From: Anaerolineaceae bacterium
GTDB taxonomy: Bacteria > Chloroflexota > Anaerolineae > Anaerolineales > Anaerolineaceae
DNA length: 64,000 bases
Assembly (NCBI GenBank): GCA_002702705.1
Contig: PABH01000024.1
Span: 62,001-126,000 of the forward strand
Direction of reading: 5' to 3'
In this document: positions 1 through 64,000 of the stretch, piece after piece
How positions within the stretch are numbered: position 1 is the stretch's first letter
How the letters are laid out: each line of letters begins with the position of its first letter
Program-made: the position numbers and the translations under genes
Notes under the pieces: model-generated
What the model was told of the DNA's origin: nothing
What the model saw: only the letters and a program-made list of their open reading frames with translations
Database searches by the model: none

Positions 1-26
1 AAAAAGAAATTGGAGATTTTTAAACT

Positions 27-428
27 ATGGAAATGATTGTAGATTTTCCCGGCGGCGCAAGAGTGGATGCTCATTTTGGCCCTTATACGATTAAAACCGA
101 TCAGCCCCCAATGGGTGGTGGAGAAGGTTCTGCACCTACCCCATTTGCGACATTTTTGGGTTCTTTAGCAACCTGTGCCGGAATTTATATTTTAGGATTT
201 TGCCGCCAACGCGGTTTGGATACCACCGGTATTCGTTTGGTACAACGATTAAAATCTAACCCGATGACAGGATTGGTTTCTGATGTGGAAATGGAAATTC
301 AGGTACCACCCACCTTTCCCGAAAAATATTACAACGCCCTTGTACGTTCTGCGGAACAATGTGCGGTGAAGAAACATATGGAAACACCCCCGAAATTCCA
401 TGTGCATACGGAAGTTGTAACTGAATAA
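27..428 (+). CDS. OsmC/Ohr family peroxiredoxin-like protein
   Basis: A 133-residue protein of OsmC-family length. These proteins reduce organic hydroperoxides with a pair of cysteines in the cytoplasm. The expected pair is visible: Cys50 in the context LATCAGIY and Cys112 in EQCAVKKHM, with the glycine-rich GGGEGSAPTPF segment typical of the family at about residues 30-40. A GGAG lies 11 bases upstream of the ATG; a second ATG two codons in is an alternative start. It stands alone on the plus strand and is followed by a perfect hairpin at 473-515. The OsmC fold assignment is secure. Whether the substrate is peroxide or an unknown thiol-reactive compound cannot be told from sequence, since this subgroup (YhfA-like) is poorly characterised. 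Confidence 0.88.
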   Translation: MEMIVDFPGGARVDAHFGPYTIKTDQPPMGGGEGSAPTPFATFLGSLATCAGIYILGFCRQRGLDTTGIRLVQRLKSNPMTGLVSDVEMEIQVPPTFPEKYYNALVRSAEQCAVKKHMETPPKFHVHTEVVTE

Positions 429-472
429 AACCAATTAATCAAAAATCACTATTTATGGCATGTAGAAAAAAT

Positions 473-515
473 TGTGGGGGTCAAGAATCGGTGAAACCGA
501 TTCTTGACCCCCACA
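473..515. repeat. Perfect 20-bp inverted repeat with 3-nt loop
   Basis: Arms at 473-492 and 496-515 are perfectly complementary over 20 bases and separated by GAA. The hairpin lies between the OsmC gene and the next plus-strand gene and could end OsmC transcription, but no T-run follows on either strand, so it is not a classical intrinsic terminator. Confidence 0.7.
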
Positions 516-627
516 GCTACTTAAGGGGGGCTTTGCGAATAACCCTGAATCCAAAATATCGTGATTTGCAACGGTATAGGGCAAAAAGGGTATAAAATAG
601 GATTATCCATCTTTTAAGGAGAACTTT

Positions 628-2028
628 ATGTCAGCCCCCCTTACCGCGATTTTGATTGGTGCCGGACAACGCGGCGCTGATTCCTATGCACCGTATGCTC
701 TACAAAACCCCGATCTTTTAAAATTTGTGGCTGTGGCGGAACCAGATCCAAAACGCAAAGAATCGTTTTGTAAAAAACATCAAATTGATTCAGAGAGCGC
801 ATTTGATACATGGGAAGAGCTCTTATCGAAACCACAAATTGCTGATGTGGCTTTTATCTGTACTCAGGATTGGATGCATACCGAACCTGCTGTGGCTGCC
901 ATGCGGGCTGGATATCATGTTTTACTTGAAAAACCAATGGCGAACCGGGCGGATGAATGCCGCTTACTATTGGACGTCAGCCGAGAAACAGAACGACAGT
1001 TGGTGATTTGCCATGTTCTTCGATATACCGATCATTTTAATAAAATGCGTGAGTTAATAGAAACAGGCGTATTAGGGGAAATTATTCAGGTAGCTCACCG
1101 AGAAAATGTATCGTTTTGGCATATGGCACACTCCTATGTGCGTGGAAACTGGCGTAATCAAACGGAAACCAGCCCCATGATTCTGGCAAAAAGCTGCCAT
1201 GACCTGGATATCTTACCGTGGGTTTTACAACAAAAAAGTGTTGAAATGGTTTCAATGGGCGCTCTAAACCATTTTAAACAAGAAAATGCACCGGAAGGAG
1301 CGCCAAAACGTTGTTTGGATGGTTGTCCGGTTGCGGATACCTGCCCTTATTATGCCCCATTTATTTATTTGGAAATGGCTCCATTTTGGAATAATGTTGC
1401 GGATACAACCCACGGATTTGCACGTTGGGCGTCCCATACCTATCCCCGAAACCCGAATATGATTAAAGCTTTAAGTACGGTTGTCCCGATATTAAAGGGA
1501 ATAACCAATTACCAAGGATTTCCCATCTCCATTTTAGATTCAAACCCAACCCAAGAAAATCTGTTAAAAGCGTTACAAGAAGGTCCTTATGGGCGTTGTG
1601 TTTATTTTTGTGATAATGATGTGGTAGATCATCAGGTGGTGATGATGCGTATGGATGGCGGTGCTCAGGTTACATTTACCATGCATGGACATTCTCACTA
1701 TGAACATCGTTCCACCCGGATTGAGGGGAGTCATGGCCGATTAACCGCGGAATTTGGTTTGGGTGGCTCGTGGATTGAAGTTGACGAACACCGTACAGAC
1801 TGGCATCAAAAATTTGATACCAGTGCTGAGATTGGAGCGGGTCATGGTGGTGGAGATTTTCAATTGGTAGCCTATTTTTTGGATAGTATAAAAAATGGCA
1901 GTTTTGAAGATGCCTACAATGGTACAAAAGAAGCATTGGAAAGCCACTTGCTTGCCTTTGCCGCTGAAGAATCACGTTTGAATAAAAAGATACTGACGAG
2001 AGAAGCGTGGGAAGTGGAAATTGAATAA
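628..2028 (+). CDS. Gfo/Idh/MocA family NAD(P)-dependent oxidoreductase
   Basis: A 466-residue dehydrogenase of the glucose-fructose oxidoreductase/inositol dehydrogenase superfamily, expected to oxidise a sugar or cyclitol in the cytoplasm. The N-terminal Rossmann fold opens with LIGAGQRG (about residues 10-17) and carries the diagnostic LLEKPMA motif near residue 100, where the lysine is catalytic in this superfamily. The C-terminal half holds a cysteine-rich insertion, CLDGCPVADTCPYY (about residues 228-242), seen in a subset of larger members and possibly a metal site. An AAGGAG sits just upstream of the ATG, and a TATAAA stretch about 35 bases upstream could be its promoter. No neighbouring gene points to a substrate. 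Confidence 0.87.
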   Translation: MSAPLTAILIGAGQRGADSYAPYALQNPDLLKFVAVAEPDPKRKESFCKKHQIDSESAFDTWEELLSKPQIADVAFICTQDWMHTEPAVAAMRAGYHVLLEKPMANRADECRLLLDVSRETERQLVICHVLRYTDHFNKMRELIETGVLGEIIQVAHRENVSFWHMAHSYVRGNWRNQTETSPMILAKSCHDLDILPWVLQQKSVEMVSMGALNHFKQENAPEGAPKRCLDGCPVADTCPYYAPFIYLEMAPFWNNVADTTHGFARWASHTYPRNPNMIKALSTVVPILKGITNYQGFPISILDSNPTQENLLKALQEGPYGRCVYFCDNDVVDHQVVMMRMDGGAQVTFTMHGHSHYEHRSTRIEGSHGRLTAEFGLGGSWIEVDEHRTDWHQKFDTSAEIGAGHGGGDFQLVAYFLDSIKNGSFEDAYNGTKEALESHLLAFAAEESRLNKKILTREAWEVEIE

Positions 2029-2127
2029 CGAAAAGCTAAAAACTAAAAACGAAAAATTTTTGGGTCCTTCATAAACAAAACAGAAAAAAAACCACCAAGC
2101 ACACTAAGGGAGTTAAGGACGAAAATT

Positions 2128-2172
2128 AACCACGAAGCGAGATATACCTTGCGGGATACAGGACACACGAAG
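2128..2172 (+). repeat. Short dispersed intergenic repeat (ACCACGAAGC type), copy 1
   Basis: A 45-base stretch beginning AACCACGAAGC and ending ACACACGAAG in the AT-rich gap after the oxidoreductase. An inverted, diverged copy lies at 31571-31616; both share ACCACGAAGC, a central GGGA-ACAG block and CACACGAAG. Confidence 0.5.
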
Positions 2173-2219
2173 TAAAAATTAACCGCGAATTACGCTAATC
2201 ACGCGAATGAAAAAACTCT

Positions 2220-5200
2220 TCACTTTTCGCTATCCACTTTTAACTTCCTCGCTTTTTCCGCTCGCAGCCAGGGTTCGCCGCTGTCGGCATCAAGCTCCAC
2301 TGTGCCGCGGATCAGGAAAGGACCAGCACCGCGCAGTTCCTGGCGGTATTGGCGGTAGACAGGCGGGAAAAAGACAACCTCTAACATACCTTCCAGGTCT
2401 TCAATCGATAGAAAAAACATCAAATCACCCTGACTGGTGCGTGTGCGACGGGATGTGATGCGCGTTCCGGCGAAAATTAATGATTGGCCAATGTTTTCGG
2501 CGGCTTGTGCAGTTGAGCAAATTTGATACTGGTTCAGCTGTTCCTTGTACCGTTCCAAAGGGTGCAGACTGAGACTGATTCCAAGGATTTCTTCCTGCGC
2601 ATCAGCTAAGGTCGTAAGTGACCAGTCCTCCGTTTCGGATTGTTCACCCCAGTTAAATAAGCCCGGTTGGTTTTTACGCCATACACCGCTGTGCAACGTG
2701 GATAATAAGGCTGGAATGGTGCCCAATCCAGTTAACGCGCCAACTTTGATCAGATTCTCTATTTCGGATTTGCGCGGGTTTACTCGCAGCATCAGATCGG
2801 AAAATGAGGTGAAAGGACGCTGGCGGATCAATTGTTTTTGGGTGTGGTGAGTTAATCCGTAAATCTGGTTTAAGCCCATATAGAGAGCAGGTTCACCAGC
2901 GGGATACGTAATATGAAAATTGGAGCGGCTGTGGTTCACATGAGGTGGTCTGACGCTTAACCCCATCCGCCGCGCTTCACTCAGGTAAACTCGCTGAGAA
3001 TAATAACCACCGCCGTTTGCTAAAACAGCAGTCATAAACTCCGCTGGAAAGTGGGTTTTACACCAGGCAGCCTGCCATGCGACTTGAGCATAGGAAGCGG
3101 CATGGGCTTTGGGAAACCCATAACCGGCAAAGGCTGCCATCATTTCCCATACCTGTTCTCCGATTTCCAACGGCACACCTTTTGCCTCGAATCCATTCAA
3201 AAACCGGGACCGCAAGGTTTTCATTTGTTCACCCGGATCAAAGTGAGACATGGCCCGCCGCAGCAGGTCGGAATCTGCCAGGGTTAAGCCGCCCAATTCA
3301 TGTGCGATTCGCAGCACCTGTTCTTGATAAAGGATGACACCCTGGCTTTCTGCCAGGATGGAGGTCAGGATCGGGTGTAGGTGGCTTACTGTTTCCAAGC
3401 CTTTATACCGGCGCACAAACGCATCTTTTAAACCGCCGCGTAAAGGGCCGGGCCGGTAGAGCGCCAGGGCAGCCATAATATCATTTGGTGAATCAGCTTC
3501 AATATCCTTTAATGTAGCACGCATGCCAGGTGATTCAATCTGAAAACAACCAATGGTCTGGGCGAAACGCACCTGTTGGGCGGTTTTTTCATCGTCCAGC
3601 GGAATTGAATCCAATACTTCCAACGGCGTTTTTAACTCGCTGCGCCGCCAGGAGTAGATCATCTGGCAAACATCCCCAAGAACGGACAAACCACGAATGC
3701 CCAATAAATCAATTTTTACCAGGCCGAACCGCTCCACCATGCCCAGATCGAGTTGGGTGATGGTAATTCCTTTTGCACCCGAAGACATAACGGGGACCAG
3801 GTCTGTAATTTTACCTGGTGCGACCACAATGCCGCCCGGATGCATGGAAAGGTGGCGCGGTTGGCGTAATAAGGCGGAAGCCTGTTCAAAGATTTTTTGG
3901 TGCTCGGGATGAGCTTTTTGTAACCCAGCAAAGGGATCCTCTCGTTCTTCCGGTGTTGATCCATGCCAAAAATGATAAGGAAGGGTATTCACCAGGGATC
4001 GAATTTCTGGTTGCGGAACCCCAAAGGCTTTGGCAACCTCACTCAACGCGGAGCGGGGGCGGAAATGGTTGATAGTACCTACCATGGCAACTTTTTCTGC
4101 ACCGTATTGGTCAAAAACATGCTGGATGACCGTTTCCCTGCGCCTGGAACAAAGATCGGTATCAATATCCGGTGGGGTTGCTCTGGCCGGGTTAAGAAAA
4201 CGCTCAAAGTATAGGTTTAACGCGAGTGGATCGGGATTGGTGATTTTTAGACAGTACGCTACCAGGGAAGAAGCGGCGGAACCCCTGGAAGAAATCGGCA
4301 CCCCTTGTTTGCGAGCAAATGCCAGCAGTTCTTCCACGATTAAAAAAATAGGTTCGTAACCACGCTGCTGGATGATGGTTAATTCATGATCCAGACGTTG
4401 GCGGATTTGAGGGGTTATTTTGCCATATCGTTGTTTTGCGCCTTGTTCGGCTTTAAACCGGAGCGTTTGGGCAGCCGTTTGCCCCGGTGGTAGGGGGATA
4501 GAAGGGAAATTGGGCTGGTCGAGCGGTAAATCCGTTTGGCAGATTTTGCTAATTTTTAACGTGTTTTGGACTGCTTCCGGAATCCAGGCAAAACGATGGC
4601 GCATTTCTGCTGCGGAAGGGAAATAGGCAGCGTCCGGTGCGGCTTCGGTTTTTGGCAGCACAGTTCGTTTACAATTACAGCGCATGGCGCTCAGGGTGTG
4701 TTGTAGATCGGCCTGATTATGTTCAAGATAATAAATATCTTGGGTGGCAACCACGGGGATATTAACCAACCGTGCTTGCTGTGCCAGCCGCCGGGCTTGC
4801 ACTTCCTGCTGGGGGGTGTGCTGCTGAAGCTCGACATACAATCGCTGCGGGAATAGGGCAGCCAGGCTATTTATCCATTCAGCTGCAGCTTGGTTTTGAC
4901 CATGTTCTACAAAAAAATCCAGTATGCTGCGCTGTCCGCCGCTGAGGGCCAACAAGTCACTTGAATATTTTTTTAAAATATCCAGTGGAAGCAGTTGTAC
5001 CTGATCGGTTGTGTTGTTACTTTGTAATAAAAAGCTGCTGATGCGGCATAAGTTTGACCAACCTGAACGGTTTACCGCCAGCAAAACCAATGGTCCTTTC
5101 TGACCCTGCCAGCCTACGTCAACTTCCAGCCCGATAATCGGTTTGATGGTTTGTTCACTTGCCGCATTGACAAAGGGAATAACACCGGTCAGATAACGGT

Positions 5201-5318
5201 GGTCACACAATGCGATCGCCGGCATGCCATCCTGTGAGGCCTTCTCTACCAATTCACTTGGAGAGGTCAGACCTTCCATAAATGAATAATAGGAATGGGC
5301 ATGCAGATGAACAAACAT
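2220..5318 (-). CDS. dnaE2: DNA polymerase III alpha subunit, DnaE2/ImuC-like
   Basis: A 1032-residue C-family DNA polymerase, shorter than replicative DnaE (about 1160) and close to the error-prone DnaE2/ImuC class used in translesion synthesis. The N-terminal PHP domain begins with FVHLHAHSYYS and keeps His4, His6 and the CDH motif near residue 39. The catalytic palm aspartates are in PPDIDTDL (Asp384, 386, 388) and Asp537 in VKIDLLG. A C-terminal OB-fold follows (residues about 920-1010). It starts 6 bases after the cupin gene stops, so it is the last gene of a three-gene minus-strand operon with an HD-domain protein and a cupin. No imuA or imuB partner is visible within the window, so the mutagenesis role is inferred from length and PHP layout only. 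Confidence 0.85.
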   Translation of the reverse strand: MFVHLHAHSYYSFMEGLTSPSELVEKASQDGMPAIALCDHRYLTGVIPFVNAASEQTIKPIIGLEVDVGWQGQKGPLVLLAVNRSGWSNLCRISSFLLQSNNTTDQVQLLPLDILKKYSSDLLALSGGQRSILDFFVEHGQNQAAAEWINSLAALFPQRLYVELQQHTPQQEVQARRLAQQARLVNIPVVATQDIYYLEHNQADLQHTLSAMRCNCKRTVLPKTEAAPDAAYFPSAAEMRHRFAWIPEAVQNTLKISKICQTDLPLDQPNFPSIPLPPGQTAAQTLRFKAEQGAKQRYGKITPQIRQRLDHELTIIQQRGYEPIFLIVEELLAFARKQGVPISSRGSAASSLVAYCLKITNPDPLALNLYFERFLNPARATPPDIDTDLCSRRRETVIQHVFDQYGAEKVAMVGTINHFRPRSALSEVAKAFGVPQPEIRSLVNTLPYHFWHGSTPEEREDPFAGLQKAHPEHQKIFEQASALLRQPRHLSMHPGGIVVAPGKITDLVPVMSSGAKGITITQLDLGMVERFGLVKIDLLGIRGLSVLGDVCQMIYSWRRSELKTPLEVLDSIPLDDEKTAQQVRFAQTIGCFQIESPGMRATLKDIEADSPNDIMAALALYRPGPLRGGLKDAFVRRYKGLETVSHLHPILTSILAESQGVILYQEQVLRIAHELGGLTLADSDLLRRAMSHFDPGEQMKTLRSRFLNGFEAKGVPLEIGEQVWEMMAAFAGYGFPKAHAASYAQVAWQAAWCKTHFPAEFMTAVLANGGGYYSQRVYLSEARRMGLSVRPPHVNHSRSNFHITYPAGEPALYMGLNQIYGLTHHTQKQLIRQRPFTSFSDLMLRVNPRKSEIENLIKVGALTGLGTIPALLSTLHSGVWRKNQPGLFNWGEQSETEDWSLTTLADAQEEILGISLSLHPLERYKEQLNQYQICSTAQAAENIGQSLIFAGTRITSRRTRTSQGDLMFFLSIEDLEGMLEVVFFPPVYRQYRQELRGAGPFLIRGTVELDADSGEPWLRAEKARKLKVDSEK

Positions 5319-5324
5319 ACAGGG

Positions 5325-5654
5325 TTATTTCTTTACGGGTGCGGGTGCAATGCCCATTAAGATTACCAATCGAATGGTTCCATTGTTTTTTACCCCGTGA
5401 GGAACACCAGCGGCAGCCCAAACGGTTTGTCCATTGGAAGCCGTTTCTTGTTTTTCACCGACGGTAAATAAACCTTCACCTTCCAGAACAAAATAAAATT
5501 TATCCTGATCGTTATGGGCATGTACACTTTGTTCCTGGCCCGGTTCCAGGCAGTTTAACCCCAACATCAATCTTTCGCTTTGGAATAAAGTGGTTTTATA
5601 GTGTTTATCCAAGCGGCTGCCAACGTGGTCGCGATAGTTTTTAATTTCTTCCAT
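5325..5654 (-). CDS. Cupin-domain protein
   Basis: A 109-residue single-domain cupin. Motif 1 is visible as HAHNDQDKFYFVLEGEG (about residues 47-63; two His, then Asp/Lys and Glu) and motif 2 as GVPHGVKN (His ligand) near residue 85, so a metal-binding beta-barrel is expected. Family members act as small isomerases, dioxygenases or binding proteins, and the sequence does not say which. The start chosen is the ATG of MEEIKN because GGAAAGGA lies 8 bases upstream. Two in-frame upstream ATGs (5672 and 5687) lack such a site. It overlaps the upstream HD-domain gene by 14 bases and ends 6 bases before dnaE2, so the three are co-transcribed. Confidence 0.8.
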   Translation of the reverse strand: MEEIKNYRDHVGSRLDKHYKTTLFQSERLMLGLNCLEPGQEQSVHAHNDQDKFYFVLEGEGLFTVGEKQETASNGQTVWAAAGVPHGVKNNGTIRLVILMGIAPAPVKK

Positions 5655-6282
5655 TGATAAAGTCCTTTCCATTTGGAGAAAAGCCAAATGTGTTTTCTAT
5701 AACGCCAGGTAAGAGTTGGTAAACAGAATAACCTAATTGTTCATCAAAAGTATTTTTCAAATCCAAGATGGCTTGCCAACGGTCCGGTGACGAATCTGAA
5801 ACACCCCGGCGGATCCCCACATCCAATAGTCGTTTTTCAATCAGCCAATATCCGCTGGATACAGAAATGGCATCACAGAGCTGAATCAGGCGGTCGTAAT
5901 CATCATATTCAATGGTGGTTAAAAATGACCGCATTGTTTCCAGATCCTTGAGGTCACTATCCCAATTTTTTTCGGCACCACGGGTATCCTTGTTGATGAA
6001 GGAATGGGTGATGCAGATGCGTGCAATTTGGGGGTAACCTTCATCCAGCATAAACTGGTATCCCGTATAACAATGAGAGAGATCGATAATCCCTACTCTG
6101 CGGCCAATATCATGTAAGAGACCCATCACATAGGCGGCGTCGGGGTCGAGACCGTCGATTTTTGAAGCAATGGTATAGGCGGCTTGAGCAGCATATTCAC
6201 AGTGAGGTACCCACAGACCCGGGTTGATTAAAGCAGCTTCTGTCAGATAGGTATGGGCTTGTTGTTTGTTGGGAAGATGCAT
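5641..6282 (-). CDS. HD-domain phosphohydrolase-like protein
   Basis: A 213-residue protein with an HD superfamily core: a first histidine in VPHCEYAA, the HD pair in GLLHDIGRR, and a later His in ITHSF. These are metal ligands in hydrolases acting on nucleotides or phosphoesters. The HDIG-like motif and following Cys/His residues suggest a small stand-alone HDIG hydrolase; the substrate is unknown. The ATG at 6282 (MHLPNK) is preferred over the upstream start at 6330 because AGAAAGGA lies just in front of it. It is the first gene of the HD-cupin-dnaE2 operon and its 3' end overlaps the cupin gene. Confidence 0.75.
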   Translation of the reverse strand: MHLPNKQQAHTYLTEAALINPGLWVPHCEYAAQAAYTIASKIDGLDPDAAYVMGLLHDIGRRVGIIDLSHCYTGYQFMLDEGYPQIARICITHSFINKDTRGAEKNWDSDLKDLETMRSFLTTIEYDDYDRLIQLCDAISVSSGYWLIEKRLLDVGIRRGVSDSSPDRWQAILDLKNTFDEQLGYSVYQLLPGVIENTFGFSPNGKDFINGRN

Positions 6283-6454
6283 AACGATAAATTCCTTTCT
6301 GCCTAAACGATTATACCGAAATCGGAGCAACCCGCGTGAGAGAATGATAAAGTTTTTGCATACCTATGATTTGAATTAGAGAGAAATCTAATATTCTATT
6401 GCGATTTCATCTGGCAAAAAATCTAATTGAACCATTACAATATAAGAAACCTTG

Positions 6455-7390
6455 ATGAAACGAGTGTATCAAATGGCAGGAAAAATTATTGTTATTGGTA
6501 GTTTAAATATGGATTTGGTAGTGTTTACCCCCCGTTTCCCAAAAATTGGAGAGACCATATTAGGTTCGAGTTTTTCAACCTTTTGTGGTGGAAAGGGGGC
6601 TAATCAAGCAGTGGCTATGGCAAGGTTGGGTGCGGATGTTCAAATGATCGGTAAAATTGGAAAAGACGAATTTGGACAGACACTATTGGAAAATTTAACT
6701 GCAAACCAAGTTCAAACCGAATCGGTTTTGGAAGCTGAAGCCCAATCCGGAACGGCGATTATCACGGTTGATGCGTTAGGCCAGAACACGATTGTTGTAA
6801 TTCCGGGTGCAAACAGAGAATTAAAACCTGAAGATATTTATTGTTTGCGAGAAACCATCCAACATAGTGATTATTTGGTGATGCAGTTAGAGATCCCAAT
6901 GGAAACGGTCGTAGCAGCAGCAAAATTGGCGTACGAATCGGGTGTGAAAATTATTGTAAATCCTGCTCCTGCTTCTGATTTGCCTGATGATTTGTATCCA
7001 TTGGTTGATTATTTGATACCCAATGAAAGTGAACTATCCATACTAAGCAATTTGCCGGTTACTACGATTGAAGAGGTAAAAGCTGCCTGCGCGGTACTCT
7101 TACAGCGAGGTATTAAAAACCTGGTTGTCACGATGGGAGAGCAAGGGGTATTTTATCGAGGAGAAGATCAAGAAATTTCTATTTCTGCCTATCCAGTACA
7201 GCCAGTTGATACTACAGCAGCGGGTGATGCATTTATTGGCGGATTTGTGACTGCATTGGCAGCCGGTTTGCCAATACAAACCATTTTGAACCGTGCTAGC
7301 GCATCCGGGGCAATATCGGTGACGAGGCAAGGTGCTCAGACGAGTTTACCCTATGATCATGAAGTGGATCAATTTCTTAAAGTTCGGTAA
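6455..7390 (+). CDS. rbsK: Ribokinase, PfkB family
   Basis: A sugar kinase of about 311 residues, the normal ribokinase length. The N-terminal signature GGKGANQAVAMARLGA is present, as is the C-terminal ATP/anion-hole signature DTTAAGDAFIGGF with the catalytic aspartate. Ribokinase phosphorylates ribose with ATP in the cytoplasm to make ribose 5-phosphate. Other PfkB kinases look alike, but the N-terminal GSLNMDLV and GGKGANQA motifs favour ribokinase. No ribose transporter is adjacent. Start choice is uncertain: ATG at 6455 or ATG at 6473 (MAGKI, which matches family N-termini better); neither has a strong Shine-Dalgarno sequence. Confidence 0.87.
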   Translation: MKRVYQMAGKIIVIGSLNMDLVVFTPRFPKIGETILGSSFSTFCGGKGANQAVAMARLGADVQMIGKIGKDEFGQTLLENLTANQVQTESVLEAEAQSGTAIITVDALGQNTIVVIPGANRELKPEDIYCLRETIQHSDYLVMQLEIPMETVVAAAKLAYESGVKIIVNPAPASDLPDDLYPLVDYLIPNESELSILSNLPVTTIEEVKAACAVLLQRGIKNLVVTMGEQGVFYRGEDQEISISAYPVQPVDTTAAGDAFIGGFVTALAAGLPIQTILNRASASGAISVTRQGAQTSLPYDHEVDQFLKVR

Positions 7391-7553
7391 CCCAAATAAG
7401 ATCTGCAAGAATATAGCCTCTGTAAATAAATATCTTTTGGTTTTCTAATACTGAATAAAAAATGGCGTTTTGAACAATGATATAATTATTAGATAAACGG
7501 TCTTAATAATCAGAATTAGGACTCTGTTATCCAATTATATAAAAGGAAACATT

Positions 7554-7727
7554 ATGGAAAAGAAGTGCATTGTATGTGAAACCAACAGCCAGCAAGTGCC
7601 TTTGGTTCGGCTGGATTATCGAGATCAGGAAATGTGGATTTGTCCCCAGCATCTTCCCGTGTTAATTCACCACCCAGAACAATTGGTTGGTAAATTACCC
7701 GGTGCGGAAGAATTTAAAGCCGGATAA
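7554..7727 (+). CDS. Small zinc-finger-like protein (57 aa)
   Basis: A 57-residue protein preceded by a strong AAAAGGAAA site. It has CIVC at residues 5-8 and CPQH at residues 30-33, a CxxC plus CxxH pair that could bind one zinc ion in a knuckle or ribbon. The remainder is short and carries an LP-rich tail. No function is known to me. A promoter-like TATAAT lies upstream at about 7481. It is convergent with the AT-rich ASCH cassette that starts 5 bases after its stop codon, so it marks the left edge of that cassette. Confidence 0.7.
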   Translation: MEKKCIVCETNSQQVPLVRLDYRDQEMWICPQHLPVLIHHPEQLVGKLPGAEEFKAG

Positions 7728-7731
7728 TATA

Positions 7732-8184
7732 TTACTTATATCCCGGGTAAAAATAATATAAATAATTTCCAAATGGATCTAAATTGAATAAAGCTTTATC
7801 GTAATAAATGAAACTTTGTGGTGGAACAAAATTTGGAATTGTTTTTTTTAATTCATTTAGATCGATAGGTTCAACCAATGGGACTATTTTTTTAAATAAT
7901 ATTCCATATGCTAATGCGTTTTGTTGAAAATAATTGTAATATTCAGTTTTATTCATGCCGGTATTTTCTTGATAAATATCCCAAATTTCAGTCGGGTTTT
8001 TGGCTATAATTTCCTTAACTTCTCCAATAATACCTAGATGTTTCTTAGGTGAAGAAACATAAAAAAATACAAAATCCCCTGATGATAAATTTGGTTTGAT
8101 TTTTCGTAGTTCAATTGTTTTGATTTTGAATTTGTATAGTTCAGCATATTTTGGCTTAATTGATAAAAATAGAATTTTTGACAT
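7732..8184 (-). CDS. ASCH-domain protein (PUA-like fold)
   Basis: A 150-residue single-domain protein. The N-terminal stretch ILFLSIKPKYAELYKFKIKT followed by ELRK is the typical ASCH opening (a PUA-like RNA-binding fold), followed by a GDFVFFYVSSPKK strand-turn segment. ASCH proteins are predicted to bind RNA or modified nucleotides; some cleave RNA or act on acetylcytidine. The start is the ATG at 8184, supported by GGAAGA 8 bases upstream inside the end of the preceding gene; the two genes are separated by one base. The gene is much more AT-rich than its surroundings, like its partner upstream. It probably works with the GNAT-PIN-ASCH protein, whose C-terminus also looks ASCH-like. Biochemical role unknown. 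Confidence 0.72.
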   Translation of the reverse strand: MSKILFLSIKPKYAELYKFKIKTIELRKIKPNLSSGDFVFFYVSSPKKHLGIIGEVKEIIAKNPTEIWDIYQENTGMNKTEYYNYFQQNALAYGILFKKIVPLVEPIDLNELKKTIPNFVPPQSFIYYDKALFNLDPFGNYLYYFYPGYK

Positions 8185-8185
8185 G

Positions 8186-10312
8186 CTAATTATCTTCCGA
8201 ATAATCATAAATTTTTTGGAATGTTGTTACAGAAATTTCTTGAGGAGACCGTAAACACGGATCTTTTTTTTCTGATTGGATGAATATTCTTCTATATTCT
8301 TGTAAATCGATAGGGTTTTTAAGTATTATAGTATTACTAAATAAAATCACCATTAATTCATTATCAATATTCATATTAGCAGTTTTATAAATATCGTTCC
8401 ATTTATAAATCCCAAGTCGTTTGTATTTATTAAAAAGATTCTTAGGTTTGTCTATATCAATATTATCAAGGGTAGAAATTGCTCTAATCTGTTTTGTTCC
8501 GATATGTTGCCCAGAGGTAATATACCATACAATTCTGGCTGGATATTTCATATGTTTATTAACTTTTGCTGATCTATAGTATGCATTTTCAAAACTCAAA
8601 GCAGATTCAATCTCAGCTTTAAACAGTGTTTGTTGAGCTAATTTTTCATCAAATAAATGTTGAGCCCATTGGGGTTTAATTGGAATAACATATATAGGAA
8701 TTCCAGAATCAATAATTTTGGCAGGCGAAATTTTGTTTTCCACAAACTTTATTTTATAGGGATCATTTTTTAATACTGCATCTTTTATTTCCAGTATTAA
8801 TTTATTGATAAAATTGTTTAAAAAGGGAAATTTGTTTTTAATAATTTTTAATTCTTCAATTATTTCTTTGCTCGTTTTTAACCCTTGTAAATTTATCTTA
8901 ATTAATGCATCTTCGTCTTTTGTAAAACCAATCTCATATGATGATGCTACCATTTGGGTGTGATTACATCTATCAACAACTTTAGTAATAAGTTTGTTTT
9001 GTTTTATAGAATATCTAACAACCCAATGTAATAAATATCTTTGAAGTGTACCTGATAATTTCCCTTTTTCAATTCTTAATATTGGTACTAAAAGCTCATT
9101 ATCTCTTTTTTCTAAACAAAGTAATCCTAAAAGGTTCTTATCTTGTTTTTGAATAAATACATCACACTTTTCAACATCAGAAATTATTGCGTGAATATGT
9201 TTTGAAAAGGTTCTGAATTTCTCTTTGCATGCAGAACAAAGAAATTTCATTGCTATTTCATCAAAATTTCCAGAAAGTTTTAATTGTTCTAATTCAGAAC
9301 CCGCGATCTCTATTGGTCTATATTCAGAATCTCTTTTTAGTTCGTCTAATGAAACAATAAATTCAGCGGGTTTAATAACTTTAATATTATAAAAATTTTC
9401 AATTTCTGTTGCGCGTTTTAGTAGGGGTTCATCCTGGGTAAGATAAAATTCAATATTGTTGAGAATCGCTATACATAAATGTCTAATATCGCTCATTGTG
9501 TTTTCGTTTGGATTTTTGGGAAAATACTTTGAGAGTTGTTCATGAAGATTGTTTATTTTGTCATCATCAGCTTTTATTTCCTTAAAAAAACCAGCATAGT
9601 AAAAACGTTTTTTTCGAATATCTTGATCTATATTTTTGGATATTTCCATTTTTACTTCTGAAGTAATTAAAATCTCTATTTCTTCTTCTAGCCAATCATC
9701 TGTTAGTGCTTTTGCTTCTTCAAACAATAAAAGGTCATCTGAGGTTAAGGATTGATTTATATCCTCTTGAAGTCTTATAAATACATTTGTATCAATTACA
9801 ACCTTAACCTTTGTTTCATTTTTTATGCTTTCAGTTAAATTCAATAACGGTAACGGTTTAAGCTCTTTTTGCCATAAGATTAATAAATCATCGCTTTTTC
9901 CTTTTTTTTCATAAACTTGAGTGAAACCAAGTTTGTTCCAAAGTTTTGTAGCATGAGTATAAGCGCGTTTGCACTTTAGTTTAACTGCAAAAAAACCTTT
10001 GTTTATCGCATCTCTTTCGAGAAGATCATATAATAATTTCGGAATATCTTTTCCTCGATGATCTTTATCAATACATAAGTGCACTATTACAATATGTGGA
10101 TTTCCAAGGTGTTTGTTCGTTGTTCGAAAAAGCAAATAGCCAATTAATCTATTTTCTTGTATAGCAACAATTATAGACTTCTTTTTAAAATATTCTTCAA
10201 AAGCCCCTTGAGGTAGGAAACCAAGAGTTTTACTGTTTTGTTTCCCTAAATCAACAACTTCTGTTAATAATTCTAAGTTTGTGAGGTATTCTATTTTGAT
10301 ATTATTTTCCAA
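8186..10312 (-). CDS. GNAT-PIN-(GNAT-like)-ASCH-like fusion protein
   Basis: A 708-residue multidomain protein. Residues 1-150 are a GNAT acetyltransferase, with the acetyl-CoA loop DKDHRGKDIPKLLYD near residue 83 and KLWNKLGF near 123. Residues 168-335 form a PIN ribonuclease domain with acidic residues in IDTN (Asp174), VKMEIS (Glu223), MSDIRH (Asp275) and TQDEP (Asp294). Residues about 340-480 contain a CSAC pair and a segment resembling a degenerate second GNAT domain. Residues 540-680 (VIPIKPQWAQHLF, then PARIVWYITSGQH) look like an ASCH/PUA fold. The start is TTG, four bases after GAGGGG. AT-richness far above its neighbours suggests horizontal transfer. Together with the 3' ASCH gene it may form an RNA-targeting toxin, defence or regulatory system; this is inference. 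Confidence 0.7.
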   Translation of the reverse strand: MENNIKIEYLTNLELLTEVVDLGKQNSKTLGFLPQGAFEEYFKKKSIIVAIQENRLIGYLLFRTTNKHLGNPHIVIVHLCIDKDHRGKDIPKLLYDLLERDAINKGFFAVKLKCKRAYTHATKLWNKLGFTQVYEKKGKSDDLLILWQKELKPLPLLNLTESIKNETKVKVVIDTNVFIRLQEDINQSLTSDDLLLFEEAKALTDDWLEEEIEILITSEVKMEISKNIDQDIRKKRFYYAGFFKEIKADDDKINNLHEQLSKYFPKNPNENTMSDIRHLCIAILNNIEFYLTQDEPLLKRATEIENFYNIKVIKPAEFIVSLDELKRDSEYRPIEIAGSELEQLKLSGNFDEIAMKFLCSACKEKFRTFSKHIHAIISDVEKCDVFIQKQDKNLLGLLCLEKRDNELLVPILRIEKGKLSGTLQRYLLHWVVRYSIKQNKLITKVVDRCNHTQMVASSYEIGFTKDEDALIKINLQGLKTSKEIIEELKIIKNKFPFLNNFINKLILEIKDAVLKNDPYKIKFVENKISPAKIIDSGIPIYVIPIKPQWAQHLFDEKLAQQTLFKAEIESALSFENAYYRSAKVNKHMKYPARIVWYITSGQHIGTKQIRAISTLDNIDIDKPKNLFNKYKRLGIYKWNDIYKTANMNIDNELMVILFSNTIILKNPIDLQEYRRIFIQSEKKDPCLRSPQEISVTTFQKIYDYSEDN

Positions 10313-10383
10313 AATTCCCCTCGATTTTTCAGATTATTAATTGACCAGGTTTGTAACTTTATTATAATATTGAAAAAAATAAA

Positions 10384-12459
10384 TTATTCTAAAATTTCCA
10401 GTAATGCCTTTACCACCATGGGGTCAAATAAAATGCCTGCGTTATCTTGAATGTATTTTTTTGTCTGCTGCTGTGACCAGGCTGGGCGGTAGGGGCGATC
10501 TGATAAAAGCGCATCCCATGCATCAACCACAGCAAAAATGCGGGCTGTTAACGGGATTTCCAATCCTTTAAGTCCATCAGGGTAACCACTGCCGTCCCAG
10601 CGTTCATGGTGGCGATAAGGAATGTCTAAGGCGGGGATTAGGTGATGTGTTTCCTTTAATAGATTATAGGCCAAAACGGGATGGGTTCGCATGGTGGCCC
10701 ATTCTTCTTCGGTGAGTGGTCCGGGTTTTTTTAGGATGCTGTCCGGAATGCCCATTTTTCCAATGTCATGTAACCGGGCTCCTCGTTGGATATGGATCCA
10801 TTCGGTTTCGGGAATGTTAAGTTTTTTCGCGAGTGCCAGTGTTAATTTTACAACCCGGTCCGAGTGTCCTTTCGTTTCGTTATCTCGTAGTTCGAGCGCA
10901 TTCGCCCATCCTTGTAAGGTGGTGTCATAGGAGAGTTCAAGTAGTCGTTTTGATTCTTTCAGGTTTGAGATCAGGCTTGAATCCGACAGACCAATTGCCA
11001 ATTGCCCCGTCAGGGTGGAGATAAAATTAAACCATTCCGGATCATTGGGCATGCTGTTTTTATAAATTAACTCTAAAACACCATACAGCCGATTTTTCGC
11101 AATCAGCGGTACACAAATCATGGTTTGAAATCCGGTTTGTTTGATGATGTCGATATGGTCCGATGATTTTTCGATGGCCTGAATATTGTGTGTTGTGACG
11201 ATTTCGCGAGTTAGGGCTGCACGGCCGATACAGTCGTCCATGGTAACCGGGATTTTAAACTCCGGATTAAGGGATAATCCAGTTTGACCTAATATCGAAA
11301 AGTCATTTTGATTGGGGTTAAACTTAAAAATAAAACATGCGTCCGCGTTTAATTCGTTTCGCGATACTTCCAAAGTCGTTTCAACCAAGGGGTAAACATC
11401 AACAAAGTTAATGATTGCAATATCGATTTGACGCAAGGCATCCAATTGACGGAGCTGGCGTTGGATGCGGGCTGCGTCCAATTTGGGCTGGGTTACATCA
11501 CGGGCAATTCCTTCCAGATATTCCAAATTTCCTTTTTCATCATAAACCTGTACTACCCGATGTTCAATAAAAATACAACGGCCATCTTTGTGTAAGCTGC
11601 GTAAGGTGATATTGATTTTGGTTTGATGTGGTTCTTTTAGTATTGCTAATTTTGTTTGGTCTTCCGGGATGATATGATCAAACATTAAAAGCGGGTTATT
11701 ATAATATTCTTGAGGGCGGTAGCCGGTAATTTTTTCAATGGCAGGGTTAATATAGGTAAATCCCGTCCTTGGCAATAATCGGTATCGGTAAATGGCATCC
11801 TGTGCGTTTTCAGCCAAACGCCAGAAACGCTGCTCACTATTGGTCCACTGCATACGCATCTGGGAAAGGTATAACATTAACGTGCCAATGGCCACCATAA
11901 AGGCTAAAACAGCACTGAGGAGATATCCCCATGGTGCAAACCATGTAATATTTGCCAAAATGGGGTAATCCGCTTTGTGGACACCCCAGATGATATATGA
12001 CCAACCAACCACGTTTTTACCAGAAAAAGCATATTGGTTATGATTCAGAAAGATGATGCCTGTAAAAATATAAATGATAGCTAAAAACGTAAATGTAGGC
12101 AGTGAAACCCACATAAAGTCGAGTTTAAATCCAACGGCAATTAAAATCCATATTGAACCGAGAATTGTATTAATTCCCCACCAGCGGGATTTTTTTCTAT
12201 CTAAAAATACAAATGAGCCCCACAATAAAAAATAACCACTTAATAAGGCAAAAATTTGATTCAAAACGAGCAAGAGGTCATGGTTACTCCCCAATTGCAT
12301 AATCAACTGCAGTCCCAGCCGGGCTGCATAAATTAACCAGGAAATTGTCCATAATTTTAAATAGTTCTTTCGTTCCTGGAGGTATAAAAACCCAAAAATA
12401 TAAATCAGCATTAAGGTTGTCAAAAATGCTGCGAAGATAGAAGATGTTAAAGGTATCAT
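10384..12459 (-). CDS. Membrane sensor with PAS, GAF and HD-GYP domains (c-di-GMP phosphodiesterase)
   Basis: A 691-residue signalling protein. About seven hydrophobic segments fill residues 1-205 (membrane sensor). A PAS domain follows (about 213-330; NAQDAIYRYR, GYRPQEYY), then a GAF domain (about 345-490) and a C-terminal HD-GYP domain (about 505-690). The catalytic signatures are intact: HSDRV, RLHDIGKMGIPD and HHERWDGSGYP. HD-GYP enzymes hydrolyse cyclic di-GMP to GMP, lowering its level in the cell. A partner of opposite activity (PAS-GGDEF) begins at 63400 but is far away. No clear Shine-Dalgarno sequence precedes the ATG; a TATGAT sits 7 bases upstream. It is a single-gene unit, lying downstream of and co-directional with lysS, whose terminator at 12564-12593 separates the two. 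Signal sensed: unknown. Confidence 0.88.
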   Translation of the reverse strand: MIPLTSSIFAAFLTTLMLIYIFGFLYLQERKNYLKLWTISWLIYAARLGLQLIMQLGSNHDLLLVLNQIFALLSGYFLLWGSFVFLDRKKSRWWGINTILGSIWILIAVGFKLDFMWVSLPTFTFLAIIYIFTGIIFLNHNQYAFSGKNVVGWSYIIWGVHKADYPILANITWFAPWGYLLSAVLAFMVAIGTLMLYLSQMRMQWTNSEQRFWRLAENAQDAIYRYRLLPRTGFTYINPAIEKITGYRPQEYYNNPLLMFDHIIPEDQTKLAILKEPHQTKINITLRSLHKDGRCIFIEHRVVQVYDEKGNLEYLEGIARDVTQPKLDAARIQRQLRQLDALRQIDIAIINFVDVYPLVETTLEVSRNELNADACFIFKFNPNQNDFSILGQTGLSLNPEFKIPVTMDDCIGRAALTREIVTTHNIQAIEKSSDHIDIIKQTGFQTMICVPLIAKNRLYGVLELIYKNSMPNDPEWFNFISTLTGQLAIGLSDSSLISNLKESKRLLELSYDTTLQGWANALELRDNETKGHSDRVVKLTLALAKKLNIPETEWIHIQRGARLHDIGKMGIPDSILKKPGPLTEEEWATMRTHPVLAYNLLKETHHLIPALDIPYRHHERWDGSGYPDGLKGLEIPLTARIFAVVDAWDALLSDRPYRPAWSQQQTKKYIQDNAGILFDPMVVKALLEILE

Positions 12460-12563
12460 GCTTTATATCATATGGCCCTTATAAAGACTTGTTACCTTTA
12501 GTTTACCTTATTAATGGATAGTTTGTTGGAGAAATAACCAAATTTTTATGTGAAATTAACTAC

Positions 12564-12593
12564 AAAAAAACAAGGGCACTCCGCCCTTGTTTT
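12564..12593 (-). terminator. Intrinsic terminator of lysS
   Basis: Hairpin arms CAAGGGC and GCCCTTG (12571-12577, 12583-12589) extend by four A-T pairs. Read on the minus strand they are followed by a seven-T run (12564-12570). It lies 21 bases past the lysS stop codon. Confidence 0.85.
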
Positions 12594-12613
12594 GTAGATC
12601 AATTTTATTTTTT

Positions 12614-14131
12614 TTACTCTTCCACTTTACGTAAGTGGGGGAAGAGTAAAACTTCGCGAATGGTCTGTTGATTGGTCAGCAGCATCACCAGCCGATCCAC
12701 CCCCATGCCAAATCCACCGGTTGGCGGCATACCATAAGACATGGCGCGTAAATAATCTTCATCCATCGGGTGGCGTTCTTCATCCTCAGATTCATAATCG
12801 CGGCCCATTTCGATAAATCGCTGTTCCTGATCCAAGGGATCGTTTAACTCGGTGAACGCATTACATAATTCCATGCCAGCCACAAACCCTTCGAAACGTT
12901 CCACGGTCGTTGGGTCACCAGGTTTGCTTTTTGCCAGCGGAGAAATATCACGCGGGTAATCATAAAGGAAGGTAGGCTCCAGCAGGGTAGGCTCGAGATA
13001 ATCTCCAATGAGTGCATCAATTAATTTGCCGCGGGCGCTGCCTGGTTTAAAGGGGTAATTTTTTGCTTTCATTGCCGCTTCTAAACTATCGGCTGTAGGA
13101 TGTTGGTTGATATCAATGCCGGTGGTTTCGATTAACCCCTGGCGTAATTCCAAACGTTTCCAGGGTGGGGAAAGGTTGATGGTGTTGCCGCGGAATTGGA
13201 TGGTGCGCGTTCCCAATACATTATCACAGACATAGGCCAGCATATTCTCTGTCAGTTCCATAATCTGATGATAATCAGCATAGGCCATATACAGTTCAAG
13301 CTGGGTGAATTCCGGGTTGTGTTTGTAAGAGACACCCTCGTTGCGGAAATCACGTCCAATTTCATAAACCCGGTCAATCCCACCCACAATCAGGCGTTTG
13401 AGATATAACTCAAATGAAATCCTTAAGTACAATTCTTGTTTTAATTGATTGTGTTGGGTAACAAATGGCCGGGCAGCAGCACCACCATAAATTGGCTGAA
13501 GGATGGGTGTTTCGACTTCAAGAAAATCAAGATTATCAAGATATTCTCTTAAAGCACGTACGGTACCAGCCCGAACCTGAAAGATTTTCCGTACATCCGG
13601 GTTTACCGCCAGGTCAGCGTATCGTTGGCGGTAGCGGGTCTCGGAGTCGGTTAACCCAGCATGGCGGATAACCTGCCCATCGACCACTTCGTCTTTGGCG
13701 GCTGGCAGTGGGGTAACGGCTTTGGCAAGCATACGGAAGGAATCAACCAATACCGAAATTTCGCCCGTTTTGGTTCGGAAAAGTGTGCCGGTGGCTTCGA
13801 TAAAGTCACCTAAGTCAAAATCTTCTTTAATTCGTTTTAAGCCATCCTGGCCGATATTATTGACGCGGAAAAATAATTGAATACGTCCGGTGCTGTCTTC
13901 AATATGGATAAAGACGATCTTACCCATCGGGCGGTTGGCACGGATGCGGCCTGCCAAGGTAACTTCGATCTTTTCTTCCGGGTCACCGGTTTTTTCCATT
14001 TCTTCAAACAAGTGAATCGCTTCCATTGCACGGTGAGTGGGATGGGCTGTGGTTGGATATGGGTCAATCCCTTCAGCACGCATCCGCTCAATTTTTTCAA
14101 GCCTGATTTTTTCCAGTTCTGTTCTTTCCAT
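12614..14131 (-). CDS. lysS: Lysyl-tRNA synthetase, class II
   Basis: A 505-residue class II lysyl-tRNA synthetase, which charges tRNA-Lys with lysine using ATP. The N-terminal anticodon-binding OB-fold (about residues 50-150) contains LAGRIRANRPMGKIVF. Class II motif 2 appears as RDFRNEGVSYKHNPEFTQLE and motif 3 as GGFGMGVDRLVMLLT near the C-terminus; both are intact. The ATG at 14131 is chosen since AAAGGTG lies 9 bases upstream; a GTG four codons earlier is part of that same site. It follows greA, with an intrinsic terminator between them, so expression may be only partly coupled. The order greA-lysS is common in many bacteria. Confidence 0.96.
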   Translation of the reverse strand: MERTELEKIRLEKIERMRAEGIDPYPTTAHPTHRAMEAIHLFEEMEKTGDPEEKIEVTLAGRIRANRPMGKIVFIHIEDSTGRIQLFFRVNNIGQDGLKRIKEDFDLGDFIEATGTLFRTKTGEISVLVDSFRMLAKAVTPLPAAKDEVVDGQVIRHAGLTDSETRYRQRYADLAVNPDVRKIFQVRAGTVRALREYLDNLDFLEVETPILQPIYGGAAARPFVTQHNQLKQELYLRISFELYLKRLIVGGIDRVYEIGRDFRNEGVSYKHNPEFTQLELYMAYADYHQIMELTENMLAYVCDNVLGTRTIQFRGNTINLSPPWKRLELRQGLIETTGIDINQHPTADSLEAAMKAKNYPFKPGSARGKLIDALIGDYLEPTLLEPTFLYDYPRDISPLAKSKPGDPTTVERFEGFVAGMELCNAFTELNDPLDQEQRFIEMGRDYESEDEERHPMDEDYLRAMSYGMPPTGGFGMGVDRLVMLLTNQQTIREVLLFPHLRKVEE

Positions 14132-14170
14132 CCGTTTTTGCACCTTTCAATTCTTCAATCGTAAATTTTC

Positions 14171-14206
14171 AAAAAAAAACCCTACCCTCAAATTTTGCGG
14201 GCAGGG
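14171..14206 (-). terminator. Intrinsic terminator of greA
   Basis: On the minus strand an 8-base stem (arms 14199-14206 and 14180-14187, one G-T wobble) is followed by a run of T (14171-14179). It lies in the greA-lysS gap, so it either ends greA or attenuates read-through into lysS. Confidence 0.75.
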
Positions 14207-14227
14207 CGTGTATGTTTCCCTGTGAAT

Positions 14228-14689
14228 TTATTCTACCTTAATCACGTTAACCGTGAAAGATCCCGCTGGCGCTTGTACTGTTACCTTATCGCCTGCCTTA
14301 TGCCCAAATAATGCCTTACCCAAAGGGGATTCATTTGAAATTTTGCCGAGCTCTGGTTTGGCTTCGGCAGCTCCCACGATGATATATTCTTCAGGTTCAA
14401 AATCATCTTCTTTTACGGTCACTCGGGAACCGACTTGAATGGTACCCGGTGCGGTATTTGGATCGGCAATCCGGGCGGTACCTAATAAATATTCCAGTTC
14501 GTTAATTCGGCCTTCGACAAAAGACTGTTCATTTTTCGCGGCTTCATATTCTGCGTTTTCGATCAGATCCCCGTCATCCATCGCATTATGTAAGCGGTCT
14601 GCAACTTCTTTTCGTTTTTCTGTGCGCAAGTAATTTAATTCTTGCTGTAGTTCTTCATAACCTTCTTGGGTTAGAAATATAATTGACAT
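14228..14689 (-). CDS. greA: Transcription elongation factor GreA
   Basis: A 153-residue protein of exact GreA length. The N-terminal coiled coil (residues 1-75) contains LTQEGYEELQQEL and ends in the tip acidic pair DDGDLIENAEYEAAKNEQ, whose acidic residues coordinate the second magnesium ion in RNA polymerase. The C-terminal FKBP-like domain includes VGAAEAKPELGKISNESPLG. GreA rescues backtracked RNA polymerase by stimulating cleavage of the RNA 3' end. AAAAGGAAA lies 4 bases before the ATG. It is the first gene of a greA-lysS pair on the minus strand. Confidence 0.96.
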   Translation of the reverse strand: MSIIFLTQEGYEELQQELNYLRTEKRKEVADRLHNAMDDGDLIENAEYEAAKNEQSFVEGRINELEYLLGTARIADPNTAPGTIQVGSRVTVKEDDFEPEEYIIVGAAEAKPELGKISNESPLGKALFGHKAGDKVTVQAPAGSFTVNVIKVE

Positions 14690-14919
14690 GTCTTTCCTTT
14701 TATAATCTACATTGGGTGTAAATTTATTTTAATTGGTTATTTTGTATTAATTAAACAAAAGAACCCCTCTAACCAGAGCGATTGGTTGTACCAAATAGTA
14801 AAGTAGCAAGATATTATCATAATTTAATTTGGAATGCAAGCGGTTTTTATTTAAAGACTTTCATAAACCGTGTCATAATATTAAAATTGTTGAGAAACAG
14901 TTCCGTTCGGAGGGAAGAT

Positions 14920-16167
14920 ATGATAAAAAACCAGAAATCAATCCATTTGTGGTTGGGGATGATCCTGATCTTGTTTGTAAGTTTTGCCTGCCGGCTGCCA
15001 ATCGGGAATGATGAGCCCCAACCGGGTGAAAACTTGGAGGCTACCATAACGGTTTTGCAAACCGATGTGGCAGCAAACCAGGCAGATCAGCCGCACAGCC
15101 TGGAAGATGTTCAACCGACGCCAGAAGCTGATCAACCGACCCCTGAAGCTGATCCCATTGTGAACCAACCATACCGCGGATTTGTTGTTTTCCGCGATAA
15201 CCAGTTTTATGGTTATGATTTTAATGGCAATTCGCTTGGTGTGCAGTATCCAGCCGGACAGCAAAGTTATTATGGAGAAAATGAAGTCAGCCTTTTGCCG
15301 GATATCATTTATTACACCCAATTTGGCGAAGGTATTACCGGGGTATATCGTGTTGATGCATCTCAAACCCAGCAGCTTGATTTTATTCCCAGTGGAAACA
15401 GCCCCATTTCTATTGCCGTTTCGCCGGATGGAAATAAGATTGCCTGGAGCAGTGGAGAATGGGCGGAAGGTGCACCGGAAACCCAGTTGTATATCGCCAA
15501 TATGGATGGGAGTGACCAGCGTTTGGTCGCTGAATTGACAGCGGCAGACCAGGCAGAATATTGGCGTGTTTATCACCCGTTGCGCTGGACAGATGATGGC
15601 AAACTGGTATACGCTACCGGTTTGACAGGCATTGGCGGGTATATGCTCTTTTGGGGATATAACGGCATGTATTGGTATGATCCCACGAGCGGAACGAGTC
15701 AGACTATGGTTTCTGATGAGGAGCGCTTGGGCTTGTGCTTAAGTAGTGTTTCACATGACCTGACGATGGTTGCCATTGTGTGTGGTGATGGAGATGCTGT
15801 GGTGCGGGTGCGGCAGTTGAACAGCGGTGTAGAAACAGCTTTCCCGCTGGTGGAAGGTCAAAACCTGGCGGGTTCGGCAAAATTCTCCAGTGACGATACC
15901 TGGCTGGCTTATGTTACACAAACCCAAAATTACGAGGATGAACGTGGCAAGGTCGTGGTCGTGCCGGTGGATGGCAGCCAGGCACCGCGCATTGTGGCAG
16001 AGATTGATGGCGGCAGTTTTATTGTGCAGGGCTGGTTGGACGCAGATCGTTTTTTGGTAACAAGGAACGAGATAGAAACCAGTAACAGCACAATTTGGAT
16101 TATGAGTAAAGATGGAGCCCTGGTGCAGGAGTTGGTCTCCGGTAATTTTGTTGGTTTAATGCCGTAA
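14920..16167 (+). CDS. Secreted lipoprotein with TolB-like beta-propeller
   Basis: A 415-residue lipoprotein. The start at 14920 has GGAGGGA 5 bases upstream and gives a typical signal: basic residues, a hydrophobic core (LWLGMILILFVSF) and a lipobox cysteine in FACRLP. A low-complexity linker follows, with a duplicated QPTPEAD unit. The rest is made of WD40/TolB-like blades, for example ISIAVSPDGNKIAWSSGEW and LAYVTQTQNYEDERGKVVVV. Such lipoprotein propellers bind ligands or proteins at the cell surface; the partner is unknown. Downstream lie two copies of a palindromic repeat (16191-16313 and 16434-16538). It is a single-gene unit on the plus strand. Confidence 0.8.
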   Translation: MIKNQKSIHLWLGMILILFVSFACRLPIGNDEPQPGENLEATITVLQTDVAANQADQPHSLEDVQPTPEADQPTPEADPIVNQPYRGFVVFRDNQFYGYDFNGNSLGVQYPAGQQSYYGENEVSLLPDIIYYTQFGEGITGVYRVDASQTQQLDFIPSGNSPISIAVSPDGNKIAWSSGEWAEGAPETQLYIANMDGSDQRLVAELTAADQAEYWRVYHPLRWTDDGKLVYATGLTGIGGYMLFWGYNGMYWYDPTSGTSQTMVSDEERLGLCLSSVSHDLTMVAIVCGDGDAVVRVRQLNSGVETAFPLVEGQNLAGSAKFSSDDTWLAYVTQTQNYEDERGKVVVVPVDGSQAPRIVAEIDGGSFIVQGWLDADRFLVTRNEIETSNSTIWIMSKDGALVQELVSGNFVGLMP

Positions 16168-16190
16168 GTGAATTAATCATACGATTCAAG

Positions 16191-16313
16191 AAGAGCAAAA
16201 ACCGAAATGTCGTCTCGCATAATTCTCCATCTTCTTGCCTGGTAACTTCGCTTTAATCATAAACTTTTCCGCAAAAATCTCGGTTTTGCAACGTTGCCCG
16301 ACCTCGAGATTTT
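16191..16313 (+). repeat. Palindromic intergenic repeat, family R1, copy A
   Basis: A repeat of about 120 bases. It opens AAGAGCAAAAACCGA, has a central GGTAACTTCGCTTTAA block, then ATCTCGGTTTTG complementary to the opening, and closes with ACCTCGAGATTTT. Near-identical copies lie at 16434-16538 and 21014-21138, all in the same orientation. The 120 bases between copies A and B hold no gene. Confidence 0.8.
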
Positions 16314-16433
16314 GGGATTCGATGGGTCTTTGTTGGCAGGGTTTACCTGGTGGAAAATTAACCGCGGGTGCGGCATATCATCTCGAGGTATGCTCTTTTT
16401 GTATTGGGTAAGAATAATCACTGGCATTTGTAG

Positions 16434-16538
16434 AGAGCAAAAACCGAGATGTTTCTTGCATAATTCTCTATCTACTTGCTCTGGTAACTTCGCTTTAAAT
16501 GTAAACTTTAATCCAAAAATCTCGGTTTTGGGGCCTTG
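16434..16538 (+). repeat. Palindromic intergenic repeat, family R1, copy B
   Basis: Starts AGAGCAAAAACCGAGATG, shares the central GGTAACTTCGCTTTAAA block with copy A, and ends in AAATCTCGGTTTTG. The inverted ends AAAACCGAGAT and ATCTCGGTTTT are perfect over 11 bases, so a transcript could fold into a long hairpin. Confidence 0.8.
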
Positions 16539-16617
16539 AAGAATCTTGGTTTTTTTTAGCGAAGGCTATGGTTTATGAAAACACAAGGTATATCACAAAA
16601 TTAGTGACAAATTTCAG

Positions 16618-16646
16618 TTGGTCTTGATTTTAAATTATGCTAGAAT
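16618..16646 (+). promoter_or_regulatory. Predicted sigma-70-type promoter of the secreted nuclease gene
   Basis: TTGGTC (16618-16623), a 17-base spacer and TAGAAT (16641-16646) with a TGC extended -10 element. It would give a leader of about 140 bases before the ATG at 16795. The leader contains a CAGGAA/TTCCTG hairpin. Confidence 0.5.
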
Positions 16647-16794
16647 TTTTATCCGGAGGGGTTTGCAGGAATATACAAGGTGTTCCTGTGACCTGAAAAA
16701 CCTATATTTTCTTTTCCTAAGCTTCGTCACGGAAGACGAAAGTGGTATCTATGTGTCTCATCCACACAAAATTCAAACAGGAGAAAACGGATTA

Positions 16795-19700
16795 ATGAGA
16801 ACCAACTTGCGATTTTTTAATGTTGTGCTGGTTGGTGTTTTGGTGTTAACCGCCATTTTGGGCAGCACCACAACACCAGCGGAAGCTATTGATGAAGTTA
16901 CGCCAGATTTATTCATTTCGGAATATGTTGAGGGTTCAAGTAATAATAAGGCAATTGAAATTTATAATCCAACCGGGGATGAGATTAATTTGTCTACGGG
17001 AGAATATAAAATCGAATTATATTCAAATGGATCCAGTACAGTTTCTTCAACCTATCCTCTGTCTGGAACGATTGCTGGTACTGATGTGTTTATATTTGCG
17101 CAAAGTTCTGCCGATCCGCTAATTTTGGCTGTGGCTGATCAAACTAGTGGGGCAGGACTTTTTAACGGTGACGATGCTATTATATTAAAAAAAGGTGACG
17201 CCATTTTAGATGTTTTTGGGCAAGTTGGAACTGATCCAGGTGACTTTTGGGGAAGTGATCTTACAGCGACCAAAGATCATACCTTGCGTCGAAAAGTCGA
17301 TATATGCAGTGGTGATACCACCCCAAGCGACGCATTTGATCCCAGCCTAGAATGGGATGGTTTTGCGAATAATACATTTGATGGATTGGGAAGTCACACA
17401 TCAAATTGTGCTGTGGCTGCAGATCCTGTAATAAGCGAAATTCAGATAAGCACAACCAGTACCGACTGGGAATTTATTGAGCTATTAGGTGATGCCGATA
17501 CAGATTTATCAGCTTTTACGATCATTGGTGTTGAAGGTGATTTAGATGCTTCAGAAACTCCAGGTGTGATTAATATAGTGATTGGTTTATCTGGTCAAAT
17601 GATTCCGGCAGATGGGTACTGGGTAGCCACAAGTCCTGCCGCAGAAACTGCTTATAGTGTTTCCGGGGATATGGCTATTGATAATAATTCCTTTGAAAAT
17701 GGGACAGCATCTTATTTCTTAGTCAGTGGATTTACTGGTGAATTAAGTGATGATTTAGATACCGATGATGATGGTATTTTGGATATTACCCCTTGGGATT
17801 CAATTATTGATTCGATTAATCTGCGAGATTCATTAACTGATTTTGATTATGGGGCACCCTCTGTCGGTCCTGATGGAACCTTTCCTCCTTCTGGAACTTT
17901 CCGATGCCCAAGTGCTGTTGATGGAACTTTTGATGGGAATTTCTTAAACTTCAGCGTTGCAGATGGAACGCCAGGAATTCAAAATTACTGTAACAGCCCT
18001 ATTGTGCCGACTTGCCCAGCTTCAATTACAATAGAACCAGGACAATCAGCCAGCGAAGCTTTCTCCGCTGTGGATGCGGATGGTGTAGTCGTTTCAGCGG
18101 TAATCAATAGCTCCGAAGTTTCAGGTATTTCGATCAGTGATATTGTACCTGCGACCGCGATTAACGAAACATTGACCGGAAACCTGGTTGTGGCAGATAC
18201 GACAGCGGAAGGTGTTTATTCCGTTGAACTCCTATTCACGAATAATGACGGAACTCCTCAAACAGCAACCTGTGCCGTCCCGGTTACGATTGCACCCCCA
18301 CCAGGTATTTGTGCCGGGGATACACTGGAAATTGGTTCAGTGCAGGGTGAAGGAACTTCAACTCCGTTTGCAAGCCAGAGCGTTACCGTCAGTGGTGTGG
18401 TAACTTCGGTTTATCAGGGCACTGATGAATTGGGTGGTTTCTTTTTACAAGATACCAACGGCGATGGAAATGACCTGACCTCTGATGGGATTTTCGTTTA
18501 TTCTTCCACATCAGTAACGGAAGGGGATATTGTTCAGGTTACCGGCACTGCATCGGAACGGTATGGGAATACCCAAATCAGTGCTGGAACAGTAAGCCAG
18601 TGTACTCCCATGTCTTTGGATCTTCCAACAACCGTATCACCGGTTAATGTAAGTTTCCCCTTAACAGCCCAATCTGATTTGGAATATTATGAAGGAATGT
18701 TGGTCACTTTCCCGCAAGACCTGACAATTTCCGAATATTTTAATTTTGACCGATATGGTGAAATTGTTTTAAGCAATGGGCGTTTCTTAACCCATACCGC
18801 CATATCTGAACCAAGCGTTACCGAAGCGGCATTGTCAGAAGCAGAATATCAACGCAATAAGATCGTTTTAGATGATGGCAGAACGAACCAAAATCCGGAT
18901 CCAGCCTACCATCCCAATGGTTTGGAATTTACGTTGGATAACCTCTTCCGTGGTGGTGATACGGTTAAAAATGTAACAGGTACGATTTATTATGATTTTA
19001 ACCTTTACCGTGTTGCTCCAACAACCGGAGCGGATTATACATCAACGAACCCTCGAACAACAGCACATGAAGCTGTTGGCGGCAGTTTAAAAGTTGCTAG
19101 CTTTAATGTTCTGAATTACTTTACCACCCTGGGCAGCCGCGGCGCAGATACAGCGGAAGAATTCACTCGCCAGCGCGATAAGATCATTGCTGCCATCGCG
19201 GCCATTGATGCAGATGTAGTCGGCTTGATCGAAATTGAAAACAATACGGAAGCAATCGCTGACCTGGTCAATGGATTAAATGCCTATTTGAGTCCAGGCA
19301 CCTACGCTTATGTTGATACCGGTGTAATCGGTACCGATGAAATCAAGGTTGCTTTTATTTACAAACCTGCTACTGTCTCTTTGGTAGGGGATTATGAGAT
19401 TTTAGACAGCAGTGTCGACAGCCGTTTTATCGATACCAAAAACCGCCCAGTTTTGGCGCAGACATTTCAGGAAACTGCAACAGGCGGTGTATTTACCGTA
19501 GCCGTTAATCATCTTAAATCAAAAGGCTCCGTCTGTGATGGCGATCCCGATCTTGGAGATGGTGCTGGTAATTGTAATCTGACTCGCACTGCCGCAGCTG
19601 AAGCCTTGGTAGATTGGCTTAACGGCGACCCAACCGGCAGTGGCGACCCAGACTTTTTGATCATTGGTGACTTAAATTCCTATGATAAGGAAGATCCGAT

Positions 19701-20916
19701 TGACGCCATTTTAGAAGGTGCAGATGATATTTTATCTACTACCGATGATTACACTGATCTCATCTTTAACTTTGTTGGCGAGGACGCCTATTCTTATGTC
19801 TTCGACGGCCGAATTGGTTACCTTGATCACGCGTTAGCAAATCAGGATCTTTTTGCCCAGGTCAGTGGCACCACCATCTGGCATATCAATGCGGATGAAG
19901 CGGATTTAATTGATTACGACATGTCATTTAAACAAGATGCTCAGGATGCTATTTATGCACCGGACCCCTATCGTTCTTCCGATCATGACCCTGTGATTAT
20001 TGGGTTAAGTTTGGACAATGCAATCCCGGTTGCGAATGATCAAAACGTTTCTGTTGATGAAGATGATTTGGTGGCGATCACCTTGACCGGCTCGGACCAA
20101 GAAACAGCCAGCGAAAGCCTGGTATTTGATGTGGTAGACGGACCAAGTCATGGGGTTTTGACAGGGACTGCTCCCAACCTGACCTACGAACCGGATGAAA
20201 ATTATTTCGGTCCGGACAGCTTCACCTTTACGGTCAATGATGGTGAAGATACCAGTTTGCCTGCAGCGGTAACCATTACAGTGAACCCGGTTAACGATCA
20301 GCCCATCGCTGACAGTGGTTCCGTTACAGTAGACGAGGATGATACGATTGAGATTAGCTTGACCGGATCGGATGTGGAAACGGCCAGCGAAAACCTGATA
20401 TTTGCTGTGGCTGATGGTCCGATTCATGGGGTCTTGACGGGCACAATTCCCAATTTGACCTACGAACCGGATGAAAATTATTTTGGTCCGGACAGTTTTA
20501 CTTTTACCGTCAGTGATGGCATTAATGCAAGTTCCCCGGCTACTGTGAACATTACTGTTAATCCTGTCAATGATAACCCGGTTGCAGTTTCTGATTCTGG
20601 AAGTGCGTATGCTGTTACTGGCGATCAGATTCTGACGATTAATGCCCCTGGCGTCTTATCCAATGACAGTGATGTGGATGGAGATGTGCTGACAGCAGTT
20701 TTGGTAGAGGATGTTTCACACGGTACATTAACGCTCAATCCGGATGGCTCTTTTACGTATGATCCGAATGATGACTATGCCGGTCCGGATACTTTTACGT
20801 ATAAAGCAACAGACGGGGATTTGGAATCGGAAGTTGTGACCGTAACGATCATCGTAGCGGCTGTGCCGGTAACGGGTGAAGATTTCGTCATTTATCTCCC
20901 CATTCTTTTACGATAA
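16795..20916 (+). CDS. Secreted ExeM/NucH-like extracellular nuclease with cadherin-like repeats
   Basis: A 1373-residue secreted protein. The start at 16795 follows AGGAG and gives a signal peptide (RFFNVVLVGVLVLTAILG, then a PAEA cleavage region). A lamin-tail domain follows at about residues 35-160 (DLFISEYVEGSSNNKAIEIY). Past further beta-domains is an endonuclease/exonuclease/phosphatase domain (about 765-1070) with SFNVLNYF, GLIEIENN, VNHLKSKGS, IGDLNSY and the catalytic SSDHDPV. Three cadherin-like repeats (NYFGPDSFTFTV) occupy about 1075-1360. The C-terminus is VIYLPILLR, a tail resembling that of the other large secreted protein at 28864. It probably degrades extracellular DNA. A strong terminator follows. 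Flanking R1 repeats frame the gene. Confidence 0.87.
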   Translation: MRTNLRFFNVVLVGVLVLTAILGSTTTPAEAIDEVTPDLFISEYVEGSSNNKAIEIYNPTGDEINLSTGEYKIELYSNGSSTVSSTYPLSGTIAGTDVFIFAQSSADPLILAVADQTSGAGLFNGDDAIILKKGDAILDVFGQVGTDPGDFWGSDLTATKDHTLRRKVDICSGDTTPSDAFDPSLEWDGFANNTFDGLGSHTSNCAVAADPVISEIQISTTSTDWEFIELLGDADTDLSAFTIIGVEGDLDASETPGVINIVIGLSGQMIPADGYWVATSPAAETAYSVSGDMAIDNNSFENGTASYFLVSGFTGELSDDLDTDDDGILDITPWDSIIDSINLRDSLTDFDYGAPSVGPDGTFPPSGTFRCPSAVDGTFDGNFLNFSVADGTPGIQNYCNSPIVPTCPASITIEPGQSASEAFSAVDADGVVVSAVINSSEVSGISISDIVPATAINETLTGNLVVADTTAEGVYSVELLFTNNDGTPQTATCAVPVTIAPPPGICAGDTLEIGSVQGEGTSTPFASQSVTVSGVVTSVYQGTDELGGFFLQDTNGDGNDLTSDGIFVYSSTSVTEGDIVQVTGTASERYGNTQISAGTVSQCTPMSLDLPTTVSPVNVSFPLTAQSDLEYYEGMLVTFPQDLTISEYFNFDRYGEIVLSNGRFLTHTAISEPSVTEAALSEAEYQRNKIVLDDGRTNQNPDPAYHPNGLEFTLDNLFRGGDTVKNVTGTIYYDFNLYRVAPTTGADYTSTNPRTTAHEAVGGSLKVASFNVLNYFTTLGSRGADTAEEFTRQRDKIIAAIAAIDADVVGLIEIENNTEAIADLVNGLNAYLSPGTYAYVDTGVIGTDEIKVAFIYKPATVSLVGDYEILDSSVDSRFIDTKNRPVLAQTFQETATGGVFTVAVNHLKSKGSVCDGDPDLGDGAGNCNLTRTAAAEALVDWLNGDPTGSGDPDFLIIGDLNSYDKEDPIDAILEGADDILSTTDDYTDLIFNFVGEDAYSYVFDGRIGYLDHALANQDLFAQVSGTTIWHINADEADLIDYDMSFKQDAQDAIYAPDPYRSSDHDPVIIGLSLDNAIPVANDQNVSVDEDDLVAITLTGSDQETASESLVFDVVDGPSHGVLTGTAPNLTYEPDENYFGPDSFTFTVNDGEDTSLPAAVTITVNPVNDQPIADSGSVTVDEDDTIEISLTGSDVETASENLIFAVADGPIHGVLTGTIPNLTYEPDENYFGPDSFTFTVSDGINASSPATVNITVNPVNDNPVAVSDSGSAYAVTGDQILTINAPGVLSNDSDVDGDVLTAVLVEDVSHGTLTLNPDGSFTYDPNDDYAGPDTFTYKATDGDLESEVVTVTIIVAAVPVTGEDFVIYLPILLR

Positions 20917-20938
20917 CCCAACTTGGATTTTTCTTCAC

Positions 20939-20973
20939 ACCGCGGATTCATCACGATCCGCGGTTTTTATTTT
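20939..20973 (+). terminator. Intrinsic terminator of the nuclease gene
   Basis: Perfect 9-base stem ACCGCGGAT/ATCCGCGGT (20939-20947 and 20956-20964) with an 8-base loop, followed by TTTTTATTTT. Confidence 0.88.
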
Positions 20974-21013
20974 AACGTCAGTGATCCAGGTTAAATTACC
21001 GCTGGTTTGACAG

Positions 21014-21138
21014 AAGAGCAAAAACCGAGATGTCATCTTGCGTAATTAGCCACTTGAACTTTTTGGTAACTTTGTTTAAAATGAAAGCTTTCTCGCAAAA
21101 AATCTCGGTTTTGGAAGGTTGACCGACCTCGAGATTTT
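21014..21138 (+). repeat. Palindromic intergenic repeat, family R1, copy C
   Basis: Third copy, about 125 bases: AAGAGCAAAAACCGAGATGTC at the left, GGTAACTTTGTTTAAAATG in the middle, AAATCTCGGTTTTGG and then CCGACCTCGAGATTTT at the right. It lies between two convergent genes. Confidence 0.8.
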
Positions 21139-21154
21139 ATATCTACAATATTTT

Positions 21155-21193
21155 TCCCTCCCAATGGTAGTCATTATTTACCATTGGGAGGGA
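21155..21193. terminator. Long perfect hairpin between convergent genes
   Basis: A 15-base perfect stem (21155-21169 with 21179-21193) and 9-base loop. On the plus strand it is followed by a T-rich stretch; on the minus strand it lies 16 bases past the permease stop codon. Likely a two-way transcription stop. Confidence 0.7.
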
Positions 21194-21209
21194 ATTGTTT
21201 TATTTTTTG

Positions 21210-22772
21210 TTAAATTTCTTGCTGTTCAAATAAGCCTACCGCCCACACCATACAGAGGATGATAAAGACGACAGCTGCTCCCAATGCAGTGAAATTTGAT
21301 GATTGTAATGAAACCGTTAAGTCTTTCCCAACGATACTTGCCCAACCCATCAAAGCCTGTGGACTGATGGCACCGTACTTGGGAATTTGTGCGGTTAACA
21401 TGAGGACAACGGCTCCACCCAGGCTGATCCCGGCGGCGGCACCCATTGAATTGGCAATGGTACTGGCCAATGTGGTAACAGCGACAAAACATAACAGCCA
21501 GAGCAGTAATAAACCATTCATTACGGCAAAAGCCGGTAGGGATATTTCACCAAACAAGTACCAGGTGTACCCATAGGCAAATAATCCTGCCACGATAAAG
21601 GCAAAGCTGTACACCACTGCCTGAACGACAAACTTGGAAACGATATATGCCCAGCGTGGTAAGGGCTTATGCAGGATCATTTCCGTAATGCCTTTTTCTT
21701 TTTCACCGGAAACTCGGCCCATGCCCACTAAGATAGCAATCAAAAATCCGAACTGGGATATATTCTTGATGTACTGTCCGGTTGCGTCGGCTACAGAGGG
21801 TTCTGGGATCAAATCCTTAAACATCTCGGCGCCTTCAATACTGCCAAAAATCTCTGGCATAAAATGCGCCAGTAATGGAGACATGATGCCAAATAAAGCA
21901 AACACACCGATAACAACCAACACCATTTTGGTCCGCCAGAGTTGAATCCATTCCTTACGAATTGACTGCCAAAACAAACCCCATTCCACCGGTAAGCGTG
22001 GAATCATTGTGGTTTTGGCTTCCATTCGCCAATACCATACCAGCCAGACGATTCCCGGCACTGCGATAACTAACAGAATTAATTCCACCCACAGGGTATC
22101 GTTGATTGTCATTGCAGCAGCCACTGCAATCATATCTGCCAGCGCATGATAAAGAATGGCAATCGGCACAAAGATCCATTTTTTCTTTTGGAAGGCATAA
22201 AAAACGAGCATGGATAAACTGACATGCAGTGTCATCGCCATCAACCGTTCTGCCAACATGGTAAATCCCCGCAGCGGTGACAGTGAAAAAAGCTGCATTT
22301 GCCCGGAAAGATAGGTTAACTGTTCAGCTGTTAACCCCAGGCTGTTCAAGTCCGTGTTCCTCAAGGCGAAAAACTGGGCAATACTTCCAGCAGAAAGAAT
22401 ACCGACCAAAATCATGGCTTCAACACCACCATGGCCCAGGCCAGCCATAAAGCCATCTTCAAATTTACGAAACCGCTTTAGAAAATAAAAACCTACTGCT
22501 CGGGCTAACTCTTCGCATAAACCTGCTGTTAAGCCCAGAACAATGGCAGATCGCCATAAATTTTCTTGTTGGGCGGAAGCTTCCGGTAAAATGCCGATAT
22601 TGGTTAATAAATTATTTAATGGCAAATGCACCACTTGAGAGCCAATAAAGGTTAAGGTACCAATCCCAAACAGCAGCCAGGGCGCTCGAAATCGACGCCG
22701 CAGGAGAACTGCAAAAAGAATTGGGGCTGTGATGGTTAATAAAATTGATAAAGTATAAACAAAGGCGTGCAT
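21210..22772 (-). CDS. YhfC-like intramembrane protease fused to ABC-2 permease
   Basis: A 520-residue membrane protein with two parts. Residues about 1-265 look like a YhfC-family intramembrane metalloprotease (CPBP/PrsW-like): CEELARA, GHGGVEA and YHALADM supply the Glu/His residues expected of the active site. Residues about 275-520 are an ABC-2 type permease (FWQSIRKEWIQLWRTK, GRVSGEKEKGITEMILHKPLPR, then several hydrophobic helices). The ATG at 22772 is chosen for its AAGTGAG site; a GTG at 22784 would overlap the ATPase stop. It forms a transporter with the upstream ATPase. Fusing a protease-like domain to a permease is unusual; it may process a peptide as it is exported. That role is inference. 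Confidence 0.75.
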   Translation of the reverse strand: MHAFVYTLSILLTITAPILFAVLLRRRFRAPWLLFGIGTLTFIGSQVVHLPLNNLLTNIGILPEASAQQENLWRSAIVLGLTAGLCEELARAVGFYFLKRFRKFEDGFMAGLGHGGVEAMILVGILSAGSIAQFFALRNTDLNSLGLTAEQLTYLSGQMQLFSLSPLRGFTMLAERLMAMTLHVSLSMLVFYAFQKKKWIFVPIAILYHALADMIAVAAAMTINDTLWVELILLVIAVPGIVWLVWYWRMEAKTTMIPRLPVEWGLFWQSIRKEWIQLWRTKMVLVVIGVFALFGIMSPLLAHFMPEIFGSIEGAEMFKDLIPEPSVADATGQYIKNISQFGFLIAILVGMGRVSGEKEKGITEMILHKPLPRWAYIVSKFVVQAVVYSFAFIVAGLFAYGYTWYLFGEISLPAFAVMNGLLLLWLLCFVAVTTLASTIANSMGAAAGISLGGAVVLMLTAQIPKYGAISPQALMGWASIVGKDLTVSLQSSNFTALGAAVVFIILCMVWAVGLFEQQEI

Positions 22773-22776
22773 TAGC

Positions 22777-23724
22777 TTACTCACTTAATTCTAAAAAGAC
22801 TTGTTCTAATGATGGGCGCACCCATTCCACACGAGCTATGGATAAATTCATATCCTGGATTGCCTGCATCAAATTCATTTTTCCCGTCTGAATATCCGAG
22901 ACCATTACCCGCACTGAGCGGTGATCTATCAGGGTCTGTTCCACCCAGGGAAGGGCTGCTAACCGCTTGGCCACATCACTTAACGCAGGTTCACTGATGG
23001 GATCGACTTCAATATCCACTGCATTGACGGCATAGTCACTCAAAATGGTTTCGCGATCCCCGCTGCGAACCAATTTTCCGTTGTGTAAGATGGCGATCTG
23101 GTCACAAATACGTTCAATATCACCTAAAATATGACTGGAGAGAAAAACGGTTGTTTCACCATTTAAGTTCTTGATCCAATCCAACACTTCGTAACGTCCC
23201 GCCGGGTCGAGCGCGCTGGTGGGTTCATCCAGCAGGAGGACTTTGGGTTCGTGCAAGATGGCTTGTGCGATCCCAAGGCGCTGTTTCATGCCGCCAGAAA
23301 AACCTGCAATTTTACGTTTTTTGGCATCTATTAAATTTACTTTTCCTAAAACCTCGTTTATCCGGTTTTTCCGAAGGCCTGCGGGCATTTTATATAACCG
23401 TCCAACATAATCCAGGTATTCCCAGGCGCGCATCCAGCCATAAAAAACGGGCTGCTGCGGCAGATATCCAAACTGATACCCGGCAGCGGCATTACCATTG
23501 GTGGTTTCCACTCCGGCGATCCAGGCGGAACCGCTGGTTGGATGGGCCAAACCAGTTAATAACCGCATGGTGGTTGTTTTTCCAGCGCCGTTTCGTCCCA
23601 AAAAACCAAAGATTGATCCTTTGGGTACGGTTAAATTTAATGAATCCAATGCCTTTACTTCACCATAATACCGGGTTAGATTTACACAGCGAATGGCAGC
23701 TTCGGCATTTGAGTTTTTTGTCAT
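22777..23724 (-). CDS. ABC transporter ATP-binding protein
   Basis: A 315-residue ATPase of the ABC-2 exporter class. All motifs are intact: Walker A GRNGAGKTT, signature FSGGMKQRLGIAQAI, Walker B VLLLDEPTSALD and switch histidine SSHILGD. A C-terminal extension of about 90 residues is typical of the CcmA/YxlF-like exporter ATPases. The ATG at 23724 follows GAGGAAG and lies 2 bases past the stop of the PLDc_N gene. The order regulator, PLDc_N protein, ATPase, permease resembles Bacillus yxlEFG-type operons. Substrate unknown; a peptide or drug is plausible. Confidence 0.92.
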   Translation of the reverse strand: MTKNSNAEAAIRCVNLTRYYGEVKALDSLNLTVPKGSIFGFLGRNGAGKTTTMRLLTGLAHPTSGSAWIAGVETTNGNAAAGYQFGYLPQQPVFYGWMRAWEYLDYVGRLYKMPAGLRKNRINEVLGKVNLIDAKKRKIAGFSGGMKQRLGIAQAILHEPKVLLLDEPTSALDPAGRYEVLDWIKNLNGETTVFLSSHILGDIERICDQIAILHNGKLVRSGDRETILSDYAVNAVDIEVDPISEPALSDVAKRLAALPWVEQTLIDHRSVRVMVSDIQTGKMNLMQAIQDMNLSIARVEWVRPSLEQVFLELSE

Positions 23725-23725
23725 T

Positions 23726-23941
23726 TTATTCTTCCTCACGTCCGGCCACAAAATAAATAATGGGGCCAATTAGATTAACAAAGATGACAACCAAATACCA
23801 CACCCATTTTGGACCACGAGTCTTTTCTCGTTTGATCAGGTCGATGATCCCGGCTGCCATCAGGCCTAACTGAATCACAAAGAGTGGAATCAGCAGCGGT
23901 AAATACTGTTTTAATAATTCGATTGAAATAATTGGTTCCAT
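23726..23941 (-). CDS. PLDc_N-domain small membrane protein
   Basis: A 71-residue protein with two hydrophobic helices (about 13-34 and 46-66). The sequence IIDLIKREKTRGPKWVWYLVVI and NLIGPIIYFVAGRE matches the phospholipase-D N-terminal (PLDc_N) transmembrane module seen as a free-standing protein in ABC exporter operons, such as YxlE of Bacillus. GGAG is found 5-8 bases upstream of the ATG. It lies between the regulator (4-base gap) and the ATPase (2-base gap), so it is probably an accessory or regulatory subunit of the exporter. Confidence 0.8.
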   Translation of the reverse strand: MEPIISIELLKQYLPLLIPLFVIQLGLMAAGIIDLIKREKTRGPKWVWYLVVIFVNLIGPIIYFVAGREEE

Positions 23942-23945
23942 TGTT

Positions 23946-24479
23946 TTACTCCTTTATTTCGGGATGAATAATCATCGCCAATTTTCTTAACCGCCGATCA
24001 TTTTCAGGCGGATTGTTAATAAGTTTTAAAAGATCTTGCTGAAAGCGGGATAAAAGCTGATCCAATTCCTGCGTTGAAGCATAAAACTTTACTTCGCTGT
24101 ATCCGCTTCGATCTTTTACAAAATCGTGGTTATCCTCCGATTCGATATAGGCTTGAAATCCCTGAATGAGAGTTGCCGTGTAGGCAGAAAAATAACGTAA
24201 GTGATCTTCTTTCGTGGAATTTTTTACATCCTCTGCCGATAAGACAGGGGCCACAGCGGTGTGATAAATTTTTTCTTCAATCCCTTTTACTATGTTTACG
24301 TCTTCCACCGCCACCAGCCCGCCATCCAATAATTTTTTTAGATGGCGATAAATAGAAGATTTGGGTACATCCGGTAGATGAGTGGCGATTTCATTGGTAG
24401 TCAAATGTTTATCTGCTAAGACCTGTAAAATTCGCAGCCGAACCGGGTGGATGATTAAATCTGCCTTTTCACTTGTCAA
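23946..24479 (-). CDS. Winged-helix transcriptional regulator (ArsR/HTH_20-like)
   Basis: A regulator of about 177 residues. The N-terminal winged helix is clear: HPVRLRILQVLADKHLTTNEIATHL, then PKSSIYRHLKKLLDGGLVAV. The C-terminal half is helical and probably dimerises or senses the inducer. A TTG at 24479 is chosen as start because AAAGGAG lies 6 bases upstream; ATG codons further up (24506, 24512) have no such site and would add about ten residues. It is the first gene of the exporter operon and probably controls it. A GATAATGATAACC stretch precedes it and could be an operator. Confidence 0.8.
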   Translation of the reverse strand: MTSEKADLIIHPVRLRILQVLADKHLTTNEIATHLPDVPKSSIYRHLKKLLDGGLVAVEDVNIVKGIEEKIYHTAVAPVLSAEDVKNSTKEDHLRYFSAYTATLIQGFQAYIESEDNHDFVKDRSGYSEVKFYASTQELDQLLSRFQQDLLKLINNPPENDRRLRKLAMIIHPEIKE

Positions 24480-24926
24480 ATCTTTCTCCTTTCCGATGGT
24501 TATCATTATCAATAATAATAACGATTTAATGGATATTTTCGATTATACAGAGATTATTTTTTGCTTTCAATGGATTTTTGGGCGATTTAACCGCTAAGAT
24601 AGGAATAATCCGTTCTTAAGGACAGGGGTGGGATAGGACTAAATTATCAGCTTGATTCCATGATGAATCTTCCAATAGACGGCTGTTACCAACACACCTG
24701 TTTTTCACGATCCAGCAGTACCCCCTTCCAATATTTTTTCGGTTAACCAAAATACACAACAGGTCATTGAAGGATAATTACACTGTGGAACTTTCTGGCT
24801 GCCCCATTTTATGCTGAGAGCGTGGCAGGCGATTTAAACTGGATTTAATTGTTTGTTAATATTTTGTTAATCATGATCGATTATAATGTAATATATAGTT
24901 TACAAAATGAAAGATAAAGGTTGCTT
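24480..24926. other. Gene-free gap between divergent units
   Basis: About 450 bases, AT-rich, with no supported gene. It holds the GATAATGATAACC-like motif near 24494-24508 beside the regulator, and a TATAAT at about 24885 that may serve the PH-domain gene, though no convincing -35 is visible. Confidence 0.5.
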
Positions 24927-25553
24927 ATGAAAAACAAAGAATTTACCCCCAATGAGAAGTATTTATTAAAGTTACGTTTATCGGTTAGTTTATTGATCGT
25001 GATAATTGTTGCTCCAATGCTGTTGGTATCTTGGCCAATCGCGATGGATGAAGGCCCTGCTGCAGGCTTAATTTATGCATTGTTTGTGGGTGGTATTGGT
25101 GCTTTTGGAATTATCATCACCCTTTTGTTAAGTGGTCCCTATTATCGAAGTTTGAAATATGAAATTCTGGAAGATGAAGTTATTGTGCGGGCTGGCATTA
25201 TTACTAAATCCGTAAAACATGTGCCTTACCGCACCGTCACCAACCTGACTGTCAAACGAGGTATTTTGGATCGATTGTTTGGTATTGGTACGCTGAATAT
25301 TCAAACCGCAGGTATGAGTGGAAACACGAATATGGCCGAAGAATCATTGGTTGGTTTGATCAATGTACAGGAAATTTATGAACTGGTTGCAGCGGAGCTG
25401 CGCCGCTTCCGGGGTGGAATGACCCCAACCCAGGCAGATACGGATCCCACCCAAACACAAGTTACTGCAGCGGTAAATAATGTTCAATTGGAAGCTGTTG
25501 TCGCTGAATTACAGGCAATTCGCAGTCTATTAGAAAAAAATCAAGGAACTTAA
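24927..25553 (+). CDS. Bacterial PH-domain (bPH2) membrane protein
   Basis: A 208-residue protein with two N-terminal transmembrane helices (about 15-40 and 48-75) followed by a bacterial pleckstrin-homology domain: LKYEILEDEVIVRAGIITKSVKHVPYRTVTNLTVKRG, then DRLFGIGTLNIQTAG. This layout matches YdbS/YdbT-type proteins, found at the membrane with no settled function. The last 60 residues are a low-complexity Thr/Gln linker ending in a short helix. ATAAAGG lies 6 bases before the ATG at 24927. Confidence 0.82.
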   Translation: MKNKEFTPNEKYLLKLRLSVSLLIVIIVAPMLLVSWPIAMDEGPAAGLIYALFVGGIGAFGIIITLLLSGPYYRSLKYEILEDEVIVRAGIITKSVKHVPYRTVTNLTVKRGILDRLFGIGTLNIQTAGMSGNTNMAEESLVGLINVQEIYELVAAELRRFRGGMTPTQADTDPTQTQVTAAVNNVQLEAVVAELQAIRSLLEKNQGT

Positions 25554-25645
25554 TTTTAAAAATTGTTGCCTGGTTTTTACATTTTTTTCGATTTTCACTG
25601 TAAACTTAGGGTAAGTCTGATTCATAAAAAATAAGGAAATTTGTG

Positions 25646-26440
25646 ATGGCGCATTTACCCCGAACCATGATTGATCTGATTAAAACTGATTTTGCTCCCG
25701 GCAGTTTAGGTATGTTATTAACCGGCAGTTTTGCACGGGGAGAAGCCAGCGCTCAATCGGATATTGATCTGCTGAAATTTGTATCTGAAGTCCCTGCTGA
25801 TCCACAAAAACGGTATGTTTTGTATGTTCGGCAGGGATATTTGATTAGTGTGACCACAACGTCCGTTGAAGAAAAAGAAGCAGAAATGCAAAAAGCGGAA
25901 ACGGCGATTTGGTGTGTACCTGGTTTAAGGCAGAGCCAGGTTTTGTATGATCCATGGAGTTATTTACACCATTTGCGAAAAAAAGCCTTTTCTTTTGAAT
26001 GGGAACCTTCCTTACAAAAAGAAGCTAACCAATATGCCAGTTCGCAAATTTTGGGTTATGCGGAGGAGGCTCATAAAGTGGTGAGTGCCTTACTGCGTAA
26101 GGATGAATCTGCGATGATGTATGGGGTAAGTGCCTTATATTTGGCCATGCCGAGAATATTGGCGGTGCAGCAGGGATTAATGATTCGTTCTGAAAACAGC
26201 CTTTTTAGCCAGGTTCAGGAAGCAGTGGGGGACGAATCGGATTGGACCAAATATTTACGTTTGGCCATGGGTGTCGAGCAAATCGAAACCACTGATTGGG
26301 TGGCTGAACGCGGCCGTGCCGGATTACGTTTGTATAGAGAAACGGTATCTTATTTAAAGAATATTATTCCGGAGCATCAAATGCCGGTTATTCAAAACGC
26401 TTTAAATGTTATTAAGAATTACTTCGGAGACCAAAAGTAA
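25646..26440 (+). CDS. Nucleotidyltransferase-domain protein
   Basis: A 264-residue protein. The N-terminal DNA polymerase beta-like nucleotidyltransferase core is shown by LLTGSFARGEASAQSDIDLLKF (about residues 25-47), with the GS and DxD-type metal site intact. The C-terminal 150 residues are helical, perhaps the substrate-binding part as in aminoglycoside or kanamycin nucleotidyltransferase relatives. AAGGAAA lies 8 bases before the ATG. It stops 1 base before the convergent NDH-2 gene. Target unknown; the length argues against a minimal MNT antitoxin. Confidence 0.75.
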   Translation: MAHLPRTMIDLIKTDFAPGSLGMLLTGSFARGEASAQSDIDLLKFVSEVPADPQKRYVLYVRQGYLISVTTTSVEEKEAEMQKAETAIWCVPGLRQSQVLYDPWSYLHHLRKKAFSFEWEPSLQKEANQYASSQILGYAEEAHKVVSALLRKDESAMMYGVSALYLAMPRILAVQQGLMIRSENSLFSQVQEAVGDESDWTKYLRLAMGVEQIETTDWVAERGRAGLRLYRETVSYLKNIIPEHQMPVIQNALNVIKNYFGDQK

Positions 26441-26441
26441 G

Positions 26442-27716
26442 TTATCTTTCCTCCGATTCACATGGTGTTGATTTTAATAACCGTACGGCCCGATCATAGG
26501 AAATATACTCCCAGGCCCAGTTTAATAACACCACCATCCGGTTGCGGAAACCGACCAACTGCATTAGATGAACAAAAAGCCAGATCAGCCAGGCCAAAAA
26601 TCCACGGAATCGAAAACGGCCTAACTGCGCGACGGCCTGATTCCTTCCAATGGTAGCCATCGAACCAAGATCTTTATATTCAAATGGTTCCAACGGTTCT
26701 CCGTTTAACATCGCTTTCAAGTTGGAAACAGCATGCTCTGCTTGCTGCATGGCAACCGGTGCAACCATTGGTAAAGGTTTACCCTCCTTATCCTCTACAT
26801 AAGCCGCATCACCAATTAAAAATACATCCGGATAATCTGGGATCTGCAAAGTGGGTAAAACACGCGCCTGTTTTAAAGAGGCTTGTTCCACACCCAAATG
26901 ATCCACCAAATTTGCGGCATGTACCCCAGCTGCCCAAATCAACGTTGCTGCCGGTAGTTTTTCTCCACCCTGAAATCGAACCACTTCTCCATCGTATGAT
27001 TCAACGACCTTACCAAACTGTACCTGGACCCCTTTTTTCTGCAACGCATGCATCGCAGCGGTAGATAGGCTTTTATCAAGATGGGGCAGCAGCCGATCGA
27101 TTGCTTCCACCAAAATGACTTCCACTTCCTCCGTGTTCAGGTTTGGAAAATCCTTTTTTAAAACCAGGCGGATCAATTCGGAAATGGCTCCAGCCATTTC
27201 GACACCGGTTGGTCCGCCGCCTACGATCACAAAGCGGTAAAGGTTTTTTCGTTTTTCAAGGTCTTTTTCCATAGCAGCTTTTTCAAATTGGTAGAGAATG
27301 TGGCTGCGGATTTTTTCTGCATCGGTTAGGTTTTTTAAGGAAAAACTATTTTGAGCTAAAGTCTGGTTGCCAAAAAAATTGGTTTCACTGCCCACGGCTA
27401 AAATCAAGTGATCGTAAGAAAATTCGCCCTGGTTGGTGATGATCTTTTTCTTTTCAAGGTTTACCCTGGATACTTCCGCTAAGCGAAAATTCAGGTTTTT
27501 TTGTTTTTGTAAGATGCCGCGGACCGGATATGCAATTTCATCCGCCGATAAACCAGCTGTTGCCACCTGGTATAAGAGTGGTTGAAAGAGGTGGTAATTA
27601 TAACGATCAATCAAGGTTACTTGAACCGCTGCATCAGCCAAAGCTTTTGCTGCCCGTAAACCCCCAAACCCGGCACCAATGATAACCACATGGGGCTGTT
27701 GTATTTTGTGTTTCAT
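26442..27716 (-). CDS. ndh: Type II NADH dehydrogenase (NDH-2)
   Basis: A 424-residue flavoprotein that passes electrons from NADH to quinone without pumping protons. Two dinucleotide folds are visible: FAD-binding VVIIGAGFGGLRAAKAL at the N-terminus and NADH-binding FVIVGGGPTGVEMAGAI near residue 165. The quinone-side motif VAPVAMQQAEHA and FAD-contact FLIGDAAYVEDKEG are present. The C-terminal amphipathic and hydrophobic region (GFLAWLIWLFVHLMQLVGFRN) fits membrane attachment. The start is the ATG at 27716 after AAGGAGG. It is a single-gene unit, convergent with the nucleotidyltransferase gene. Confidence 0.93.
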   Translation of the reverse strand: MKHKIQQPHVVIIGAGFGGLRAAKALADAAVQVTLIDRYNYHLFQPLLYQVATAGLSADEIAYPVRGILQKQKNLNFRLAEVSRVNLEKKKIITNQGEFSYDHLILAVGSETNFFGNQTLAQNSFSLKNLTDAEKIRSHILYQFEKAAMEKDLEKRKNLYRFVIVGGGPTGVEMAGAISELIRLVLKKDFPNLNTEEVEVILVEAIDRLLPHLDKSLSTAAMHALQKKGVQVQFGKVVESYDGEVVRFQGGEKLPAATLIWAAGVHAANLVDHLGVEQASLKQARVLPTLQIPDYPDVFLIGDAAYVEDKEGKPLPMVAPVAMQQAEHAVSNLKAMLNGEPLEPFEYKDLGSMATIGRNQAVAQLGRFRFRGFLAWLIWLFVHLMQLVGFRNRMVVLLNWAWEYISYDRAVRLLKSTPCESEER

Positions 27717-27912
27717 AAATGCCTCCTTATTTATTATAGGCATACATTCTTGTGAAATAAATCACGATTATTTATGACAATAATAGTGCATTTTGTCTGA
27801 TTTTAAAACTTATTGTACAAGTTTTCCACAGGCCCCTTTCCGTAACCAAACGGTATTTTTCGCGTCATAAATGATGGTGATAGGGATTTTTGGCTTCCCA
27901 GGAGGTGACTTG

Positions 27913-28623
27913 ATGAAATTAATGAGTGTTTTGGTGATGTTATCCATGTTGTTTGGGGGAACCGGAATTTCAGTGGCTGCTGCCCAATCCAGCACGCCCG
28001 GAGAACTATTATTTCCGGTAAAACTGATCAGTGAAGAAATTCAAATTAAATTATGTGATTGTGTTGAAAATCAATTAAAAATGGTGCTGATGTTCACCCA
28101 ACATCGTTTTGAAGAAATTCATGCGGTTTTGGCGGAGAATGAACTGCCCACGAACAAGGCCATGCTTCAATATCAAAATCAATTAAAATACAGTTTGCAG
28201 TTGGCTTTAAAGTTAAATCAACCTGAAGAAGGTCTTGATTTGATTCAAAACATGCTGCAAACACAAGCTTTTCAGATGCAGCAATTAAAACAAAATGAGG
28301 TATTAGAACCTTTCCAATTCCAGATCGCTTATATGCTGCAGTATTATCAAGAAATGGTCGAAACCGGCAAACAAGATCCGCAGCAGTTACAGCAGCAACT
28401 CCGATTTGAATACCAATACCAGATGGGAGAAAAAATCGAACCGATCCAAAATATGGAATCCTTCCAGTTCCAAAACCACGCTGGACCGCAGGGACCACAA
28501 GTCGTTGAAACAGAGGAACCCGGCCCAATTGAAACGGAAGAACCCGAATCAGGGGAGATTACAGAACCTACCGTGCCGGACAATCAATTAGGTAAAGGTA
28601 AGGGCGGCGGTAGCAAACCTTAA
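27913..28623 (+). CDS. Secreted Gln-rich protein resembling DUF5667
   Basis: A 236-residue secreted protein. A signal peptide (KLMSVLVMLSMLFGG, then VAAAQ) is followed by STPGELLFPVKLISEEI, the pattern of the DUF5667 family (Ser-Pro-Gly, then a hydrophobic-Pro-Val-Lys stretch). The middle (about 60-170) is Gln-rich and helical, with several QLQQQ-like segments. The C-terminus is an acidic linker of repeated EPGPIETEEP units ending GKGKGGGSKP, which suggests a flexible or wall-associated tail. GGAGGTGA precedes the ATG. The function of the family is unknown to me. A hairpin follows the stop. Confidence 0.6.
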   Translation: MKLMSVLVMLSMLFGGTGISVAAAQSSTPGELLFPVKLISEEIQIKLCDCVENQLKMVLMFTQHRFEEIHAVLAENELPTNKAMLQYQNQLKYSLQLALKLNQPEEGLDLIQNMLQTQAFQMQQLKQNEVLEPFQFQIAYMLQYYQEMVETGKQDPQQLQQQLRFEYQYQMGEKIEPIQNMESFQFQNHAGPQGPQVVETEEPGPIETEEPESGEITEPTVPDNQLGKGKGGGSKP

Positions 28624-28645
28624 GAATAAAGACCCCCACTTAAAA

Positions 28646-28678
28646 ACGCGCCAGGAAACTGCGACCTTCCTGGCGTGT
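28646..28678 (+). terminator. Probable intrinsic terminator
   Basis: Stem of 9 perfect pairs (CGCCAGGAA at 28649-28657 with TTCCTGGCG at 28667-28675), extendable to 12 with a wobble, followed by TGTTT. The T-run is short, so efficiency is uncertain. Confidence 0.6.
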
Positions 28679-28863
28679 TTGATTCTTAACCTTACTTAAC
28701 TATTCGTCATTTTCTAAAACCTTTTCACATACATATGAAACATTGAAGAATCTATATGTGTAAATAATATGGATACGCTATAATACTTAAAATACCTCAA
28801 TTTTCTCCGCAATCCATTCGGTGGGTAAAGAATCTGCGGATACCAATCCAATAGAGGCGATTG

Positions 28864-31542
28864 ATGAAAAAGTCTATCCAAGTTATTGTCACAGTAATTG
28901 TATTGATCTGTTTTCTCTTTGTTACTTCTCCAAACGGTCCGGTTTTTGCAAACAGCATCATCTATGTATCAAAAAGTGGTGACAACACAAGCGGCACAAG
29001 CTGGGTGACTGCCTACACCGATTTACAGACTGCATTAACAGCGGCGTCAGGCGGGGATCAAATTTGGGTAGCAGCTGGGGTATATAAACCTGGCTTAGCT
29101 CGTACAGATAGTTTTAACCTGGTACCTGGTGTGGCGGTTTATGGTGGTTTTGCTGGTGATGAAATTAACATCAATGAACGCGATTGGGAAACCAACTTAA
29201 CCATTTTGAGTGGGGATATAAATGGAGATGATATCAACCTGGATGGCAACGATATCGCAGAATCATATCAGGACATTATTGGCGATAATACTCTTCATGT
29301 GGTTACCGCCAATGGAACCACCGGTATTGTGGTTTCAGAATCTACCATAATGGACGGCTTTATTATCACCGCCGGGCAGGCAATTGATGGAGAACAGGAT
29401 TTTAACCCGGGTGATTTTGGCGGCGGATTTTTTTGTGATGGCTCTGGCAGCGGTAGTGAATGCAGTCCGACCTTAAATAATCTTATATTTTACGGAAATA
29501 AAGCTGTTGTGGGTGGTGGATTACATAACAGTGCGCATATTAATGGAATCTCACGCACAAAATTACACAATATCACTTTTTATGGAAATGGCGCCACATT
29601 TTCCGGTGGCGCAATTAATAATCTTGGTCATACAGATGGCATTTGTGAACCCATCTTAGAAAACGTTCGGTTTATCAACAATCATTCGGAAGATAGCTGC
29701 GGTGCAATGATTAACTATCCTTCTGGGTCTGGTATCAGTAACCCATCTATGACCAACGTACTTTTTTACAACAATTCGGCTGAAACCTTCGGGGGTGCAA
29801 TTTGCAATACCGCCTCATCCGGCACAGTGAATGCTGTGTTTACCAATGTAACATTTTTTAACAATTCCGCTTTACGGGGTGGTGCAATTTATAGTGATGG
29901 AGAAGGTGAAGGGACTATCAATATACTAGCTGCCAATTCGATTTTTTGGGGGAATACGGCCATTGAAGATGGGGCTCAAATTTATAATAAGTTTTCAAAT
30001 ATTTCGTTTTTAACTAGTTTGATTGAAGATGGTGTCGGAGGAAACGGTATCTATAATGTAAACGCTATGGTGACAGATAACGGCGGAAATTTGGATGAAG
30101 ACCCGTTATTTGTTGATCTTAACAATGGGGATCTGCATTTACAATTTGGCAGTCCGGCTATTGACAGCGGCAATAATGTAGCCAATGGTTTACCAACCGA
30201 CCTGGAGGGTTATCCCCGGATCATCGATGGTGATCGGGACACCATCGCAATCATCGATATGGGAGCCTTCGAGTTTCATTACTTATTAAATATTTCCGTA
30301 GATGGCACTGGGACTGGAATTGTCGTCAGTGACCCCGCTGGAATAAATTGTGGGACTGACTGCACCCAAGATTACGATCACAATACCCTCGTCACTCTGA
30401 CAGCAACCCCAAACCTGGGATCAACATTCAATGGTTGGAGTGGCGCATGCACCAATGCCACTGGGAATTGTGTGATCAGAATAGACGAAGCAAAATTCGT
30501 AAGAGCTACATTTACTTTAAACCAATACACGCTGACCGTTTCCACGGAGGGTTCCGGAAGCGGCTTGGTTACCAGCCTCCCCACAGGGATCTCCTGTGAA
30601 GGGGATTGCACCGAAAATTATGATTACAATACGCTTGTTACCTTGACCGCAGCCCCAAATCCGGGTTCAACATTCGCCGGATGGAGCGGTGCCTGTACCA
30701 ACACCAGCGGGGATTGTCTAGTCACAATGGGTGAAGCCAAGTCCGTAACAGCATCTTTTACGATAAACCAATATACCCTGACCATCTCTACCGATGGTAC
30801 CGGAAATGGTTCGGTCACTAGTGACCCGGCTGGAATTTCCTGCGAAAACGACTGTACCGAGGATTATGATTACAATACCCTCATCACCCTGACAGCAACG
30901 CCAGAAATGGGTTCATCCTTCACCGAATGGAGCGGGGCTTGTACTAATGTTACCGGGAATTGTCTAGTCACAATGGATGAGGCCAAGTCCGTAACAGCAA
31001 CTTTTACGATAAACGAATATACTCTGACCGTCTCTACTGATGGTACTGGAAACGGTTCGGTCACCAGTGACCCGGTTGGTATTTCATGCGAAGGCGACTG
31101 TACCGAGGATTACGATTACAACTCCCTTGTTACCCTAACCGCAATACCAAATACAGGTTCAACCTTCGTTGGTTGGAGCGGTGCCTGTACAAATACCACC
31201 GGAACCTGTCAGGTCACGATAGATGAATCCAAATCTGTGATGGCTACTTTTACGTTAAACCAATACACCCTGACCGTCTCTACCGATGGAACCGGCAGTG
31301 GTTCGGTCACCAGTGACCCGACTGGTATTTCTTGCGAAGGCGACTGTACCGAGGATTACGATTACAACTCCCTTGTTACCCTGATCGCAACTCCAAACAC
31401 AGGTTCAACCTTCACTGGTTGGAGCGGTGCATGTACCAACGCCAGCGGAGACTGCCTGGTCAGGATGGATGAAGCCAAGTCCGTGACAGCCATCTTTACA
31501 AAGATAGATTTTAATGTCTTTATCCCAATGGTAATACGTTAA
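28864..31542 (+). CDS. Secreted right-handed beta-helix protein with five InlB-type repeats
   Basis: An 892-residue secreted protein. The signal peptide covers about residues 1-30. A parallel beta-helix domain (about 35-470) contains VAAGVYKPGLA and several repeats of the type NNSAETFGGAICN, as in polymorphic outer-membrane-type and pectate-lyase-like helices. Five tandem repeats of 82 residues (about 475-886) follow, each with YTLTVSTDGTGSGSVTS, a pair of cysteines in ISCEGDCTEDYDYN, and GWSGACTN. They match the bacterial repeat/InlB-B class. The C-terminus is FNVFIPMVIR, like the tail of the nuclease. Probably a cell-surface adhesin or polysaccharide-binding protein. A TATAAT at 28779 lies upstream. 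Confidence 0.8.
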   Translation: MKKSIQVIVTVIVLICFLFVTSPNGPVFANSIIYVSKSGDNTSGTSWVTAYTDLQTALTAASGGDQIWVAAGVYKPGLARTDSFNLVPGVAVYGGFAGDEININERDWETNLTILSGDINGDDINLDGNDIAESYQDIIGDNTLHVVTANGTTGIVVSESTIMDGFIITAGQAIDGEQDFNPGDFGGGFFCDGSGSGSECSPTLNNLIFYGNKAVVGGGLHNSAHINGISRTKLHNITFYGNGATFSGGAINNLGHTDGICEPILENVRFINNHSEDSCGAMINYPSGSGISNPSMTNVLFYNNSAETFGGAICNTASSGTVNAVFTNVTFFNNSALRGGAIYSDGEGEGTINILAANSIFWGNTAIEDGAQIYNKFSNISFLTSLIEDGVGGNGIYNVNAMVTDNGGNLDEDPLFVDLNNGDLHLQFGSPAIDSGNNVANGLPTDLEGYPRIIDGDRDTIAIIDMGAFEFHYLLNISVDGTGTGIVVSDPAGINCGTDCTQDYDHNTLVTLTATPNLGSTFNGWSGACTNATGNCVIRIDEAKFVRATFTLNQYTLTVSTEGSGSGLVTSLPTGISCEGDCTENYDYNTLVTLTAAPNPGSTFAGWSGACTNTSGDCLVTMGEAKSVTASFTINQYTLTISTDGTGNGSVTSDPAGISCENDCTEDYDYNTLITLTATPEMGSSFTEWSGACTNVTGNCLVTMDEAKSVTATFTINEYTLTVSTDGTGNGSVTSDPVGISCEGDCTEDYDYNSLVTLTAIPNTGSTFVGWSGACTNTTGTCQVTIDESKSVMATFTLNQYTLTVSTDGTGSGSVTSDPTGISCEGDCTEDYDYNSLVTLIATPNTGSTFTGWSGACTNASGDCLVRMDEAKSVTAIFTKIDFNVFIPMVIR
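30285..31515 (+). repeat. Tandem 246-bp coding repeats (five copies)
   Basis: Repeat units begin near 30288, 30525, 30771, 31017 and 31263, most spaced exactly 246 bases (82 codons). Copies 3 to 5 are closest in DNA sequence, with conserved CTGACCGTCTCTACCGATGG and ACCGAGGATTA. This points to recent duplication or gene conversion. Confidence 0.8.
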
Positions 31543-31570
31543 TTCGTATCAAAAATATAATTTAATTTTC

Positions 31571-31616
31571 CTTCGTGTGCTCTGTGTCCCGTTGGGGTAT
31601 CGTGAGCTTCGTGGTT
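31571..31616 (-). repeat. Short dispersed intergenic repeat (ACCACGAAGC type), copy 2
   Basis: Inverted counterpart of 2128-2172, with shared blocks ACCACGAAGC, GGGAC/TACAG and CACACGAAG on the minus strand. It lies in the 98-base gap before murJ. Confidence 0.5.
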
Positions 31617-31640
31617 ACCGGTTTTCTCTTTATATTTATC

Positions 31641-33212
31641 TCATTTTTTACGAAGGATCGCCAGCGGAACCTGTACAATTTCCTTGATTCCCAACAGATA
31701 GGCCACGCCAAAGTAAATCACAAGTCCAGCACCGCCGCCAACCACCAACAAAACCAGATCACCGCCGGGCAAGAAGGGTTTTAAGAGCAAGACCATTGCA
31801 CTCATCACGCCGGCCGCCAGCAGGGCTTTGCCGGTATCCAGTAAAATTCGTTTGGCATCAACACCCTTCCAGCGAATACCAAGGATTGTTAACCCAATCG
31901 AAGCTTCAATAAACACCGCCACCCCATTTGCCAAAGCCGGACCGCCGTGGGCAATGCCGCCTTCAGCCAATGGGCGGGTTAACCAGATGGCTAACCCGAT
32001 ATTGACCAGGGTTGTAAAAATGGAAATATAGAGGGGGGTATAGGTATCCTGTTGGGCAGCAAAAGCCCGCACGACCACTTCTAACATGGATTGACTGATC
32101 AAAGCTAATGCATAAAACCGCAGTGCAAAATAGACCAATTGGGTACTTTCGGCGTTAAATTCCCCACCTTCAAATAAGATCCTGATGATCGGTTCGCCAA
32201 ATAAAATTAGGGCAGCCGCTGCCGGAATGGCCAGGGTTAAAATAGCCCTTAATGATCCGCTTAACGCCTGGCGTTGGGCTTTTACGTCTTTATGGGCTGC
32301 CAGAGCGGCCATCGTCGGAAAGACAGCGATTCCGATGGCTGTACCAATCAACGTCCAGGGCATATTCATCAGGCGGTAAGCAAAATCAAGGGCAGCCAGG
32401 CGGCCTTCTCCCAGGCGGGAACTTAAGGTGGCATTTAACCAATTAATGCTGGCGCGGGCCATCAATAAATCCGCGATACGCGGCAGCATCAGAATCCCAA
32501 CCCGGCGCACTGCCGGATCGAGCATCCATACAAAAGACCAGCGTACTTTGTAATAGATGATGCCGGGCACTTGAATCAGAAAATGCAGCAGGGAACCAAT
32601 CACAGCCCCCCAGGCCACTCCAAAAATACCCATCTGCGGCACCAACACCAATACCCCAAAAATGATCCCCCCGCTGTACATAGAGGGTAACAGTGCCGGG
32701 ATGATAAAATGTTCGTGCGCATAAAGCGTGGAAGTTAATATGCTTGATACCGCAAAAATAATCGTGGATAACAGCAAAACCTGCATCAGCTGCACGGTTA
32801 ATTGTTGTAATTCTGGACTGTAGGCAGCCGCCACACCCCAGCGGGCGCTTACCAACCAGGGAGCCAGCAAGGCTGCCACCAACGAGATAATCGTAATTAT
32901 TAAGAAGATCCAGTTAACCACCTTGCTAAACAAGGCCGCTGCGCCTTCACCACTTTCCAGCTTCTCTTTATAAACCGGAATAAAGGCAAAACTAAGTGCG
33001 CCGCCGGATAACATGGTAAATAATAATTCCGGAATAACATTGGCTGCCGTAAACACATCCAGTTCGGAACCGGTGCCAAACTGTCCGGCAATCAGCCGTT
33101 GGCGTAATAAACCCACCACAATTGAAGCTGCCCACCCGGCACTGACAATGATGGTGGAGCGGCCAATGGAACGAATACGGTTATTCTGAGAATCCGAGGA
33201 AGCTGTACTCAT
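31641..33212 (-). CDS. murJ: Lipid II flippase MurJ (MviN)
   Basis: A 523-residue polytopic membrane protein of the MOP superfamily, which flips the peptidoglycan precursor lipid II across the membrane. The N-terminal VGLLRQRLIAGQFGTGSELDVFTAANVIPELLF matches the MurJ opening with its conserved basic residue and Asp. Further diagnostic stretches are GGALSFAFIPVY and PRIADLLMA. About 14 hydrophobic helices fit the family. AAAGGAAA lies 4 bases upstream of the ATG. It is 36 bases after pcrA, on the same strand. A gram-positive-like or thin-walled Chloroflexota cell would still need it. Confident on family; the partner steps of wall synthesis are not in the window. Confidence 0.92.
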   Translation of the reverse strand: MSTASSDSQNNRIRSIGRSTIIVSAGWAASIVVGLLRQRLIAGQFGTGSELDVFTAANVIPELLFTMLSGGALSFAFIPVYKEKLESGEGAAALFSKVVNWIFLIITIISLVAALLAPWLVSARWGVAAAYSPELQQLTVQLMQVLLLSTIIFAVSSILTSTLYAHEHFIIPALLPSMYSGGIIFGVLVLVPQMGIFGVAWGAVIGSLLHFLIQVPGIIYYKVRWSFVWMLDPAVRRVGILMLPRIADLLMARASINWLNATLSSRLGEGRLAALDFAYRLMNMPWTLIGTAIGIAVFPTMAALAAHKDVKAQRQALSGSLRAILTLAIPAAAALILFGEPIIRILFEGGEFNAESTQLVYFALRFYALALISQSMLEVVVRAFAAQQDTYTPLYISIFTTLVNIGLAIWLTRPLAEGGIAHGGPALANGVAVFIEASIGLTILGIRWKGVDAKRILLDTGKALLAAGVMSAMVLLLKPFLPGGDLVLLVVGGGAGLVIYFGVAYLLGIKEIVQVPLAILRKK

Positions 33213-33248
33213 CGATTTTCCTTTCCGGAGTTTTCCGAAATAAAAACC

Positions 33249-35588
33249 TTAGTTGATTATATCCAGTTTTGCAAACGAAGCGGCTAGTTTTTTTTGTGTT
33301 TTGATCTCGGTGAAAAAGATTTCAACCGTTTCTTCTCCATCCCCTTCGATCACTACATTTAACACCACACCTTCCCCAAACTTGGCATGACGTACCTGCA
33401 TACCGGGGCGGTAGGTTGGCTCTGTTTTTTTAACCCGTTTGGGCTGCTGGGATGGTGTTTGGTCGGATGGCAAAATGGCGGCATGTCCCTGACTGCGTTC
33501 CGCACGGCGGGACTGAACACTTTCCCAAGTGATCATCGAATCGTTGTCGTAATCATTATCCCAATCGTCAAAATAGGAATCCTGTTGGTTTGAATCCCAA
33601 CCACCACGCCGGCGTTGACTGCCGCCGCTGCGGCGGCCCAAACGGCCCAGATTGGACCCGGCCTGGTCTTCTTCCACCAGTTCTTGCGGTACATCCTTTA
33701 AGAACCGTGAAGGAAGCTGAGCATCATAAGAGCCATACATATTACGCCGTTCGGCGCGCACCAGGTAAAGTTTATTCCGAGCACGGGTGATGCCGACATA
33801 AAACAGGCGGCGTTCTTCCGCCATTTCTTCCGGTTCTTCAAAACTGCGAGAATGCGGCAGTGTACCGTCGTCCAGGCCAATAATGAAAACCTGATCAAAC
33901 TCCAGCCCTTTCGCTGCATGGAAAGTTAATAAGGTGGGTGCGTCCGCTTTTTCCGGTACCGTATCCTGATCGGAGACTAAGGCAAGATTTTCCAAAAAGG
34001 CGGCTAACCCTTGCTCTTCAAAATCATAGGACATACGTTTTAACTCTTGCACGTTGCCCCAACGGTCAATGGTTTCTTCCTGGCTGCCTTCGGTCACAAA
34101 TTCCTGATATTCAATATCCATAATGATGCGGTCTAACAAATCGGGTACGCTGGCTGTTTCTGCCGCTTTGATCCAGCCTGCTAACAACCGTCCAAAAACC
34201 CACAGCGGACGGGCACTGCGTTCCAATTCCAACCAATACGGGCTTTCTTCCTCCCGGGCAGCCAGTTCCAATAAAACCGAACTCAAACTGACATCCGCCA
34301 ACTGTGCGATCTCGGCCAATTTTTCTACTGCTTTGTTGCCAATTTTACGCGGCGGTAAGTTGATCACCCGGCGCAGACTGATTTCATCGACCGGATTATG
34401 CACCAGGCGTAAAAAGGCGACCATATCTTTTACTTCCCGCCGCCCGTAAAAACGCTGTGCACCCACCAGGCGGTAAGGCAAACCCGCTTTTAAGAAGGCT
34501 TCTTCCAACATCCGGGATTGGGCATTAATGCGGTACATGATGGCGAACTCGGAACCTTGTGCCCCGGAACGCATTTCAGATTGAATAGTGCGCACAACAT
34601 AATCCGCTTCATCTCGGTCATCATCCCCGCTGTAAAAATGTATCTTGTCACCGGCGCCGCGGTTGGTGAACAACTCTTTACGGGTTCGGTTCATATTCCG
34701 GTCAATCACGGCCCGGGCTACATCGAGTACAGTCTGGGTTGAACGGTAATTTTGTTCCAGCAATATCTTATCCGAAGTGTTATATTCTTCTTCAAACCTT
34801 AATACGTTGCGGTAATCCGCGCCGCGCCAGCGGTAAATGGATTGATCTTCATCACCCACCACAAACAGGTTTTTATGATAACTGGCAAACTGCTTCACCA
34901 ATTCATATTGAATGGTGTTAGTATCTTGAAATTCATCCACCAGAACATATTCAAACCGCCGGGCATAACGTTCCCGTACTTCGGGCACTTCATGTAATAA
35001 ATATAAAGCCAGCAGTAACAAATCATCAAAATCAACCGCGTTGCTGATGCGCAGGCCCTTTTCGTACCGCTCATAAATATCCCGAATGGTTTGATCACGA
35101 GAAGTTTTGATTAAATATTCTTTGGGTGTGATCATTTCGTTTTTCGCGCGGGAAATGGCGGACTGCACCTGGTTGGGCCGGTAGAGTTTATCATTCAGAT
35201 TCAGGTCTTTAATGATATTTTTGATCAGCGAAACCTGATCTTCCACATCAAAGATAACAAAATTGGAATCCACCGGTAAATACTGCGCTTCCCGTCGTAA
35301 AATACGGGCACAAATTGAGTGAAACGTGCCTAACCACAGCCCCTCAGCCTGTCCGGCTACCAACATTTTTTCCACCCGGTTTTTCATTTCGCGGGCTGCT
35401 TTGTTGGTGAAGGTAACGGCCACAATATTATATGGGCGTACCCCCAGGTCATCAATCAGGTAGGCAATGCGGTGGGTTAACACACGTGTCTTTCCTGAAC
35501 CAGGCCCTGCCAAAACCAGGGTTTGTCCCAAACCGGCGGTAACCGCCTGATACTGCTGTTCATTAAGCTCGTTTTTTAATCCATTCAT
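33249..35588 (-). CDS. pcrA: UvrD/PcrA-type DNA helicase
   Basis: A 779-residue superfamily 1 helicase, length typical of PcrA. Motif I is AGPGSGKTRVL, the Q motif LNEQQYQAV, motif II VDEFQDTN, motif III GDEDQSIYRWRGA, motif IV NYRST, motif V TFHAAKGLEFDQVF and motif VI FYVGITRARNKLY. The C-terminal module (RHAKFGEGVV) is also PcrA-like, after a low-complexity linker. It unwinds DNA 3' to 5' in repair and rolling-circle replication. The start is the ATG at 35588: a TTGACA-18-TACAAT promoter lies directly upstream and puts the transcript start about 3 bases ahead of this ATG, so the upstream ATG at 35627 is unlikely to be used. Confidence 0.95.
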   Translation of the reverse strand: MNGLKNELNEQQYQAVTAGLGQTLVLAGPGSGKTRVLTHRIAYLIDDLGVRPYNIVAVTFTNKAAREMKNRVEKMLVAGQAEGLWLGTFHSICARILRREAQYLPVDSNFVIFDVEDQVSLIKNIIKDLNLNDKLYRPNQVQSAISRAKNEMITPKEYLIKTSRDQTIRDIYERYEKGLRISNAVDFDDLLLLALYLLHEVPEVRERYARRFEYVLVDEFQDTNTIQYELVKQFASYHKNLFVVGDEDQSIYRWRGADYRNVLRFEEEYNTSDKILLEQNYRSTQTVLDVARAVIDRNMNRTRKELFTNRGAGDKIHFYSGDDDRDEADYVVRTIQSEMRSGAQGSEFAIMYRINAQSRMLEEAFLKAGLPYRLVGAQRFYGRREVKDMVAFLRLVHNPVDEISLRRVINLPPRKIGNKAVEKLAEIAQLADVSLSSVLLELAAREEESPYWLELERSARPLWVFGRLLAGWIKAAETASVPDLLDRIIMDIEYQEFVTEGSQEETIDRWGNVQELKRMSYDFEEQGLAAFLENLALVSDQDTVPEKADAPTLLTFHAAKGLEFDQVFIIGLDDGTLPHSRSFEEPEEMAEERRLFYVGITRARNKLYLVRAERRNMYGSYDAQLPSRFLKDVPQELVEEDQAGSNLGRLGRRSGGSQRRRGGWDSNQQDSYFDDWDNDYDNDSMITWESVQSRRAERSQGHAAILPSDQTPSQQPKRVKKTEPTYRPGMQVRHAKFGEGVVLNVVIEGDGEETVEIFFTEIKTQKKLAASFAKLDIIN

Positions 35589-35597
35589 ATCAGGTGG

Positions 35598-35627
35598 ATT
35601 GTACCCGCTCGGTAAAGGCATTGTCAA
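35598..35627 (-). promoter_or_regulatory. Sigma-70-type promoter of pcrA, implies leaderless mRNA
   Basis: On the minus strand TTGACA (35622-35627), an 18-base spacer and TACAAT (35598-35603). Transcription should begin near 35591, 3 bases before the ATG, and no Shine-Dalgarno sequence is present. Confidence 0.65.
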
Positions 35628-35663
35628 CCAGGGAAAGTTCTTTGCAGATGGAATAAAAATAGG

Positions 35664-35745
35664 TAGGGTAGGTTGGTTTGCGAAAATACAGACTCTTTGG
35701 AAATAAAATCAAACCACATGAAAATAATAGAGCAACCAACCCACC
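35664..35745. repeat. Palindromic intergenic repeat, family R2, copy 1
   Basis: About 82 bases with inverted ends: TAGGGTAGGTTGGTTTGCG at the left and GCAACCAACCCACC at the right. Two more copies lie at 45603-45684 and 45753-45838. The rest of the 35589-35994 gap holds a further GGTAGGTTGGGC half-site at about 35769 and no supported gene. Confidence 0.7.
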
Positions 35746-35994
35746 AACAATTAAATCACCACGGAAAGAGGTAGGTTGGGCAAGCCCTGTTACCAATTTG
35801 TTTGTTTGAAAGATGGGGCATGATATCGCGGCGAAAAAAATCCCAAGTGCCCAACAAAAATATCGGTACCAGAAGCCTGGAATGTAGGAAAATGGTTCAC
35901 TTTCTTTATTTCCAAAAATTTCGAGGTCAGTTATTCTTCGCAGTTGTTTTTTTAGGTTCGATAATGGTTATAATCATATTAACGGGAGGCTGTT

Positions 35995-36771
35995 ATGACT
36001 TCATATCATTCCAGTAAGACGATTTTACCTGGGGCGGAGCCCTTTTATTTTCCGGGCGGAGAAACTGGTTGTCTGCTTCTCCATGGTTTTACCAGTTCTC
36101 CGGAAGAAATGTTTTTGTTAGGAAAACACTTAGCACAAGCCGGATACACGGTTTTGGGCATTCGTCTGGCAGGGCACGGTACACACCCCATGGATTTACA
36201 ACGCGTGACCTGGCAAGATTGGATGGCTGATATTGAAGACGGTTTTGCTTTTTTGGATTCCGTTTGTAAACATAAGATCCTCATCGGGCAGTCCATGGGT
36301 GGTATGTTAGCCCTAACGGCTGCGGCTTACCTGAAGCCGGATGCCGTAATCGCCCTCTCAACCCCTTATCAAAACATGAGGTTTAGCTGGTTTTGGTCGA
36401 ATATCCTGATGGATTGGTTCCGCCCGATGGTGGATAAAAAAGTGAAACACCATCCCGAATTTGGTGTTCGCCGGGAAGCCGATTACCCTGCCTATGCGGT
36501 TTACCCAACCAAAATATACCGCCAAACCTATGTTTTAGGCTCAGCGATGGAAGCTGCCTTGCCTTATCTCAAAATGCCGGTTTTATTGGTTCAATCTCGT
36601 GCGGATGGTTTGATTCCGCCTGACAGTCTGGATCAAATTAACAAAAAAATCCCTTCCCATTTTAAACAAACACTGTGGTTGGAAGGTTTGAGCCACGGCA
36701 TGACCCTTGACCCGGCCCGCGAAATCTTATTTGAAAAAATAAGCGAATTTTTGCAAAATTTAATGTTGTGA
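35995..36771 (+). CDS. Alpha/beta hydrolase (carboxylesterase/monoacylglycerol lipase-like)
   Basis: A 258-residue serine hydrolase. The oxyanion hole is in LLLHGFTSSPEEM, the nucleophile serine in IGQSMGGML (about residue 101), the acid in SRADGLIPPD and the catalytic histidine in GLSHGMTLD. This arrangement and the length match bacterial Est30-type carboxylesterases and monoacylglycerol lipases, which cleave short- or medium-chain esters in the cytoplasm. GGGAGG lies 6 bases before the ATG, and TATAAT at about 35970 could be its promoter. It is convergent with the DtxR-type gene, with 2 bases between stops. Confidence 0.88.
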   Translation: MTSYHSSKTILPGAEPFYFPGGETGCLLLHGFTSSPEEMFLLGKHLAQAGYTVLGIRLAGHGTHPMDLQRVTWQDWMADIEDGFAFLDSVCKHKILIGQSMGGMLALTAAAYLKPDAVIALSTPYQNMRFSWFWSNILMDWFRPMVDKKVKHHPEFGVRREADYPAYAVYPTKIYRQTYVLGSAMEAALPYLKMPVLLVQSRADGLIPPDSLDQINKKIPSHFKQTLWLEGLSHGMTLDPAREILFEKISEFLQNLML

Positions 36772-36773
36772 AA

Positions 36774-37454
36774 TCAAACAGCCAAAGGCTGCTTGACCAA
36801 TTCCGCATACACATATTTTGCCACGGCATAACCCAGGGCAATATCTTTCCCACCAACGGTTAATGTCACGGTTTCATTAATCGGCAGGTTGGATTTAATA
36901 AACGCCCGGCTGCCTGTAATCACTCCACTTTCTTCCAAAAATGACAAAATTTTGGTGTTTTCTTCCGCTAACTCATGAATCCGGCGGATGATAATCGACT
37001 GTCCATTTTTAAGATCGGGCAGACACACCCAGGAAGCGACAGCATCTTCATGGCCTGGCAGGGGGTTACCGTGCGGGCAGACTTCGGGATGGTTAAGCTC
37101 TTCCATTAAAGCCGCTTCCAATTCATCCGAAATGGTATGTTCCATATCATGGGCTTCTTTATGCAGTTTAGACCAGGATAACATGCGCGCCAAAAGCCAT
37201 TCGGTTAACATGTGACGCCGCATTACCGATTGAGCCGTTTCCAATCCCTTTGGGGTAAGGTGCGGTCCTTTTTTGTCATCCATGACCACCAGACCATCCC
37301 GCACCATTCGTTTTAAGGTGTTGGTAACAGTCGGGGAGGAGACACCTAACAATTCAGCCAGGCGTACACCGATCACCGGTTCCCCGTCCCGTTCTAAAAT
37401 GTAAAAAATACTTAGATAATCTTCAATGGTCGGGCTGAATTTCTCCTGCTCCAT
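36774..37454 (-). CDS. DtxR/MntR-family metal-dependent repressor
   Basis: A 226-residue metalloregulator, the length of three-domain DtxR/IdeR. The N-terminal winged helix is FSPTIEDYLSIFYILERDG, then VRLAELLGVSSPTVTNTLKRMVRDGLV. The dimerisation and metal-site region has RRHMLTEWLLARML, HDMEH, and HPEVCPHGNP, containing the His/Glu/Cys ligands of the family. The C-terminal SH3-like (FeoA-like) domain follows. It is divergent from feoABC, with palindromic TTTAG-type sites between, so it is very likely an Fe(II)- or Mn(II)-activated repressor of that operon. ATGGAG precedes the start. Confidence 0.9.
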   Translation of the reverse strand: MEQEKFSPTIEDYLSIFYILERDGEPVIGVRLAELLGVSSPTVTNTLKRMVRDGLVVMDDKKGPHLTPKGLETAQSVMRRHMLTEWLLARMLSWSKLHKEAHDMEHTISDELEAALMEELNHPEVCPHGNPLPGHEDAVASWVCLPDLKNGQSIIIRRIHELAEENTKILSFLEESGVITGSRAFIKSNLPINETVTLTVGGKDIALGYAVAKYVYAELVKQPLAV

Positions 37455-37505
37455 AAATTCTCCATAAAATGACTTCTGTCAGGTTGACATTATCACATTT
37501 CGTAT

Positions 37506-37555
37506 TATACTAACGATTAAGTTTAGTATATGCTAAAGAAAGAGTATAGTATATA
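37506..37555. promoter_or_regulatory. Putative DtxR-type operator cluster upstream of feoABC
   Basis: The intergenic region between the repressor and feoA contains TATACTAA and TTAGTATA as an inverted pair (37506-37513, 37523-37530), an overlapping near-palindrome TTTAGTATATGCTAAA (37522-37537) and another AGTATAGTATATA half-site at about 37542. This resembles iron/manganese boxes of DtxR relatives; binding itself is inferred. Confidence 0.6.
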
Positions 37556-37603
37556 TTTTGATTATATCACGACCGAAATCGTCGTCAAGTTGAGGAGTAA
37601 TCT

Positions 37604-37843
37604 ATGGCACCTTACACCATTCCACTGGCAAAGCTAAAAACAGGCGAGGTCGCTTTTGTTTATAAAATGGATTCTGGCAAAAGTATGACCCACCGTTTAA
37701 CATCCTTGGGATTTACACCGGGTGTGGATTTGGAAATGGTGCAGAATTTTGGTCATGGTCCATTAATGGTATCGGTGCGGGGGACAAGGGTTGCTTTGGG
37801 GCGTGGAGAAGCGGCAAAAATATTAGTACAGCGGAGTAAGTAG
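37604..37843 (+). CDS. feoA: Ferrous iron transport protein FeoA
   Basis: A 79-residue SH3-like protein of FeoA length: IPLAKLKTGE, then HRLTSLGFTPGVDLEMVQNFGHGPLMVSVRGTRVALGRGEA. FeoA is a small cytoplasmic partner needed for full FeoB-driven Fe(II) uptake, and the residues that form its core hydrophobic barrel are conserved. GAGGAG lies 6 bases before the ATG. Its TAG stop overlaps the GTG start of feoB by one base, which indicates translational coupling. It is the first gene of feoABC and lies downstream of the predicted operator cluster. Confidence 0.93.
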   Translation: MAPYTIPLAKLKTGEVAFVYKMDSGKSMTHRLTSLGFTPGVDLEMVQNFGHGPLMVSVRGTRVALGRGEAAKILVQRSK

Positions 37844-39924
37844 TGGAAAAACTGGAACAACGTAGTAAAAATACGGCATCTTGTCATTCGGATGTCTCAT
37901 TTGGTCGTCGAAATCAACCGCCTGATATTCGCAAAAATGAAATAAACCAGAAACATATTGCATTGGTGGGGCAGCCCAACATGGGAAAAACCACTTTGTT
38001 TAACTTATTAACCGGATTAAACCAGCATGTTGGTAATTGGCCCGGAAAAACTGTGGAACGCAAGGAAGGTTTTTTTAATTATCAAAACAATCCTTACCGT
38101 ATTGTTGATTTACCCGGAACATACAGCCTGACTGCAAATTCCCCCGAAGAAGTCATTACGCGAGAGTATATTCTGCACGAAAAGCCGGATATTGTTTTGG
38201 CAATTGTCAGCGCAGCCAATCTTGAACGTAGTTTGTATTTGATCGCAGAGTTGGTTGGCATGGGGATTCCCCTCGTGATCGGTTTAAATATGATGGATGT
38301 TGCCAAACAAGAGGGCATGCTGGTTGAGCCCCAAGTGTTGGAAGCAGCCCTGGGCATTCCGGTCATCCCCTTGGTTGCTACTCGATCTGAAGGGGTGATG
38401 GTCTTATTGGATACGGTTGAAAAAGTAATTCGGGGAGAAATTTTGCCCGAACCGCGCATGCCTGAAATTCGTGAAGACCATCAGGACGCCCTCGATCAAG
38501 TCATTCGCGCCATTGATGGATATGTTCCGGAACCCTATCCTACTCACTGGAGTGCGGTGAAATTACTGGAAGGGGATAGCGAAATTAGCAGCCTACTACA
38601 AGAAAATTTGCCTTCCGAACGCTGGCAGCAGGTTTATGATGTGCTGTTGGATCATGATGATGCCATGCTGGCGATTGCCTCCGGCCGATATGAATGGATT
38701 GGCAGGTTGGTGCGCGCGGCTGTGGTTAAACCAAAAGCCGGGCAGATCAGCCGCACTGCCAAATTGGATCGTTGGGCTGCCCATCCTTTCTGGGGTTTGA
38801 TTATTTTGGCAGCCATTTTGGGACTTGTTTTTTGGTTAACCTTTACGATTGGGGGGCCGATACAGGAATGGATCAGCAGCAGCCTGGTAATCCCGTTAGG
38901 TACTGCTGCTGAAAGTGGACTGGCTTCCGCACCATTCTGGCTTCGCAGTCTAATTGTAGACGGCTTGATTGGCGGGGTTGGCTCGGTGTTAACCTTTCTG
39001 CCTATATTGGTTATCTTTTTTGGCTCTTTTGGTCTGTTAGAGGATTTGGGTTATATGGCCCGGGCGGCTTATGTGATGGATAACTTCATGCACATGATGG
39101 GTTTGCACGGTAAATCTTTTTTGCCGCTCTTTCTTGGTTTTGGCTGCAACGTACCCGCCGTGATGGGTACCCGCGTCATCGAATCCTGGCCTGCCAGACT
39201 GTTAACCATCCTCATTTCCCCCCTCGTTCCCTGTACGGCACGGATGGCGGTGGTTGCATTTTTGGCGCCGGCATTTTTTGGAAAACAAGCCGCTCTGGTC
39301 TCTTGGGGACTGATTATGCTCTCCCTGTTGATCCTGATCCTTTCCGGTGTTTTATTAAACCGCACCATCTTCCGCGGTGAACGTTCCGCATTTATTATGG
39401 AAATGCCGCTTTACCATGAACCAAATTGGCGCACGGTTGGTTTATTAATCTGGCAGCGTTCCTATTCCTTCCTTAAAAAAGCGGGGACCCTCATTTTGGG
39501 TATCTCGATTGTGATTTGGGCTTTATCCATGCTGCCGGGCGGCAACCTGGAAACCAGTTATCTGGCACGGATCGGTTATTTCCTGGAACCCATCGGGCGT
39601 TGGATGGGCCTGGATTGGCGTTTGACGGTGGCTTTGTTAACCAGTTTTGCCGCCAAGGAGAATTCAATTGCTACATTGGGTGTGTTATTTGGCGCATCCG
39701 ATATGGGTTTAGCCCAAACTGTGGCCTCTACCTACTCGTTAGCAACCGGATTATCCTTTCTTACGGTTTCGATTTTATTTATCCCCTGTGCCGCCACGGT
39801 GGCTGTGATTAAGCAAGAAACCAACTCTTGGAAATGGACTTTATTTAATATTGGATTGATGCTGGTGGTTTCGATTGGTGCTGCCAGCGGCATTTATTGG
39901 TTAATGACCAGTCTGGGGTTTTAA
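37843..39924 (+). CDS. feoB: Ferrous iron transporter FeoB
   Basis: A 693-residue inner-membrane Fe(II) transporter. The N-terminal G-protein domain has G1 GQPNMGKTTLFN, G3 DLPGTYSL and G4 LNMMD, and is preceded by an unusual 35-residue extension. About eight transmembrane helices follow, with the two Gate regions (LPLFLGFGCNVPAVMGTR and PLVPCTARMAV) holding the conserved Cys/Pro-rich pore motifs. The start is GTG in a TAGTG overlap with the feoA stop; GGAG lies inside the end of feoA. Two bases after it comes feoC. In family members, G1 is usually GNPNxGKT; the Gln here is a modest difference. Confidence 0.95.
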   Translation: MEKLEQRSKNTASCHSDVSFGRRNQPPDIRKNEINQKHIALVGQPNMGKTTLFNLLTGLNQHVGNWPGKTVERKEGFFNYQNNPYRIVDLPGTYSLTANSPEEVITREYILHEKPDIVLAIVSAANLERSLYLIAELVGMGIPLVIGLNMMDVAKQEGMLVEPQVLEAALGIPVIPLVATRSEGVMVLLDTVEKVIRGEILPEPRMPEIREDHQDALDQVIRAIDGYVPEPYPTHWSAVKLLEGDSEISSLLQENLPSERWQQVYDVLLDHDDAMLAIASGRYEWIGRLVRAAVVKPKAGQISRTAKLDRWAAHPFWGLIILAAILGLVFWLTFTIGGPIQEWISSSLVIPLGTAAESGLASAPFWLRSLIVDGLIGGVGSVLTFLPILVIFFGSFGLLEDLGYMARAAYVMDNFMHMMGLHGKSFLPLFLGFGCNVPAVMGTRVIESWPARLLTILISPLVPCTARMAVVAFLAPAFFGKQAALVSWGLIMLSLLILILSGVLLNRTIFRGERSAFIMEMPLYHEPNWRTVGLLIWQRSYSFLKKAGTLILGISIVIWALSMLPGGNLETSYLARIGYFLEPIGRWMGLDWRLTVALLTSFAAKENSIATLGVLFGASDMGLAQTVASTYSLATGLSFLTVSILFIPCAATVAVIKQETNSWKWTLFNIGLMLVVSIGAASGIYWLMTSLGF

Positions 39925-39925
39925 C

Positions 39926-40174
39926 ATGTTAGAGAAACTATTAAACGAAATACAACGCGGTGGCACACAAGATGTGACCACATTGGCCTACCGCTTAGAG
40001 ACCAGCCCGGAGATGATCCGTTTGATGCTGGAGCAGTTGGCTCGTATGGGACGCCTCACCAACAGTTCCTACTGCGCTGGTGATGGCTGCGGCGGATGTT
40101 CGCTGTCCGATTCCTGCGGCACCAGTGGCGATAAAATTAATATTTGGGAATACCGAGGGAAAGTTAAAAGTTAA
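39926..40174 (+). CDS. feoC: FeoC-like winged-helix protein with four cysteines
   Basis: An 82-residue protein. The N-terminal half is a winged helix (LLNEIQRGGTQDVTTLAYRLETSPEM, then MLEQLARMGRL), and the C-terminal half carries Cys residues in the pattern C-x4-C-x2-C-x5-C within YCAGDGCGGCSLSDSC. FeoC proteins of this kind are thought to bind an iron-sulfur cluster or metal and to regulate FeoB stability or expression. It starts 2 bases after feoB. Function is inferred from position and fold. Confidence 0.85.
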   Translation: MLEKLLNEIQRGGTQDVTTLAYRLETSPEMIRLMLEQLARMGRLTNSSYCAGDGCGGCSLSDSCGTSGDKINIWEYRGKVKS

Positions 40175-40288
40175 AAACTAACAGTGAAAAGGTGCGTTGC
40201 ACTTTTTTCCACAGTTATCCGTCTATTCTCACGGCAAACCGGTAAACAGAACCATCAAAACCGAGGATAGAGTTTTGCACCTGCAAGA

Positions 40289-40344
40289 CCCTCCGGGAGG
40301 TAACAATCAAGTTAGCCCAATTAAGAGCCTACCCTCCCGGAGGT
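40289..40344. repeat. Palindromic intergenic repeat, family R3, copy 1
   Basis: CCCTCCGGGAGGTAAC at the left and ACCCTCCCGGAGGT at the right flank a TCAAGTTAGCCCAATTAA core. The core recurs at 40632-40690. It lies in the 574-base gap after feoC. Confidence 0.7.
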
Positions 40345-40395
40345 ATTTCTGGGTGATTCAAAAAGGCGGACAATTCAATTTTGTAAATGAAAGCC

Positions 40396-40469
40396 TCACA
40401 CAGAGGTACGGAGGTACAGAGAAAAAATGGTTGGAAATCTTTTCTCTGTATTTCTGAATTTCTGTGTGA
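40396..40469. repeat. Imperfect inverted repeat in the feoC downstream gap
   Basis: TCACACAGAGG at the left pairs imperfectly with TTTCTGTGTGA at the right, with CAGAGAAAA/TTTTCTCTG inside. A 74-base hairpin-like stretch without an adjoining gene. Confidence 0.5.
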
Positions 40470-40570
40470 TTCAAAAGATTTGCCTATAACAAAAGCATAT
40501 TTTCTAACCTTGATTAATAAAGCCAACTTTACGATGGGCTTTCTAATGTCTGAATAGTCTTCCTATGCGA

Positions 40571-40624
40571 CCTCCCGTTGGGTGGATTTGTATTCAAGTA
40601 AATTTGCATTTCACCAACGGGAGG
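40571..40624. repeat. Inverted repeat CCTCCCGTTGG in the feoC downstream gap
   Basis: CCTCCCGTTGGGTG (40571-40584) and CACCAACGGGAGG (40612-40624) form a nearly perfect stem with a loop of about 27 bases. The GGGAGG-type ends resemble family R3. Confidence 0.6.
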
Positions 40625-40631
40625 AACCGTG

Positions 40632-40690
40632 ACTCCCCCCGGAGGTAACGATCAAGTTAGCCCAATTAACAACCTTCCCTCCCAGAGGTT
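40632..40690. repeat. Palindromic intergenic repeat, family R3, copy 2
   Basis: CCCCCGGAGGTAACG, the shared core TCAAGTTAGCCCAATTAA, then CCTCCCAGAGGTT. Same orientation as copy 1. Confidence 0.7.
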
Positions 40691-40748
40691 GGTTTTAAAA
40701 TATGGGTGTATACTCACTTAAATATCTCAATAAAAAACGGAGCCGCTT

Positions 40749-41585
40749 ATGACAGCAACCCTGGCGTATCAATCCTTTGGTGAAGATCATCCTCAAACCG
40801 TCCTGTTTTTACACGGCGGCGGCGCGGCTGGCTGGACGTGGCAGCCCGTTGTAGATTTACTTTCCGATACATTTCACTGCCTGGTACCCGACCTGCCCCA
40901 ACACGGCGCCAGCCTGGATATAACGCCCTTCACCATTGAAAAAACAGCTGACCTGGTGGCTGTCTTGATTCAGGAACAGGCCCATGAGGGGAAGGCTGTC
41001 ATTGTCGGGCTTTCCGAGGGAGCACAGGTTGGCGTTTTCCTCTTGGCACGTTACCCGCACTTGATCACAAAGGCGGTATTAAGTGGGGTTTTATCCCGCC
41101 CGATGTCCGGCAACCACTGGACGACACCCTCCATCTTAAGCTGGAGTTACCGCTGGTTTGTGGCTCCTTTTCAAGACAGTGATTGGTATATTCGTTTAAA
41201 CATGCGTTCGGCGGTGGGTATTCCGGACGCTTATTTTGATCAATTTAAAACAGATTTCCAGGCCCTAACCGCAGATGCCTGGGTAAATATGATGACCGCC
41301 AACCAGGAATTTCGCCTGCCGGATGGACTTGATCAGGTAAAGTCACCCGTATTGGTGATAACCGGAGAAAAAGAATACAAGGTGATGAAACTATCCGCCG
41401 GGGATCTAACCACTGCTTTGCCCAATGCTCAGCTTGCTGAGGTTTTACTGCCGGGTAAAGTTTCGCTGGCCCAATCGCATAATTGGCCGTTAAATGCACC
41501 GGATGTATGTGCCGACACCATTCGCGCCTGGGTGAAGGGTGAAAAATTACCGGAAACGCTAAAAACTAGTCAACCAACCAATTAA
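40749..41585 (+). CDS. Alpha/beta hydrolase
   Basis: A 278-residue alpha/beta hydrolase. The oxyanion-hole motif is LFLHGGGAAGWTW, the nucleophile serine is in VGLSEGAQVG (about residue 95) and a C-terminal catalytic histidine lies in AQSHNWPLNAP. An acid residue is likely in VLVITGEKE. Such enzymes cleave esters, lactones or C-C bonds; the SEGAQ nucleophile elbow is not tied to one reaction. A GGAG-like ACGGAG lies about 8 bases before the ATG. The gene is 63 bases before the Cys-rich protein, on the same strand. Confidence 0.82.
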   Translation: MTATLAYQSFGEDHPQTVLFLHGGGAAGWTWQPVVDLLSDTFHCLVPDLPQHGASLDITPFTIEKTADLVAVLIQEQAHEGKAVIVGLSEGAQVGVFLLARYPHLITKAVLSGVLSRPMSGNHWTTPSILSWSYRWFVAPFQDSDWYIRLNMRSAVGIPDAYFDQFKTDFQALTADAWVNMMTANQEFRLPDGLDQVKSPVLVITGEKEYKVMKLSAGDLTTALPNAQLAEVLLPGKVSLAQSHNWPLNAPDVCADTIRAWVKGEKLPETLKTSQPTN

Positions 41586-41648
41586 AATCCCGCTCAAAAT
41601 CATGTATCCTTGATTCATGATTGTTGGTTTGCATTGGTGGAGGACAGG

Positions 41649-42626
41649 ATGGATAAACAGGGATTTTTCACTTATTTGGAAGGCCGAAAACAAAACGAGG
41701 CTCAAATTCAAGCGGCCATTCAATTGGTTGAGATGTTTGAAACGTTTCAACAGCAGCAGCCCAGGCCTGAACCGGTTACAAGTCAGTTGGTATGGGATTT
41801 TTCAGATCTGCTCATTCAAAATAAAACCAATACCTACGATAACTACCTGGCTTTAGCACGTTATGCCGTTTATACCAAAAACAATGATTTGTTTGTACCG
41901 GTATTAGAGCTGCTGGATGGGGAAGAATCATTAGACAACCTACATAAAAAACTGGGTGAGCTTTACGATGAAGCCGTGCAGGCCGAGATTTTTCAGGATT
42001 TTGGCCCCCCGCCCTTAGGGACACCCACCAATGAAAAACCAAAATATACAGCTGCTGTTATGCACCGCATGACGGATAAATTTGGTGAGGACGGCTGTAA
42101 AGACCTGATTAAAGACAGTTTACGCACCCTGCCGGATGAGGGTTACCAGGAAGTCAAAAATCGTTTTGAAAAAAGCACTTCCATGGATGATTTTTTGGAC
42201 AAGGAAGGTCAGCGTTTTCTGGATCAATTGGAAGCTTTACAAAATGAAGACAAATTGTTTTTTGCCCAGCGCATTACGCCCGAAGTAATGGATTATTTAA
42301 GACAGCACCCGGAAATTTACCGCGGGGAATGGGATGGGTCGATCGTGTATGAAACCAAAATCCCCTTCCTGACCGAACAATATTTGCAAGAGGAAGATCC
42401 GCAAAAGCGGCGTTATTATTACTGCCACTGTCCCTGGGCACGAGAATCATTGATTCGCGATACAGTGACAGTCCCCGCTGCTTTTTGCAATTGCAGCGCC
42501 GGTTTCCATAAGAAAAAATGGGAAATTATCTTTGGGCAGCCGCTGCATACCGAAGTACTTGAATCGGTCCTGATGGGGGATGAACGCTGTCGTTTTGCTA
42601 TTCACCTGCCTACACTGATCCGCTGA
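41649..42626 (+). CDS. Conserved Cys-rich protein resembling DUF6144
   Basis: A protein of about 325 residues. The N-terminal two-thirds are helical and charged. The C-terminal third carries a conserved-looking cysteine block: YYCHCPWARESL, then FCNCSAGFHKKKWEIIFGQP and GDERCRFAIH. This pattern resembles an uncharacterised family (DUF6144, from memory), perhaps binding metal or a heterocycle. The ATG at 41649 is chosen because GGAGGAC lies just upstream; a frame start at 41610 has no such site. I cannot assign a reaction. Confidence 0.65.
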   Translation: MDKQGFFTYLEGRKQNEAQIQAAIQLVEMFETFQQQQPRPEPVTSQLVWDFSDLLIQNKTNTYDNYLALARYAVYTKNNDLFVPVLELLDGEESLDNLHKKLGELYDEAVQAEIFQDFGPPPLGTPTNEKPKYTAAVMHRMTDKFGEDGCKDLIKDSLRTLPDEGYQEVKNRFEKSTSMDDFLDKEGQRFLDQLEALQNEDKLFFAQRITPEVMDYLRQHPEIYRGEWDGSIVYETKIPFLTEQYLQEEDPQKRRYYYCHCPWARESLIRDTVTVPAAFCNCSAGFHKKKWEIIFGQPLHTEVLESVLMGDERCRFAIHLPTLIR

Positions 42627-42685
42627 TTGTGGTCTGTGTCGAATTACATTCTAGTACAGCACACATGTATATCTAAGGAGAAAGT

Positions 42686-42802
42686 ATGACCGTATCACTC
42701 CGGGGTGTCATCAACTGTGGTGCAGAAGCGGTAACTGGATGTCTGGTAGTTAATGGCTGCCTGACTAATCGTATCTGTTATATCATTCAACTGTGGGATT
42801 GA
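42686..42802 (+). CDS. Small ORF or gene remnant (38 aa)
   Basis: A 38-codon reading frame with a good AAGGAG 6 bases upstream of its ATG. The product begins MTVSLRGVINCG, has four cysteines and ends ICYIIQLWD. Its last 20 bases overlap the 3' end of the AT-rich gene on the other strand. It may be the 5' remnant of a gene truncated when the AT-rich gene arrived, or a real small protein. I recognise no homologue. Confidence 0.4.
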   Translation: MTVSLRGVINCGAEAVTGCLVVNGCLTNRICYIIQLWD

Positions 42803-43679
42803 TCTTTCTCATATAATCCATGTAAGAAGGAGAATTAGTATTACATAACCAATCAAGTGCACATTTTTCAATAAAGGGATTTATTTTTGTAAGGATTTTG
42901 ATTAAATCAGCTTTTTTATTAAAAAACCATTTTTGATCTAATTGTTCTATTGTTATTTCATTTTCAAAATACATTAGTTCCTTTAATGGTAAGCTTTTTG
43001 GGGATAATTTCTTATTTTCATCATTTACTGTTATTTGAGTTAAAAGAACTTTAAACTCTTTTTTTGACATTCTCAAATTTAATCCAAAACTAAATCGTAT
43101 TTCTGAAGTTATTAGTTCATTTAATTTCTTAATATAAACAATACAGTTTGTCTCTTCATCAGATTTATAAACAAATCCATTTTTATTCATGATATGTTGA
43201 GTATGCTTTTTGATTATTTCTTTAAAATCAGATTCTTCCTCAAAGGATAATCTGCCAAACCCTCTTGAATGAGGGTTTTCTAACCAAGGAAAAATGTATT
43301 CTTCTAACAATAATTCAATTTCTTTATATATCCCTTGATTATCCCCATTTCTAATGAAATTCCACCAAATTATATTTTTATATTTTTCAAGCCCAAAGGT
43401 GATTGATAAAAAATGATTTAATCTGCCATTTAAGTTCTGATAAACTTTTGAATGTATATTTTTATTGAACCTTTTTATATTTATATTGAATTGGTAATTA
43501 TCTTTTTTTTGAAAATTTTTCGAACATTGGAAAACAAACTCACAAACTATATCTTTGTCTAATTCCTTTTGGAATGAGAACATATAGTCTTTATTCGTAA
43601 ATTTTCCTGTTTGTGAATAACCATGGCACAAAAATAAATTTTCCAAATAAAGAACGATATCTTTTTGAAAATAATTCAT
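42783..43679 (-). CDS. AT-rich hypothetical protein, two repeated halves (DUF4304-like?)
   Basis: A 298-residue protein in an AT-rich gene, unlike both neighbours. It seems to consist of two similar halves: each has an initial helix, then alternating aromatic strands (YMFSFQKELDKDIVCEFVFQ in the first, CIVYIKKLNELITSEIRF in the second). The pattern recalls DUF4304-type proteins, often found as orphan or immunity-like genes, but the match is weak. No signal peptide or membrane segment. It starts 29 bases past the 3' end of the Nudix gene, on the same strand, and looks like an insertion. Confidence 0.5.
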   Translation of the reverse strand: MNYFQKDIVLYLENLFLCHGYSQTGKFTNKDYMFSFQKELDKDIVCEFVFQCSKNFQKKDNYQFNINIKRFNKNIHSKVYQNLNGRLNHFLSITFGLEKYKNIIWWNFIRNGDNQGIYKEIELLLEEYIFPWLENPHSRGFGRLSFEEESDFKEIIKKHTQHIMNKNGFVYKSDEETNCIVYIKKLNELITSEIRFSFGLNLRMSKKEFKVLLTQITVNDENKKLSPKSLPLKELMYFENEITIEQLDQKWFFNKKADLIKILTKINPFIEKCALDWLCNTNSPSYMDYMRKINPTVE

Positions 43680-43708
43680 GGCTTCACCTATTTAAGTAAC
43701 TTCCATTT

Positions 43709-44317
43709 TCACGCCGACACTGCCTGAAATCCATCCCCCAACCGCCTGCATTGATCCGCCATTCTAGCATAATGGGCATGGTTGGCATGCCAGCGGATGG
43801 GTGCGTCCAGGTCCCAATACTTTAAATCCAAACCCTCATGCGACAGGGTTAACTCGCCGCCCAACACCTCACACAAATGCACCACCGCCACCATGGTATG
43901 GGGGCTGAAATCCGTTTCAGGAAATCGCGTAAACACACCCACCAGACGGGTCACGTTCACATCCAGCCCAGTTTCTTCCTTCACTTCGCGCACAATGGCC
44001 TGGGCCGGGGTCTCGTTAGGCTCCAGCCATCCGCAGGGCAAACACCATCCGCTGCCATCAACCCGATCCATCAGCAAAATTTGACCCTGTTCGTTAAAAA
44101 TGGCAGCATCCGTACCCACCTTGGGGGTGATATGCCCCATTTCTTTAAAAAAAGCAGCTTGAATCACCGGGGCAGGTTGGTTTACCAGAGGTTCATATTC
44201 CTGTAAACACAAAGCCAACAGCCGTTCATACCGTTCGCGGTCATACAAGTTGGTGGCATAATTTAAACCATTTCGAGCAATGGCCTGGATTTCATCTAAC
44301 AAATTCAGATTTGGCAT
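43709..44317 (-). CDS. Nudix hydrolase with N-terminal extension
   Basis: A 202-residue pyrophosphohydrolase. The Nudix box is GWLEPNETPAQAIVREVKEETGLDV (residues about 97-121), with the REVKEETG metal-binding core intact. The N-terminal 65 residues (LLDEIQAIARNGLNYATNLYDRERYERLL) match the helical N-terminal domain seen in ADP-ribose or X-linked nucleoside-diphosphate Nudix hydrolases. It likely cleaves a nucleoside diphosphate derivative. An AGGAA lies upstream of the ATG. Divergent from the epimerase gene. Confidence 0.88.
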   Translation of the reverse strand: MPNLNLLDEIQAIARNGLNYATNLYDRERYERLLALCLQEYEPLVNQPAPVIQAAFFKEMGHITPKVGTDAAIFNEQGQILLMDRVDGSGWCLPCGWLEPNETPAQAIVREVKEETGLDVNVTRLVGVFTRFPETDFSPHTMVAVVHLCEVLGGELTLSHEGLDLKYWDLDAPIRWHANHAHYARMADQCRRLGDGFQAVSA

Positions 44318-44458
44318 ACAATTCCTTTATTAGGAGGTTTATGAGGTTTCTCCCTCCCATCTTTACATCCCCCTTACATCAACAAGTACAAAACCCAAAA
44401 TATGGGGATGATTGATATAATACGATTAAGTTATCTTACCATAATTGGAGTTGATACT

Positions 44459-45502
44459 ATGAAAATTTATATCACCGGAATCAGTGGGTTTTTGAGTATT
44501 AATCTGGTGCGTTATTTACTGGAACAGGGTTATACCGATATCAGCGGGATTGACCTGGTTGATTTTACCTATCCGGAACGGGATAAAATTGAATTTCTGC
44601 AGGGTGATATCCGTAATTTGGAGGATGTCAAAAAGAGTATGGCCGGGGCGGATGTTGTCATTCACACCGCTGCTGCCCTGCCTTTATATACCCCGGAAGA
44701 AATTTTTTCAACCGATGTGGAAGGCACCCGTCTGTTGTTAAACCATGCCAAGGAAATTGGCGTAAAACGATTTATTCACATTTCCTCCACGGCTGTTTAT
44801 GGCGTGCCGGATCACCACCCGTTGTACGAAACGGATCCGATGGTGGGTGTAGGGCCATACGGGGAAGCCAAAGTGCAAGCCGAAGAAATCTGCCAGCAGT
44901 TTCGTGAGGACGGCATGTGCTTAACCGTCATTCGCCCCAAATCTTTTGTTGGACCGGAACGCCTGGGTGTGTTTGCCATCTTTTACGAATGGGCCAGCGA
45001 AGGACGCGGCTTCCCACAAATTGGGATGGGGAAAAACCGATATCAATTGTTGGATGTGGAAGATCTGTGCGGTGCCATTCACAGCTGTATTACATTAGAT
45101 GAAACTACCGTGAACGATACTTTTAACATTGGTGCGAAAGAATATACCACCATGCGGGAGGATTATCAGGCTGTGTTGGATGAAGCCGGGTTTGGTAAAA
45201 AGATCGTCGGTTTCCCCGCAACGCCGGTTATCTGGATTTTAAAAATCCTGGATGCCCTCAAACTCTCCCCGCTGTACCCCTGGATTTATGAAACCGCTGC
45301 TAAAGATTCCTTTGTTTCTATCGAAAAAGCGGAAGAAAAGTTGAACTATAAACCAAAATATTCCAACAAACAGGCCATGATTCGTAACTATCATTGGTAT
45401 TTAAAAAACAAAGACCATTTTGTGGAAGACAAAAGCACCGGCGTCACACATCGCGTACCCTGGAAACAAAAAGCACTGAAATTGGTTAAGATATTTTTTT
45501 GA
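44459..45502 (+). CDS. NAD-dependent epimerase/dehydratase (extended SDR)
   Basis: A 347-residue extended short-chain dehydrogenase. The NAD site is ITGISGFLSINLVRYL, the catalytic Ser/Thr is in ISSTAVYG and the Tyr/Lys pair in YGEAKVQAEE. Such enzymes act on nucleotide sugars or sterol-like or other hydroxy substrates. The C-terminal HWYLKNKDHF resembles the tail of 3-beta-hydroxysteroid dehydrogenase-like or UDP-sugar epimerases. The ATG at 44459 has GGAG 8 bases upstream. The substrate is not indicated by neighbours. Confidence 0.85.
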   Translation: MKIYITGISGFLSINLVRYLLEQGYTDISGIDLVDFTYPERDKIEFLQGDIRNLEDVKKSMAGADVVIHTAAALPLYTPEEIFSTDVEGTRLLLNHAKEIGVKRFIHISSTAVYGVPDHHPLYETDPMVGVGPYGEAKVQAEEICQQFREDGMCLTVIRPKSFVGPERLGVFAIFYEWASEGRGFPQIGMGKNRYQLLDVEDLCGAIHSCITLDETTVNDTFNIGAKEYTTMREDYQAVLDEAGFGKKIVGFPATPVIWILKILDALKLSPLYPWIYETAAKDSFVSIEKAEEKLNYKPKYSNKQAMIRNYHWYLKNKDHFVEDKSTGVTHRVPWKQKALKLVKIFF

Positions 45503-45602
45503 TCTGCTCTGACTCAAAACAGATATATTACCTTCTCTAAAATTTTGGGTTAATCTTACCCACATAGATAATCCTTTATCAAAACAAAAATATCGACAAA
45601 AG

Positions 45603-45684
45603 TAGGGTGGGTTGGTTTGCGGGATGAAAAGTAGAAATAGATAAAAAATTATTTTGACTTTTATCAAATTGCAAACAACCCACC
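45603..45684. repeat. Palindromic intergenic repeat, family R2, copy 2
   Basis: TAGGGTGGGTTGGTTTGCGG at the left and GCAAACAACCCACC (45671-45684) at the right. Same length class as copy 1. Confidence 0.75.
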
Positions 45685-45752
45685 ATGTAAAAAGATCTGG
45701 GGTTCTGTGGATATTGATTTTTTTGTTGAATATATTTGGAATTAATCTCTAT

Positions 45753-45838
45753 AAGGTGGGTTGTTTGCGGCTAGCTACAATACAGGGGTAAATTTCCTTA
45801 ATCCGTATCAATTATTTTCCAAACCAACCCACCCTACC
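45753..45838. repeat. Palindromic intergenic repeat, family R2, copy 3
   Basis: AAGGTGGGTTGTTTGCGG at the left and CCAAACCAACCCACCCTACC (45819-45838) at the right. It lies 68 bases after copy 2 in a 634-base gene-free gap. Confidence 0.75.
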
Positions 45839-45847
45839 ATACTTAAA

Positions 45848-45990
45848 AGATCAGAAGCCGGGCTATATTCTTACATAACTAGCGTCATAAAGATCAAAAC
45901 TTCCATGCCAAAAAGGTGAATCTTTTCACCCAAAATCCCGGCTTCGGTGAGCCTCCCCAACCTGGCGGCTACCTAACCTCGGGTTTTTTG
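45848..45990 (+). repeat. Diverged R1-like palindromic repeat
   Basis: AGATCAGAAGCCGGG opens it, and CCCGGCTT (45937-45944) is complementary to AAGCCGGG. A downstream ACCTCGGGTTTTTT block parallels the ACCTCGAGATTTT closing block of family R1. The layout is the same, with A-to-G changes through the arms. Confidence 0.55.
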
Positions 45991-46075
45991 GATCAAAGGA
46001 AAGATATGAGGCGAGTATTGCCGGGTTAACAGGTACATTTTTTAACGAGGGTAAAGCCCGAGGTTTGCTCTTATT

Positions 46076-46090
46076 AGATCAGAAGCCGGG
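46076..46090 (+). repeat. Partial copy of the AGATCAGAAGCCGGG repeat head
   Basis: The 15-base sequence AGATCAGAAGCCGGG recurs exactly, 228 bases after its first occurrence at 45848, without the full element following. Confidence 0.6.
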
Positions 46091-46136
46091 ATACGTTCGG
46101 GTATTTGTGATGCCCTAAAAAACCAAAATTTCCTGC

Positions 46137-46865
46137 TTACAGCGGTAGCACGGGCAGCTCTTCACGGGAGTGTAAAACAATGGTTTCACCCGGCACGGTG
46201 ATTAAGTCGCCACTGGCGAGATAGGCCGTATACAAACCGACTTCATCTGCTGTTAACCAAAATGGTTTGTGTACATCTCGGGAACGCGTGATGATGGGGG
46301 TGCTGATCAAAAGGGTATTGATGGATACGTTGTTTTCTTTCATCTCCTCTACCAGCACATCCTTTAACACCAATTGTGCGGCGGCAGAAACGGATATCGG
46401 CCCCGCGTTGGCGATCACCTTTAAGGCAGCCCCACCGTTTAACATGATATAACGGCCGTCATCTTTTTCTGCCAATAATGGTAAAAAGGTTTTTGCTGCT
46501 ACAAAATGCGCGGTCAGGCTGTTTTCAATCAATTGATTCCATAAACGCAGCGGGACATTTAACAGGCTGTCTCCCTGCCACCAGCCGCCAATAGAAGCGA
46601 CCACCACGTCCAGTTCCGATAATTCATCCAATACAAAATCATACAGGTCCATTGCTCCGGCCTCTGTGCCGCAGCCAGCCTGCTTTGTAATTAACCGAGA
46701 CAACGCACAGCCCTCTAATCGTTGTCTTAATTCGTCCAGGCGGTATTGTGAGCGTGATGGGACAACCACCGTAGCACCGGCATTTAAAAACTGACGGACG
46801 ATTCCTTCGCCCACCTCACCGGCACCACCAATCACTAGAGTTTTTTTGCCATCCAGGATTGACAT
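46137..46865 (-). CDS. SDR-family protein lacking the classical catalytic tyrosine
   Basis: A 242-residue Rossmann-fold SDR. The nucleotide site LVIGGAGEVGEGIVRQFL is present (GxxxGxG pattern), and the helix/strand order fits the family. However, the expected YxxxK motif is not there: the aligned stretch is AGPISVSAAAQLVLKD, and the usual catalytic Ser region reads IMLNGGAAL. So it may be non-catalytic, use another residue, or serve as an NAD(P)-sensing protein. The start has a GGAGG about 5 bases upstream. Divergent from the membrane protein at 47100. Confidence 0.75.
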   Translation of the reverse strand: MSILDGKKTLVIGGAGEVGEGIVRQFLNAGATVVVPSRSQYRLDELRQRLEGCALSRLITKQAGCGTEAGAMDLYDFVLDELSELDVVVASIGGWWQGDSLLNVPLRLWNQLIENSLTAHFVAAKTFLPLLAEKDDGRYIMLNGGAALKVIANAGPISVSAAAQLVLKDVLVEEMKENNVSINTLLISTPIITRSRDVHKPFWLTADEVGLYTAYLASGDLITVPGETIVLHSREELPVLPL

Positions 46866-47006
46866 ACATGCCTCCTACTATTAAGTTTTGTGGGTGCCCC
46901 TCTCATTTCCATTATACAGAATTTGAAAGCTTTATGCTAATCGCTTGCGGGAAAGGCACCACACTTAAAAAGACGAAAACAGCTTTTGGCCTTCTCCCAA
47001 AATCTT

Positions 47007-47039
47007 TTTACAGGGCTGCTTTGCGAACAGCCCTGTAAA
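47007..47039. repeat. Hairpin upstream of the membrane-protein gene
   Basis: TTTACAGGGCTG (47007-47018) and CAGCCCTGTAAA (47028-47039) form a perfect 12-base stem with a 9-base loop. It lies in the promoter-side gap between divergent genes and might be a leader hairpin or a palindromic repeat. Confidence 0.6.
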
Positions 47040-47099
47040 TTGGTAAACAACGAATTGCCGAAATTAACCAAATCCGGTAAGATAAAAAAGGAGGGTATG

Positions 47100-48059
47100 A
47101 TGAAATACGAACTTGTTTTTTCAAAGGCTTGGAAAATTATCTGGAAAAATAAAGCATTGTGGCTGTTTGGTCTTCTGGCAAGCTGCAGCCGCAGTATTAA
47201 CAGCGGTTCAGGTTCCGGTGGGGGCCAAAGCTCCGGTTCATTGTTTAACCCTGGTGTAGCTGCTTCACCCAGTTTGCAGTGGCCAGGTCTGATCAACCAA
47301 TGGCTTTTACAGCTAAAAAACAGTTGGGAAACTGAACCCTGGTTGATAGTTTTATTTATCCTGGCTGTCTTTTCATTTATCTTATTAATCATCGTTGTTT
47401 CTTTCTTTTTGGGTGCGTTGGGTCGAGTTGGTGTAGCGCGTGGGGCATGGCTGGCTAATCAGGAGAACGAAGAAAAATTAAGCATTGGAAAGATTTTTTC
47501 TGAAAGTTTGCCCTACTTGTGGCGGGTCGTCCTGCTGACAATTGTGGTTTGGGTTGGCTTAATGGTGCTCGTTTCCCTGGTCGTTTTGCCAGTATTGTTT
47601 TTGGCTTTAATTTCTGCCGGTATTTTACTGCTTTTCATGATTCCATTTTTGCTGCCGCTTTCCCTGGTGATGCTGGGTATAACCGTCTCCATTTTTGTCC
47701 TTGTAGAGCAATCCGTGGTGGCTATTGTGGTGGAGGATCTGGGTACATTTGAAGCAATCCAACGTGCCTGGAATATCTTGCGGGATTATCCTTTGCCCAA
47801 TTTGATTGTCGGTGCCGCATTGATGTTTGGACAGGGATTGGTAACCGCGTTAATTCTGCTGCCTTTCTTATTGACCTTTTTACCCTTTTTATTCTCGTTG
47901 TTTTTTGAAACTCGCGTTGCCCTCAGTCTGGGTTTTGCCTTCAGCGGGATTGGGTTTTTGCTTTATTTGCCGGTCACGTTGGTGCTTACTGGCATGTTAC
48001 ATGCTTATATCGGCTCCGCCTGGGTGTTAACCTACCAGCAATTGACCCAGTCAAAATAA
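47100..48059 (+). CDS. Polytopic membrane protein of unknown function
   Basis: A 319-residue protein with about six hydrophobic helices. A Gly/Ser-rich loop (SGSGSGGGQSSGS) follows the first one. Later helices run together in WRVVLLTIVVWVGLMVLVSLVV and beyond. A segment of the type DLGTFEAIQRAWNILRDYPLPNLIVG resembles the DUF975/glycerophosphodiesterase membrane-domain class, where such amphipathic helices recur, and suggests a role in membrane organisation or transport. The AAGGAGGG site places the start at the second of two tandem ATGs. The gene is followed by an FHA-domain gene after 90 bases. Confidence 0.65.
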   Translation: MKYELVFSKAWKIIWKNKALWLFGLLASCSRSINSGSGSGGGQSSGSLFNPGVAASPSLQWPGLINQWLLQLKNSWETEPWLIVLFILAVFSFILLIIVVSFFLGALGRVGVARGAWLANQENEEKLSIGKIFSESLPYLWRVVLLTIVVWVGLMVLVSLVVLPVLFLALISAGILLLFMIPFLLPLSLVMLGITVSIFVLVEQSVVAIVVEDLGTFEAIQRAWNILRDYPLPNLIVGAALMFGQGLVTALILLPFLLTFLPFLFSLFFETRVALSLGFAFSGIGFLLYLPVTLVLTGMLHAYIGSAWVLTYQQLTQSK

Positions 48060-48099
48060 ATTGGTATGGTGAATTAATAATTTTTTTAATAAGTTTCGT

Positions 48100-48136
48100 T
48101 ATAATAACAAAAGGATGGGGTGCGCCCATCCTTTTG
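48100..48136 (+). promoter_or_regulatory. TATAAT plus perfect 12-bp hairpin ahead of the FHA gene
   Basis: TATAAT (48100-48105) is followed almost at once by CAAAAGGATGGG/CCCATCCTTTTG (48108-48119, 48125-48136), a perfect stem with a 5-base loop. It could be a terminator for the upstream gene or a 5' stem protecting the mRNA; no long T-run follows and no good -35 is visible. Confidence 0.45.
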
Positions 48137-48149
48137 TTGTCGAAAGCTA

Positions 48150-50048
48150 ATGAAATTTCCCTCTATGTTTAAAACCAAAAAATTGTGGCTAATTTTAACC
48201 CTGGTTGGGTTTTTATTAAGCTCCCCACTTATCATCGCGCAGGCACAACAGGGCACAGGTGAGGTGATTATCCAACAGGTGGACACCAGCCAATTTCCGG
48301 CGGTTTCTTTTTATATGGAAGCGCTGGATGAAAATCAACAGCCTTTAGCAGATATTAAAGCGGCGGATATTTTGGTGCTTGAAGATGGACAACCGCCGGT
48401 TGCCGCGAACCGATTGGAGACGGTGGAACCGGGTATACAATTTATTCTGGCGTATAACCTGAACAACAGCTTCGTAACCACAGTAAATGAAGCGGGTGAA
48501 AACGCGTATCAGGTGATTATAAATCGCCTTACCACCTGGTTAAATTCTCTTCCAGAAAATATCCCGGATGATTTCAGTCTGACATCCAAAAAAGGTTTAC
48601 AATCCATTCGGCAGCTGACCCCGGTTGAATTTGCTGCCTCGATTAATTCCTACGAACCGGATTTTACCCAGGCCCCGGTTGGTTCTGCCAGTTTGGTTCA
48701 ATCACTAGACCTGGCAACAGATCCCAACCCCAATCCGTTAATGAAACGCTCTATCTTATATGTAACCGCACTGCCCAGCGTAAGTGAATTATCCTCTTTT
48801 GAGGGTATTATTAATCGGGCAGTACAGCAGGGCGTTCAGGTGAACGTATGGCTGGTGGCACCGGCTTCCACGCCGGAAAACAACAGCGCACTCTACGAAC
48901 CATTGGTGGAATTAACCCAAAAAACAAATGGGTATCTCTTCCTTTATTCAGGGCAAGAAGATGTTCCCAACCCGGAAGCGTATTTATCTTCGAGGCGTAC
49001 CATCTACCAGGTTTTTTACAATTCGGTCATCAATTACAAAGGAAATCACACCCTCTCCGTACAAGTTCAAAATGAAGGAGAAGTTTTGACTTCTGCGCCT
49101 TACCGAGTGAGTATCGATGTATTACCGCCCAATCTGATAGTGCTTAACCCCCCAATGGCCATCACCAGGGAATGGGTGGAAGATGATACCAGTGGTGAAT
49201 TGGTTTTAACCCCAAACAATATTGATTTTAACTACATCATAGAATTTCCTGATGGGTTTTCACGCACGATTACCAGTGTAAAACTTTTAGTGAATGGCAG
49301 CTTACAAAACGAAATCACAAATCCACCTTTTAACTCGATTCGAATGGATTTATCAGATTTTGATACCAGTCAACAGATAAATGTTCAGATCGAAGCGTTA
49401 GACGTACTTAATTTAAAAACAAACACCGCACCTTTATTGATTTCAATTGAAAATGCCGAAAAACCGCTTACTTTCTGGCAGTCAATTTTACAATTAAGTC
49501 CACAGCGCTGGATTATTCTGTTGAGTGTATTATCTACCGCAACCGTATTGGTGTTAACTATTTTTCTGATTGGAAAACGGAATAATTTTTGGAGAAATAA
49601 AACCGAAACACGTAAACTGTATAAAGATCCTGTTACTCAGCCGGTACCGATTCGTCAGGACCGGCCCAGCCAGCCTTTAAAACGCCAATATCCAAAATTT
49701 AATGGCAATGGGGTTAACGCCTGGTTGGTTCCATTGGATGAAAATTTTATTGCAGTTCGTGAAAAAGCGGTCCCCCTACAACAGCAAGAATTAAAAATTG
49801 GACGAGATCAAAAACAGGCTACCTTGGTACTTAATTCAAAGGCAATCGAAGAGGTTCATGCTATGATCACTCGAAATAAAGATGGTGATTATTGGATTGC
49901 CGATAACCGGACTGCCGCTGGCACATGGGTTAATTATGTCCCAGTTACCTATCAAGGAATTCCCTTAAGTCATGGTGATTTGGTCCATTTTGGAAAATTT
50001 AGTTATCAATTTGAACGCCAAACCTTAGAAGAAAACAAAAAAAATTAA
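48150..50048 (+). CDS. Membrane-anchored VWA-like/FHA-domain protein
   Basis: A 632-residue protein. A signal peptide (LWLILTLVGFLLSSPLIIAQAQ) leads into an exported part of about 430 residues with a VWA-like fold but no clear MIDAS metal site (VEPGIQFILAYNLNN). A transmembrane helix (IILLSVLSTATVLVLTIFLI, about residues 455-480) is followed by a basic linker and a C-terminal FHA domain: LKIGRDQKQATLVL, EEVHAMI and GTWVNYVPV. FHA domains bind phosphothreonine, so the cytoplasmic end should be kinase-controlled. Start choice is weak: ATG at 48150 or 48165, neither with a strong Shine-Dalgarno. The PP2C phosphatase gene comes next, on the same strand. Confidence 0.78.
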   Translation: MKFPSMFKTKKLWLILTLVGFLLSSPLIIAQAQQGTGEVIIQQVDTSQFPAVSFYMEALDENQQPLADIKAADILVLEDGQPPVAANRLETVEPGIQFILAYNLNNSFVTTVNEAGENAYQVIINRLTTWLNSLPENIPDDFSLTSKKGLQSIRQLTPVEFAASINSYEPDFTQAPVGSASLVQSLDLATDPNPNPLMKRSILYVTALPSVSELSSFEGIINRAVQQGVQVNVWLVAPASTPENNSALYEPLVELTQKTNGYLFLYSGQEDVPNPEAYLSSRRTIYQVFYNSVINYKGNHTLSVQVQNEGEVLTSAPYRVSIDVLPPNLIVLNPPMAITREWVEDDTSGELVLTPNNIDFNYIIEFPDGFSRTITSVKLLVNGSLQNEITNPPFNSIRMDLSDFDTSQQINVQIEALDVLNLKTNTAPLLISIENAEKPLTFWQSILQLSPQRWIILLSVLSTATVLVLTIFLIGKRNNFWRNKTETRKLYKDPVTQPVPIRQDRPSQPLKRQYPKFNGNGVNAWLVPLDENFIAVREKAVPLQQQELKIGRDQKQATLVLNSKAIEEVHAMITRNKDGDYWIADNRTAAGTWVNYVPVTYQGIPLSHGDLVHFGKFSYQFERQTLEENKKN

Positions 50049-50070
50049 ATTTTCACGTATAATGGGGTAT

Positions 50071-51210
50071 ATGATTCGTGAAGAGCAATCGAACTATCAG
50101 GTTGTAGCAAAAACACACCCCGGTATGTCCGGGAAAAACAATGAGGATCGTTTTGGGGTGACCGCCTTTCGATTAAAAGAAAACGGAGAACGATCGGCTT
50201 TATTGGCTGTGTTATGTGATGGTATTGGGGGACATAAAGCCGGAGAAATCGCAGCGGAACTAGCGGTAAATCTGATCAGCGAAACGATTGCACAAAGTAA
50301 TGGAAAATCACCTCAAGTTTCTTTGGAACGAGGTATCCATCTTGCGAACCAGGCTATTTACGAAGCAGCCAGTCAGGATGAACAAAAAAAGGGTATGGGT
50401 TCGACCTGTGCCTGTGTATTTTTGCGTGGAAATCAGTTATATGCGGCAACCGTTGGTGATTCACGGATTTATCTCATGCACGGTGACCGTATCCGGCAGA
50501 TCAGCATTGATCACACCTGGATTCAAGAAGCGTTGGATGCAGGCATCATCAACCTGGAAGAAGTAGCAAATCATCCGAACCGCCATGTCATTCGACGGTA
50601 TTTGGGGGCGTCGCAACCTCCGGTAGTTGATTTTCGCTTGCGATTAAACAAAGGGGAAAGTGATGAAAAAGCGGAAAAAAACCAGGGGTTGTTGTTACAA
50701 GCGGGAGATAGAATATTCCTTTGCAGTGATGGATTAACGGACCTGGTTTCGGATGCGGAAATATTGGCTGCTTTTGACCAACGATCGGAAGAAAAAGCAG
50801 TTGATTTCTTAATTGATTTGGCAAATAAACGCGGCGGACACGATAATATCACCGTGATCAGCGCCGTTATTCCCGGAGACGTTGTAAAACCCCAACCAAA
50901 AAAGAAAAGTATGGTGCCTTATGGGTGCGTTATCTCTGCGGGTTTTGTTGGCTTGGTCGTTGCTCTGCTTTTGGGTTATTTTTTGTGGAAGGGTTTTCCT
51001 TGGGAAATTGGTAATACCAGCCCCACACCACCAATCCAAACTACATTGAACCCGATGATCACAAGCGCCCCGCTGCCAACGCCCACTTTAACCCCGCCGC
51101 CACCGCCTACAGAGACTCTCGAGAGCTTTTTCTCTACTCCGACCAGCACGCCTGCTGCTTATCCAGCACCAACCAATCCGGTTCTCTCTAGTCCTTCGGC
51201 TTATCCGTAG
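50071..51210 (+). CDS. PP2C-family serine/threonine phosphatase with membrane anchor
   Basis: A 379-residue phosphatase. The PP2C motifs are intact: NNEDRFGV, VLCDGIGGHKAGE, GSTCACV, ATVGDSRIYLM, FLCSDGLTDL and GHDNITVI, with the metal-binding aspartates. A transmembrane helix (about residues 290-310) and a Pro/Thr-rich tail follow, placing the catalytic part in the cytoplasm and the tail outside. TATAAT (50058-50063) lies 7 bases before the ATG at 50071, so an own leaderless transcript is possible; an earlier ATG at 50062 lies within that box. It is 14-22 bases after the FHA gene and probably dephosphorylates that system. No Ser/Thr kinase was seen in the window. Confidence 0.88.
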   Translation: MIREEQSNYQVVAKTHPGMSGKNNEDRFGVTAFRLKENGERSALLAVLCDGIGGHKAGEIAAELAVNLISETIAQSNGKSPQVSLERGIHLANQAIYEAASQDEQKKGMGSTCACVFLRGNQLYAATVGDSRIYLMHGDRIRQISIDHTWIQEALDAGIINLEEVANHPNRHVIRRYLGASQPPVVDFRLRLNKGESDEKAEKNQGLLLQAGDRIFLCSDGLTDLVSDAEILAAFDQRSEEKAVDFLIDLANKRGGHDNITVISAVIPGDVVKPQPKKKSMVPYGCVISAGFVGLVVALLLGYFLWKGFPWEIGNTSPTPPIQTTLNPMITSAPLPTPTLTPPPPPTETLESFFSTPTSTPAAYPAPTNPVLSSPSAYP

Positions 51211-51328
51211 ATTATTAAAAAGTTCTTTTCCGTAAGGGTATAAGGAACGGATAAAGGATACCCAAGTCGAAAAAAGGAAGGCAGGCATAACTTAAATCGC
51301 CGGGCCAGGGTTTCGGTTTGAGTTATAT

Positions 51329-52111
51329 TCATTTCATTAAACGATCCGCGAATGCCGCCGCTGTGCTTCGGGTTACAAATCGCACCAAGAACGCAGTTAA
51401 CCAGTTGCCAAAACCAGGCACCACACTGCCGCGTCGTTTTAACATGGCCTTCAAACCAATCCGTGCCACATCTTCGCTTTTCATGATCATAAAACGTTGG
51501 TAAAGGCTGGGTTTCTGTCCGCTGACATCAAAGAATTCCGTAGCTGTTACGCCCGGCGAAAGGGCTGTACAGCTTACACCGGTTCCTTTAAGTTCGTAAT
51601 TAAACGCCTCGGTGAACGACAAAACATAAGATTTTGCGGCAGCGTATGTCGCGTATCGCGGTGTGGGTTGGTATGCGGCCAATGAGCTAACCTGTAAGAT
51701 ATAACCATTACCACGCTGAACCATATCCTTTGCAAATTTTTTGGTGAGGTGGGTCAAAGCGAACATATCCAGGGTGAGCATATCTTTTTCATTTTGCCAG
51801 GAAATGTCTAAAAACTGGCCATACAAACCAAACCCGGCATTGTTAATCAATACATCCACGCTTAATTTTGCTGCTTGGATTGCCGAATATAAGGTTTCAA
51901 CTGCATTCGGTGCTGTCAAATCTTGTGGAAATAAATCCACGCGCACATCATATTTCTTTTCGATGTCTTGTTTTACTGCTTCAAGTTTTTCTATCCGGCG
52001 GGCCACCAAAATTAAATTTGTTCCCATAGCAGCCAATTGTTGTGCAAAATCAACACCCAATCCACTGGATGCCCCTGTCACCAATGCGGTTTTTCCTGAT
52101 AATACGGTCAA
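51329..52111 (-). CDS. Short-chain dehydrogenase/reductase
   Basis: A 260-residue classical SDR. The NADP-site motif is VTGASSGLGVDFAQQL, followed by VLINNAGFG, the catalytic Ser in LQVSSLAAY and the Tyr/Lys pair in YATYAAAKSYV. The catalytic set is complete. Similar proteins reduce acyl, steroid-like or hydroxy substrates with NADPH. The C-terminal tail is hydrophobic (WLTAFLVRFVT), perhaps membrane-associated. The start is TTG, 6 bases after AAGGAGG. It stands alone on the minus strand. Confidence 0.88.
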   Translation of the reverse strand: MTVLSGKTALVTGASSGLGVDFAQQLAAMGTNLILVARRIEKLEAVKQDIEKKYDVRVDLFPQDLTAPNAVETLYSAIQAAKLSVDVLINNAGFGLYGQFLDISWQNEKDMLTLDMFALTHLTKKFAKDMVQRGNGYILQVSSLAAYQPTPRYATYAAAKSYVLSFTEAFNYELKGTGVSCTALSPGVTATEFFDVSGQKPSLYQRFMIMKSEDVARIGLKAMLKRRGSVVPGFGNWLTAFLVRFVTRSTAAAFADRLMK

Positions 52112-52299
52112 AAGTGCCTCCTTAAAATAAACACGTTCATTATAAGTGATTAATGAAAAACGAAAAATAAAAAGTTATCTTGGAATGGGTAGTTTGAAGT
52201 GGAATGAGATCGCCAATAAAAAAAGATTCACCTGGGCCCAATGGGTGCTCATGCCCAAAGGGTACTTGTGCCCATAGTACAACACCCCAATTCTGTTCT

Positions 52300-52327
52300 T
52301 TGAGTCCCACTTTCCTTCTGGTACAAT
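52300..52327 (+). promoter_or_regulatory. Predicted promoter of the ThiS-like/2H operon
   Basis: TTGAGT (52300-52305), a 16-base spacer and TACAAT (52322-52327), 27 bases before the ATG at 52355. An imperfect hairpin (about 52239-52275) lies further upstream. Confidence 0.55.
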
Positions 52328-52354
52328 CAATTATTCATCCGTTCAGGAGCAGCC

Positions 52355-52633
52355 ATGCAGGTCAATTTTTCAGCCACATACCGGAACATTACCGGCATTC
52401 GTAGTTTTGAATTAGACGTAAACGATGGGGATACGGTGTCTGACGGCATTCAAAAAATATTAAAACTTTATCCGGAATTACGGGTCCATTGGATGAATGA
52501 GGCGGGGGAACTGCATGCTCATTTGACCGTAATCCTTAATAAAGCGGATATTCTTAGCCTGTCTGAAGGCTTGGATACACCGCTAAAACCAGATGATATT
52601 TTTGATTTTGTTCCCCCCGTTGGAGGTGGATAG
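52355..52633 (+). CDS. ThiS/MoaD-like ubiquitin-fold protein ending in Gly-Gly
   Basis: A 92-residue beta-grasp protein. It begins MQVNFSATYRNITGIRSFELDV, has the DGDTVSDGIQKILKLYP pattern and ends in FVPPVGGG, the C-terminal di-glycine that is adenylated and thiocarboxylated in MoaD/ThiS sulfur carriers. AGGAG lies 7-8 bases before the ATG. The stop is followed one base later by the ATG of the next gene, whose Shine-Dalgarno lies inside this reading frame. No MoaE, MoeB or ThiF partner is visible nearby, so it may donate sulfur in an unlisted pathway or act as a modifier protein. Confidence 0.82.
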   Translation: MQVNFSATYRNITGIRSFELDVNDGDTVSDGIQKILKLYPELRVHWMNEAGELHAHLTVILNKADILSLSEGLDTPLKPDDIFDFVPPVGGG

Positions 52634-52634
52634 T

Positions 52635-53174
52635 ATGCACGGTATTCTTTCCTTATTACCTCAGCCGTATTATAAAAAGATAGAGTCCCTATGGGATGAA
52701 CTGGAAAGCCAGTTTGGAATAAAAGGTATCCGGGTAACACCCTTTCCACATTTTTCCTGGCAAATTGGAGAAAGATACGATCTACCGGCCGTTGAATTGG
52801 TGTTATCAACAGTGGCCAGGCAAACCAAGCCTTTTAAAGTTACCACAACCGGGATAGGGGTCTTTAGTGGCGCCCAACCTGTTATTTTTATTCCTGTGGT
52901 AAAGTCACCCCAGTTGGTTCAATTTCACCAGCAAGTTTGGAAAGCCCTAATGAATACGGGGCAAGGTATTAATCAATATTACAATCCACAAAACTGGGTA
53001 CCGCACATCAGCCTGGCTTATATGGATGTTACCCAACAAAATATGGGCGGTATCATGCAGTATCTTGCTTTCCAATCCTTTAATTGGGAGTTTGAAGTTA
53101 ATAATTTTGTTTATATTAATGAACCGGATGGTTTGATCGGAGAGATCAAATTTAAGTTGGAATTTTCCGGTTAA
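52635..53174 (+). CDS. 2'-5' RNA ligase/2H phosphoesterase-like protein
   Basis: A 179-residue two-histidine phosphoesterase fold. The paired motifs are PHFSW near residue 38 and PHISLAY near residue 128, corresponding to the HxS/T catalytic pairs of the family. Known members act on RNA 2',3'-cyclic ends, ADP-ribose cyclic phosphates or oligoadenylates. GGAGGTGG at the end of the upstream gene serves as its Shine-Dalgarno, so translation is coupled with the ThiS-like protein. The substrate is not clear. Confidence 0.8.
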   Translation: MHGILSLLPQPYYKKIESLWDELESQFGIKGIRVTPFPHFSWQIGERYDLPAVELVLSTVARQTKPFKVTTTGIGVFSGAQPVIFIPVVKSPQLVQFHQQVWKALMNTGQGINQYYNPQNWVPHISLAYMDVTQQNMGGIMQYLAFQSFNWEFEVNNFVYINEPDGLIGEIKFKLEFSG

Positions 53175-53226
53175 TAAACCATCTGCCTTAAGAAGCTGGA
53201 GCGTGTTTTGCATACCAGAGCAAACA

Positions 53227-53273
53227 TTTAGTACATTATAGTTGACTTAGTGTACATTAATTGTTACTATAAT
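53227..53273 (+). promoter_or_regulatory. Putative promoter and operator of the XRE regulator
   Basis: Two related sequences, TTTAGTACATTATA (53227-53240) and TTAGTGTACATTAA (53247-53260), form a direct repeat. TTGACT (53242-53247) and TATAAT (53268-53273) lie 20 bases apart, an over-long spacing that might need an activator. Self-regulation is inferred. Confidence 0.45.
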
Positions 53274-53302
53274 CATATCTCCGCTCATTTAAGGATCAAT
53301 TT

Positions 53303-53530
53303 ATGGAATCTATTGAATTTGATAATCGTGTAAAATTGGCACGGGTAGAGCATGATTTAACCCAGGAGCAGTTGGCGGAAAAAATTGGTGTCACCCGGCA
53401 AACCATTGGTTTAATTGAAGCCGGAAAATATAACCCCACGCTAAAACTATGTTTGATGATTGCCAAAGTTACCGGTAAAACACTGGATGATCTTTTTTGG
53501 ATCAAAGGGGAAAAATCACACCCCGATTAA
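53303..53530 (+). CDS. XRE-family helix-turn-helix regulator (75 aa)
   Basis: A 75-residue Cro/CI-type regulator. The HTH is LTQEQLAEKIGVTRQTIGLIEAGKYNPTLKLC, with the conserved Gln/Arg-Gln contacts, and the remainder LDDLFWIKG is typical of small YgzD-like regulators. AAGGA lies 8 bases before the ATG. It overlaps no gene; the CPBP-like gene is 76 bases on. It may control that gene and itself through the repeats at 53227-53260. Confidence 0.88.
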   Translation: MESIEFDNRVKLARVEHDLTQEQLAEKIGVTRQTIGLIEAGKYNPTLKLCLMIAKVTGKTLDDLFWIKGEKSHPD

Positions 53531-53606
53531 ACCAAAGTTTTTTTATAATTCGACTTATAATTTACCCAAACGAATCCTCGCTGGGTATTTTTTTTATAAG
53601 GACATC

Positions 53607-54377
53607 ATGGATACCAACCAAACTTCCCAAATTCAAAAACAATTGATAGCCGGTAATCTGCAGCCCAAAAAAATATATGCTGCTTTGTTCCTGCGCTTAG
53701 GCCTGTTCGCACTCGTGCAAGCTGGTTTTGCTAGCATTTATTTTTTATTAAACCAGCCCAATCCCTGGATGAACTCTGCAAAATGGTGGATTGTAGTTGC
53801 TGCCATCACCAACGTGATTACGATTTTCCTGCTGGTGCGGTGGTTTAAGCAAGAAAAGACGACTTATTTTTCAGTTATTCATTTTGAAAAGACCACCATT
53901 AAACAAGATCTTTTAACCTTACTTGGCGTTTTTATCTTGCTGGGGCCAATTGGATTTTTACCCAATCCGATTTTTGCAGGTTGGATTTTTGGTGATGCGC
54001 AAATTGGTTTTGATTTATTAATGCAGCCGCTGCCGCTATGGGTTGTGATCATTTTTATGGTGGTATTCCCGGTTACCATTGCTTTTGCAGAATTGCCCCT
54101 TTATTTTGGTTACCTCAAACCGAGATTGGAAGTGATTACCGGTAAGGTCTGGTTAGCGGTTTTGCTGCCTGCTTTATTTTTGGCCGCACAACACTGCACC
54201 TTGCCGCTTATTTTTGATTGGCGATTCATCTTGTGGCGTTTCCTCATGTTTTTACCCTTCGCTATATTTTTAGGGTTTGTGATTCACTGGCGTCCTCGTT
54301 TACTGCCGTACCTGATGGTTATTCATGGGATCATGGATTTTGGCACAAGTATATATTTGTTAACCCTCTCTCTTTGA
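53607..54377 (+). CDS. CPBP-like intramembrane protein with degenerate first motif
   Basis: A 256-residue membrane protein with about seven helices. Conserved-type residues of CPBP intramembrane proteases are partly present: FAELPLYFGYLKPRLE (one Glu instead of the usual pair), LAAQHCTLP (His) and LMVIHGIMDF (His and Asp). The EExxxR motif is not intact, so protease activity is doubtful. The ATG at 53607 follows AAGGA. It probably belongs with the XRE regulator as a two-gene unit, similar to self-immunity or bacteriocin-processing pairs. Confidence 0.68.
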   Translation: MDTNQTSQIQKQLIAGNLQPKKIYAALFLRLGLFALVQAGFASIYFLLNQPNPWMNSAKWWIVVAAITNVITIFLLVRWFKQEKTTYFSVIHFEKTTIKQDLLTLLGVFILLGPIGFLPNPIFAGWIFGDAQIGFDLLMQPLPLWVVIIFMVVFPVTIAFAELPLYFGYLKPRLEVITGKVWLAVLLPALFLAAQHCTLPLIFDWRFILWRFLMFLPFAIFLGFVIHWRPRLLPYLMVIHGIMDFGTSIYLLTLSL

Positions 54378-54458
54378 TTCGTTTACGAATATTTTTCCGT
54401 TTGGATGATTATTTTGGTTTTAGGAAGAATATCACCCAAAAAATCACCAAATTACCTT

Positions 54459-54486
54459 TTGACAATATGACATAAATGGTTACAAT
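54459..54486 (+). promoter_or_regulatory. Predicted promoter ahead of the decarboxylase operon leader
   Basis: TTGACA (54459-54464), a 16-base spacer and TACAAT (54481-54486). The transcript would carry hairpins AGTTG/CAACT (about 54498-54512) and GCCGC/GCGGC (about 54552-54583) before the small reading frame at 54615. Confidence 0.6.
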
Positions 54487-54614
54487 AATAACAGTGCCAG
54501 TTGTTTGACAACTGAGGCAGTGCACCTTTTATTGTTACCCATTCTGCCCATTTTGCCGCACGCTGATATAACTCGGGCGGCAGACTTATTTTATTTGTAT
54601 ATTAAGGAAGTGTT

Positions 54615-54791
54615 ATGTCTAAAGAAATTCTAGGGATCATTGCATTTTGTAAAATATGCATGTGGTCAAATTGTCGTGGGGGAAATAGTGGTACTGCTGG
54701 GTCTGTTCTGGTAAAAGAACCGCGAAATATTTTGAATATTGACCGGTTGCTGCAAGGGTACCAGGTATCATTGCTAACGGGAGTGGTGTGA
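54615..54791 (+). CDS. Small ORF in the leader of the mmd operon (58 aa)
   Basis: A 58-codon frame starting with ATG 5 bases after AAGGAAG. The product starts MSKEILGIIAFCKICMWSNC and ends in LLTGVV; there are three cysteines near the N-terminus. It has no recognised homologue. It lies between a good promoter and mmdA, so it might be a regulatory leader peptide or simply untranslated RNA. Confidence 0.45.
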   Translation: MSKEILGIIAFCKICMWSNCRGGNSGTAGSVLVKEPRNILNIDRLLQGYQVSLLTGVV

Positions 54792-54893
54792 CAATGAACC
54801 GGGTTGCACAAATGGGTTCTTACTTTAAATTAGGGTTGATAACCAATCGTAAACCAATAGACTGATTTATTAAAAATTTTAATGGAGGTCGTA

Positions 54894-56471
54894 ATGAGTC
54901 AAGAAAAAACTACAGTTAGTGGGGAACAAGAAGCTTCTTATAATAAGTTAAAAGAGCTTCGTTCTCAAATGAAGTTGGGCGGAGGGGCCAAGCGGATTGA
55001 ATCGCAGCATAGTAAAGGGAAACAAACCGCCCGGGAACGAATCAATTATTTATTGGATGAAGGTTCGTTTCAAGAACTGTTCGGCATGATGCAAAATCGT
55101 CATGTTGAGTATGGCTTGGATAAAGCCCGTGATTTTGGAGACGGAATGGTCACAGGTTTTGGCACCATTAATGGCCGCCGGGTATGTGTTTATGCACAAG
55201 ATTTTACTGTGATGGGTGGGTCTTTTGGTGAAGTCGCCGGTAAGAAAGTTGCTCAGATCATGGAATTGGCAATGGATGCTGGTGTTCCGGTGATTGGTTT
55301 GAATGATGGTGCTGGCGCTCGTATTCAAGAAGGTGTTTACAGTTTATATGGTTATGGCGAAGTCTTTTACCGGAATGTTCAGGCATCTGGTGTTATTCCA
55401 CAAATTAGTGTCATCTTAGGGCCTTGCGCTGGTGGTGCAGTATATTCTCCCGCTGTTACGGACTTCATTGTAATGACAGAAGGTACCAGTAATATGTTTA
55501 TTACCGGTCCGCAAGTGATCAAAGCGGTTACCCACGAAGAAGTCGATACAGAAACATTAGGTGGCGCTAATACCCACAGCTCCATTTCCGGTGTTGCCCA
55601 CTTTGTTGGTCAAACGGAACAGGAAACATTAGATATTGTCAAAACCATTCTTACCTATATTCCGGACAACAATACAACCTATGCAGCTCCGGTTGATACA
55701 GGCGATACAGCGAATCGGGTAGAAAAATCATTAGATTCCGTTGTACCAGCAGATCCAAACGAAACATACAATATTTTGGATGTCATCAATGCGGTTGTTG
55801 ACAAAGGTTCTTTCTTTGAGGCTCATGCCCGATATGCATTAAATGCTGTCGTTGGTTTTGCCCGCATGGATGGGGAAAGTGTTGGTATCGTAGCCAACCA
55901 ACCTGCTTATATGGCTGGTGTATTGGATATTAACGCATCAGATAAAATTGCTCGTTTCGTCCGTTTTTGTGATGCATTCAATATCCCGATTGTGACCTTT
56001 ATGGATTGCCCTGGATTTATGCCGGGAACAATGACCGAGCACAATGGTATTATTCGTCATGGGGCGAAAATCCTGTATGCGTATGCAGAAGCATCTGTTC
56101 CAAAGATCACGGTTGTCACCCGCAAAGGTTATGGTGGTGCGTATATTGTGATGGGTAGTAAATTCCTGCGTGCAGATATGTTATTTGCCTGGCCAAATGC
56201 TGAAATTGCAGTGATGGGTGCTGGCGGTGCAGTGAATATTTTACATAACAAAGAGATCAAAGCTGCAGAAGATCCTACCCAAGCCCGCGAAGAATTACTT
56301 GCTGAGTACATTAAAAACTTCTCCAATCCATATCGTGCAGCCGCCTCCGGATTTGTTGATGAGATCATTTTGCCGGGAGAAACCCGCCAACGCATTATCT
56401 CTTCCTTAAAACTAACAAAGAACAAATCGGTTTCCATACCCCAGCGTAAACACGGAAATATCCCGTTATAA
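54894..56471 (+). CDS. mmdA: Methylmalonyl-CoA decarboxylase alpha (acyl-CoA carboxyltransferase) subunit
   Basis: A 525-residue carboxyltransferase of the PCC-beta/MmdA type, which moves the carboxyl group from the acyl-CoA to biotin. The N-terminal part has GKQTARERINYLLDEGSF and GDGMVTGFGTINGRRV; the oxyanion and CoA regions are GGAVYSPA and YGGAYIVMGSK. The ATG at 54894 follows GGAGGT. It heads four genes in the order of Propionigenium mmdADCB, with short gaps, and forms with them a sodium-pumping decarboxylase. Methylmalonyl-CoA is the probable substrate. Glutaconyl-CoA or another acyl-CoA is not excluded. Confidence 0.92.
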   Translation: MSQEKTTVSGEQEASYNKLKELRSQMKLGGGAKRIESQHSKGKQTARERINYLLDEGSFQELFGMMQNRHVEYGLDKARDFGDGMVTGFGTINGRRVCVYAQDFTVMGGSFGEVAGKKVAQIMELAMDAGVPVIGLNDGAGARIQEGVYSLYGYGEVFYRNVQASGVIPQISVILGPCAGGAVYSPAVTDFIVMTEGTSNMFITGPQVIKAVTHEEVDTETLGGANTHSSISGVAHFVGQTEQETLDIVKTILTYIPDNNTTYAAPVDTGDTANRVEKSLDSVVPADPNETYNILDVINAVVDKGSFFEAHARYALNAVVGFARMDGESVGIVANQPAYMAGVLDINASDKIARFVRFCDAFNIPIVTFMDCPGFMPGTMTEHNGIIRHGAKILYAYAEASVPKITVVTRKGYGGAYIVMGSKFLRADMLFAWPNAEIAVMGAGGAVNILHNKEIKAAEDPTQAREELLAEYIKNFSNPYRAAASGFVDEIILPGETRQRIISSLKLTKNKSVSIPQRKHGNIPL

Positions 56472-56489
56472 AAGAAAAAGGAGTATAAA

Positions 56490-56855
56490 GTGTCCCCAAT
56501 TACGCAAGGTCTTATCATTACTGGTATCGGTATGGGATTGGTGTTTGTTGCCATCCTGGCATTGTGGGGCTTAATGACTGTATTGGTAAAAGCAACCGCT
56601 GATCGCCCCAAAGTGGAAGTGCCGCCAGAAGTGGTTGAAGAGACAGTTGTACAGATTGAGTCCCCAGTATCTGTTGTGACAGATAACAACGAACAATTGC
56701 ATAAAGCTGCTGCCGCTGCGGTAGCAATTGCCTTACAACTGCAACAACGCTCTAACCAGAGCCAACGCCAAGAATTCGGTAATCTTAGTTCCCGGCAAGC
56801 AATTTCCCGGGCTGCATTTATAAGCCGAAGTACCCAACTTATTAAACACAAATAA
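56490..56855 (+). CDS. mmdD: Sodium-pump decarboxylase gamma/delta (OadG-like) subunit
   Basis: A 121-residue small subunit with one N-terminal transmembrane helix (ITQGLIITGIGMGLVFVAILALWGLMTVL), then an acidic-to-basic linker, PKVEVPPEVVEETVVQIE, and a helical Ala/Gln-rich tail. This is the OadG/MmdD pattern: it anchors and assembles the carboxyltransferase with the membrane beta subunit. The start is GTG, with AAAAAGGAG 5-6 bases upstream. It lies 18 bases past mmdA and 13 bases before the biotin carrier gene. Confidence 0.88.
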   Translation: MSPITQGLIITGIGMGLVFVAILALWGLMTVLVKATADRPKVEVPPEVVEETVVQIESPVSVVTDNNEQLHKAAAAAVAIALQLQQRSNQSQRQEFGNLSSRQAISRAAFISRSTQLIKHK

Positions 56856-56868
56856 AAAGGTCTGTGCC

Positions 56869-57300
56869 ATGAAAATCCAAGTACAAATCGAAAATCAAAA
56901 CTACGAGGTCGAGATCGAAGACCTTAATGCCCGTCCAATTTTAGCGAAAGTGAACGGAGAAATTGTTGAAGTAATGCCGGAAACATCAAATGTTTCAGCT
57001 GCACCAGTAGCAGCTCCGAAACCAGCTTCCGTGCAAGCTCCTGCTGCCCCACAACCAGTGTCTGCTCCGACACCCACTGCAGGTGCTAATGTTGTTTTAG
57101 CTCCAATCCCAGGTGTGATTGAAGAGATCAAAGTCCGAGAAGGCGACAGCGTAAAGAGCGGGCAAGAACTGCTCATTCTGGAAGCCATGAAAATGAAAAA
57201 CTCCATACGTGCTACGCGAGATGGAAAGGTTGCCCGGGTTCTTGTGTCGGTCGGTCAGCAGGTTCCTCATAACCAACTTCTGATCGAAATCACCGACTAA
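56869..57300 (+). CDS. mmdC: Biotin carboxyl carrier protein of the decarboxylase
   Basis: A 143-residue biotin carrier subunit. The N-terminal MKIQVQIENQNYEVEIEDLN is followed by a Pro/Ala linker and a C-terminal biotinyl domain with the motif LEAMKMKNS, whose lysine carries biotin (about residue 110). It shuttles CO2 from the carboxyltransferase to the beta subunit. It starts 13 bases after mmdD and ends 14 bases before mmdB, so the four genes are one operon. Confidence 0.93.
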   Translation: MKIQVQIENQNYEVEIEDLNARPILAKVNGEIVEVMPETSNVSAAPVAAPKPASVQAPAAPQPVSAPTPTAGANVVLAPIPGVIEEIKVREGDSVKSGQELLILEAMKMKNSIRATRDGKVARVLVSVGQQVPHNQLLIEITD

Positions 57301-57314
57301 GCGGAGGCTATGAA

Positions 57315-58436
57315 ATGGATTTTACCGCTGTTTTTGACGAAATTTCTCGCGGATTCGTAAACTTTACCTGGCAAAATGGTGTCATGATCATCATTGGTCT
57401 GGTGTTAATTGGTCTTGCGATCATAAAAGAATACGAACCTGTACTATTGCTGCCGATCGGTTTTGGTTGTATCCTGGCAAACCTGGGTATGTCCAATGAA
57501 CACGGTGTTTTTAAAGTGATTTATGACGCCGGTATCAAAACCGAATTGTTCCCCTTATTGATCTTCATCGGTGTGGGTGCCATGCTCGATTTTCGCCCAC
57601 TGTTAGCGATGCCAAAAATGGTGCTGTTAGGCGCTGCTGGTCAGTTTGGGATTTATGGCGCTTTAATGGTTGCTTTGGCATTGGGTTATCCGATCAATGA
57701 AGCAGCTTCTATTGGAACGATTGGCGCTATTGATGGTCCGACGGCAATTTTTGTGACCACAAAAATCGCCCCGGAAATTTTAGCACCTGTAGCTGTGGCT
57801 GCGTATTCCTATATGAGTTTGATTCCGATCATTCAAATACCCGTGATGAAACTGCTCACCTCTCGTAAAGAGCGTTTGATCCGCATGGAATATGCCCCTA
57901 TTCCTGTTTCCGATAAAGCCATCATTGTATTCCCGATTCTGATCACAATTTTGGTCAGTTTGCTTTCTCCGGATGCGGCTCCTTTGATTGCGACCCTCAT
58001 GTTAGGAAACTTATTAAAAGAATCCGGTGTTGTGGATCGCTTAAATAAATCCGCTCAGAATGAAATCATCAACGTTTCCACCCTTTTCCTGGGTTTAGCG
58101 GTTGGCTCCACCATGATTGGTGCCAGCTTCTTAAATCTCAAAACCCTCGGTATCCTCTTAATCGGCTTATTTGCCTTTATTTTGGATACTGTTGCAGGTT
58201 TGTTATTCGGAAAGTTATTGAATTTCTTCTCTGGTGGAAATATCAATCCATTGATTGGAGCCTGCGGTATCTCTGCTTTCCCCATGGCTGGGCGTTTGGC
58301 TGCACAGGCAGCTCAGGAAGAAGATTTTGACAATTTCATCTTGATGCATGCGATGGGCGCAAATACTGCTGGACAGTTAGGTTCCGTTATTGCGGGTGGT
58401 CTCTTATTGGCGATCACTCTGGGTATTATGGGGTAA
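57315..58436 (+). CDS. mmdB: Sodium-ion-translocating decarboxylase beta subunit
   Basis: A 373-residue membrane protein of the OadB/GcdB/MmdB family. It holds about nine helices with the conserved sodium-site region AIDGPTAIFVTTKIAPE (Asp in DGPTA) and the later NVSTLFLGLAVGSTM. It decarboxylates carboxybiotin and exports sodium, conserving the energy of decarboxylation as a sodium gradient. GGAGG lies before the ATG. A strong terminator follows within 60 bases, ending the operon. Confidence 0.94.
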   Translation: MDFTAVFDEISRGFVNFTWQNGVMIIIGLVLIGLAIIKEYEPVLLLPIGFGCILANLGMSNEHGVFKVIYDAGIKTELFPLLIFIGVGAMLDFRPLLAMPKMVLLGAAGQFGIYGALMVALALGYPINEAASIGTIGAIDGPTAIFVTTKIAPEILAPVAVAAYSYMSLIPIIQIPVMKLLTSRKERLIRMEYAPIPVSDKAIIVFPILITILVSLLSPDAAPLIATLMLGNLLKESGVVDRLNKSAQNEIINVSTLFLGLAVGSTMIGASFLNLKTLGILLIGLFAFILDTVAGLLFGKLLNFFSGGNINPLIGACGISAFPMAGRLAAQAAQEEDFDNFILMHAMGANTAGQLGSVIAGGLLLAITLGIMG

Positions 58437-58456
58437 CCCCAAACCTTTTAAGTCAT

Positions 58457-58491
58457 AAGAGGCTGACAATTTTATATGTCAGCCTCTTTTT
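58457..58491 (+). terminator. Intrinsic terminator of the mmd operon
   Basis: A 12-base perfect stem AAGAGGCTGACA/TGTCAGCCTCTT (58457-58468, 58477-58488) with an 8-base loop and a T-run. Confidence 0.9.
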
Positions 58492-58648
58492 ATATTAATC
58501 AATGATCAGCATTAAGAATTTAAGCCGCGATAAAAGTAAATGGTTCTATTTACATGAAAACGATGAACTTAAAAATCAATGCATTCTCGCTGCAAAATCC
58601 AGGAAACAGAATGAAATGGAAAAAAGTTCCCACAAAAGTGGATGGCTT

Positions 58649-59470
58649 TTACTCTGTTTTTATCGTGGTGATTATTCTTTCACGTTCCTTGATAAATTGT
58701 TCCACATTCAAAGCAAGATCCAGATGGTTTAATTCCTGACTAAGCCGTATCAGTTGTGGTATTACCAATCCTGAGTTTTCTATGAGTTCCTTGTCCTTAA
58801 AAAAATGTTTTGTGGATGTATCGTGAATCATCTTTCCTTCATACATCAGTATTATTCTATCAACATTTTCAACGACGAAATCCATATCGTGTGAAATAAT
58901 CAAGGTTGTCTTATTTTCCAGGTTTAAGGTTTTCAACACTTTAGAAAATTGTTTCTTTTCTTTCATATCGAGACTAGCGGTGGGTTCATCAAAGATTAAC
59001 ACTGGGGTTTGCATGGCCAGAGCAGAGGCCAGGGATACCCGTTTGCGGCCTGAATAATTCAGGTCACGTGGGTTGAAGTTGGCTTCATTTGTTAAACCCA
59101 TTAAGCTCAATGCTTGTTCAACCATGTTTTCGACTTGTGATGCCGAATATCCCAGGTTTTGTGGTCCAAATGCGACTTCGTCCCAGACTCGTTGGCGAAA
59201 CAACTGCTCATCCGGATTTTGAAACACATAAGCTACCCGCTGGGCTAATTGAGCAGGGCTGTGCTCTGAGGTTTTCCAGTCCCCAACCCAAACGGTTCCA
59301 CTTTGTGGACGAAGTAAACCATTCAAATGGCGTGCAAATGTTGTTTTACCGGAACCATTTGCACCTATTAACGCAACTTTTTCTCCGGGATTGAGCGTAA
59401 CAGAAATATTGTCCAATACTTTTACATTTCCTGGATAGGTGAAATGGATATTTTCTGCACAAATTCGCAT
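58649..59470 (-). CDS. ecfA2: ECF transporter ATPase with altered signature motif
   Basis: A 273-residue ATPase of the energy-coupling-factor class. Walker A is GANGSGKTT, the Q-loop VFQNPDEQLF, Walker B VLIFDEPTASLD and the switch His ISHDMDF. The usual LSGGQxKR signature is shortened to NYSGRKRVSLA, missing one or two residues; whether it still pairs across the dimer with EcfA1 is unknown. The ATG at 59470 follows a GGTGGGGG stretch inside the 3' end of the upstream gene. It is the last of the ECF operon. Confidence 0.88.
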   Translation of the reverse strand: MRICAENIHFTYPGNVKVLDNISVTLNPGEKVALIGANGSGKTTFARHLNGLLRPQSGTVWVGDWKTSEHSPAQLAQRVAYVFQNPDEQLFRQRVWDEVAFGPQNLGYSASQVENMVEQALSLMGLTNEANFNPRDLNYSGRKRVSLASALAMQTPVLIFDEPTASLDMKEKKQFSKVLKTLNLENKTTLIISHDMDFVVENVDRIILMYEGKMIHDTSTKHFFKDKELIENSGLVIPQLIRLSQELNHLDLALNVEQFIKERERIITTIKTE

Positions 59471-59475
59471 TATTT

Positions 59476-60345
59476 TCAACCCCCACCTTTTTTGATCGAA
59501 CTGACCCGGTTAAACCCCAAGACCGATTGTTCCAGTGTAACCGGTAAGGGTGTTTGACTAGGCCATAAACCATAAATTTGGCTTTCACGGGCGGCCTGTG
59601 TATAACGTAAATAATCAATACCAAAGGTCTCCAATAACGGCGAGGTAAGAACAAATTCCGGATTACCATCCAATACAATGCTCCCTTTGTTTAGGGCAAT
59701 CACCCGATCCGCAGTTTGAGCTATCCATTCCAAATTGTGTTCGGTTATTACAACGGTTGTGTTTTTGGTGGTTAAGGTTTGAATAATATGAAAAACTTCC
59801 CTGCTGCCTTGTGGATCAAGCATGGCTGTCGGTTCATCAAGTACTAGTACTGGCGGATCAAGTACGAGCATAGATGCCAGCGCCAAACGTTGTCGCTGAC
59901 CGCCGGAAAGTGTGAATGGAGATCTGTCTCGTAAATCAATTAACCCAGTGAGGCGTAACACATGCTCAATCCGCTCAGGCATTTCAGAGGGTGATACTCC
60001 CAGATTTTCAAGTCCAAAAGCCACTTCTTCAAAAACAGTGTATCGCATTTCGGAGATTTGATTAGTTGGGTTTTGTAATACAAGACCAACACGTCCTGCA
60101 AATTCACCGGGTGTATGATTACGGGTATTCATACTATTAATTGTTACATTCCCCAACATTCTTCCATTAAAAAGAGTTGGAATCAAACCAGATAAAACCA
60201 GACACAAAGTGGATTTGCCAGCACCGTTAGCACCAATCACTGCAACGAATTGCCCTGCTTCAATCTGAAGATTGATTTCTTTTAAGGCGGGTGTGTGGCT
60301 TAAAGGGTAATAGTAGGTTAATCCGGTAACCTCAATCATAACCAT
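59476..60345 (-). CDS. ecfA1: ECF transporter ATPase
   Basis: A 289-residue ATPase. Walker A GANGAGKST, Q-loop VLQNPTNQI, signature LSGGQRQRLALAS and Walker B VLVLDEPTAMLD are all intact, with TEHNLEWI as switch region. It energises vitamin or metal uptake with EcfA2 and EcfT. The ATG at 60345 follows GGAGAAAA with 8-base spacing and overlaps the end of ecfT by 14 bases. Upstream in-frame codons up to 60387 are not supported by a Shine-Dalgarno. Confidence 0.92.
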   Translation of the reverse strand: MVMIEVTGLTYYYPLSHTPALKEINLQIEAGQFVAVIGANGAGKSTLCLVLSGLIPTLFNGRMLGNVTINSMNTRNHTPGEFAGRVGLVLQNPTNQISEMRYTVFEEVAFGLENLGVSPSEMPERIEHVLRLTGLIDLRDRSPFTLSGGQRQRLALASMLVLDPPVLVLDEPTAMLDPQGSREVFHIIQTLTTKNTTVVITEHNLEWIAQTADRVIALNKGSIVLDGNPEFVLTSPLLETFGIDYLRYTQAARESQIYGLWPSQTPLPVTLEQSVLGFNRVSSIKKGGG

Positions 60346-61120
60346 TTCGTTTTCTCCAGAACTCGAATACCAAGAAACATACGGCAATCACGATCATACC
60401 CCAGCGTAAGACTTGTTGTTTGGTCGTATCAGGAATTTCAGTTAAATTCGTTTTGGGGGTGGGGGCACTGAACCCGCGCACCTCCAATGCTAAGGAACGT
60501 TCTTCCACATCTACCAGGGCACTGAAAACAAGTGGAGCAACCAATGGAAAAAGCGCTTTTATTCTCTGCAAAAGGTTTCCCTGTGTCTCTAATCCACGTG
60601 ATTGTTGGGCAGACCGGATGGTTTGAATGCGCCTTGCCATCTGAGGCAGTAATAAAAGAGGGCTGCCCAACAAATAAACTAATTTTCGGGATAGACCGGT
60701 TTGTTCAAGAGCTTGTATTAATGAACCTGGATGTGTGCTGGTTACAAGTAATAACGAAGAAGCTAAGGTTGAAACCAGACGAACTACGATCAAGGAAGCA
60801 TACATCAGACCTTCTTGCCCCAATACAAACGGACCCAATCTCATAAGGATTTGGTGGTTTGCAGGGCCAAAGAATCCATGAACTATGAATAGTATTACTG
60901 CAATCGGGGTTAATAACTGCACGATAAGTTTTAAAGCTCGCCATGCTATGCCAGCTGACCACAAAATCAAAATGGAGATTACCCCGGGTAATATGGCAGA
61001 TAACCATTTGTTTGGACCGCCGAAAATGATTGCTATGGCTGATAGGCTAAAAATTAATTTTGTTATGGGGAACAACCGATGTAACCAGCTGTCCCCCGCT
61101 GTATATAGGCCAAGGGTCAT
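60332..61120 (-). CDS. ecfT: ECF transporter transmembrane subunit EcfT
   Basis: A 262-residue membrane protein. It has about five hydrophobic helices and the two C-terminal coupling motifs typical of EcfT: SAQQSRGLE and SLALEVRGFSAP, which contact the ATPases. It starts MTLGLYTAGDSWLHRLFPITK, with PxxK as in many EcfT sequences. The gene is 12 bases after the S subunit and overlaps ecfA1. Confidence 0.9.
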   Translation of the reverse strand: MTLGLYTAGDSWLHRLFPITKLIFSLSAIAIIFGGPNKWLSAILPGVISILILWSAGIAWRALKLIVQLLTPIAVILFIVHGFFGPANHQILMRLGPFVLGQEGLMYASLIVVRLVSTLASSLLLVTSTHPGSLIQALEQTGLSRKLVYLLGSPLLLLPQMARRIQTIRSAQQSRGLETQGNLLQRIKALFPLVAPLVFSALVDVEERSLALEVRGFSAPTPKTNLTEIPDTTKQQVLRWGMIVIAVCFLVFEFWRKRNGYD

Positions 61121-61132
61121 TATTTATAATGA

Positions 61133-61729
61133 TTATTCAAGGACGGCATTGGCACGAGGTGTACGCGAGATAAAACGCTTTGGTAAGCCTTTGACAATAA
61201 ACCAGGCCAGAAAAGCCGTCACTATTTTATCAAGCAGGTTATCGGTAATGACAGTGATAATTACCGCGCTGAACAGGTCCTTTCCGGTTGCCAATAAATA
61301 GGCAGTGATAAAATCAGCGCCACTGCCGGTAATTCCGCCAAACATATAAACCCGAATTGGAATAGCAATGATTGAAAGGGCCACGGTGATGATTACACCG
61401 CTTATAATAACGCCCCACCATTTTTTAAAGAGACCGTATTTCGCACACAAACCAGCTGCAATACCAATAATCATTGCAACAGGGGCAAAGGCTGCCGCTA
61501 CGGGATCAGTGATTAATCCCCAGATGAGATTGGTTAGCAGACCGGTTAAACCACCTGCCCAGGGACCAGCAACCAGGGCAACCAATACGGTACCAATGGA
61601 GTCCAAAAAGATAGGCAGCTTAAGTAAAGAAACAATCTGACCTATTACGATATTAAGTACAATGGCGACAGCGATCAAAGCAAGTGTGAAGGTGGAAAAA
61701 TCTTTTTTGAGTTGTTCTTTAAGAGACAT
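61133..61729 (-). CDS. ECF transporter substrate-binding S component
   Basis: A 198-residue membrane protein with about six helices and the Ala/Gly-rich first-helix region FTLALIAVAIVLNI that S components use to bind EcfT. A characteristic LPIFLDSIGTVLVALVAGP is followed by GLTGLLTNLIWG. The substrate is not clear; none of the well-known families (RibU, BioY, ThiT) is obvious. Its neighbours, a DsrE protein and a PPC/DUF296 protein, may hint at the substrate or the regulation. GGAAATC precedes the start. Encoded with EcfT and two ATPases, it forms a dedicated (group I) transporter. Confidence 0.85.
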   Translation of the reverse strand: MSLKEQLKKDFSTFTLALIAVAIVLNIVIGQIVSLLKLPIFLDSIGTVLVALVAGPWAGGLTGLLTNLIWGLITDPVAAAFAPVAMIIGIAAGLCAKYGLFKKWWGVIISGVIITVALSIIAIPIRVYMFGGITGSGADFITAYLLATGKDLFSAVIITVITDNLLDKIVTAFLAWFIVKGLPKRFISRTPRANAVLE

Positions 61730-61749
61730 GATGATTTCCTTTTTTAAGG

Positions 61750-62142
61750 TTAAGATTGGATATCCAGTTCCGGATATCCGGTTTGGGGATCGAATGTGCG
61801 TAAGAAACGCAAGCTGTCCAGTTCTGCCAGGACAATTTCAGCTGTGGTGTAAATTTCACTACCATCCATCAGGTGAGCTCCATAGGTGCGTCCTTCACCA
61901 TCCGAAATGGCAATGTGGTAATGTGAACCGTGAATTGAAACTACACCGGTTAATGAGACAATTTCAAATTTTCCTTCCATCAAAACGGATTTTTCCTGAT
62001 TAGCAAACCGGAGGGCGGCTTTTTGCAGGCTGCCCACACAAGTGACCACACAGGCAGCTTCTAATTTGTGTTTTTCAGCAAAAGAATCCAGTACTGACTT
62101 AAGGTCTTCCCTTGGGTGTAAACGCAGGGCATAGGTTTTCAT
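61750..62142 (-). CDS. PPC-domain (DUF296) DNA-binding-like protein
   Basis: A 130-residue protein of the PPC/DUF296 family, known from plant AT-hook proteins and bacterial homologues. It begins MKTYALRLHPREDLKSVLDSF and has the signature GSHYHIAISDGEGRTYGAHLM, with two conserved His that form a metal site in solved bacterial structures. The function in bacteria is unsettled. It lies between the DsrE gene and the S component in one operon, so it probably supports the transported compound. Confidence 0.85.
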   Translation of the reverse strand: MKTYALRLHPREDLKSVLDSFAEKHKLEAACVVTCVGSLQKAALRFANQEKSVLMEGKFEIVSLTGVVSIHGSHYHIAISDGEGRTYGAHLMDGSEIYTTAEIVLAELDSLRFLRTFDPQTGYPELDIQS

Positions 62143-62154
62143 ACGCCATAACCT

Positions 62155-62505
62155 CTACAATGTGATGACCTTATGGGCGCGGCGTTGGGCTTCAATGATA
62201 TCCGTCATTCCACCCACAATACCCACTTGTTTTTTCTCGATCAGGTTATAAAAATTCAGGCAAGTATTACAAAGGATGAGGTGTACACCTTTTGATTCTA
62301 AAGACCGGAGTGAATCCAGTACGGGTGAACCCTCAACAACCAAATGGACTCCCTCAGCGTAAAAACAAATAACAGCTGGGAGCACGTCGTTTTCATCGAG
62401 CAATTTAAAATAGGTTGTAATTAGTTTTTTTTGAAGAATTGGATCGGCATCACCCATGCCATTTCGGGTGATTAATAAGACAGTTTCAGAATCAGGTACG
62501 GACAT
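62155..62505 (-). CDS. DsrE-family protein resembling the YedF C-terminal domain
   Basis: A 116-residue DsrE/DsrF-type fold. The distinctive LILCNTCLNFYNLIEKKQVGIVGGMTDIIEA parallels the Cys-containing region of the sulfurtransferase-like YedF family linked to selenium metabolism. The Cys pair could carry persulfide or bind metal. AGGAGG lies 6 bases before the ATG. It is the first gene of the six-gene ECF operon and follows the structured leader. Confidence 0.82.
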   Translation of the reverse strand: MSVPDSETVLLITRNGMGDADPILQKKLITTYFKLLDENDVLPAVICFYAEGVHLVVEGSPVLDSLRSLESKGVHLILCNTCLNFYNLIEKKQVGIVGGMTDIIEAQRRAHKVITL

Positions 62506-62553
62506 ATTGGCCTCCTATAAATTGTTTTACGCCAAGAAATTCAGCGTAATTGA

Positions 62554-62590
62554 CAAAATAAAACCGCCGTTAGTTGGCACCAACGACGGT
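62554..62590 (-). terminator. Attenuator-like terminator in the ECF operon leader
   Basis: On the minus strand a 9-base stem ACCGTCGTT/AACGGCGGT (one wobble) with a 10-base loop is followed by TTTTATTTTGT. It is located 49 bases upstream of the DsrE start and so would stop transcription before the first gene. Confidence 0.75.
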
Positions 62591-62628
62591 AAGGATGGCC
62601 AAAATAATATCAAACTGCGATAAAATTC

Positions 62629-62703
62629 CCGCCACACCGTGAGGCGCGCAACAAATGCAAAGAGAGCAAACTTGCACTCAGGCGGAATGTTCAAATGTGG
62701 CGG
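62629..62703 (-). ncRNA. Predicted structured leader RNA, possible riboswitch
   Basis: On the minus strand CCGCCACA (62696-62703) pairs with TGTGGCGG (62629-62636), an 8-base closing stem. Inside, CCGccTGAG pairs with CTCACGG (62677-62685 with 62637-62643), and GTGCAA with TTGCAT forms an inner hairpin (about 62655-62677). It lies directly before the attenuator-like terminator. No known riboswitch class was recognised. Confidence 0.5.
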
Positions 62704-62720
62704 TAATTGATAATCATTAC
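62703..62720. promoter_or_regulatory. GTAATTGATAATCATTAC palindrome-like site
   Basis: Inverted ends GTAAT/ATTAC around TGATAATC, near the presumed start of the ECF operon transcript. It resembles Fur-family boxes (GATAAT/ATTATC units), which would fit metal-dependent control; no test is possible here. Confidence 0.4.
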
Positions 62721-62895
62721 TTTTTCCTGTTAGCAATACATAATACGACTGATTAATAAATTTTAGCACAAGAATTAAAAAATCAACGCAACTAAGAGGT
62801 CCAAAAAAAATTTAGAGTTTGACCTTCCTCGTGAAAACAAACACTTAATAATTTCTATCGAGGTAAATTTTCCTCCTACCTGATATACTTAATCC

Positions 62896-63318
62896 ATGAT
62901 TTTTGTAAATGACAATCTGAGTATTGATGAAAATGAACTTGAATACCGCTATATTCGCGCAGCGGGACCGGGGGGCCAGAACGTAAACAAGGTTTCAACA
63001 GCGGTCCAGCTTCGTTTTGATGTGGCTGCATCCAGCCTGCCACAGTCAGTGAAGGAACGTTTGTTAAAGATAGCGGCTGGACGCATTAATAAGGACGGTA
63101 TCTTGCTGATTCATGCCCGCCAATACCGCACCCAGGAGCAGAACCGGTTTGATGCGGAAGAGCGCCTGGTAGAAATCATCAAACAAGCGCTGATAAAACC
63201 CACCCAGCGCAAAAAGACGCGTCCATCCATTACGGCGAAAGCCCGCCGTGTGGCGGATAAAAAACATCGTGGAGAGGTCAAACGTTTACGGAATTACAAT
63301 CCGGATGAGTGGGAATAA
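62896..63318 (+). CDS. arfB: Alternative ribosome-rescue factor ArfB-like hydrolase
   Basis: A 140-residue class I release factor-like protein. The catalytic GGQ is in AAGPGGQNVNKVST, with the C-terminal basic tail RRVADKKHRGEVKRLRN that enters the empty mRNA tunnel. ArfB hydrolyses peptidyl-tRNA on stalled ribosomes that lack a stop codon. No Shine-Dalgarno precedes the ATG; TGATATACT, an extended -10, ends 6 bases before it, so the mRNA may be leaderless. It is divergent from the ECF operon and co-directional with the PAS-GGDEF gene. Confidence 0.92.
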   Translation: MIFVNDNLSIDENELEYRYIRAAGPGGQNVNKVSTAVQLRFDVAASSLPQSVKERLLKIAAGRINKDGILLIHARQYRTQEQNRFDAEERLVEIIKQALIKPTQRKKTRPSITAKARRVADKKHRGEVKRLRNYNPDEWE

Positions 63319-63399
63319 GAAAATTTATGATTTCTTAATTCTCATCCTTAGACAAATATGATACAAAATAAGTATCTTTATGACGGGCAGGCGGCAGAT

Positions 63400-64000
63400 A
63401 TGGAATTTCTTACATCCCCATCATTTTTAAACACCTTATTTGATGGTGTATATTATGTTGACCGGGAACGAAAAATTAATTTTTGGAATAAAGCTGCTGA
63501 AAAAATTACCGGTTATAAAAAAGAAGAAGTGGTTGGTTCCTTTTGTTACCATAATATATTGCGTCATATTGATGAGTTGGGAAATGAATTATGTCTGTCA
63601 GGCTGTCCATTACACGCAACGATAAAGGATGGGGTAGATCGGGAACATTTTGTTTTCCTCCATCATAAAGATGGCTACCGTCTGCCTGTCTTTGTGCGGG
63701 CTACCCCTATTCGTGATGAAAGCGGGAAAATCACGGGCGCCATTGAGGTTTTTCAAGTGAGGTCGGATGTAGATATTTCCCGTGGTGAACTTGAAAAATA
63801 CAAAAAAGAATCACTAACGGATACTCTGACAAATACCGGAAACCGGCGTTACGCTGAGTTGGTTTTACAGACCCGTTTTTATCAGTTAATCAATCTGGAT
63901 ATTCCATTTGGGTTGATTTTTATAGATTTGGATGATTTTAAACTCATTAATGATCAATTTGGCCATTTGGTTGGTGATGAAATCCTGAAGATGGTCAGCC
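63400..64000 (+). CDS. PAS-GGDEF diguanylate cyclase (partial, cut at window end)
   Basis: The first 200 residues of a signalling protein. An N-terminal PAS domain (residues about 6-125; TLFDGVYYVDRERKINFWNKAAEKITGYKKEE, with a Cys-rich FCYHN...CPLHAT part) leads through a short coiled link into the start of a GGDEF domain (LTDTLTNTGNRRYAEL, FIDLDDFKLINDQFGH, then VGDEIL). The active-site GGDEF itself lies beyond the window. It would make cyclic di-GMP, opposing the HD-GYP protein at 10384. Only a weak GGCGG lies upstream of the ATG. Confidence 0.88.
   Translation, partial: MEFLTSPSFLNTLFDGVYYVDRERKINFWNKAAEKITGYKKEEVVGSFCYHNILRHIDELGNELCLSGCPLHATIKDGVDREHFVFLHHKDGYRLPVFVRATPIRDESGKITGAIEVFQVRSDVDISRGELEKYKKESLTDTLTNTGNRRYAELVLQTRFYQLINLDIPFGLIFIDLDDFKLINDQFGHLVGDEILKMVS

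Follow-up and report, generated by a model that had tools for sequence, protein, structure and literature searches.

Known leaders and the leader in the window

In the trp and his leaders, amino-acid operons are controlled by ribosome-mediated attenuation. The leader described here lies on the minus strand of a 64,000-nucleotide stretch of Anaerolineaceae DNA (the window) and shares with those leaders a regulatory codon inside a short ORF, an intrinsic terminator, downstream genes for the nutrient that is presumably sensed and, as proposed, hairpins that exclude each other. It differs from them in the regulatory codon: where the trp and his leaders use a run of sense codons, we propose a single UGA that is read as selenocysteine (Sec), which needs SelB and a SECIS-like hairpin. 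A second relative is the 5′ leader of E. coli selAB, in which a SECIS-like element reportedly mediates translational repression when SelB binds. In both cases the 5′ leader of selenium genes would carry a SECIS-type RNA that acts as feedback sensor; the selAB leader, however, is said to have neither a Sec-encoding leader ORF nor a terminator, both of which are proposed here, and it belongs to other genes in another phylum. Finally, bacterial SECIS elements such as that of E. coli fdhF also follow directly on an in-frame UGA, yet the fdhF element lies within an enzyme gene and the hairpin here within a leader ORF of only 29-40 residues. For a selenocysteine-encoding leader peptide used for attenuation, no precedent was found in searches of the open PubMed Central library. 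What would be new here is attenuation by a leader peptide whose sensor is a recoded stop codon, and this is the best explanation of the data presented below.

The initial annotation had described the region as a riboswitch-like attenuator of no recognised class ahead of a DsrE-DUF296-ECF operon, and much of its description holds. The leader (62505-62770) folds at -79.4 kcal/mol (z = -4.0), and none of 200 dinucleotide shuffles was equally stable. The 8-base closing stem it had pointed out, CCGCCACA (62703-62696) with TGTGGCGG (62636-62629), is present and forms part of a stem P1 with the 5′ arm CCGCCACATT (62694..62703) and the 3′ arm GGTGTGGCGG (62629..62638), the latter also being the proposed antiterminator arm. 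The terminator-like stem with T-run was likewise recovered, as a 12-bp intrinsic terminator hairpin (62563..62590) with a T-rich tail from 62562; the 501 bases around the leader contain two terminator-like sites, compared with 0.5 expected from shuffles. Between the leader ORF and this terminator lies an anti-Shine-Dalgarno stretch, GGCCATCCTT (62591..62600), able to pair with the Shine-Dalgarno region of DsrE (AGGAGGCC, 62509..62516). The entire structure precedes the DsrE start at 62505, as had been stated. A hairpin inside P1 exists as well, but the one that matters among relatives (62679-62662) does not belong to the lowest-energy interior fold of the window copy on its own. A simple sigma-70 scan of 62450-62950 gave no promoter-like site.

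A covariance-model search of the window with Rfam 15 found no family at the gathering threshold, and at E-values up to 10 the region 62400-62900 gave four weak matches only, far under the gathering scores. A known riboswitch class was rejected on this basis, in agreement with the annotation, and the leader stands outside Rfam. What had been overlooked is that this structure is traversed by a short ORF containing an in-frame UGA. Judged from the DNA, the leader seems to encode a very small peptide in which the UGA serves as a selenocysteine codon, and we consider it likely that the leader is a ribosome-mediated transcription attenuator that senses selenium through this codon and is ON when selenium is short.

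The leader ORF and its SECIS-like hairpin

In the window, the leader ORF (62610..62717, minus strand) encodes 35 residues, MIINYRHI-U-TFRLSASLLSLHLLRASRCGGNFIAV, followed by a stop. It consists of eight codons, the in-frame UGA proposed as selenocysteine codon (62691..62693), a SECIS-like hairpin within the 26 codons after the UGA, and a second stop, again UGA (62610..62612), which sits 19 nt upstream of the terminator. A Shine-Dalgarno-like AGGA (62725..62728) precedes the start. We compared the ORF across 24 leaders, that of the window included, comprising 11 of the type found ahead of DsrE or PCC genes and 13 of the type found ahead of YedE or desulfurase genes; L179, a further leader described below, was left out of these statistics. 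The UGA is invariant in the alignment. In all 24 leaders a start codon lies 7-10 codons ahead of it and a second stop 20-30 codons past it, giving ORFs of 29-40 residues (35 in 12 of them), and a 4-base Shine-Dalgarno core precedes the start in 20. A start 6-11 codons upstream with no intervening stop occurs in the UGA frame of 24/24 leaders and in 0/24 for each of the other two frames.

The residues before the UGA mostly follow the pattern [YH][RH][RH]T. The codon immediately before it specifies Thr in 23 of the 24 leaders, with a varying third base, and the window has Ile instead. A regular expression that required this motif and a start close by was applied to 1.3 Mb of partly overlapping loci; it matched leaders only and recovered 22 of 25, missing three with deviating residues (those of the window, L163 and L166). 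The leaders are related to one another (for example, five come from one genus, and L068 and L037 are nearly identical), so that counts over the 24 are not independent. The 13 YedE/desulfurase-type leaders, moreover, were chosen from 30 loci partly for showing the ORF and a selenium gene, whereas the 11 DsrE/PCC-type leaders had been gathered before the ORF was noticed; their 11/11 was therefore not selected for it.

The SECIS-like hairpin, GAGUGCA-AGUU-UGCUCUC (62662..62679, minus strand), was recognised by comparison with relatives; its stem spans about +12 to +29 after the UGA. The corresponding E. coli fdhF stretch (present in 5368 of 5426 genomes of that species) has GG at +19/+20, which we take to be the loop bases of the fdhF SECIS. 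The hairpin loop sits at the same distance from the UGA, and GG occupies +19/+20 in 13 of the 24 leaders; the window has AG there, and the loop deviates in the clade of L068 and in L145. Throughout the leader set, an in-frame UGA is followed by a hairpin at SECIS distance, with one U-U mismatch in the stem of the window copy, where the hairpin is not part of the minimum free energy fold.

The position of this hairpin and the selenium genes downstream would also suit a sensor that works without readthrough. Here the UGA would simply end a peptide of eight codons, and binding of SelB.Sec-tRNA-Sec to the hairpin would refold the leader or block the ribosome, for which the selAB leader reportedly offers a precedent. 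An untranslated hairpin, however, needs no open frame beyond the UGA, and the stretch of 20 codons past it is free of stops in 24, 16 and 13 of the 24 leaders (UGA frame, +1 and +2), with 15.0 expected from base shuffling. Nor does it need the second stop, found 16-49 nt upstream of the terminator wherever a terminator was identified (23 leaders). We regard such a sensor as unlikely, though as the strongest of the alternatives.

Stems, terminator and the proposed switch

Checked across homologous leaders, the stems covary. P1 and the hairpin together show seven pairs with two-sided changes in an alignment of eight sequences, five in that of the 11 DsrE/PCC-type leaders and five in that of the 13 YedE/desulfurase-type leaders, against 0-3 in slid controls each time, and the covariation score exceeds all 500 column shuffles in each of the three alignments. 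The number of pair types, in contrast, is not above that of shuffles, of which 114, 488 and 39 of 500 were as high in the 8-, 11- and 13-sequence sets. P1 fails at two pairs in 5 of the 11 DsrE/PCC-type rows and at one pair in 8 of the 13 YedE/desulfurase-type rows, and it is mostly broken in L166. Coding constraint may account for part of the conservation of the P1 5′ arm, which shares bases with the codons immediately preceding the UGA; the matching changes in the 3′ arm are not explained in this way. A further stem of our first model, P2 (ATGCAGC/GCTGCGT), is poor in the window and in others and was omitted from the later model R2.

A covarying stem and hairpin with a terminator and an anti-Shine-Dalgarno stretch are what one would find if the P1-hairpin region bound a ligand directly, perhaps a selenium or sulfur compound, as in a classical riboswitch. 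The conserved bases, however, coincide with the codons, the UGA and the SECIS-like positions of an ORF that has its own start and ribosome-binding site, and Rfam offers no match; we consider direct ligand binding quite improbable. The annotation was right to see an attenuator-like leader ahead of this operon, and that leader proves to be conserved and covarying, but it is better explained otherwise than as an aptamer for a small molecule. Since the conserved core CACYTGA and the hairpin correspond to codon context, UGA and SECIS-like element, and selenium genes follow, the sensor is most likely the translating ribosome.

A terminator follows the second stop in 23 of the 24 leaders, in a search confined to that region and run without shuffle control; in nine of them the tail has only four T in eight, and in G009 no terminator was found. 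That the ORF is instead a functional small selenoprotein, as the conserved [YH][RH][RH]T-U motif might suggest, encoded by the first gene of an operon whose terminator-like hairpin merely tunes expression, is hardly credible given that residues past the hairpin vary widely between leaders and that this terminator separates ORF and operon in all but one of them.

Returning to attenuation by a ribosome that senses selenocysteine, we picture the switch as follows. The ribosome would translate the leader ORF as far as the UGA. With ample selenium, SelB.Sec-tRNA-Sec would be available and the UGA would be read as Sec through the SECIS-like hairpin; the ribosome could then move on to the second stop, where the P1 3′ arm would be unable to hold the 5′ arm of the terminator, so that the terminator would form and the operon be off. 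With too little selenium, the ribosome would stall at the UGA and mask the P1 5′ arm, and the P1 3′ arm thus freed would pair with the terminator 5′ arm as an antiterminator, letting transcription continue into the selenium genes. Translation of the ORF, insertion of Sec, binding of SelB and the sign of the response (low selenium meaning ON) are steps that we infer from this arrangement.

The proposed antiterminator switch finds its support in folding models. Duplexes beating shuffles (z < -1.65) were obtained for P1 in 20 of 23 leaders and for the antiterminator, which is weak when taken by itself, in nine of 23. In the model, the mean probability of the terminator over the 23 leaders is 0.75 in the free leader, 0.48 with a ribosome at the UGA and 0.81 with a ribosome at the second stop. 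When the 3′ part of the ORF is shuffled, the value for a ribosome at the UGA is 0.89, and 18 of the 23 leaders fall below their own shuffle mean (Wilcoxon p = 2.5e-4). The 3′ part of the ORF holds the terminator 5′ arm with a mean probability of 0.60 when the ribosome is at the UGA, compared with 0.28 both in the free leader and at the second stop, a rise seen in 17/23 for each comparison; before the 3′ half of the terminator is made, the value is 0.61 compared with 0.50 in shuffled sequences (17/23, p = 0.02). In the window copy, the predicted terminator probability is 0.92, 0.98 and 0.99 across the three ribosome states, with no drop when the ribosome is at the UGA, and its 5′ arm is held with probability 0.65 in the free leader, 0.71 with the ribosome at the UGA and 0.01 once the ribosome has reached the second stop. 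As the terminator forms there in all three states of this equilibrium model, a switch in the window would have to be kinetic.

Compared with shuffled sequences, pairing of the anti-Shine-Dalgarno stretch with the Shine-Dalgarno region of the first gene reaches the 5% level or falls below it in 18 of 23 leaders (for L163, the start taken was that of a short ORF before the desulfurase). Lying downstream of the second stop and ahead of the terminator, this stretch suggests a further layer of control at translation that may add to termination.

Distribution, downstream genes and selenium

We found 25 such leaders in Chloroflexota, where nearly all searching was done. Homologues of DsrE and PCC were sought in 151 related genomes, and the same leader stood upstream in several. 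Covariance models were trained on five leaders (R1) and on eight (R2), their training loci matching by construction. R2 added L037 (64.7 bits), L043 (46.1) and L041 (36.3), all upstream of DsrE. The leader was found in 8 of 30 DsrE loci, these being the best 30 of 58 matches, and 22 are without it by these models. A scan of 84,980 genomes for the S component gave 123 loci, of which 80 were kept; R1 placed the leader in five of the 80, and 75 are without it by these models, R2 having been run on 24 of the 80. All five loci are labelled as Chloroflexota, one of them as Herpetosiphon. Among them, L068 matched R1 only at E 0.07 and scores 68.7 bits with R2, whose training includes it, and L065 (genome G009) has the leader ahead of PCC-S-T-A-A with no DsrE gene. 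The PCC-S-T-A-A operon also occurs in Desulfobulbaceae, Enterobacteria, Alphaproteobacteria and other groups, at whose operons R1 found no such leader. Other or divergent upstream regions occur in L046, L067 and L073-L075; in L046, L073 and L074 the divergent leaders upstream of DsrE have a GCGCAGGTCTGCGC hairpin and an anti-Shine-Dalgarno/terminator/Shine-Dalgarno-like arrangement.

With R2, 396 genomes of the class yielded 31 matches (E up to 0.1) in 29 genomes and 30 loci. Fourteen of these loci are leaders: one is that of the window, 12 stand ahead of YedE and one stands ahead of a desulfurase. The 13 YedE/desulfurase-type leaders have R2 E-values of 9e-8 to 0.015. Excluded from the leader counts were 11 loci in which a script found no ORF with in-frame TGA (L160, L162, L165, L167, L171-L173 and L175-L178) and five that have such an ORF without the motif (L156, L164, L168, L169 and L174); by eye, L156, L160, L164 and L178 lie opposite a long Clp-like ORF. 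A third model, R3, built from the YedE/desulfurase-type leaders, gave five matches in 301 genomes of the phylum, with the motif only in L179. Since R3 misses the leader of the window at E 0.01, the link between the two leader types is made by R2, by the ORF motif and by gene context.

In the window, the leader precedes a DsrE-family gene (62155..62505; Pfam PF02635), a PCC-domain (DUF296) gene (61750..62142; PF03479), a CD3073-like ECF transporter S component (61133..61729; PF12822, and NF045596 at 149 bits, under its 180-bit cut-off) and an ECF block (58649..61120) with the T component (60332-61120) and two ATPases (59476-60387 and 58649-59479), all on the minus strand. The DsrE protein resembles the C-terminal part of the selenium protein YedF (TIGR03527 positions 84-194, E 1.2e-29, 103.6 bits with a cut-off of 110). 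Across the set, leaders precede YedF-like DsrE and/or PCC-ECF genes, YedE, a selenocysteine-lyase-like desulfurase, or Sec-selD. The putative selenium transporter seleno_YedE (TIGR04112) was identified in 9/9 downstream proteins scanned, and YedE was assigned by eye downstream of L154, L157 and L170; of the 11 YedE loci reached by script, eight encode a TusA-like protein after YedE. The SclA-like desulfurase downstream of one leader is over the cut-off of TIGR01977 and under that of SclA. L179 precedes a selD with in-frame TGA, and seven of the 24 genomes carry selD on the strand of the leader, 1.5-3.6 kb further downstream. YedE, YedF and DUF3343 are tied to selenium use by a comparative study (PMC5322559). 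The genes after the leaders (YedE, SelD, SclA-like and YedF-like) thus belong to the metabolism of the nutrient that we propose is sensed.

The genome of the window has SelB (377 bits), tRNA-Sec (72.4 bits) and a SelD with one in-frame TGA in the context CAG-U-ASK; none of its five Fdh-alpha matches contains an in-frame stop. All 24 leader genomes have a SelD over cut-off with one in-frame TGA, and 2 of 14 control genomes have a SelD over cut-off. The UGA context was read for 8 of ten SelD loci, and the stretch in L185 is probably not the selD UGA. tRNA-Sec is above cut-off in 21 of the 24 leader genomes, each of the 21 scoring at least 66 bits, versus 5 of 14 controls. It is missing above the Rfam cut-off in G005, G009 and G524, despite SelD with in-frame TGA, either through incomplete assembly or through a divergent tRNA-Sec. 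SelB is over cut-off in 314 of the 396 genomes of the class, so that its presence in leader genomes says little. In G238 (C69 113515-116009), tRNA-Sec lies ~2.3 kb ahead of the leader-yedE operon.

We lean towards the view that these leaders form a regulatory class, widespread at least in Chloroflexota, in which Sec recoding of one leader-peptide UGA is the selenium sensor of an attenuator that controls YedE, SelD, YedF-like genes and an ECF importer, whose cargo would then be a selenium compound. If true, the recoding machinery of the 21st amino acid would be linked directly to transcription control and would serve as a gauge, not for making an enzyme, which possibly answers how bacteria sense selenium. 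Two orphans would also gain a hypothesis: the PCC-ECF (CD3073-like) transporter, as a hypothetical candidate importer of a selenium compound, and stand-alone DsrE. ORFs of this type are easily overlooked by gene callers that end genes at UGA.

Among distant PCC-ECF operons, that of Desulfopila (Desulfobulbaceae; L078, 9336-11132) is followed by selD, a TusA-like and DsrE-like (YedF-like) stretch and tRNA-Sec, an arrangement that supports a selenium role of the transporter; within the stretches examined, it is the only one of the 80 S-component loci with a SelD match. In L072, tRNA-Sec lies about 1.7 kb past the PCC-ECF operon. An Rfam search of 12 distant PCC-ECF loci for hints at the ligand gave only these two tRNA-Sec genes; an aragorn scan of L063-L142 for tRNA-Sec gave none, though Rfam had two, and Rfam was preferred. 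In G005 (L143 6412-8500, minus strand), an aldehyde ferredoxin oxidoreductase-like gene and a ferredoxin-like ORF, assigned by eye, lie directly upstream of the leader; the former was seen there in this genome alone, and a tungsten or molybdenum link was dropped. The divergent neighbour of the leader in the window (62896-63318, plus strand) is a candidate ArfB/YaeJ-type ribosome rescue factor, recognised by eye from its GGQ.
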